In this document: positions 1 through 37,597 of the stretch, piece by piece
How positions within the stretch are numbered: the stretch's first letter is position 1
Layout: every line of letters starts with the position of its first letter
Assembly: GCA_028873125.1 (NCBI GenBank)
Contig: JAGWMQ010000020.1
Span: forward strand, 1 to 37,597
Direction: 5' to 3'
DNA length: 37,597 nucleotides
Source of the DNA: Verrucomicrobiota bacterium
GTDB lineage: Bacteria; Verrucomicrobiota; Verrucomicrobiia; Limisphaerales; UBA11358
The notes under the pieces: generated by a model
What the model was told of the DNA's origin: nothing
The model's database searches: none
What the model saw: the letters and a program-made list of their open reading frames with translations, nothing else
Program-made: the position numbers and the translations under genes

Positions 1-123
1 CGAAACGTCCGAAATTTGAGTTCAACATGGCGCACGCGCAAACTGCGCGCAGACTGCCACCGTGTCGTCTGTGTTGAAAGAATCCATGACGACCACTTCG
101 TTCGCCTTAAACGACGGCAAAGT

Positions 124-840
124 TTAACATTCGGCACGCTGCCGCCGCTTGCGCCGCCGACGCGCGAGCTTGATCTTTCGAAAGGGAAGCCCCAAATACA
201 TTTTTCGAAACAACTTCAGCCGTTCAGTCCAAGTCGCCATATAGAACGGTTGCCCTTTCGGAACATACCAGTTGTTGACGCCCGTTCGCTTCACCACCCG
301 ATAGCCGTGCCGCGCCAGATGACGCTGCACGCCGAGTCCGTGCAGCCAATCTTCCACCAGCAAGACGGTAGGACGATGCCGGGACAGGTCGAAGCCGCGC
401 AGGACCTGAAGTTCCATGCCCTCAACATCAATGGACACAAAGTCGAGTTTCGGGTTGCCCGCCTCCGCCAGGATTTCATCCAACGTTCGCACTTCCACCT
501 CTTCCACTCGCTCAACAACAACGCCATCGTTCACGACGAGTCCTGATAATCCGTCGCCGCCCGCCGCGACATTGAGCCGCGCGCGGCCACGTTGCTCCGG
601 CGCGCTGAGGGCGCATTGAAAAACTCGGCTGCCGGGGCGTTGCTGACGCAGCAATTCACAGTTTCGGGCGATCGGCTCCACCAGCATGCCTCTCCAACCG
701 CGCTGCTCAAAGAACCAAGTTTGGCTGCACAGCGTGGGATGATTGGCACCGACCTCCACAAAGAAGCCTTCGGACTTACCTCCGAAGTATTTCCACAACA
801 ACAGGTCTTCACCAAACTGGGAATAGGAATTCATTTCCAT
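124..840 (-). CDS. FkbM-family methyltransferase
   Basis: ORF 124..918; likely start ATG at 840 (MEMNSYSQFGEDLLL). Motifs SQFGEDLLLWKYF, GFFVEVGANHP, LVEPIARNCELL, LDFVSIDVEGMELQVLRGFD are typical of FkbM methyltransferases. Confidence 0.9.
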   Translation of the reverse strand: MEMNSYSQFGEDLLLWKYFGGKSEGFFVEVGANHPTLCSQTWFFEQRGWRGMLVEPIARNCELLRQQRPGSRVFQCALSAPEQRGRARLNVAAGGDGLSGLVVNDGVVVERVEEVEVRTLDEILAEAGNPKLDFVSIDVEGMELQVLRGFDLSRHRPTVLLVEDWLHGLGVQRHLARHGYRVVKRTGVNNWYVPKGQPFYMATWTERLKLFRKMYLGLPFRKIKLARRRRKRRQRAEC

Positions 841-964
841 TGCAAAGTCATGATGCAAGAACCGGTCGCAATTGGCAACCGCAACCACGGAACACCGCAC
901 ACATTTCTTCCGATTCAACTCAATAAGCTTGGAATATCGCGGTGATACCGCTAGATTTAATTTC

Positions 965-2203
965 GTGACGAACGACCGCCTTCGTTTGCTTTACCTGACT
1001 TACGCTTTTCCACCGGGCGTGAGCGGACGGTTTCCTTCATTGAATCCCGCAGGCCATGCAACGGAGACCCGCATGGCGCAGGCGCTGTCGCAACTGGCTG
1101 AAGTTTCAACGGTCGGCATGATCGCGCGCGAGGTCTTCGGTCGGTTGGAGCCGCGGGATGACTCCCTCGGCCTCGAACATAAACTGCTGCTGTGGGACCG
1201 CCGCCCCGAGCTTTGGCATCGTTGGCACTCGTGGCGGCGGTTGCGTCGTTTCTACCTTGTGAGGATGGCCCGAGATGGTGCGCCCGACGTTTTGTTGGTG
1301 AAAAATCTGGGATCGATCTACAACTGTTTTGTGCGCTGGCTGCGGCGGCAATATCCTCGCCCGTTGATCGTGCTAATACTCGCTGACGCCAGACTTGGGC
1401 AAAAAATCCCACTCGCCAAGCGATTGCGTTACGCTTTCAAGCCGATGGTTACGTTGGATGAGTCCAAAGCCATTCTTTGGTTTGATGCCTGTATTTCGTT
1501 TGGAATCGGCACGCGGCGCTATTTTGAACCACGCGGCGTGCCTTGGATGTGGATGCCTTCTGCGTTCAACTTCCGCTACGACCCGCCACCCGCAGACCCG
1601 ATCCAAAACGAACCGATTCGGTTCGGCTATTTTGGAACGCTTGGAGCGCATTCCCATGTCGTTTGTCTGGTGCAGGCATTCCTCAATGCTGGAGTGCCCG
1701 GCACGCTGCACGCGTGCGGACATGGCGGATTGTCGGAAAGTTTGAAGCAACTTGCTGGCCGCCACCCGAATTTCCATTTTGACGGTCTCCTGCCCAAGCA
1801 ATCGGATTGCCTGCCTTGGGCGCAAAAAGTTGATGTTTTGATCAACCCGCGGCCTCCCGTCTTGGGGCTGGAAAACACCTTCCCGTCAAAAATTTTCGAG
1901 TATGCGATGACCGGCAAGGCGATTCTTTCCACCCGCACCGGCGGTGTGGACAAAGTTCTCGGTGAAGAAGGCCTTTACCTTGAAACTGAAAACTTTGAGG
2001 ATTCACTTCGTCAAAAGTTGCGCGAGGCGGCGGCGATGGACCGTGCCGAACTTCAACGTCGGGGCACAGCGATTCGCAACCGGATTCTCCGGGAGTTCAC
2101 TTGGGACAAACAGGCGCATCGAATGGTTGAATTTCTGACCAGAATCTTGAATAAACGCCCGGAGTTAGGGGTTGTTGGCGGCGGCCAATGTGGACAGCCT
2201 TGA
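965..2203 (+). CDS. Glycosyltransferase (GT4-like)
   Basis: Long ORF; LLYLTYAFPPG N-terminus, and C-terminal NTFPSKIFEYAMTGKAILSTRTGGV resembling the GT4 donor-binding region. GTG at 965 is a likely start. Confidence 0.75.
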   Translation: MTNDRLRLLYLTYAFPPGVSGRFPSLNPAGHATETRMAQALSQLAEVSTVGMIAREVFGRLEPRDDSLGLEHKLLLWDRRPELWHRWHSWRRLRRFYLVRMARDGAPDVLLVKNLGSIYNCFVRWLRRQYPRPLIVLILADARLGQKIPLAKRLRYAFKPMVTLDESKAILWFDACISFGIGTRRYFEPRGVPWMWMPSAFNFRYDPPPADPIQNEPIRFGYFGTLGAHSHVVCLVQAFLNAGVPGTLHACGHGGLSESLKQLAGRHPNFHFDGLLPKQSDCLPWAQKVDVLINPRPPVLGLENTFPSKIFEYAMTGKAILSTRTGGVDKVLGEEGLYLETENFEDSLRQKLREAAAMDRAELQRRGTAIRNRILREFTWDKQAHRMVEFLTRILNKRPELGVVGGGQCGQP

Positions 2204-2239
2204 TTTGCCACGCCACTTTCCATAGTCTTTCGCGCGTTG

Positions 2240-3517
2240 ATGCAATCCCTGAATTCCATCGCTGTATTCGGGCTCGGCAAACTGGGTTCCTGTATCGCTG
2301 CGACGCTGGCGGCGCGCGAATTCAATATCACGGGCGTGGACATAGACGCGGAGAAGGTGCGGCGCGTCAATGCCGGCGAGCCGCCCGTGGAGGAGCCGCT
2401 GCTGGCCGAAACCATCCGCAAAGGGCGTGGTCGCCTGCGCGCCACCACCGACGTGCGCGAGGCGCAGGACACGGACGCTTCGTTTTATATTCCGCCATCA
2501 CCCAGCCTGTTGGACGGCAGTTTTTCGAGCGAATTCCTGCTGCGAGCCATGCAGCCGATGGCGCGGGCGATTCGCGCCACCGGCAAAACCGGACATTTGT
2601 TTGTCGTGAACTCGACCACCACGCCGGGGGCGATGAGAAATGTCATCCTTCCCACGCTGGAGCATGAGACCGGCTGGACTTGCGGCCGCGAATTTGGCTT
2701 GTGTTACAACCCGGAATTCATTGCGCTGGGGAATGTCATCCGTGGCCTGCTTGAACCGGACATGGTTCTGATCGGCGAATCGGATGCCGCCAGCGGAGAA
2801 CGGCTGGCGGATTTGTATCGGCGTTACAACACGAACCGGCCGCACATGGCCCGAATGTCTCTGACCAGCGCGGAACTGACCAAGATTTCGGTGAACAGCT
2901 ATATCACCATGAAAATCAGTTTTACCAACCAACTTCGCCTTATCGCCGGATCATTTCCCGATGCGAACATCCACGACATCCTTGCGGCGATTGGCAGCGA
3001 CTCCCGCATCGGGTCCAAATTCCTTCGGTCGGGCTTGAGTTACGGCGGCCCTTGTTTTCCGCGAGACAACCGGCTGGTGGCCTATACCGCCCGGCAGCGC
3101 GGCTTGGAAGCGCCGTTGGCGGAAGCCACTGACCGCTTGAATGAATCCACCAAAGATTCGCTCGTGGAACAGGTTTTATCCCTGACCAGCCCCGGCGATA
3201 CCGTCGTGATCCTCGGCATGGCTTACCGCCCCGACACCTATATTGTGGAGGAATCCGCCGGACTGTTTCTGGCGCAGCATTTGAAGCAACGAGGTTGTCG
3301 CCTGCTCGTCCACGATTACCAGGCCAAGCCCGACAACAGCCCAAGCCTGATTGAGTTTGAAAACTTGGATTCACCCGATGCGCTCCTGCAACATTCCAAA
3401 ATCAGTGTGGTCGTCATCTGCTGCCCTTGGCCGCAATATAGCCGCACCCTGCTGCCGCCAGACGCAAAACTGATTGATCCGTGGGGAATCCGGCGATTCT
3501 GCTCACCGGCGGGATGA
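2240..3517 (+). CDS. UDP-glucose/GDP-mannose dehydrogenase family protein
   Basis: N-terminal Rossmann IAVFGLGKLGSCIAATLA, NSTTTPGAM, YNPEFIALGNVI, catalytic Cys motif GGPCFPRDN. Confidence 0.9.
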   Translation: MQSLNSIAVFGLGKLGSCIAATLAAREFNITGVDIDAEKVRRVNAGEPPVEEPLLAETIRKGRGRLRATTDVREAQDTDASFYIPPSPSLLDGSFSSEFLLRAMQPMARAIRATGKTGHLFVVNSTTTPGAMRNVILPTLEHETGWTCGREFGLCYNPEFIALGNVIRGLLEPDMVLIGESDAASGERLADLYRRYNTNRPHMARMSLTSAELTKISVNSYITMKISFTNQLRLIAGSFPDANIHDILAAIGSDSRIGSKFLRSGLSYGGPCFPRDNRLVAYTARQRGLEAPLAEATDRLNESTKDSLVEQVLSLTSPGDTVVILGMAYRPDTYIVEESAGLFLAQHLKQRGCRLLVHDYQAKPDNSPSLIEFENLDSPDALLQHSKISVVVICCPWPQYSRTLLPPDAKLIDPWGIRRFCSPAG

Positions 3518-3520
3518 ATT

Positions 3521-4588
3521 TCAACTGACCGGCGGCTGGCTGCCTGCGTCCGCCTGCGTGCTTTGCACGGTGCGAATGAGTTTCTCCGTCTCAATCCCGC
3601 ACAAAAATTGTTCGCCGGGTTCGCTTCGCCCCACAATCGTCCGGTGGCCTTTGCCTGCGGGCACCCAAGCCTTCCGGCCCGGATTGGGCCAGAACCACGA
3701 GACCGTGGGCGTGCCGGCCATCAACGCCAGATGCAGCGTGCCGGTGTCGCCGCAAAAATGCAGCGCGCCGTGTTGAATGACCGCCGCAAGCTGGATCAGA
3801 TTCAAATTGCCGGCGAACACACGCCACGGTTTTCGCGGAAGCGACGCGAGCAGTTCGGTCATTTTTTTCCGCTCGCGTTCCGTTGGCGCGCAGGACAACG
3901 CTAGTTTTTTTTCGGGAAATGTTCTTTCGAGCGCGCCGATGAATTCCACAAGTTGCGCCGGCGACAGTTCCTTGTAATCGGTGGTCGTGAATGGGCTGAT
4001 GTGAAAATAAGTTTTTGCGTCGGCTTCGGCAATTTTCGCCGCGCGCAAATTGTCAGCGGCAATTTCAACGTGAAACTCGGGCTGTGTGAAAGGAAAACCC
4101 GCTTTTTCCAAACAGCGGCAGCGTTGCGCGTAAATCGGCTCGTTCCAAAACGAATGTTGCACATGAGCGGTGAACATTTGTTTCCAAAACGGCGGTCCGC
4201 CGCCTTCGGGCGTTCGCCCGAGCCGCTCGCGCGCGCCGCTCAAAAACGTCAGCCAGATCGAACGGTCGGAGCCGTTGAGGTTGATGAGTGCGTCGAATTT
4301 TTCCTTCCGCAGGCGCGAAACCATCTCAAAATTTTCCCGCAATGTCGCGTGACGCGGGAACCTCATGTAACCCCAGACGCGATCCACCCACGGCACGCAA
4401 TCCATGAGCGAAGTGACGTGCTCGGCCACGGCACAATGCAATTCCGCCCGTGGATAGGCTTGGCGGACCATCCACAGCGCGGGGAGCAAATGAACAGTGT
4501 CGCCGAGAAAGCCAAGGTCAAGAACCATGACCTTCTGCGCGCCACGCGTTCGCTCCAGAAAATTTTTTGGTGATGCCGAGCCCGTCAT
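3521..4588 (-). CDS. Glycosyltransferase family 9 (heptosyltransferase-like)
   Basis: KVMVLDLGFLGDTVHLLPALWMVRQAYPRAELH N-terminus; GALHFCGDTGTLHLALMAGTPTVSWFWPN GT9 C-terminal motif. Confidence 0.88.
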   Translation of the reverse strand: MTGSASPKNFLERTRGAQKVMVLDLGFLGDTVHLLPALWMVRQAYPRAELHCAVAEHVTSLMDCVPWVDRVWGYMRFPRHATLRENFEMVSRLRKEKFDALINLNGSDRSIWLTFLSGARERLGRTPEGGGPPFWKQMFTAHVQHSFWNEPIYAQRCRCLEKAGFPFTQPEFHVEIAADNLRAAKIAEADAKTYFHISPFTTTDYKELSPAQLVEFIGALERTFPEKKLALSCAPTERERKKMTELLASLPRKPWRVFAGNLNLIQLAAVIQHGALHFCGDTGTLHLALMAGTPTVSWFWPNPGRKAWVPAGKGHRTIVGRSEPGEQFLCGIETEKLIRTVQSTQADAGSQPPVS

Positions 4589-4669
4589 TTCCTGCCGTCA
4601 ATGTTAGCGGGCGGCTCATGATTTGAAAATAAAACTCACCTTTTCTTCCTTTGACCGCCGAAAATATAA

Positions 4670-4786
4670 GACCTCTGAAGAACTCAATTTTGGGTAGCAG
4701 CCACCGTGAGTCGGCCCCATTTCTTCTTTGGGTTTTGAATGAGATCAGAGCGGACGCACGTCCGCTGCTACAGTTTTTCAGAGGTC
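4670..4786. repeat. MITE-like inverted-repeat element (about 117 bp)
   Basis: Terminal inverted repeats GACCTCTGAAGAACT (4670-4684) and AGTTTTTCAGAGGTC (4772-4786), one mismatch. Internal GTAGCAG...CTGCTAC pair and inner hairpin AGCGGACG-CA-CGTCCGCT (4749-4766). No coding content. Confidence 0.65.
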
Positions 4787-5054
4787 CCAATACGCCAGCC
4801 TCCAATGTTAAACTTTCTGCTCAAAGCCTGGAGCCTGGCCAAACCTTGCCGGCTGCGATTGTTCCTCAGGGTGCCGGCCGCTTTCCGGGTGGATGCTTTT
4901 CTTCGCTCCTCGTACGGTGACGGTTCGATGATCGTTCGATCAACCTTCGAGGAGGTTTGGAGCGCGCAAGATTCAAGGAGATGGCAGCGGCGGCAGGGTG
5001 GTGAAGGTTCGCAGGTTTTGCTGAGGGCGCAAGGGGCTGGACGAACACGCGATT

Positions 5055-5474
5055 TTAACGCCAGGGGGACGGCAACAGGGAGTGCAGCGAAGTGACTTTG
5101 ATCCGGGAAACGCGGAAGATCGGTTTGCCGGGCAACTCGCTGGTGACAAATTCGTCCGCGCCTTGCCGGAGGGCGGCCGCCAGATTCAAAGCGTCGCCGG
5201 CGGCCAGGCCGTGTTTTTTGGCCAATGCCATCGCCGCCTTGCCCAAGGCCTCGCTGAACGGCTCGCAACCCGAGGCCAGGGAAAAATGTTCGTGGTAAAA
5301 TTCCACTTCCGCCTGGCGTTTTTCAAAGGTGGGTTTGGGCAACAATTCCAATTGGACATTCTCGCAGGTGACAAATTCGCGGGAATCATCTTCCAAAATG
5401 GCGGCGGCAACATCGTGAAGTTCGCCTCGCTTCCACGCCGCAAGCAAAACGCCCGAATCCAGAAAGGTTTTCAA
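5055..5474 (-). CDS. PIN-domain ribonuclease toxin-like protein
   Basis: KTFLDSGVLLAAW, VQLELLPKP, AAGDALNLAAALRQGADEFVTSE give the acidic D..E..D PIN pattern. TTG start at 5474 overlaps the stop of the upstream antitoxin-like gene (TTGA). Confidence 0.75.
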   Translation of the reverse strand: MKTFLDSGVLLAAWKRGELHDVAAAILEDDSREFVTCENVQLELLPKPTFEKRQAEVEFYHEHFSLASGCEPFSEALGKAAMALAKKHGLAAGDALNLAAALRQGADEFVTSELPGKPIFRVSRIKVTSLHSLLPSPWR

Positions 5475-5734
5475 TGAAACCTCCCGCGGCGCTCCTGCAG
5501 TTCGCGCGCGATGCCTTCGGCGTCCAAAGGTTCGCCGCGTTCGGCGCGGCCCTTGTCCAAAATCGCTTTCAGCCGCCGGCCGCGTTCGGTGGTCGGCTGC
5601 CATTCCGATTCCCGACGGCGGATTTTTTCCTCCAATGCCGAAAGGATGAACCGGCTGCGGCCCTTGTGCGCGCCGGGCAACGCGCGGAAAATTTTCATCG
5701 GCACTTTCACGCTCACGAGTTTCGTATTGGTCAT
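5471..5734 (-). CDS. Antitoxin-like protein paired with the PIN gene
   Basis: Small ORF MTNTKLVSVKVPMKIFRALPGAHKGRSRFILSALEEKIRRRE directly upstream of and overlapping the PIN ORF; RHH/Phd-like size and charge. Confidence 0.6.
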   Translation of the reverse strand: MTNTKLVSVKVPMKIFRALPGAHKGRSRFILSALEEKIRRRESEWQPTTERGRRLKAILDKGRAERGEPLDAEGIARELQERRGRFH

Positions 5735-5810
5735 ACCAAGAGTATTACGGCTACGCGGCGCAGGGTCAAGCCCCGAGGCAATCAACGCGGGATTTCTTCG
5801 GATTCACGCC

Positions 5811-5885
5811 GGCGGCGGCAGGGTGGTGAAAGGGCTGGTCATGCTCCCGGATTTTTTGCTCCAGACGCCAACCTGTTTTGACAGA
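5811..5885 (-). pseudogene. 3'-terminal fragment of an AbiEii-like nucleotidyltransferase gene
   Basis: Translated minus strand reads RLEQKIREHDQPF, matching RLEQKIRDHARPF at the C-terminus of the nucleotidyltransferase at 6721-7312. Confidence 0.6.
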
Positions 5886-5931
5886 ATGAAAAATTGCTCC
5901 GGGAAATCCCGGTGAAAATCGTGAAACGGGA

Positions 5932-6357
5932 TCACGCCTGCCACACCAGCGCGGAACGAAACGCCCGCGGCGTGACACAAGCAATGCCGCAGGGCTTTTC
6001 CAGCACCAGCAAATCCGGGTCCGTGGTCACCAGCCAGGCAGCCCGGCAGGCCACCGCCGACATGATCACCGGATCGTCTTTGGCATCCCGGGAGGTTTTG
6101 CGGATGGGAATGTCATCGGCCATTTTGGACGCCGCTTTCAACCACAGCAGCCAGTTGGCCCAGTTTGGATTTTTCCAGCGCGGCTCGCTGGCCGCCACGC
6201 GCTCCACCACTTCCGCCCATTCTTCGGTCAAAAACGGAGTGCGAAACGACTGAAACCCGCCTGCCGCGAGCAGACGCAACACGCGGCGCGCATCGCCGCG
6301 CCAGCCAATCGCGGAAACCACCACAGAACTGTCGAGCACCGCGCGCGGCTTATGCAC
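5932..6357 (-). CDS. PIN-domain toxin (COG1569-like)
   Basis: AVLDSSVVVSAIGWRGDARRVLRLL, FLTEEWAEVVERV, AKDDPVIMSAVACRAAWLVTTDPDLLVL. Confidence 0.82.
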   Translation of the reverse strand: MHKPRAVLDSSVVVSAIGWRGDARRVLRLLAAGGFQSFRTPFLTEEWAEVVERVAASEPRWKNPNWANWLLWLKAASKMADDIPIRKTSRDAKDDPVIMSAVACRAAWLVTTDPDLLVLEKPCGIACVTPRAFRSALVWQA

Positions 6358-6595
6358 GGCGCTCCTGCTTCACCCGGCGGACCATCCGCAAAACTGACTT
6401 GGATTCCGGCTCATTGGAGCCATCGCTGTCCATCCGCTCAAACTGCCGGCGCAGTTCGGCCTGTTCCTGCTCCTGCCGCGCGCGGATCAGTTCGCGGACG
6501 ACGTCGCTCGCGCTGGAAAACCCGCCCGCTTCCCGCCGGGCATTCAACCAACTCTTTTGCTTGTCCGTCACCGAGATGTTTAACGTGCTTGCCAT
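6350..6595 (-). CDS. ParD/CopG-type ribbon-helix-helix antitoxin
   Basis: MASTLNISVTDKQKSWLNARREAGGFSSASDVVRELIRARQEQEQ is a ParD-like RHH. Its 3' end overlaps the PIN start by 8 nt. Confidence 0.82.
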   Translation of the reverse strand: MASTLNISVTDKQKSWLNARREAGGFSSASDVVRELIRARQEQEQAELRRQFERMDSDGSNEPESKSVLRMVRRVKQERRA

Positions 6596-6720
6596 ATTGT
6601 CAGGTTAGTGCTTTGGCTTATCTTGTCAAGATTCGCCATCCTGGGCCGCTCTGGCGCCAGCCCAACGCTGCACGAGCAGGCTTCTCTGCCACCCATGATC
6701 CAGGCCGGCCTTCAAGATTT

Positions 6721-7312
6721 TCACTGTAGCGGCGGGAGCGTGGTGAACGGTCGTGCGTGGTCGCGGATTTTCTGCTCCAGACGCTCCAACTTGTCGGGTT
6801 GTTCCTGCAAGGCGAGCAGCGGCTTCAATTCGCGGCGGACCAGCGCGAAATCCAGTTTCCCCTTTTGCCGGGCAAGGATGCCGTTCACGTCCACCCAATC
6901 CTGTTCCCGCCCGGCGAAACATTTGTGGACGAGCAAGTCCTCCGCCGAGCACGTGCGCAGTGCGCCCTCCGGGATTTTCCAAAGCGAACTGCGCTCGATG
7001 GAACGTCGCTCGAAATCAATCCCGCCCAGCGCGACATCCACGGATGTGCCGTGCCGGTTGACCAGCAACATCACCCGACTTTTGAGTGCCATTTCCAGGG
7101 AACCGGGAGGGCGGAATTTATAATCGCGAAGCCAGATTTCGATGAATTTCTCCTCGCCCCCCAAAACCCGTGAGCAACGTCAAATCCACGTAGGTTGTCA
7201 ATCGCGGTTCGCCCCAGCGCTGCACCGCCAGACCGCCGATGATGCAAAAACTCCATTTCTGGCTTTCGCACAGACGTTGAATTTCCAAAGCCGTGAGATA
7301 AAGCCCGGTCAT
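6721..7312 (-). pseudogene. Nucleotidyltransferase (AbiEii/DUF6036-like), frameshifted
   Basis: ORF 7118..7312 (MTGLYLTALEIQRLCESQKWSFCIIGGLAVQRWGEPRLTTYVDLTLLTGFGG) joins ORF 6721..7164 (GGEEKFIEIWLRDYKF...LERLEQKIRDHARPFTTLPPLQ) across a G6 tract near 7159-7164. One G fewer restores a single ORF. Confidence 0.8.
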
Positions 7313-7563
7313 CGCAGTTTTTTGAAAAGCGCCTGCTGCTCAATCAGGCCGGAGGTCTTTTCCGGATCGCGCCAGGCGTCGGAAATGGACTGAATCCCCT
7401 CAATTTGCTCCCAGGCCTGTTCCTCCGTGAGCATTTGCAGTTCGTAACGCCGCATTTCTTCGAGGGCCACGGCGGCGCGGCGCCATTGCTCCATCCAGCG
7501 GCGCTGCTCTTCCGGCGTGACAGCTAACTTCATCCATTGGAAGTGTAACCGAGCTGTCCGCAA
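7309..7563 (-). CDS. Small protein coupled to the nucleotidyltransferase (possible antitoxin/partner)
   Basis: 84-aa ORF whose stop overlaps the nucleotidyltransferase ATG (ATGA, 7312-7309); no recognised domain. Confidence 0.55.
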   Translation of the reverse strand: MRTARLHFQWMKLAVTPEEQRRWMEQWRRAAVALEEMRRYELQMLTEEQAWEQIEGIQSISDAWRDPEKTSGLIEQQALFKKLR

Positions 7564-7750
7564 GCGTCAGGCGAAAAAGATAGCGTCCTAATCTGAAATC
7601 TTTTTTTTTCCTCGCTGGCTTCGAGCGTTTTATTGAGGGTTTTCCCAATCGAAGTTCCCTCGTTGCGCCGTTTGCGGCCTTTTGCGGCGAATTCAACAAA
7701 ACGCTCGCCAACTTCCAGCGACCGCCAACATTATTGCCGGCACAAGACAA

Positions 7751-8806
7751 ATGGAAACGGCGCCTAAAATCCTGGCCATCCAGTTCAAATACTTCGGCGA
7801 CGCGGTGCTGATGACGCCGGCGTTGCGGGCGCTTCGGGAACGTTTTCCAGAGGGCGCCTTGCACGCGCTGGTGCCGGAGGAAATCGCGCCCTTGCTCGAA
7901 CATTTGCCGTGGCTCAATCGCGTCTGGCCCATGCCGCGCCGGCGCGGACACGCCGGTTTCAAACAAACCTGGCCCGTCATTAGCGCGTTGCGCCGCGAGC
8001 ATTTTGACCGGTCGGTGGATTTTGCCGGGAACGACCGTGGCGCGATCTTGAGTCTGCTGGCGGGTGCGCGGCAGCGGTTGGGGCCGGTGGAAGCCGGAGG
8101 CTTTCTGGGCCGCCGGTTTTGTTACAATCGGCGCGTGCCGTCCGCGCCGCTCCACCAGCATGAGTCACTGCGGCTGGCGGAGGTTTTGGCCGGCTGGGAC
8201 ATTCCGCCGCCCGTGTCGCTGGAGCCGGAGATTCGGGCGGACCCGGCGCTGGCCGGGGCCGCCCAAAAAATCCTGCCACTACCGGCAGTGATTTGCCACA
8301 TGGCATCAAGCCAGCCGAACCGCCAATGGCCGGTCAAACACTGGGCGGCCTTTTGCCGGCTGGCGGCGGCGGCGGGTTGGCGGCTCACTTTTACCACGGC
8401 CAGAGGCGTTCGCGAACAAGCATTGACGGTTGAATTGAACAAACTTGCCCCCGACGCATCGGTCCTGCCCTTGATTCCCGAAATGCCGCTGTTCCTGGCG
8501 GTATTGCGGCGCGCGGCGGCTTTCATTTCCGGCGACACGGGCCCGCTGCATTTTGCCGCCGGCCTGGGCGTGCCGACGATCTCGCTTTTTGGTCCGAGTT
8601 CACCCGCACGCTGGGCGCCGGTCGGCAAACGGCACCGGGTCTTGACAGGGAGCCCTTGTTTTTGCGATGGCCATGCGAGTGTCTGCCAAAGCGCCCGGCA
8701 TTGCCTCAAGGCGATCACGCCAGAGGAGGTTTTGGATTGCCTGCAAGCCGTGCTGGCGTCGAACCGTTCGCCCAGGCCGCAGCCGGATGACCACGGGGCA
8801 GATTGA
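7751..8806 (+). CDS. Glycosyltransferase family 9 (heptosyltransferase, WaaF/RfaF-like)
   Basis: ILAIQFKYFGDAVLMTPALRALRERFP; FISGDTGPLHFAAGLGVPTISLFGPSSPARWAPVG. Confidence 0.92.
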   Translation: METAPKILAIQFKYFGDAVLMTPALRALRERFPEGALHALVPEEIAPLLEHLPWLNRVWPMPRRRGHAGFKQTWPVISALRREHFDRSVDFAGNDRGAILSLLAGARQRLGPVEAGGFLGRRFCYNRRVPSAPLHQHESLRLAEVLAGWDIPPPVSLEPEIRADPALAGAAQKILPLPAVICHMASSQPNRQWPVKHWAAFCRLAAAAGWRLTFTTARGVREQALTVELNKLAPDASVLPLIPEMPLFLAVLRRAAAFISGDTGPLHFAAGLGVPTISLFGPSSPARWAPVGKRHRVLTGSPCFCDGHASVCQSARHCLKAITPEEVLDCLQAVLASNRSPRPQPDDHGAD

Positions 8807-8874
8807 TCCGGGAACCGAGGTGGGGAAGGGGTATCCACGATTCTCGAATCGCGCATGGGAGATTTGAATCCCAA

Positions 8875-8963
8875 GCAGGTGGGGCGCGTCACTCCGTGCG
8901 CGCGGTCTTGGACCAAAGCCTCTCCTTTCCTGTGTGCGGCGCGCAGAGGACTGCGCGCCCTAC
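8875..8963 (+). repeat. Dispersed hairpin repeat, copy A
   Basis: GCAGGTGGGGCGCGTCACTCCGTGCGCGC...GGCGCGCAGAGGACTGCGCGCCCTAC; about 25-nt imperfect inverted arms; second copy at 29497-29584. Confidence 0.7.
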
Positions 8964-9159
8964 CCGCCGATTCATGGGGAATACACTTGCCTCAGAGGTG
9001 TGGTGGGACCCCGCCTCGCGTCCGGTCCTTTGCGCGCGTGTCACCGGCCGGAAAGCTCGAAGGAGCCGGAGCGCTCGGGGTTTTCCGCGAGGGCGCGAAA
9101 AACCGCACGCGAGGCGCGCGCGCTCCCCGTTTCCAATCGGGATTCGGAGCCGGACCGGC

Positions 9160-9780
9160 TCACCCGGCGTCTTCGCCCAGTTCCACGTTCCAGTAGGCGA
9201 GGTCAATGAAGTGTTTCCAACTGTCGTGCCGGTGCAGGCTGAAATTGATCTGCACGAAGGGCCGCCACTTGGGCCGCTTGGGCTTGCGGATCAGATGCAG
9301 CCCGGCCTCCGCCGGCGTGCGGTTGGCCTTCTGGGTGTTGCACTCGACGCAGGAGCAGACGATGTTCTCCCACGTGGTTGGCCCGCCGCGGTCGCGCGGA
9401 ATGACGTGGTCCAGGTTCAAATCGCTGCGCTCGAAGACGCGCCCGCAATACTGGCAGGTGTTCTTGTCGCGCTCAAAGATGTTGTGCCGGGTGAACTTGA
9501 CCTCCTTCTTGGGCAGCCGGTCGTAGATCAGCAGCAGGATGATGCGCGGCACGCGGATGCGAAAGGAAATGGTGCGGACGGAATCCTCGTGCGGAGCCTG
9601 CCGGGACAGATCACGCCATTGGTCGAAGCTGAAGGTGCGGAAGGAACCATCGGCCTCGCTCAACACCGCCTGGGCGTGGCCTTGAAACAACAGCGTCAGC
9701 GCGCGCCGGGTGGTGCAGACGTTGACCGCCTGCCACAGCCGGTTCAGAACAAGCACATGTTGGTTGAGCGCGCTGTTCAT
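9160..9780 (-). CDS. HNH endonuclease family protein
   Basis: FERDKNTCQYCGRVFERSDLNLDHVIPRDRGGPTTWENIVCSCVECNTQKANRTP is a canonical HNH with zinc-binding CxxC pairs. Confidence 0.92.
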   Translation of the reverse strand: MNSALNQHVLVLNRLWQAVNVCTTRRALTLLFQGHAQAVLSEADGSFRTFSFDQWRDLSRQAPHEDSVRTISFRIRVPRIILLLIYDRLPKKEVKFTRHNIFERDKNTCQYCGRVFERSDLNLDHVIPRDRGGPTTWENIVCSCVECNTQKANRTPAEAGLHLIRKPKRPKWRPFVQINFSLHRHDSWKHFIDLAYWNVELGEDAG

Positions 9781-10157
9781 GGCGCAATGGCCGGAAACTA
9801 GCAAAAACGCCCGTGCCGGTCAATGGAGGAACACCTCCGGCAAAGGTTCCGCAAGGTGGTTTGGGTTTCCGGTATGGCGGCGCCCTCGTGGCCCTCCCAA
9901 TCTCCAGCCATCACCCAAATCCAGTTTTGCTCCGTTTCCTCCCGCTTCCATCCTTGTCCCACGCGCTGGCGTGGCCTCCACCGTTACTGCGAATGGAGTG
10001 GCGCCGGTCCTTGGACAATGAATGTTGTCACTTTGGCAAAATATGTGGGGGAGATGTGGGCTTTGGGGGGTTATGCTGGTTTCCAGTGGGTCGCAGACGC
10101 CCGGGCGGGGGCAATCCGATCGCCGCCCGCGCGCGACCGGAGCTTTCAATTTCAAAA

Positions 10158-13100
10158 ATGAGCGCATCAAAGACCGGCGGCAACGGCCGCACATCCGTTT
10201 TCAAGACTCTTGACGGAAATGAAGCCGCCGCCTACGTCGCCTACCGGCTCAACGAGGTCATGGCGATTTATCCCATCACGCCCTCTTCGCCCATCGCCGA
10301 GTGGTGTGACCAATGGGCCTCCGAAGGCCGGAAAAATCTCTGGGGCGCCGTCCCGGCCATCGTGGAAATGCAGAGCGAAGGCGGCGCGGCGGGGGCGGTG
10401 CACGGGGCGCTCCAGACCGGTTCGATCAGCACCACGTTCACCGCGTCGCAGGGGTTGTTGCTGATGATCCCAAACATGTTCAAGATCGCCGGCGAGCTGC
10501 TGCCGACGGTGTTTCACGTGACGGCGCGGACGGTGGCCACGCACGCCCTGTCCATCTTCGGCGACCACAGCGACGTGATGGCCTGCCGCGCCACGGGCTG
10601 GGGAATGCTCGCCGCGGCGTCGGTGCAGGAGACGATGGATTTCGCCTTGATTTCACAGGCGGCGGCGCTGCGGGCGCGGCTGCCCTTCATTCACTTCTTC
10701 GACGGTTTCCGCACCTCGCACGAGGTCTCCAAAATCGAGATGGTGGACGAGGCGGACATGCGCGCGCTGATTGACGATCAATTGATCGCCGCGGTTCGCG
10801 CGCGCGCCCTGTCGCCCGACCGGCCGACGCTGCGCGGCACGGCGCAGAATCCCGATGCCTTTTTCCAGGGACGCGAGGCGGCAAACCCCGTCTATGCCGC
10901 CTGCCCGGATGCGGTGCAAAAAGTCATGGACGAATTCGCCGAACGCACGGGGCGGCAGTACCATTTGTTCGATTATGTGGGCGCGCCGGACGCCGAGCGC
11001 GTCCTGGTGCTGATGGGGTCGGGCTGCGAGACGGCGCACGAGACGGTGGAACATCTGAACCGGCGCGGCGCGCGGCTGGGTCTGCTCAAGGTGCGGCTCT
11101 ATCGGCCGTTTGACGGACGGCGGCTGGTCGAGGCGCTGCCGCGTTCGGTCAAGGCCATCGCGGTTCTGGACCGCACCAAGGAGCCGGGCGCGGCGGGCGA
11201 GCCGTTGTATCAGGATTGCCTGGCGGCGCTGCTCGAAGGCATGGCGAACCAATGGGGCCGCCTGCAGTTCCTGCCCAAGGTCGTGGGCGGACGCTACGGA
11301 TTGTCCTCCAAGGAATTCACCCCCGCGATGGTCAAGGCCGTGTTTGACAACCTGGCCGCCGCCCCGCCGAAAAACCATTTCACCGTCGGCATCCACGACG
11401 ACGTTTCCGGCGCCAGCCTGCCGGTGGACGCGGCGTTCTCGACGGAATCCGACCGGGTCATCCGCGCCGTCTTTTACGGTCTGGGCTCGGACGGCACGGT
11501 GGGGGCGAACAAGAATTCCATCAAAATCATCGGCGAGGAGACGGACAATTACGCGCAGGGCTATTTCGTTTATGACTCGAAGAAATCCGGCAGCATGACC
11601 GTCTCCCACCTGCGCTTCGGGCCGGAGCCGATCCGCTCCATCTACTTGATTTCGCGGGCGAATTTCGCCGCCTGTCACCAGCCGGGTTTCCTGGAGCGTT
11701 ACGACGTGTTGCGGACGCTCGTGCCGGGCGGGACGTTCCTGCTGAACTCGCCGCATCCCAAGGAAACCGTCTGGTCGAAGCTGCCGACCCCGGTGCAGAA
11801 GGCGTTGCTGGCCCGGCAGGCGAAGTTCTTCGTGATTGACGCCGCCCGGGTCGCCAGAGAGAGCGGCATGGGCGGGCGCATCAACACCATCATGCAGGTC
11901 TGTTTCTTCGCCTTGTCGGGCGTGCTGCCCAAAGCCGACGCGATTGCGGCCATCAAAAATTCCATCCAGAAGACCTACGGCAAAAAAGGCGCGGAAGTGG
12001 TCCAGATGAATTTGAAGGCGGTGGACAACACGCTGGCGCATCTGCACGAAGTGCCGCTGGACGGCCTCCAGGCGGACGGCGCGGGCGATCTGCTCCCGCC
12101 GGTTTCGCCCGATGCGCCGGAATTCGTCCGTCAGGTGCTCGGTCCGCTAGTCGCCGGCCTGGGCGACGAGGCGCCGGTGAGCGCGTTCCCGGTGGACGGC
12201 ACATTTCCGACGGGGACGGCCCAATACGAAAAGCGCAATCTGGCCTTTGAAATTCCGGTCTGGGACGAGGGCATTTGCATTCAATGCTTGAAATGCGTGG
12301 CCATCTGTCCGCACGCGACGATTCGCGCCAAGGTGTGTGAGCCGGAAAAACTCGCCGGCGCGCCCGCGACGTTCAAGTCCGCCGCCTCGCGCGCGCCGGA
12401 GTGGAAGGGGCGGCGGTTCACGCTGCAAGTCGCGCCGGAGGACTGCACCGGTTGCGCGTTGTGCGTGAACGTGTGCCCGGTCAAGAACAAAACGGAGGCC
12501 AGGCTCAAAGCCATCAACATGCGTCCGCAGGCGCCGTTGCGCGCGGCGGAGCGCGAGAACTGGCAATTTTTCCTGAACCTCCCGGAACCGGACCGGCGCG
12601 CGCTCAAGACCACGCAACTGCGCCAGCAACAACTCCAGCGCCCGCTCTTCGAGTTTTCCGGGGCCTGCGCCGGCTGCGGCGAAACCCCCTACCTCAAGAT
12701 GCTCACGCAGTTGTTCGGCGACCGCCTGGTCGTCGCCAACGCGACGGGTTGCTCCTCGATTTACGGCGGCAACCTGCCCACAACGCCCTACGCCCGAAAT
12801 GCGGAGGGCCGCGGACCGGCCTGGTGCAACTCGCTCTTCGAGGACAACGCCGAATTCGGCCTGGGCTTCCGTGTTTCCATTGACCAGCAGCGCGGCCTGG
12901 CCGCCGCGCTCCTGAAAAAGCTCGCGCCGCAAATCGGCGAGGATCTGGCGGCGGGCATTCTCAACGCCAGCCAGAACGACGAGGCGGACATCTGCGAGCA
13001 GCGCGGACGTGTCGCGGCCTTGAAGGAAAATTTGCGGACGCTCGGTGCGCCGGAGGCCCGGAGGCTTTTGGGCTTGGCGGATCAACTGGTCAAAAAAAGC

Positions 13101-13807
13101 GTCTGGATTGTCGGCGGCGACGGCTGGGCCTACGACATCGGCTACGGCGGTCTGGACCACGTGCTGGCCGGCGGGCGCGACGTGAACGCGCTGGTGCTCG
13201 ACACCGAAGTTTATTCCAACACGGGGGGTCAGATGAGCAAATCCACGCCGCGCGGCGCGGTGGCCAAGTTTGCCGCCGGCGGCAAACCGGCGGGCAAGAA
13301 GGACCTGGGCCTCATCGCCATGACGTACGGCCACATTTACGTGGCCAGCGTGGCCATGGGCGCGAAGGACGAGCAAACGCTCAGGGCCTTCCTCGAGGCG
13401 GAATCCTATCCCGGTCCTTCGCTCATCATTGCCTACAGCCATTGCATCGCCCACGGCATCGCGCTGGACGCGGGCGTGGGGGCGCGCCAGCAAAAACTGG
13501 CGGTGGATTCGGGGCAATGGCTGCTGTATCGCTTCGACCCCCGGCGCGCCGAACGCGGCGAGAACCCGCTGCAACTGGATTCGCCGCCGGCCAGAATCCC
13601 GGTGCGCGAGTATCTGCTTTCGGAGAACCGGTTCAAGATGCTCACCCAGAGCCGGCCCGACGACGCCAGGAAACTGTTCGCGCAGGCGCAGGCCGACGTC
13701 GAGCGCCGGTGGCGATTTTATCAGTTTCTGCAAACGCGCGATTTCAGGTCCGCGATCGAGGCGGCGGGAGCGGCGGCCAAACCGCCCGCCACGGTGGAGC
13801 AACTGCC

Positions 13808-13811
<4 letters not shown>
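10158..13811 (+). CDS. nifJ: Pyruvate:ferredoxin (flavodoxin) oxidoreductase
   Basis: AAYVAYRLNEVMAIYPITPSSPIAEWCDQW; GDHSDVMACRATGWGMLAAASVQE; ferredoxin motifs CIQCLKCVAICPHA and CTGCALCVNVCPVKN; CAGCGETPY; TGCSSIYGGNLP; LVLDTEVYSNTGGQMSKSTPRGAVAKFA. Confidence 0.97.
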
Positions 13812-14839
<1,028 letters not shown>

Positions 14840-14933
14840 CCAACCGGCGCCCGCCCCACAAACCCGGCCAAGTTCGGCGAAAGTTTCCCATTGAGAATCA
14901 GCGGCTCATGCTTAAATTGTCGGCCGGAGAAGC

Positions 14934-16436
14934 GTGGTGAAATCCGAGGTTGCCTTTGAACTGCCCGCGGCGGGCCAGCCCATGTTGCTGGTCAACGCCG
15001 CCGCCCAGGTGCTGCGGTCCAATGCCGCGGCCCAGAAGATCTTCGGCGCGGCGCTGCAAGGCAAGGCGATGTCGCTGGAGGCCATCTGGTCGCCGGACAA
15101 CACGGCCACCGTGCCGGCACTGCTTTCGGATCCGGCCGGGATTCCGCCCCCGGGGACGGTCTGCGGATTTCGAACGGCCGACGGGACGGTGCGGCGTTTT
15201 TCGGTTTCGCTCTGTCCATTCCAGAGCGGGGCGGACCCGCTGTACGTCGTCCAACTCTTCCCCGAAGCCCGTCCGGCCACCGGCGCCCCGGAGCCCGACG
15301 ACGCCGGCGTGCAACGGCAGAAGCTGGAATGCGCGCTGCAACTGGCCCGGACGGTGGCGCTGGATTTCAACAACGCGCTGACCAGCATTCTGGGGCACAC
15401 CTCGTTGCTGTTGAGCAAGACGGAGCCGGCGCATCCCTGGCGGCGTTCGCTGCTGGAAGTGGAAAAATCGGCGGCGCGCGCGGCGGAGATCGCCCACGAA
15501 CTGGCCGCGTTCAGCCGGGCGGAAAAGGACGTGCGCCGCCAACCGCCCGGCAACCTCAACATGGTGGCGCAGCGGTGCGTGGAATTCTTTCAAAACCAGC
15601 CGGCGCCCAAGGTGGAGTGGCAGGTGCGGCTGGAGCGGCAACTGTTCGAAGCCCGGTTCGACGAGGCCAAGGTCCAGCAGGCCCTGACCAAGGTTCTGGA
15701 GAACGCGGTGGAGGCCTGCAACGGCGGGGCGCGGGTGGCGGTGGAATCGCGCAACGTGGTCCTGACCGAGCCGACCCAGGACCGCAACGCGCATTTGTCG
15801 GCGGGCGCCCACGTGTGCCTGGAAGTCACCGACAACGGCAGCGGGATCTCCCCGGAAATTCTGTCGCGGATTTTCGAGCCGTTCTTCACGACCAAGAAGA
15901 ATCACCGCGGTCTGGGGCTGGCCTGGGTTTACGGCATCATCACCAACCACGGCGGCGGCGTGGCCGTTTCCAGCCAGCCGGGCGAAGGCACGTCCGTGCG
16001 CCTGTATCTGCCGGCGGAGAAGCGGGTCGCCAGCCCGATTCCCGAGGGCGAAGGGGGCTGGCGCGGCTCGGAATCCATCCTGGTCGTGGACGACGAAGGC
16101 GTGTTGTTGACGATGGCCGAGACCATCCTGAGCGATTACGGCTACCGGGTGTTGACGGCCGACAGCGGGCGCAAGGCATTGGCCATCCTGTCGCGCGACA
16201 AGGATACGGTGGACTTGGTGGTGACGGACTTGGTGATGCCGGGAATGGGCGGACGCGAACTGGTGGAGCGCATCCGGCAGATGTCCCCCCGCACGCCCAT
16301 CCTCTGCACCAGCGGCTGCCTCCCGCCGAATGAGAAGCAGCAGTTCGGCACCGCCTATTTGCAAAAGCCTTTTACGAGCGCGGACCTGCTGCGCAAAGTG
16401 CGGCAGGCCCTGCGCCCCACAACAAGTGTTGACTAA
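14934..16436 (+). CDS. PAS / histidine kinase / receiver hybrid
   Basis: PAS-like N-terminus; DHp ALDFNNALTSILGHTSLLL; ATPase boxes ENAVEA, DNGSGI, GLGLAWVYGIITNHGG; receiver ILVVDDEGVLL..DLVVTDLVMPGMGG..LQKPF. Confidence 0.88.
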   Translation: MVKSEVAFELPAAGQPMLLVNAAAQVLRSNAAAQKIFGAALQGKAMSLEAIWSPDNTATVPALLSDPAGIPPPGTVCGFRTADGTVRRFSVSLCPFQSGADPLYVVQLFPEARPATGAPEPDDAGVQRQKLECALQLARTVALDFNNALTSILGHTSLLLSKTEPAHPWRRSLLEVEKSAARAAEIAHELAAFSRAEKDVRRQPPGNLNMVAQRCVEFFQNQPAPKVEWQVRLERQLFEARFDEAKVQQALTKVLENAVEACNGGARVAVESRNVVLTEPTQDRNAHLSAGAHVCLEVTDNGSGISPEILSRIFEPFFTTKKNHRGLGLAWVYGIITNHGGGVAVSSQPGEGTSVRLYLPAEKRVASPIPEGEGGWRGSESILVVDDEGVLLTMAETILSDYGYRVLTADSGRKALAILSRDKDTVDLVVTDLVMPGMGGRELVERIRQMSPRTPILCTSGCLPPNEKQQFGTAYLQKPFTSADLLRKVRQALRPTTSVD

Positions 16437-16467
16437 TGAGCCGCGTTCGTATTTAATTCTTCAAATT

Positions 16468-17346
16468 ATGCAAATTGAAAGTCTCAAAGTGTTCTGCGAC
16501 CTGGCCGAGACCGAGAGTTTCACCAAGGCCGCCCAAATCAACGGCGTCACTCAATCGGCGGTGAGCCAGCAAATCAGCACCTTGGAGCGCCTCTTCAAAT
16601 CACTCCTCATCGAACGCAGCAAAAAGAGATTTCGTCTGACGCGGGAGGGCCAGGTCCTCTATGATTACAGCAAGCAGATCATTCAGACCTATGAATCCCT
16701 CCACAGCAAGTTGCAGGAAATCAAGGACATCATTTCCGGCACCATCCGGGTGGCCACCATTTACAGCATCGGCCTCCACGACCTGCCGCCCTACATCAAG
16801 AAATTCCTGAAGGATTATCCGACGGTGAACGTCCATGTCGAATACCGCCGGGCCAACCAGGTGTATGAGGACGTGCTGGGCAACGTGGTGGACATCGGCC
16901 TGGTCGCCTATCCGCAGCGCCACGTCAAGCTCGAAACCGTTGCGCTCCGCAAGGACACGATGGTGCTCATCTGCCATCCCCAGCATCCCTTCGCCAAACA
17001 GAAGGGCGTCAAGCTCAAGGCGCTCGCCGGCCAGAAATTCATCGGCTTCGAGCCGGACATTCCCACGCGCAAGGCCCTGGACAAGATCCTGCGGGAGCAC
17101 GGGGTGCATGTGGAAAACGTGATGGAGTTCGACAACATCGAGACCGTCAAGCGCGCGGTGGAAATTGACGCGGGGGTCTCCATCGTGCCGCAGGGGACCG
17201 TCCTGCAGGAAATCCACAATCAGACCCTGGCCGCCGTGCCCTTGGACGACGGCAGTTACTTCCGTCCCCTCGGCGCCATTTACAAGAAGAAGAAGGTCCT
17301 CTCGCCGGCCATGAAACAGTTCCTGGCCATCCTGAAAGAGGGCTGA
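16468..17346 (+). CDS. LysR-family transcriptional regulator
   Basis: MQIESLKVFCDLAETESFTKAAQINGVTQSAVSQQISTLERLFKSLLIERSKKRFRLTREGQVLYDYSKQI HTH followed by a substrate-binding domain. Confidence 0.95.
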   Translation: MQIESLKVFCDLAETESFTKAAQINGVTQSAVSQQISTLERLFKSLLIERSKKRFRLTREGQVLYDYSKQIIQTYESLHSKLQEIKDIISGTIRVATIYSIGLHDLPPYIKKFLKDYPTVNVHVEYRRANQVYEDVLGNVVDIGLVAYPQRHVKLETVALRKDTMVLICHPQHPFAKQKGVKLKALAGQKFIGFEPDIPTRKALDKILREHGVHVENVMEFDNIETVKRAVEIDAGVSIVPQGTVLQEIHNQTLAAVPLDDGSYFRPLGAIYKKKKVLSPAMKQFLAILKEG

Positions 17347-17379
17347 CCGCGTCGGGAAGGATTGGCCCGCCGACGCGGA

Positions 17380-18489
17380 TCACTTGAGCGCCGCCGGATT
17401 GAGCGGCTTCAGATCCCGGGGCACGAACAGGCCGTCCTTGCGGATCAGTTCGCCGTCGAGCCACACTTCGCCGCCGCCCCATTCGGGCCGCTGGATCAGC
17501 ACCATGTCCCAATGCACCGCCGAGCGGTTCCCGTTGTCGCATTCTTCGTAAGCCTGGCCGGGCGTGAAGTGCAGCGAGCCGGCGATCTTCTCATCGAACA
17601 GGATGTCGCACATCGGATTCAAGATGAACGGATTTAAACCCAGCGAAAATTCGCCGACGAACCGCGCGCCGGCGTCCGTGTCCAGAATTTCGTTCAGTCG
17701 CCGGGAATTGTTCGCGGTGGCCGACCGGATTCTGCCGTCCTCGAACTCCAGCCGGACGTTTTCGAATTTCGCGCCCGAATAAATGGTCGGCGTGTTAAAG
17801 TGGATCACGCCGTTGACCGAATCCTTCACCGGGCATGAATACACCTCGCCGTCGGGAATGTTGTGGTCGCCCCGGCATTTCTTGGCGCCGATGCCCTTGA
17901 TGCTGAAGGTCAGGTCGGTGTCTGGACCCTTGATGTGGACCCGGTCGGCGCGTTTCATGCGTCGCTCCAGCGGAACCATGGCGCGCGCCATCTTCGCGTA
18001 ATCCATCGTGCAAACGTCGAAATACAAATTTTCAAAGGCCTCGGTGCTCATGCCCGCCGCCTGCGCCATGCTGGGCGTGGGCCAGCGCAGGACGCACCAG
18101 CGCGTCTTGTTGACGCGCCAGTCCTGCACGGGCCGCAGGACGCGCGAATACAGCGACAGGCGGTCGCCCGGGACGTCGGCGTTTTCGCTGGCGTTGGCGC
18201 TGCCGCGCACGGCGATGTAGGCCTGCACCTTCTTCATGCGGAACAATTCGATGTCGCGGAGCAGCGCGGCGTGGTTTTCATCGGTCGCCAGGACAATTTC
18301 GCGCGAAACGCGGGTGTGGCGCACTTCGATGAGCGGGGTGCCGCCGGCGCCCCGCACCACGCGCATGAGTTCCAGCGAAAATTCATCGGGCGCGTCAATC
18401 ATGTCCAGCAGCACGCGGTCGCCCTTGCGGATTTTCGTGGAATAGCCCACCAGCAGCCTGGCCAGTTTCTGGTAACGCGGATCGGTCAT
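17380..18489 (-). CDS. M29-family aminopeptidase
   Basis: GEVYSCPVKDSVNGVIHF, GARFVGEFSLGLNP, GSLHFTPGQAYEECDNGNRSAVHWDMV metal-ligand motif set. Confidence 0.88.
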   Translation of the reverse strand: MTDPRYQKLARLLVGYSTKIRKGDRVLLDMIDAPDEFSLELMRVVRGAGGTPLIEVRHTRVSREIVLATDENHAALLRDIELFRMKKVQAYIAVRGSANASENADVPGDRLSLYSRVLRPVQDWRVNKTRWCVLRWPTPSMAQAAGMSTEAFENLYFDVCTMDYAKMARAMVPLERRMKRADRVHIKGPDTDLTFSIKGIGAKKCRGDHNIPDGEVYSCPVKDSVNGVIHFNTPTIYSGAKFENVRLEFEDGRIRSATANNSRRLNEILDTDAGARFVGEFSLGLNPFILNPMCDILFDEKIAGSLHFTPGQAYEECDNGNRSAVHWDMVLIQRPEWGGGEVWLDGELIRKDGLFVPRDLKPLNPAALK

Positions 18490-18626
18490 GGACGGAGTTT
18501 CGAGTTCCAGGCTTCAAGTTTCAAGTTTCAAACGCGAAAGATTTGCCGCGCGAAGGAGCCGGGGACGGTGAAGAAGAAAAATTCGACCGCCAAGTTCGCA
18601 CCTTCCGCGCGACCGTCGGGTTGATT

Positions 18627-19087
18627 TCAAACGCGCGGCGGTTCTTCGCCATGTTCGGCGAACCATTGGCGGAGAAAAACCAAGTCGCCCGCGTCTTTTT
18701 CGCGGTGCGTAACGGCTTTCATTCGCCAAAGCAGTTGCGGTGAAGCGAATGGCATGGGCACGCCATCCACTTCGCGCACGACGACATCCTTTGCCGCCTC
18801 GTCCTAATCAATGCCCCCCGCCGAGCGCATCAAGTCCACAACAATTTCATCGCCGACGCGAATGACGTTGTATTGCAGCAATTCGCCGGGTTGGAGTTCG
18901 CGCGCGGCTCTGTCCGGCAATGTGGAAAGCGCGGAAAAGATTTTCGCCTCGTTCTCCGAGTCGGCGGCGACAATCAAACCAACCTCCAAGGCGCGCCGAT
19001 TGTAATTGGCCGCGCGGATGGCGAATCCGCCCACCGCGACGTATTTTGCGCCGCGCTGATTTAATGAAGTTTTTTGGACGCGGATTT
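18627..19087 (-). pseudogene. Nucleotidyltransferase-fold protein remnant (AbiEii-like), in-frame amber stop
   Basis: GAKYVAVGGFAIRAANYNRRALEVGLIVAADSENEAKIFSALSTLPDRA...VVDLMRSAGGID then TAG (18806-18804), then in-frame DEAAKDVVVREVDGVPMPFASPQLLWRMKAVTHREKDAGDLVFLRQWFAEHGEEPPRV* to the TGA at 18629-18627. Confidence 0.75.
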
Positions 19088-19140
19088 CACGAATTGTCGC
19101 GAATTCGAAAAATGTTAGGTGGAAATTCGCGCAATTCGTG
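19088..19140. repeat. Palindromic element (17-bp stem with one bulge)
   Basis: CACGAATTG(T)CGCGAATT ... AATTCGCGCAATTCGTG; paired 19088-19105 with 19124-19140. Confidence 0.7.
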
Positions 19141-19226
19141 TCTCGCTGCTTCATCCACGGCGCTTCATCGTTTCATCGAAAAGGATTGCCTTGAACGCGC
19201 CGGGCTTTCCAGAATCCAATTCCCTG

Positions 19227-20663
19227 ATGAAATTGTCTTGTTTCAACCGGCCGGGCCGGCTGTCGTTCTGCGCGGTGCTCACGGCCGCGATTCTGCAATC
19301 CCTGTCGGCAGGCGCTCAATCGGCGTCCACCTATGCCGCGCACCGCCCGCTGCCGCGGCGGGCCAATCTCATTTTAATCGTCGCCGACGGCCTGGGCTAT
19401 GGCGACCTGAGATGTTACGGCCAGAAACATTTTCAAACGCCGGAACTGGACCGGCTCGCCGCCGGGGGAATCCGCTTCACCAGTTTTTACGCGGGCGATG
19501 CGGAGGTGTCACCGGCGTTCGCGGCGCTATTGCTGGGCCGGAACCCGGCGCATTTGCGGCAGAGCGCCGACCTCCATGCGCCGCTGGCGGCAAACGACGC
19601 GACGGTGGCGAAGGTGTTGAAGCAATCCGGCTATCACACCGGCTACATTGGCCAATGGGATTTGGGCGACGAGGGCACGAGTGGCGCGCCGTGGAAACAG
19701 GGCTTCGAGGAATTCGCCGGATACCTCGGGCCGCGGGACGTGGAAACCGCCTATGCCGATTTCATGTGGCGTTTCGCCCCGGGCAGCGTGCTGGATTCGA
19801 CGAACGGGCGAAGACGAGATTTCATCGGCAAGGAAACGATTTATGCAAACACGGGCGGCCGAAAAACCGAGTACATCCCCGACCTGCTCACGAAGGCGGC
19901 GCTGAACTTCATCCGGAACAACCAGCCCGACCCCTTCAACAATCACCGCCCGTTTTTCCTGGTCCTGCAGTATCAGATCCCCGGCGCCGGCGACCCGGTG
20001 GTGCCTTCCGACGCGCCGTATTCGGAGGAGCCCTGGCCGCAGCCGGAAAGAAACAAGGCCGCCGCCATCACACGGCTCGACGGCTACATTGGGCAATTGC
20101 TCGAGCAGCTGGACAAACTGGGGCAGGCCAGCAACACGGTGGTTTTTTTCACCAGCGACACCGGTCCCGCCCGTGGTGGAGGCGTGGATCCGGCATTTTT
20201 GCAGAGCACCGGACGGTTCCGCGGCGGGCGCGGCGATCTGTATGAAGGCGGGCTGCGCGCGCCGCTCCTCGTCCGCTGGCCGGGAAGAATCCCCGCCGGA
20301 CAAGTGAGCGACCTGCCCCATGCCGCCTGGGACTTTCTGCCGACGGCTGCCGACATCGCGCTGGTCAATCCGCCGGCGGACCTTGACGGCCATTCTTTTG
20401 TCCGGGCGTTGATGGGGCAAAAGGCCGCGTCCGGCCGTCAATTCTTCTACTGGCGGTTGGACCGCGGTTCCGCCGTCGAACAGGCCGCGCGGCAGGGGGG
20501 ATGGAAAATCATCCGCACGCGTCCGAACGAAAAATGGGAACTCTACAACCTCGGCGCCGATCCCGGTGAAACCCAAAACGTCGCGGACAAAAACCCCGGC
20601 GTGCTGGCCAGGTTTGAGCGGCAACTGCCAAAGCCGCAGACGGCCCGCCCCTCCGGGTTGTGA
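19227..20663 (+). CDS. Sulfatase-fold protein, probably catalytically inactive
   Basis: ANLILIVADGLGYGDLRCYGQKHFQTPELDRLAAGGIRFTSFYAGD...; overall arylsulfatase layout (ITRLDGYIGQLLEQLDKLG, VVFFTSDTGP, GGLRAPLLVRWPGRI), but the CxPSR site reads VSPAF. Confidence 0.88.
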   Translation: MKLSCFNRPGRLSFCAVLTAAILQSLSAGAQSASTYAAHRPLPRRANLILIVADGLGYGDLRCYGQKHFQTPELDRLAAGGIRFTSFYAGDAEVSPAFAALLLGRNPAHLRQSADLHAPLAANDATVAKVLKQSGYHTGYIGQWDLGDEGTSGAPWKQGFEEFAGYLGPRDVETAYADFMWRFAPGSVLDSTNGRRRDFIGKETIYANTGGRKTEYIPDLLTKAALNFIRNNQPDPFNNHRPFFLVLQYQIPGAGDPVVPSDAPYSEEPWPQPERNKAAAITRLDGYIGQLLEQLDKLGQASNTVVFFTSDTGPARGGGVDPAFLQSTGRFRGGRGDLYEGGLRAPLLVRWPGRIPAGQVSDLPHAAWDFLPTAADIALVNPPADLDGHSFVRALMGQKAASGRQFFYWRLDRGSAVEQAARQGGWKIIRTRPNEKWELYNLGADPGETQNVADKNPGVLARFERQLPKPQTARPSGL

Positions 20664-20707
20664 GGGTGGTTGGCGGCCGGCCGCGCCCGGCGCCAAGGAA
20701 GCGGCGC

Positions 20708-20875
20708 TCAATGCGCCGGATGGCTGGGGAGCGGCGCGTTGAAGTTGCGCTCCTGCTTTTCGCGATGCACGGCGGCGCTCATCCACGCAACGGCCAGCGC
20801 CACAAAGAGCACGAATGCCGCCAGCACGAGCCACGGCCATGTGTAACGCCGCGGCGTTTCAATCGGATCGGTCAT
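20708..20875 (-). CDS. Small single-TM protein (55 aa)
   Basis: MTDPIETPRRYTWPWLVLAAFVLFVALAVAWMSAAVHREKQERNFNAPLPSHPAH; one clear hydrophobic helix; no homologue recognised. Confidence 0.45.
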   Translation of the reverse strand: MTDPIETPRRYTWPWLVLAAFVLFVALAVAWMSAAVHREKQERNFNAPLPSHPAH

Positions 20876-21126
20876 GGCCCCGGAACATCGCACAAATTGA
20901 AACCGGATGAAACTCCTTTCAGCTCGTCTTCCGGCGCGCGGCGCCAAGAGACGACGGCTTCTCCACCCGTCTTGGTTCCCCCGATAGGGTGTGAATACCA
21001 GCCCGCCCGCGCGGCGAGTTGGCCGCATTCCCCCGAAGGCGATGAACGGATTTGGCTTCTGCTCGCCGTTCCTCAAAATCGCAACCCGTTCTTCCGCGGG
21101 GTCGGCTGCTGAAACCGGAACCGCCG

Positions 21127-21327
21127 CTAGGAAAACAGCGGAAGTTGTGCGCCTGCAGGACGGCGGAACGCCGCCACCGAGAGTTTGGGGCCATCGTCGT
21201 CGAGGCCTGCTTTGCGGCGCGCCAGTTCCAACAGGGTCTGGATTCTCTCGAACCGGTTGGCCGGATTCTCCGACGCGCCGCGATGGCTGAAATCCAATGG
21301 TCTGCTGGCATGGGCACAATTTAGCAC
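21127..21327 (-). pseudogene. Possible remnant of a PA0069-type radical SAM protein (N- and C-terminal ends only)
   Basis: HRGASENPANRFERI followed directly by LELARRKAGLDDDGPKLSVAAFRRPAGAQLPLF; the intervening radical SAM core is absent. Confidence 0.4.
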
Positions 21328-21526
21328 ATCAGCCCGCTGGCGCGGGCCACCGGCGCAAACCGCGGGCGATTAAGGGCCTTCGAGGCAGACCGGGCGATGG
21401 CCAAAATCAGCCGCCAAAGCCGCGCCGCGGCGGTGCACGACTGAGGCGCAAACTGCGGGAGGGTTGATTTTCTGCTGTCCACGCCCTTGGATTTTCGGGC
21501 ACACTGTGGCGCGGTTGTCCCGATTT

Positions 21527-22531
21527 ATGAAAATGACCAAACCGAAAGACTCCGCCCCCGGCCGCTGGCTCTCCTACCGGCCCGAGATCAAGGTCCTGGA
21601 CTGCACCATCCGCGACGGCGGCTTGATGAACAACCACCAGTTCGACGACCAGATCGTCAAGGTGGTCTATGACACCTGCGTGGCGGCCGGCGTGGACTAC
21701 ATGGAACTGGGCTACAGGGCGTCGCGCAAAGGCATCAAGGCCGGCGAACACGGCTGCTGGAAATACTGCCTCGAGGACGACCTGCGCCGCATCGTCGGCG
21801 ACAACAAAACGAATTTGAAGCTCACCGTCATGGCCGACGCCGAGCGCTGCGATTACCGGGAGGACATCCTGCCCAAAAAGGATTCCGTCCTGGACGTGAT
21901 CCGCGTGGCGACCTACATCAACCAGATTCCCACTGCGCTCGACATGGTCAAGGATGCGCACGACAAGGGCTATGAAACCACCGTCAACCTCATGGCCGTT
22001 TCCGTCGTGCCGGAGCGCGAGCTGGACGAGGGGTTGGAAATGCTCGCCGCGTCCGAGGCCCGGGCGATTTACGTTGTGGACAGCTTCGGCGCGCTTTACA
22101 GCGAGCGGGTGCAATATCTGGTGAAGAAATACCTGCTCCACTGCAAGGCCTCGGGCAAGGACGTGGGCGTGCATATGCACAACAACATGCAACTGGCCTT
22201 CGCCAATACCATCGAGGGCATCATCCTGGGCGCGAATTTTCTCGACGCCACGATGGCCGGCCTGGGGCGCGGCGCCGGCAATTGCCCGATGGAACTGCTG
22301 CTGGCCTTTCTGCACAACCCGAAATACAAATTGCGCCCGGTGCTCGACTGCGTCCAGAACCACATCGAGCCCCTGCGCGCGAAATTGTTGTGGGGCTACG
22401 ACCTCCCTTATCTGCTGACCGGCATGTTAAACCAGCATCCGCGCACTGCCATCAAGTTCAAGGAAGCCGAATTAAAGGGTGAGAGGGGGGACATCCTGAG
22501 GTTCCACGACGCCGTCACGGACCAGGAATAA
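21527..22531 (+). CDS. HMG-CoA lyase/4-hydroxy-2-oxovalerate aldolase-like TIM-barrel protein
   Basis: IKVLDCTIRDGGLMNNHQFDDQIVKVVYDTCVAAGVDYMELGYR; DVGVHMHNNMQLAFANTIEGIILGANFLDATMAGLGRGAGNCPMELLLAFL. Confidence 0.87.
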   Translation: MKMTKPKDSAPGRWLSYRPEIKVLDCTIRDGGLMNNHQFDDQIVKVVYDTCVAAGVDYMELGYRASRKGIKAGEHGCWKYCLEDDLRRIVGDNKTNLKLTVMADAERCDYREDILPKKDSVLDVIRVATYINQIPTALDMVKDAHDKGYETTVNLMAVSVVPERELDEGLEMLAASEARAIYVVDSFGALYSERVQYLVKKYLLHCKASGKDVGVHMHNNMQLAFANTIEGIILGANFLDATMAGLGRGAGNCPMELLLAFLHNPKYKLRPVLDCVQNHIEPLRAKLLWGYDLPYLLTGMLNQHPRTAIKFKEAELKGERGDILRFHDAVTDQE

Positions 22532-22748
22532 ACGGGAGCTGCGCTCCGGCAAAACGTCGCGTCACCGGTTTTCCGGGTATCACCCGGCCGGCCGGCGAAA
22601 ATTTCCGGATGTGGCAAGCGTTCCACTTTCCCCATCGCGCACATGCCAGCGAAAGGGTCCCGGCCAACGCACGGTCTTTCAACCCCCTGGCGTTCCGGAG
22701 GCATCTTCCCTGTCCAAGTGCGCCCGGATGGGTTGGATGGCGCCTTCG

Positions 22749-23690
22749 TCAAATCCGCCGGGTGACAACGTCGCGCGCGAGCCGCTCCACGTCGCGCCGG
22801 TCCAGCTCGCCGGGCATGAGCGTCAGCGCGTTGGCGGCGCCGGCGGCCGCGCCCCAGCGGCACGCCTCGCCCAAATCCTCCCCCCGCAACAACCGCGTCA
22901 CCAGGGCGGCGGTGAAGGCGTCGCCCGAGCCGATCGGATTGGCGGCGCGAATCCGGGGCGGAAAAATTCGCCAGAAGCTTGCCCCGTCAAACGCCAGGGC
23001 CGGTTCCTTGCCGACAGTGACCACCACCCGTTGTGCGCCGCGTTCGACCAATTCGCCCATCGCGCGCCTTACGTCCTCCTCGTCCCGGAGGGGGCGGCCG
23101 AACGTGGCTGCCAGTTCGGCGTGGTTCGGTTTTACCAGGGACGGTCTGGCCTTCAGCGCCTCCCACAAGGCGGCGCCTTGCGCGTCCACCACGGAAATCG
23201 CCCCGGCCGCTTCGGCCAAGCCCGCGCAGTCGAAGTAAAAACGGGCCGGTCCGCCGGAGACGATCGTCCCCGAGAGCACCACGGCGCGGCACTCCACCAC
23301 GCGCCGGCGGACCACCGCCATGAGCCGGTCGAAGTCCGCCGGCGCGACGGCGCGGCTTTCCTCGACCAGTTCGGTGTGCGTGCCGGCCGATTCGTCAATG
23401 ACGGTGATGCACTGTCGCGTGGGCGTGGCCACGGTCACAAAATCAGATTCGACGCCCTTTTGCATCAGTGCCGCACGCACGAATTCTCCGCGGTCACCGC
23501 CCAGAAATCCGGCCGCCACGGGCTGTTCCCCCAGCGCCTTCAAGACCTTGGCCACATTGATGGATTTGCCGGCCGCGCCATCGAGGGTGGTGGTGGCGCG
23601 ATTCACGGCGTCCAGATTCAAGGTGCGCAAGAGCATCACCCGTTGCGCGGCGGGCGTGGTGCCGAGGCAGAGAATTCCAGCCGGGTTCAT
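22749..23690 (-). CDS. PfkB-family carbohydrate kinase (1-phosphofructokinase/tagatose-6-phosphate kinase-like)
   Basis: GILCLGTTPAAQRVMLL..GGAAGKSINVAKVLKALGEQPVAAGFLGGDRG-like N-terminus; signature NPIGSGDAFTAALVTRLLRGEDLGEA. Confidence 0.88.
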   Translation of the reverse strand: MNPAGILCLGTTPAAQRVMLLRTLNLDAVNRATTTLDGAAGKSINVAKVLKALGEQPVAAGFLGGDRGEFVRAALMQKGVESDFVTVATPTRQCITVIDESAGTHTELVEESRAVAPADFDRLMAVVRRRVVECRAVVLSGTIVSGGPARFYFDCAGLAEAAGAISVVDAQGAALWEALKARPSLVKPNHAELAATFGRPLRDEEDVRRAMGELVERGAQRVVVTVGKEPALAFDGASFWRIFPPRIRAANPIGSGDAFTAALVTRLLRGEDLGEACRWGAAAGAANALTLMPGELDRRDVERLARDVVTRRI

Positions 23691-23835
23691 TTATGAACGA
23701 ATTGTCCGCGGACGAAATTACGACGGTCGGGCCCGCGGCGCAGCAAAACACTTTGAAGAAGAAAAGACCTGCTCCTTCATTCCCCCGGCGCCTGATAGGA
23801 TTGACACCCCTGGCGGAATTGCATTTTGTGACACC

Positions 23836-24009
23836 ATGACGGACGAAACCGACCCGCCTGGTTTTCCTTTGCTTGAACCATCGCGCCGCTACGCGCCACT
23901 GGCGGCGTGGGCGGCTGTTGTCCTCACGCCGCTGTTCATTCCGCTGAAGATCATCGGTTGCGGCTATCCGCCTGGGGATGACGCGCTGCGGGAAGCCGCC
24001 AAGGCATAA
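23836..24009 (+). CDS. Small hydrophobic protein (57 aa)
   Basis: MTDETDPPGFPLLEPSRRYAPLAAWAAVVLTPLFIPLKIIGCGYPPGDDALREAAKA; one TM-like segment. Confidence 0.35.
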   Translation: MTDETDPPGFPLLEPSRRYAPLAAWAAVVLTPLFIPLKIIGCGYPPGDDALREAAKA

Positions 24010-24098
24010 TGAAATTTAATAAACTTTTATCTTGATTTTTGGGTCCGGTCTGACAACCTGCGCGTGTGCCGCCGTGGGGGAGGCCGGCGCCGAAATCT

Positions 24099-24527
24099 AT
24101 GGCGCGGTTGTTTCAGGTCGCTTACATCAGCACCGCCTCCGACTTTTTCGACAAGCGGGCGTTGCGGGAAATACTCCGGGAAAGCAACGGGCGGAACGCC
24201 GAGGCGGGCGTCACGGGCATGTTGCTCTACAAGAACGGCCACTTCATGCAGGTGTTGGAAGGCGCGGAGGACGCCGTGAAGGCCACCTTCCAGCGCATTC
24301 AGCGCGACCCGCGCCACCATGGCATCATCGTCCTGCTCGAGGGGCCGGTGGAGCAGCGGCACTTTCAGACCTGGTCCATGGCCTTCCGCGACCTGGACCT
24401 GCCGGACCATCAGGACGTGCCCGGCTACAGCGAGTTCCTGAACACGCCGCTGACGGGGGTGGAATTCGCGGGCGATCCGTCCCGCTGCGAAAAGCTCCTG
24501 CTCCTCTTCAAGAAGAACGTCGTCTGA
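24099..24527 (+). CDS. BLUF-domain blue-light sensor protein
   Basis: [64 protein letters not shown] Tyr (VAYIS), Asn ([10 protein letters not shown]) and Gln (FMQVLEG) are present. Confidence 0.92.
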
Positions 24528-24616
24528 GGCCGCCTGTGGTTTCGCCGCGCGCCGGATTCTTGCCAAGGCACCGACCGGTGCTACGTTGGAAACAGCTTGA
24601 ACAAGCGGAGCAAACG

Positions 24617-25606
<990 letters not shown>

Positions 25607-25694
25607 AAGGCGCGAATGAAAAGTGGTGCGGGTGTCCTTGCCCGGACCTTGCCTCGAATCAATCCGCGCGGGTGGCGACGCCTTTTTGGCGTGC

Positions 25695-27124
25695 TTACTG
25701 GGGATTGAGGCGGAAATATGCTTGGGCGTTGGTGGCAGCGACGATAAAGGGGGTGACAGCGCTGGCCACGTTGCTGAAAGCGATCCCCAAGTCCGGTGTG
25801 GATTGCAGGACATAGGCAGAAGGCCAGGTGAGAGTGAGGCTCGCGCCGACCCGCTGAAATGCAAGGGCAGGAGGCAGATTGGCGCCGGGAAGAGTGAAGG
25901 AAAACACATTTCCGTCGAGGCCTCCGAGCGAACTCGTCGCATAGAGGATGTTGCTGTCCAAGAGAAAGCCCGCATCCGGCCGGTTTCCTCCGGTGTTAAA
26001 ATAAGTGGGCGGTGCGACTATGGGCACAAAAGTGTAAAGGTTGGTGAAACCGGAGCCGTCGGGCCGGATGGAAAAGATGGTGCCATACCCTTCGGAGCCT
26101 CCCTGCTGGGCCATGCCGTATAACGTCCCGTTAGCCGGCGTCAGTGTGCAGAGCGGATAGGCTCCGTCCAAGTTGGTGAAGAAACCGTTTCCGTTGCCGT
26201 GGCCCGGTGCGAAACTGTGAAGATTGGTGAAGCCCGACCCATCGGGTTGCACGGCGAAGATGCTCCCTGTTCCGTTGGTTCCACCGTATTCGGTCGTGCC
26301 GTAAAGCGTGCCGCCCACCGAAATCAAGGCCGCCTGCGGGAAGGCTCCCGTCAGGTTGGTCTCCGAGTTCCCGGCGGTGTCAAAGCTGTAGAAAGCCGAG
26401 AAGTTCTTGCCGTCCAGCCCGATGGAAAAAAGGTTACCGCTTCCGTTTGCGCCGCCGGCGGAGCAGGTGCCGTAGAGCGTGGCGCCGGAAAGCAGGAGGT
26501 TGCCTTCGGGCACGCCCCCATCCTTCAGGCCGGAGAAGCCATAAAGGTTGGTGAAGCTGCTGCCGTTGGTATTGATGCGGTAGATCGAGCCGTAGCCGTA
26601 GCTGTCGCCGCCGTAGGCCGCCGTGCCGTAGAGGAAATTGCTGACGAGAATCAACCCGCCGTTCGGATCGGCGCCGTCAGCCCCGCGCGCAAAGCTGTGC
26701 AGATTGGTGAAGCCGCTGCCGTCCAGATTCACGCGGAAGAGGGTGCCGGCGCCGGAGAATCCTCCAAAATAAGTCGTGCCGTAGAGCGCTCCGTTCACCA
26801 GCGTCAGGTTCCCGTGCGGATTGGCGCCGTCGGTGTTGGTCCCTCCCGCGCCGGGGTGGAGCGCGCCAAACGTATGCAAAACGCCTGCCAAGCCGGAGCC
26901 GTCGGCGTGGACGGCGAACACCTGCCCACGCCGTTGCTGCCTCCTTCGTCGGTTGTGCCATAGAGGATGCCGTTGGCGATGACCAGGCTGCCTTGCGGCA
27001 AGGCGCCGTCGGGATTAGACGGGGTGTAAAGGGAAAAGCTATACAAGTTGCTGTAGGTCTGGGCTTCCACGGCGCAAGCTCCCATTCCAAAAACCAAGAC
27101 AGAGAGAATCAATGGTCGGTACAT
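25695..27124 (-). pseudogene. GloVer-type tandem-repeat secreted protein, split by a frameshift
   Basis: Signal-peptide-bearing ORF 26804..27124 (MYRPLILSVLVFGMGACAVEAQTYSNLYSF...LYGTTDEGGSNGVG) continues in another frame in ORF 25695..26921 (VFAVHADGSGL...LYGTTYFGG...). Repeats of LYGTT.xGGxxGxGxIFxxxxDGSGFTNLHSF. Confidence 0.82.
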
Positions 27125-27355
27125 GGTTTTCCTTTTCTGTTGAGTTGCGGTTACAAGTTTGATTCGCAGCTTTAATTTGAAGGAGCACGGTCTGCCTGTC
27201 TATGGAAAATTGACTTGATTTTTTCTCAGCGGCCCGTCCGACTTGAAAGCCGGCCGGTGTTGTAGCGCCGCGGAACCCAAAAAGTTTTCTTCGCCTCACC
27301 GCGGCGCTTGGCTATGATGCGGGCACATGCAAATCCCGAATGCCATTGACGTCTT

Positions 27356-29446
27356 ATGAATGCCTACCCCCCTCCAGACATTCGAAACTTCGCCATCGTT
27401 GGCCACGCGTCGTCGGGCAAGACCATGCTCGCCGAGGCGATGCTCATGTGCGGCGGTGTCATCAACCGCATGGGCCGCATCGCCGACGGCTCGACGGTTT
27501 CCGATTACCACGTCAGCGAGAAGAACCGGCAGATATCCGTCTCCGCCTCGCTGTTGCACGCCGACTGGGCGGGCAAGAAGTTCAACATCATTGACACGCC
27601 GGGTTACCTGGATTTCATCAGTGAAGGGCTGGGGGCGCTGCGCGTGGGGGATTTTGCGCTGGTGGTGGTGCACGCCCAGCACGGCCTGGGCGTGGGCACC
27701 GATCGGGTGTGGCAATATGCGACCGGCTACGGCATTCCGAAAATGATCGTCGTCAATGCGCTGGACAAGGAGAACGTGGATTTCGACGGGGTGCTAAAGC
27801 AATTGCAGGAGCGCTTCGGCCGGCACGTTTTCCCGCTGAACGTGCCCCTGAATCCAGGCCCGGGCTTTAACCGCGTCCTGGATGTGCTGCGCAACGAAAT
27901 CGTCACCTACGCAGCCGATTTCAGCGGCAAATATCAGGAGGCGCCGGCCGCCGGCGAGTGGGAGGCCAGGGTGAAGGAACTCCACCGCGAACTCATTGAG
28001 CACATCGCCGAATCCGACGACGACCTGATGAACCGGTTTTTCGAGCAGGGCGGCTTGTCGGAGGAGGATTTCCGCGCCGGCATCCACGCCGCGGTGCAGA
28101 AGGAGTTGTTCATTCCTCTCTTTTGCGCCTCCGCGGAAAACAACATCGGTGTGGCGCGGCTGATGGATTTCATCGCCAAATACGGCTCCTCGCCGGTGGA
28201 CCGCAAAAGGGTGCCGGCGCTGGACGCCGCCGGCGCCGAGACCGAGGTGCGCCTGGACAGCCCGGAAACGGCGGTTTACATCTTCAAAACGATGTCCGAG
28301 GCGCATTTTGGCGAATTGTCGTTCTTCCGGGTGTATTCCGGCTCGGTGGCCACCGGCTCGGATTTGTTCAACAGCGACCGCAAGGTCAACGAGCGCATCG
28401 GCCAGATATACCTGCTCAACGGCCAGAACCGCGAGGCCGTCCACACCCTCGGCGCCGGCGACATCGGTGCGACGGTCAAACTCAAGGACACCCACACGGG
28501 CAACACCCTCTGCTCCGCCAAGCATCCGGTGACGCTGCCGAAGGTCGTTTATCCCAAGCCGAACATCCACGCCGCGCTGGTCGCCAAGGTCAAGGGCGAG
28601 GAGGACAAAATCGCCGCCGGTTTGGCTGCGTTGCATGAGGAAGACCCGACCTTCCTGTATGTCGTGGACTCGGAACTGCATCAGACCATCATTTCCGCGC
28701 AGGGCGAATTGCACCTGGAGGTCGTGGCCGACCGCCTGCGCCGCCGGCACAACGTCCACGTGGATCTGGCCGAGCCGCGCGTCCGCTACCGCGAAACCAT
28801 CAAGGCCAGGGGCGACTCCAAATACCGCCACAAGAAGCAGACCGGCGGCGCGGGGCAGTTCGCCGAGGTCTGGATGCGCATCGAACCGCTGCCGCGCGAC
28901 ACCGGCGTCGAGTTCACCAACTCTCTGGTCGGCCAGAACGTGGACCGCGTCTTCGTGCCGTCGGTGGAAAAGGGCGTCCACCAGGCCTGTACCGAGGGCA
29001 TCCTGGCCGGCTGCCGCGTAACGGACGTGAAGATTGATTTCTACGACGGCAAGATGCACCCGGTGGATTCGAAGGACATCGCGTTTCAAATCGCCGGCTA
29101 CTTTGCCTTCAAGGAGGCGTTCCTGGCCGCCAAGCCGTGCCTGCTGGAGCCGATCGAGACGGTGGAGATCCGCGTTCCCGACGATTGCATGGGCCAGGTG
29201 ATGGGCGACTTGTCGTCGCGCCGCGGCAAGATCCTGGGCATGGACAGTGACGGCGCGGTTCAAGTCATCAAGGCGCACGTGCCGACGAAAGAGCTTTACC
29301 ATTATTCCAGCACGCTGCGCTCGCTGACGGGCGGACGCGGCGTCCACACCGAGGAATTCAGCCACTACGAGGAAATGCCGCGCGACGCGGCGGAAAAGGT
29401 GATTGAAGAGGCGAAGAAGCGGAAGGCCGCCGCGGAGGCGCATTGA
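27356..29446 (+). CDS. EF-G2-like translation factor GTPase
   Basis: IRNFAIVGHASSGKTMLAEAML, IIDTPGYLDFISEGLGAL, full EF-G domain set (GGAGQFAEVWMRIEPL, IPDDCMGQVMGDLSSRRGKILGM-like C-terminus). Confidence 0.93.
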   Translation: MNAYPPPDIRNFAIVGHASSGKTMLAEAMLMCGGVINRMGRIADGSTVSDYHVSEKNRQISVSASLLHADWAGKKFNIIDTPGYLDFISEGLGALRVGDFALVVVHAQHGLGVGTDRVWQYATGYGIPKMIVVNALDKENVDFDGVLKQLQERFGRHVFPLNVPLNPGPGFNRVLDVLRNEIVTYAADFSGKYQEAPAAGEWEARVKELHRELIEHIAESDDDLMNRFFEQGGLSEEDFRAGIHAAVQKELFIPLFCASAENNIGVARLMDFIAKYGSSPVDRKRVPALDAAGAETEVRLDSPETAVYIFKTMSEAHFGELSFFRVYSGSVATGSDLFNSDRKVNERIGQIYLLNGQNREAVHTLGAGDIGATVKLKDTHTGNTLCSAKHPVTLPKVVYPKPNIHAALVAKVKGEEDKIAAGLAALHEEDPTFLYVVDSELHQTIISAQGELHLEVVADRLRRRHNVHVDLAEPRVRYRETIKARGDSKYRHKKQTGGAGQFAEVWMRIEPLPRDTGVEFTNSLVGQNVDRVFVPSVEKGVHQACTEGILAGCRVTDVKIDFYDGKMHPVDSKDIAFQIAGYFAFKEAFLAAKPCLLEPIETVEIRVPDDCMGQVMGDLSSRRGKILGMDSDGAVQVIKAHVPTKELYHYSSTLRSLTGGRGVHTEEFSHYEEMPRDAAEKVIEEAKKRKAAAEAH

Positions 29447-29496
29447 AGCCGACAGGAAGACGCCGGGGGGTCCAAGCTGCCGATGACCCTTCTTGT

Positions 29497-29584
29497 CAGG
29501 GCGCGCGGTCCGCTGCGCGCCGCGAACGGGAAAGGAGACGATTTGCTCCAGACGGCGCGCACGGAGTGGCGCGCCCTACCTGCG
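29497..29584 (-). repeat. Dispersed hairpin repeat, copy B
   Basis: Minus strand GCAGGTAGGGCGCGCCACTCCGTGCGCGCCGTCTGGAGCAAATCGTCTCCTTTCCCGTTCGCGGCGCGCAGCGGACCGCGCGCCCT aligns to copy A at 8875-8963. Confidence 0.7.
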
Positions 29585-29663
29585 CCTGACCGGGGTTTCA
29601 TCACGCGCCGCTTGGCGCCCCTTGGCGCACCTTCGGCGATCATAGACCGCCGCTGCAAGCGGG

Positions 29664-32561
29664 TCAGCGTGTTGCCCGCTGTGGGCGCGCGACTTTGCGG
29701 ATCGCGGCAATGAGTTGCTCCGCGGCGGCGCTCCTGGCCAGGTAACTGGCGGCGCCGGCGCCCAGGATGGTCGCGCCCAGGTCGGGGGCCATCGAAAGGC
29801 CGATCACCCGCACCGACGGCAATTCGCCGGTGACGACCCGCGTCGCTTCGATGCCGTTCAGGACCGGCATGTTGATGTCCATGACCACCACGTCCGGCTT
29901 GAGTTGGCGTGCCTGGGCGATGGCTTCCCGGCCGTCGTTGGCCTCGCCCGCCACCGCCAGGTCGGGCTGGCTGTTCAACAAGCTGCCCAAGGCCTCGCGC
30001 AGGATTTTGTGGTCGTCCACCAGCAAGACGCGGATTTTGTCGGCGGCGCGGACGGGCCGGGGGGATGGAAGGGGCACGGCTGCGGGCGATGCGTGCGCCG
30101 CGGTCTGCCGCGGCGGCGGAGCCGGCTCAGGCAGCGGGGCTTCGAGCGCAATCCGGGCGCCCCGGCCCGGCGCGGCGCGGCAACTCCCGGTTCGACTGCT
30201 CTTTGCGGAGCAACTCGGCGTGGACGCGGGCGCCCACCAGCAGTTGATGGAGTTGATCGTGCAGGACCTGGGCCTGGCGCTGGCGCTCGCGGTACTCGGT
30301 GCGGGTCAGCTCCAAGCCCAGGCGGCGCAATTGGGTGGTGCGGACCTGGAGTTCGTCGTTGGACTGCCGGAGCCGTTGCTCGGCCCGCACGCGCCCGGCC
30401 ACTTCTTTCTGCAGCTCCTCGAGCATGGCCTGCAACGATTCGCGCGTGGCCCCCAACTCCTCGCGCAGCCGCCTCGTCTCGTTCTCCTGGGCCGTGGTCC
30501 GACCGCGGACGGTTTTGGCCGGGCGCGCCTTTTCCGGCGCGCGCGGGCGGCCGAGGCGACCGACCGGCTCGAAGAGGACGAGATAAAATCGCTCGGCCGA
30601 ATGCGGCACCTGGAAGGGGATGACTTCGAGCTTGACTTCCAGAACATGGCCGTTCTGTTTGACGCTCACGACTTCCTGGCGGATGCGGACGTTTTGGCGG
30701 ATTGCCCGCGTGGTGAGGGTGCGCAGGTCCAGCAGCAGCCCTTCCCGTGCCATCTTGAGGAGATTCAGGCTGGCTTCGCCCTGCGGGTGTTCGAGGTAGG
30801 GGCCGGTCCGGCCGCGGAACTGGAGCACGTCCAGGTGCCGGTTGACGACCACGCCCGCCGGGCTGTAATGCGTCAGCAGGATCCGGTCGGCCTGTTTCTG
30901 CACTTCGGCCAGCGCCAGCGTGAGCGGCCCGGGGACGGCCGCCGGCCGCCGCCGGCAGTTCGGGGATGGCATGGCCGAAGGCGACGGCGGGGCGCGTCTG
31001 GGAGGCCATTTTGCCGTAGAGCTTGGCTTTCTTGTCCACGAGCGCGAACAGGTCCTGAAACCCGCCCACGGTTTCGGAGGCGCCCAGCATCAGGTAGCCG
31101 GTGGGTTTGAGCGCATAATGGAACAGGGGCATGACCTTGCGTTGCAGCGGGGCGCCCAGGTAAATGAGCACGTTCCGGCAACTGATCAAATCCAGGCTCG
31201 AAAACGGCGGGTCCGCCACCAGGTTCTGGCGGGCAAAGACGCACCGCTCACGGACGGTTTTGTTGATGCGAATGCCGCCCCCGGCCTTCGTGAAAAACCG
31301 GCGCAGGCGGTCGGCAGAGACGTCGGTCTTGATGGTTTCGGGGTATAGCCCGGCCCGGGCCTTTTCCAGCGCCCTGTCGTTGATGTCGGTCCCGAAAATT
31401 TGCAGCGGATTGTGCGCCTTGCGTTCGGTGAGGAATTCCAGCGCGGCGATGGTCAGGGAATAGACCTCCTCGCCGGTCGAACAGCCCGGCACCCAGATGC
31501 GGACCGGGTCGTCGGACGATTTGGATTTGAAAAGGCGCGGGAAGATTTTCCACCGGAGCGTCTGGAACGTGACCGGATCCCGGAAAAAGCCCGTCACGTG
31601 GATGAGCATGTCGTCGTAAAGCTCCTTGATCTCGCGGGGATTGGAGCGCAGGCAGGCGGCGTAATCTGGGAGCGACTCCAGCTTGTGTAGACCATCCGCC
31701 GCTGGATGCGCCGCTGCAGCGTGGCCCGCTTGTAGAGCGAGAAATCCCCCCCGTGTGCTGCCGCAAAGCCAGCAGGATGTCCTCGAAGCCCTTGAGTTCG
31801 GCCGGTCGCTCCGGCTCGGTCTCCTCAATGGGCGCCACGAGGGGATGATCGGCAATCCGGCTCAGCTCCTGCGCGATCCGCTCGGGCGGCAGCACAAAAT
31901 CCGCGCACTCGGCCGTGATGGCGCTGCCGGGCATGGCCGGATACTTCGCGGTCTTTTCCTCCTGCGCGAAGGTGATGCCGCCGGCGGCCTTGATGGCCCG
32001 CAACCCCTGCGTGCCGTCCGAGCCGTTGCCGGACAGGACCACGCCGATGGCGCGGTTGCCCTCCGCCTCGGCCAGTGATTGGAAGAAATGGTCCACAGCG
32101 GGCGAAGTGTCGCTGTCGCGGTGCGGCAGGAGTTTGAGGCGCCGGCCCGAGATGCCCATCAACTTGTTGGGCGGGATGACATAAAGCTGGTTGGGGGCCA
32201 GCCGGGCGTTGTGCCGGGCTTCGGAAACGGGCATGCCCGTGGACCGGGTGAGGATCGCGGTCAGCGCGCTCTCGTGCGTCGGATCCAAATGCTGCACCAG
32301 CACGAACGCCATGCCCGTGTCGGACGGCAGTTGTTTCAGGAGGGCGGTCATGGCCTCCAACCCGCCGGCGGAGGCGCCGATGCCGACCACGAGGAACGGC
32401 TGGTTGGCCTCGGCGGGCTTGCCGCCGGCCGGTTCTGTCCTGGCTTTGGCCGGGAGGCGGGTGACTACACGATGGACTTTGCGCAGCCCCGCCACGGGCG
32501 AGGTTTTCCGCGAAGTCCTTTTTGCGGCGGTCATTGAACTCCTCCTGCCTTTGCCTTTCAT
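29664..32561 (-). pseudogene. CheB-CheR-PAS-DHp-(ATPase deleted)-receiver hybrid, multiply frameshifted
   Basis: CheB (FLVVGIGASAGGLEAMTALLKQL, VQHLDPTHES, SGNGSDGTQGL) in ORF 31248..32561. CheR (HVTGFFRDPVTF, IWVPGCSTGEEVYSLTIAALEF, FSSLDLISCRNVLIYL) in ORF 29975..31855. PAS + DHp (AGVVVNRHLDVLQFRGRTGPYLEHPQGEASLNLLKMAREGLLL, VLHDQLHQLLVGARVHAELL) in ORF 30127..30972. Receiver (IRVLLVDDHKILREAL..PDVVVMDINMPVLNG) in ORF 29664..30077. All same strand and in the canonical domain order. Confidence 0.85.
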
Positions 32562-32849
32562 GCTGATGACGGCGGGTCAGGGGAGCGGGAACCAGCGGAT
32601 TCAAACAATACCGTTGCAACGCGCGCTCGGAAGGACCAACACCAGCACCGCCGTCGCTGGAGCTTCCCGTTCGATCCTCCGTGGCATGGCAACCATTTAA
32701 CCCGATCACCCCGGCGCAAGCTTGCCAATCCTAATTTTGGAGAAAAGCATCGCTCAGTGTCAAGCTTATTTTTGACACGCGCTCTGCTTTGGAGGCCCGC
32801 CTCGGCGCGAGGTTCAGACCCCCCATCCAGTTCCTGGGCAGCCTCGACA

Positions 32850-32978
32850 ATTCTCGAATCGCGCCCGGGGACCCTGAACCGAAAAGTGTGGTCGGGGGCG
32901 CGACAGCCTCTTGGACCGCGGCAGTCTTCTGCCGCTTTTTGACCGTGGCCCGATGCGAAAGCGCCAGAGGACTGGCGC
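32850..32978. repeat. Cluster of short palindromic repeats
   Basis: ATTCTCGAATCGCGC (32850-32864, also at 8840-8854); hairpins GCGGCAG-TCTT-CTGCCGC (32918-32935) and GCGCCAG-AGGA-CTGGCGC (32961-32978). Confidence 0.65.
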
Positions 32979-33008
32979 ACTCCAAAACCTGGCGGCAGTT
33001 CGGACGGT

Positions 33009-34259
33009 TTACAGAGAGGCCCGGCGAGAATCCGATTTGACGCGGCTGCGGATCCGGGCGATGGCCCATTGCGCGTGTTCGGAGACCAGCGGTTCGGAGT
33101 CGTGCGCGGCCCGCTCCAAGGCGGGCAGGGCGGCGGCGTCACCGGTGTTGCCCAGGGCCACGCAGACGTTTCGCAGCAGCCCGCGGCGTTTCGTCCGCAA
33201 AATCGGCGTGCGGGCAAAAAGCGATTTGAATCCAGCCTCGTCCAGTTGCAGCAGTTCCATCAGGTGCGGTTCGGCCAGTTCCGGGCGCGCGTGGCTTTTC
33301 ATGGCCCGGCCTTCGCGGGCGAAACGGTTCCACGGACAGACCGCCAGACAATCGTCGCAGCCGAAGATGCGGTTGCCGACGGCCGGCCGCAATTCCACCG
33401 GGATGGCGCCCTTGAGTTCAATCGTCAGGTAGGAAATGCAGCGGCGCGCGTCCAGTTGAAACGGGGCGGTGATGGCCTGGGTCGGGCAGGCGGCCAGGCA
33501 GCGCGAACAGTTGCCGCAATGGTTTTTTTCCGGCGCGTCCGGCTCCAGGCCGAGCGTCGTCAAAATTTCGCCCAGGAAAATCCAGTTCCCGAATTTGCGG
33601 CTGATCACATTGGTGTGCTTGCCGACGAAGCCCAGTCCGGCGCGCTGGGCCAGGTCGCGCTCCAGCAGCGGTCCGGTGTCCAGATACCACAGCGAGCGCG
33701 TGGCGTCGCCGCCGAGTTGATTGACGAAGGCCGTCAATTGCTCCAACCGCCCGCCGAGAACGCCGTGGTAGTCGTCAAACCGCGCGTACCGGGCGATGAC
33801 CCCGGATCTTAGCCGGAACGATGCAGTTGAATCCCGGGTGGAACGGGCAACCTGCCCGCCCGTTCCGCCCGCTCCAGCCACACTGGATGGTGAGTGCGCC
33901 CACCCGCTCTTGCTCGGCGGCAACTTGCCGCCGAGCACGGCCAACTTGGCCGTGCCACCTGCCAAGTTGGCCGCGCCACCCATTTCAAATGAATCGTTCC
34001 GGTTTGGCTCTGCGAGTGGCGATGGGCAGTTTGAAATTCCGTAATTTGCCGCCAGGCAAATGACGCTTCTGGCTCCGGGCAAAACCTGTTGCGGATCCAG
34101 GCGCCTGGCGGCGGTGCGTTCCAGCCAGGCCATGTCGCCGTGCTTTTTTTCCGCCAGCCAGGTTTGAAGTGCGTCGGCGCTCGCGGGCGCGGCGGCGGCC
34201 GTGAAACGGCAGTCGTCAAAGCCCAGTTCCCGGGCGCGCCGGCGGACGGTCTCGTTCAT
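33009..34259 (-). CDS. queG: Epoxyqueuosine reductase with an internal insertion
   Basis: DDCRFTAAAAPASADALQTWLAEKKHGDMAWLER; IARYARFDDYHGVL; CGNCSRCLAACPTQAI and FGCDDCLAVCPWNRFA Fe-S motifs; C-terminal HEAT-like repeats. Confidence 0.92.
   Translation of the reverse strand: MNETVRRRARELGFDDCRFTAAAAPASADALQTWLAEKKHGDMAWLERTAARRLDPQQVLPGARSVICLAANYGISNCPSPLAEPNRNDSFEMGGAANLAGGTAKLAVLGGKLPPSKSGWAHSPSSVAGAGGTGGQVARSTRDSTASFRLRSGVIARYARFDDYHGVLGGRLEQLTAFVNQLGGDATRSLWYLDTGPLLERDLAQRAGLGFVGKHTNVISRKFGNWIFLGEILTTLGLEPDAPEKNHCGNCSRCLAACPTQAITAPFQLDARRCISYLTIELKGAIPVELRPAVGNRIFGCDDCLAVCPWNRFAREGRAMKSHARPELAEPHLMELLQLDEAGFKSLFARTPILRTKRRGLLRNVCVALGNTGDAAALPALERAAHDSEPLVSEHAQWAIARIRSRVKSDSRRASL
33841..33955. 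repeat. Palindromic repeat block inside queG
   Basis: GCTCGGCGGCAA-C-TTGCCGCCGAGC (33912-33936, 12-bp arms), GCACGGCCAA-C-TTGGCCGTGC (33935-33955, 10-bp arms), GAACGGGC...GCCCGTTC (33841-33865). Confidence 0.8.
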
Positions 34260-34795
34260 TTCCGGTGCGACGCCCCGAGGCGGAACTGGAGGACGACCTG
34301 CTGCGCCACTTCGCGGATGGAGCGCATCTCGGTGTTCAGCAGCACGTCGGCCTGGCGGTAAAACGGCCCGCGGGCGGCGAGCAATTCGCGGATTTTCACC
34401 TGCGGCTCCGGGTCGTTCAGCAACGGCCGATGGGTCTGGTTGCGCACCCGTTCCCAGATTTTTTCCGGCGAGGCCCAGAGGCAGACGACCAGCGCGTGCG
34501 TCTTGAGGCTTGCGAGATTTGCCGGGTCCGCCGGCAGGCCGCCGCCGGTGGCGATGACCGTCCCGACGCGCCCGGCCAGTTCGGCGACGATGTTTCGTTC
34601 GAGCGCGCGGAAGGCCGGCTCGCCGTCGGCCTGGAAAATCTCCGCGATGGTCCGTCCGGCGCGAGACTGGATGAGTTCGTCGGTGTCGAGGTAATCGAAG
34701 CGCAACTGCTCGGCCACCAGGCGGCCCACCGAGGTCTTGCCCGCGCCCATGAAGCCGATGAGGGCGATGTTGACGATGCGCCGGCCGCTTTGCAT
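34256..34795 (-). CDS. aroK: Shikimate kinase
   Basis: NIALIGFMGAGKTSVGRLVAEQLRFDYLDTDELIQSRAGRTIAEIFQADGEPAFRALE; VIATGGGLP; stop overlaps the queG start (ATGA). Confidence 0.93.
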   Translation of the reverse strand: MQSGRRIVNIALIGFMGAGKTSVGRLVAEQLRFDYLDTDELIQSRAGRTIAEIFQADGEPAFRALERNIVAELAGRVGTVIATGGGLPADPANLASLKTHALVVCLWASPEKIWERVRNQTHRPLLNDPEPQVKIRELLAARGPFYRQADVLLNTEMRSIREVAQQVVLQFRLGASHRK

Positions 34796-34833
34796 GAAGG
34801 GGAATTTACCCGCTTGGTCCCGCGGCGCACGTC

Positions 34834-35817
34834 TCAATTTTTTCGTCGGGAATTGCGCTGCTCAAAAAACCGTTCCAGTCCGGCCAGGTGGTCGGTGTTG
34901 ATCAGGTCCACGCCGGCCGCGCGCAGGGTGCGCCAAAAATCGGGGAAATCCGGCGCGCCCCAGAAGCGCACCAGACGGTGCTGTGCGTGCGCCTGGCGGA
35001 CGATGGCCGTCAGACGGCGCCATTCCGCGGGGGGCATGGCGCCGTGGCCGTTCCAGTGAAAAACGCGCGTCCAATCGGCGCTGATCCAGGGCACCAGCAG
35101 CGGCGAGGGGTCGGTTTTCAAATCGCGCAGGCTGCCGTCGAGCGCCGCGTAGCGGATCGCTTCTCCCGCGAACATCGTCTCGCTGCGATCGCCGGTGATG
35201 ATGACGCGGATGGCGCCGGTCCGTTTGACGCCATCCCGATAGGTCGTGAGAATGTCCGCGTAATGGGTCAGGACGGCTCGCAGCGGCGGATAGAGCGTGT
35301 GCCAGTCCTGTTTGAGGTCAATCAGCAGCGTGAATTCCGGCCCGTTCGGATAGACCCGACCGCCGTTTTTCTCGACGCGTTCGCGCAGCGGGTCCAGATA
35401 GAGCGCCTGCAAGGTCCGCTGCGGCCGGGTCTGGCGCAATTCATGCGCCACGAGCAATTGGCCGTGGACGAGGAAAATGTCCGCCTCGACGCTGCAAAAG
35501 CCGTGGTCCAGCGCGTCGAACAGCGGGCGGGGATGCTCGTAATCGTTGTGGGCGTGGCTGTGGATCAGCAGCCGCGGCGGCCCGGCGGCCAGCGACGGAC
35601 CGGCAATAAAAAGCAATGCAAAAGCGAGACGGAGTCGCTGAAACGTTGTTGGCCGCCGGACCAATGCAATTGAAAATGGGGAGCGCGACCGTCTCGGTCG
35701 CAGTTTTCGGCCGCTGGCCGAAAATTGTCCCACACTGGAAATTACAGACTGTTCCATATTGCCTGCCCGTGCCCAAAGTGGTCGGCGGGGCGTGACCCGC
35801 CGCGTCCAATGCGGCAC
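34834..35817 (-). CDS. PLC-like/GDPD-like phosphodiesterase family protein (start uncertain)
   Basis: LLIHSHAHNDYEHPRPLFDALDHGFCSVEADIFLVHGQLLVAHE; secretion signal LRLAFALLFIAGPSLAAG suggests a start near 35668 rather than the ORF start. Confidence 0.82.
   Translation of the reverse strand: MPHWTRRVTPRRPLWARAGNMEQSVISSVGQFSASGRKLRPRRSRSPFSIALVRRPTTFQRLRLAFALLFIAGPSLAAGPPRLLIHSHAHNDYEHPRPLFDALDHGFCSVEADIFLVHGQLLVAHELRQTRPQRTLQALYLDPLRERVEKNGGRVYPNGPEFTLLIDLKQDWHTLYPPLRAVLTHYADILTTYRDGVKRTGAIRVIITGDRSETMFAGEAIRYAALDGSLRDLKTDPSPLLVPWISADWTRVFHWNGHGAMPPAEWRRLTAIVRQAHAQHRLVRFWGAPDFPDFWRTLRAAGVDLINTDHLAGLERFFEQRNSRRKN
35685..35801. repeat. Three consecutive hairpins upstream of the phosphodiesterase gene
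   Basis: GCGACCG-TCT-CGGTCGC (35685-35701), TTTTCGGCC-GCT-GGCCGAAAA (35704-35724), GGCGGG-GCGTGA-CCCGCC (35784-35801). Confidence 0.65.
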
Positions 35818-35882
35818 CCCATTCCAACGGCATCGTTTCGTTTTGGTTCAGACACGCCTTTACGCCGCTAACGCGGCAGGTG

Positions 35883-36758
35883 TTAGTGCCATGTTTCGGG
35901 ATGCGGCTGATGATCATTGTTCCATCTTTGGCGAGCGGAGGCAACCGCCTTCATCCAGTTGGTTTGTTTGCTGAATTCGACGTGGCCGTCACAAAACACA
36001 ACGTTCCCGCCACCGTCGTGGCGGTCCGTGATGTAATCGTCCGCGTAATCTAAAGCCCCGTCAATATCGCCATCTTGTGTGAACGGAAAGGCCGCCGTAT
36101 ATGAATAGCGTCCAAAGTTTGTCGGTGCGGGATAATCTCCGATTGCAATCATGTCGCATGGGGCCAGCACCTTGGCCTCCGGCAGCGCGTGGAACTCGGA
36201 CTGGATTCCCCTGCGGCCACCCGGCCCTGGCAAGGGTATCGAAACAGCATACCAATCCCCAGCCAAGCCGAGGTTCCGTTCCTGCTCATTAACGCTGCCT
36301 CTGCCTGTACCTGAATCATTGTAGCCATAACTCGGATTGAAAAGCGCAAGGTTGGTCCATTGCGGATGAGAGGATATGGCCGGACAAAGATAAAGCGTCG
36401 TATTGCTTCCCGCGTATTGTAGAAGGGCCGAATCCCATTTGAAATCCCATTTTAGAGTAATGGCTGAAATGCCAAGTGCCCACGCGGGATATCCCCCGGT
36501 TTCATTCACATAAAGCTGCAATGCGATGCCAAGCTGGTTGAGGTTGTTAACGCAAACGATTCGTTGAGCTTGAGATTTGGCCTTGGACAAGGACGGCAGG
36601 AGCAAGGCTGCCAGGATGCCGATAATGGCAATCACCACCAGCAATTCAATGAGTGTAAAACTCGGCTCATTTCGCGCAGGAGTGCCGTGTTGATTCCAGG
36701 CTGTAACTTTGGCGGCAGTGGCTGGCTTTCGTCTGCAATGGCGAGTGTCACATTCCAT
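35883..36758 (-). CDS. Prepilin-type N-terminal methylation protein (DUF1559-like pseudopilin)
   Basis: [55 protein letters not shown]-terminal [18 protein letters not shown]. Confidence 0.92.
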
Positions 36759-36805
36759 AAATCAATCGAAATCTCAAAGCACGCTGAAGCGCCTCAACAG
36801 TTCGG

Positions 36806-37432
36806 TTAAGTCCCGTATTTCAGTGCAATATAATCATGCCACCTTGGAATCATGATCAGTGTTTCCCATAATGGAAGTGCAAACATTGAAAATGAAACCA
36901 GTGCAATCTTGGAATGTCGCGGGCCAACCAGCATCAGAGACAGAGCTGTGCAAACGAGAGCGGGCGGAAACAGATAAAACATGCTGGCTGGGTCGAAGGG
37001 GTAGCCGCACCAAAGGCTCCAGTCAATAATCAAGAACCAATAAGCGCACACCCAAAGCTCTAGAAAGGCGCACAAGCCGGTAATAATTCCCAACATACCG
37101 GCTACAACTTGCCTCGTTTTCGGTTGCTTAAAAATTCTGCCATCAAAAATCAAACCAACGAATGCCGCCCCAAATCCAAGCCAACAAGCTATGGAAACAA
37201 ATTCGGTACAGGCGTCAAAAGCCTCCTCCGTCGGACCGGGCTGCGGATACGTCAGCGTATAATTTCGTTGCAGCCAAGCGGCAAAAGTGTCCTCGCTTTG
37301 ACCGGCCCAGGGATGCGGAAATCCAGTGACCATCACGAAATAAAGCACGCCTCCGACCACCAGCGACAGGCCAAGCGTAATCAAAAGACCCGGCCGCCAC
37401 CGTTTCACAGCAGTCCACTGCATAATGGTCAA
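36806..37432 (-). CDS. Hypothetical multi-TM membrane protein
   Basis: 208-aa ORF with about 5 hydrophobic segments (LLITLGLSLVVGGVLYFVMV, VSIACWLGFGAAFVGLIF, VVAGMLGIITGLCAFLELWVCAYWFLI, ...). Confidence 0.55.
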   Translation of the reverse strand: MTIMQWTAVKRWRPGLLITLGLSLVVGGVLYFVMVTGFPHPWAGQSEDTFAAWLQRNYTLTYPQPGPTEEAFDACTEFVSIACWLGFGAAFVGLIFDGRIFKQPKTRQVVAGMLGIITGLCAFLELWVCAYWFLIIDWSLWCGYPFDPASMFYLFPPALVCTALSLMLVGPRHSKIALVSFSMFALPLWETLIMIPRWHDYIALKYGT

Positions 37433-37597
37433 GAATAACCCTACTATCTAAGAGACTGTTTTAAAATTCAAAAACGTCTTGGTTTTCGTTTGGCTCTAAT
37501 TGGATTGGTTCGCAAAAAGGCGCGAGAAAATGAAATAAGTTGTTGACCTTTGCGTTGGCTTGGCTTGGCCATTTTTAGGCGTAGCCTCCGTTGAGGC

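Follow-up and report, generated by a model that had tools for sequence, protein, structure and literature searches.

Background

In the S1 FGly-sulfatases (SulfAtlas S1; PF00884) the catalytic arginine is 99% conserved, and nine putative S1 sulfatases of Lentisphaerae and Planctomycetes that lack it are perhaps inactive (PMC5066984). For S1 proteins that remark is the only earlier hint found in our literature search, which retrieved no paper using the word 'pseudosulfatase'. In Enterobacteria, YejM/PbgA is reported to be a pseudo-hydrolase scaffold, sulfatase-like and without catalytic residues, that senses lipid A (PMC13125744); the title of another paper terms it a metalloenzyme (PMC7576196).

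Here we describe an open reading frame from a bacterium of the order Limisphaerales (Verrucomicrobiota), located in a window of 37,597 nucleotides (the whole stretch of DNA analysed). Its product shares with the periplasmic domain of YejM/PbgA/LapC a sulfatase-like fold without the catalytic residues. YejM, of the LtaS/EptA branch, carries a multi-helix membrane domain, whereas the window protein would be a free secreted protein of the S1 branch, with a single signal-like N-terminal helix in its model; at 19.7 bits against the YejM model (cut-off 825), it is not a member of that family. The nine Lentisphaerae and Planctomycetes sequences are, like the clade described here, S1 proteins of the PVC superphylum suspected to be inactive. 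However, they are reported to lack one residue, while this clade has lost nearly the whole site, genus-wide, with selection and context as additional evidence. We consider it a genuine pseudo-sulfatase family, of which no earlier description was found.

The predicted protein and its catalytic positions

The features of the coding sequence are as follows (window coordinates).
19227..20663, + strand: pseudo-sulfatase CDS, 478 aa, S1-sulfatase fold without catalytic residues (sequence, Pfam and model)
19227..19319, + strand: signal-peptide-like N-terminal segment (sequence; hydrophobic leaders at the same place in orthologues)
19386..19391, + strand: former metal Asp pair, now D54-G55 (D 100%/D 100% in active relatives; mostly H/G in the degenerate clade)
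19506..19520, + strand: former CxPSR FGly site, now V94-S-P-A-F98 (Cys 100% and Arg 100% in active relatives)
19653..19655, + strand: former GKW lysine, now Q143 (E in 33/41 clade members)
19983..19985, + strand: former PH histidine, now G253 (R in 34/41 clade members)
20157..20162, + strand: former SDNG Asp-Asn, now D311-T312 (alignment with active relatives)
20229..20231, + strand: former distal lysine of FRGxK, now R335 (alignment with active relatives)
20238..20594, + strand: SGSH_C-matching C-terminal subdomain (retained in the window copy; short or missing in most of the clade)

The frame is unbroken from the ATG at 19227 to the stop at 20663. Pfam Sulfatase (PF00884) matches residues 47-378 with 156 bits (cut-off 25) and SGSH_C matches residues 338-456 with 60 bits, the two together spanning nearly the entire length, so that the intact S1 arylsulfatase layout proposed in a first-pass annotation is borne out. 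The whole fold, the signal peptide, the core invariants and the C-terminal SGSH_C subdomain are common to this protein and the S1 FGly-sulfatases; the FGly nucleophile, the catalytic Arg, Lys and His, the second calcium Asp, the Asn and the distal Lys are not. The AlphaFold2 model has a pTM of 0.83 and a mean pLDDT of 79.5. Its N-terminus, in which a single signal-like helix (residues 15-29) is modelled, is of low confidence. S1 sulfatases are the best PDB matches both by sequence and by fold (Foldseek E about 1e-41), the nearest folds being 7AN1, 7OQD and 7ANB, from work on the colonic mucin sulfatases of a gut symbiont. The N-terminus is predicted to be a type I-like export signal, no lipobox being seen on inspection of this segment, and hydrophobic leaders are kept across the orthologues.

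Nine catalytic positions (two Asp, Cys, Arg, Lys, His, Asp, Asn, Lys) were compared in the alignment. They read DDCRKHDNK in active relatives from the same order and from other phyla, and DGVFQGDTR in the window protein. Seven are therefore altered (FGly Cys, Arg, GKW Lys, PH His, second Asp, SDNG Asn and distal Lys), and the survivors are the first Asp (D54) and the SDNG Asp (D311). The corresponding motifs are VADGLGYGD, VSPAF, GQWDLG, QIPGAG, SDTG and FRGGR (FRGxK in active relatives). The earlier reading had listed the replacements in all of these but the last, each of which is present where it was placed, and had taken them together as loss of catalysis. This holds for the seven positions above but not for the His of GKWHLG, whose change is uninformative because about 86% of the active relatives used have Gly there (GKWGLG). 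The Cys/Ser nucleophile of the published pattern C/S-x-P/A-x-R is absent from the window protein, although that pattern is insensitive, being found in 4/42 members of the degenerate clade and in 18/38 active sequences. The second S1 signature, G-Y-x-[TSCV]-x3-G-K-..., is found in 32/38 active sequences and 0/42 clade members, and is lacking in the window protein as well.

Distribution of the degenerate clade and its remodelled pocket

A degenerate orthologue, one per genome, is present in 43 of the 49 genomes of the genus, and all of these are catalytically degenerate; it was not found in the other six, an absence bounded by genome completeness. The orthologues sampled from the sister families f9, f36 and f23 have the full DDCRKHDNK. 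In a first tree the degenerate proteins of the genus and that of G058 form a single clade (SH-aLRT 97-99) whose nearest active relatives are G053 and G043, and in a wider tree this clade also takes in the degenerate pair G092/G093 (SH-aLRT 96). Both trees come from quick searches, and positions beside long branches are less certain. The window copy is thus not the lone degenerate one, and the homologue search proposed in the first-pass annotation returned a monophyletic group. Other families of the order have active forms, which also exist as separate paralogues. The pair from another family, L215 (G092) and L218 (G093), reads DNDRTHVSQ and DSDRTVVNQ.

Each orthologue of the genus has lost between four and nine of the nine positions. 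The least altered is that of G060 (DDSREGDTR), while most others read H-G-x-x-E-R with further losses. Across the clade, the former first-Asp position is His in 27/41 members, the nucleophile position is hypervariable, with 11 different residues (S, F, G, A and others), and the SDNG Asp/Asn and the distal Lys are mostly gone. The four calcium ligands (Asp, Asp, Asp, Asn), of which the window protein retains two, are not conserved. A shared VSPAx/GQWDLG motif, which had been suggested as the mark of such a family, does not recur as such; the clade has a variable nucleophile position, with E and R at the former Lys and His positions. The recurrence of this Glu (33/41) and Arg (34/41) argues that the pocket is not drifting freely.

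The same residues raise the alternative that the pocket has gained a new chemistry, with H at the first Asp, E at the GKW Lys and R at the PH His, since conservation at this level is unlike random drift. We consider such a new enzyme unlikely, because H and R are missing from the window protein and from the G031/G032/G060 branch, the window protein has Q in place of E, the nucleophile position varies so widely, and the loss of the SDNG Asp/Asn and distal Lys in most members leaves no conserved metal site.

Gene neighbourhood

The immediate upstream neighbour is, in 35 of the 43 genomes, a same-strand gene for an AmpG-like MFS protein, in front of which a divergent DUF554 gene and an Hsp70 gene are often found; in 23 of the 43 an MFS_3 gene lies downstream. 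Since MFS_3 and DUF554 also occur near orthologues outside the genus, this neighbourhood seems in part to predate the loss of activity: MFS_3 is found 3' of active sulfatases in G097/G098 and directly 3' of the degenerate sulfatase in G092, and DUF554 lies close to the orthologues of G132 and G145. AmpG-like homologues occur in 44 of the 49 genomes of the genus; among these 49, neither the window genome nor G020 has one. Three genomes (G003, G017 and G030) keep the AmpG-like gene and lack the pseudo-sulfatase. As each gene occurs without the other in some genomes, the linkage is suggestive but not obligatory. In the window genome, an MFS_3 homologue (64% identity) is encoded on a different contig. 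The name AmpG-like is kept, and muropeptide transport is not established, because the match to TIGR00901 is far below the cut-off (159 bits against 350 for the G022 protein) and none of the genomes examined has a match above it. One AmpG-like permease (L080:9745-11634) has about 630 aa, with a mid-protein insert of roughly 200 residues, and has relatives in G007, G008, G016, G021, G028, G066, G067, G069 and G070; other members of the genus have about 450 aa.

Sulfatases in which the active site is complete (L003 and L004) and a protein with an FGE domain are also encoded in the window genome, as would be expected if the pseudo-sulfatase regulated an active paralogue or helped it to fold, rather than binding a ligand. 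However, several genomes of the genus that carry the pseudo-sulfatase have just 3-5 sulfatase candidates, and in the genus loci examined no active sulfatase adjoins it, which makes a subunit role improbable, somewhat more so than a new chemistry. One contig of the window genome (G000:C137; L003, L117) carries an apparently active sulfatase and, some 1.8 kb away, an FGE-domain protein.

Selection and the upstream element

Between-species pairs with unsaturated dS gave dN/dS values (Nei-Gojobori) of 0.13-0.32 for the pseudo-sulfatase, and in the same genomes of 0.09-0.17 for active sulfatases and 0.07-0.33 for the neighbouring permease genes. The G062/G063 pair was left out as a probable wrong ORF pairing (27% identity over 162 residues). 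The orthologue frames are open in the members retrieved, some of them clipped by contig ends. Compared with 35 active orthologues from the same order, the losses in the clade cluster at the catalytic pocket and in the C-terminal subdomain, where positions 404-453 are gapped in about 40-70% of members, and the fold-core positions are invariant in both groups. Newly constrained positions include W156 (100%, the clearest), S62, P185, G201, E203 and P218, and also E143 and R253. P260, P264, W270 and R283 were at one point counted as gained, and were dropped after comparison with close active orthologues. Divergence within the clade is fast (mean pairwise identity 0.49), and the C-terminal subdomain is often lost; a binding surface is therefore not strongly fixed.

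Upstream of the gene lies a conserved element.
19179..19219, + strand: bipartite promoter-like element AAAAGGATTGCCTTGAACGC-N10/11-CCAGAATCCAA (38/41 match to the genus consensus)

The last base of this 41-bp element in the window is 7 bp before the ATG, and across the genus the gap is mostly 5-9 bp. Its layout is AAAARAATTGCWTTGAACGC, a variable spacer and CCAGAATCMAA, with fixed spacing between the blocks, and conservation is sharply bounded, the flanking information being about zero upstream. The exact 34-bp core pattern matches in 24 of the 49 genomes, once in each except G061 (two contigs), and the reversed pattern has no match in the 49. In the genomes checked, the core is found solely before the pseudo-sulfatase gene. 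When up to three mismatches were allowed in seven genomes, there was at most one site per genome (19186-19219 in the window), and the idea of a shared regulon was rejected for want of a second site. Scored over 22 core positions, 36/42 clade copies reach at least 18, while orthologues outside the genus are mostly at the level of shuffled sequence, with G057 borderline at 16. A conserved reading RIALNAPxFPES ahead of the Met was considered as an N-terminal extension and rejected, because conservation is at the DNA level and all three frames with respect to the ATG occur (mod 0, 1 and 2), which makes the element a DNA signal and not coding. The element resembles a promoter that would give a nearly leaderless transcript, and as a guess its sigma class could be sigma-70-like (TTGCWT-N18-CAGAAT) or ECF-like (GAAC-N18-TC). 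No RNA family was found at the locus.

The fast divergence, the repeated loss of the C-terminal subdomain and the six genomes of the genus without the gene could also indicate a redundant gene under relaxed selection that is still open by chance, and the window copy is no longer at the ancestral locus, having lost both usual neighbours. Yet the frames are intact, dN/dS is low, the signal peptides are retained, and the window copy has kept its upstream element even after relocation. Slow decay is accordingly quite improbable, and the suggestion in the first-pass annotation of selection for a non-enzymatic role, as opposed to random decay, agrees with the dN/dS values, the open frames and the conserved gene-specific element.

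Proposed role and origin

A non-enzymatic role of the clade proteins is well supported. The specific role is most likely that of a secreted ligand-binding, sensor or scaffold protein, in line with the binding or scaffold function first proposed. Overall, the best explanation, to which we give a probability of about 0.65, is a vertically inherited pseudoenzyme that is exported and acts as a non-catalytic binder or sensor of envelope glycans. It would derive from a conventional S1 carbohydrate sulfatase that Limisphaerales secrete; catalysis and calcium binding were lost in the common ancestor of the genus, and probably of two neighbouring lineages, while the fold and the export signal were kept under purifying selection. 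Judging from its conservation, the promoter-like element would drive expression of the gene, whose usual partners at the locus are the AmpG-like inner-membrane permease and the MFS_3 permease. The remodelled former substrate pocket would bind an envelope-derived or environmental glycan, which would then be sensed or handed on; the protein would act without chemistry in a transport or regulation module of the envelope. The lipid A-sensing pseudo-hydrolase domain of YejM/PbgA is our working analogy for this mechanism. That the protein is a still-active FGly sulfatase using Ser or another residue is hardly credible: SSPSR, a legitimate Ser-type FGly motif, is kept in G060, G031 and G032, but these members too have lost the Lys, His, Asn and distal Lys, and in the window protein the site is occupied by Val and the Arg that is 99% conserved (PMC5066984) is replaced by Phe.

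Database annotation would label all proteins of the clade as sulfatases, although the standard residues indicate that they cannot cut. Sulfatase counts are used to infer the use of sulfated glycans by PVC bacteria. The gene-specific promoter-like element and the permease neighbours are concrete handles on function.

Nucleophile losses elsewhere in the order

In G145, G051 and the G042 group (G042/G172/G217/G218/G224/G225/G228/G311) the nucleophile alone is lost and the other eight positions are intact (DDG or DDD followed by RKHDNK). The FGly Cys is replaced by Gly or Asp, with the catalytic and metal remainder kept, in L102, L219, L220, L221, L216, L233, L234, L229, L212 and L029. Such proteins are possibly natural substrate-trapping proteins, and the same residue appears to have been lost first, repeatedly, within the Limisphaerales. 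With intact, nucleophile-only-lost and fully rebuilt pockets in one order, the stepwise birth of a pseudoenzyme is directly testable. A tentative joint reading, which we consider rather doubtful, is that this sulfatase turned non-enzymatic several separate times in the order, the nucleophile being lost first and the whole pocket rebuilt afterwards, to give a new class of envelope proteins that bind or sense sulfoglycans. If so, the nucleophile-only-lost forms (G145, G051 and the G042/G217/G311 group) would bind sulfated glycans without cutting them, and living lineages would display the order of the steps, with the genus of the window at the stage of the fully rebuilt pocket. A Bacteroidia relative (L059, 5001-6353) has the Ser-type FGly site SxPSR and all remaining catalytic residues intact.

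Other genes in the window

At 29978-32561 on the minus strand, a CheB domain (31251-32561) and a CheR domain (29978-31855) overlap but are read in different frames; as CheB-CheR fusions are common, this may be a frameshifted fusion gene, and it is one candidate for the frameshift decay of other window genes proposed in the first-pass annotation. The minus-strand gene at 35886-36758 encodes a protein with an N-methylation motif and DUF1559 (SBP_bac_10), a pseudopilin-like type common in PVC bacteria.
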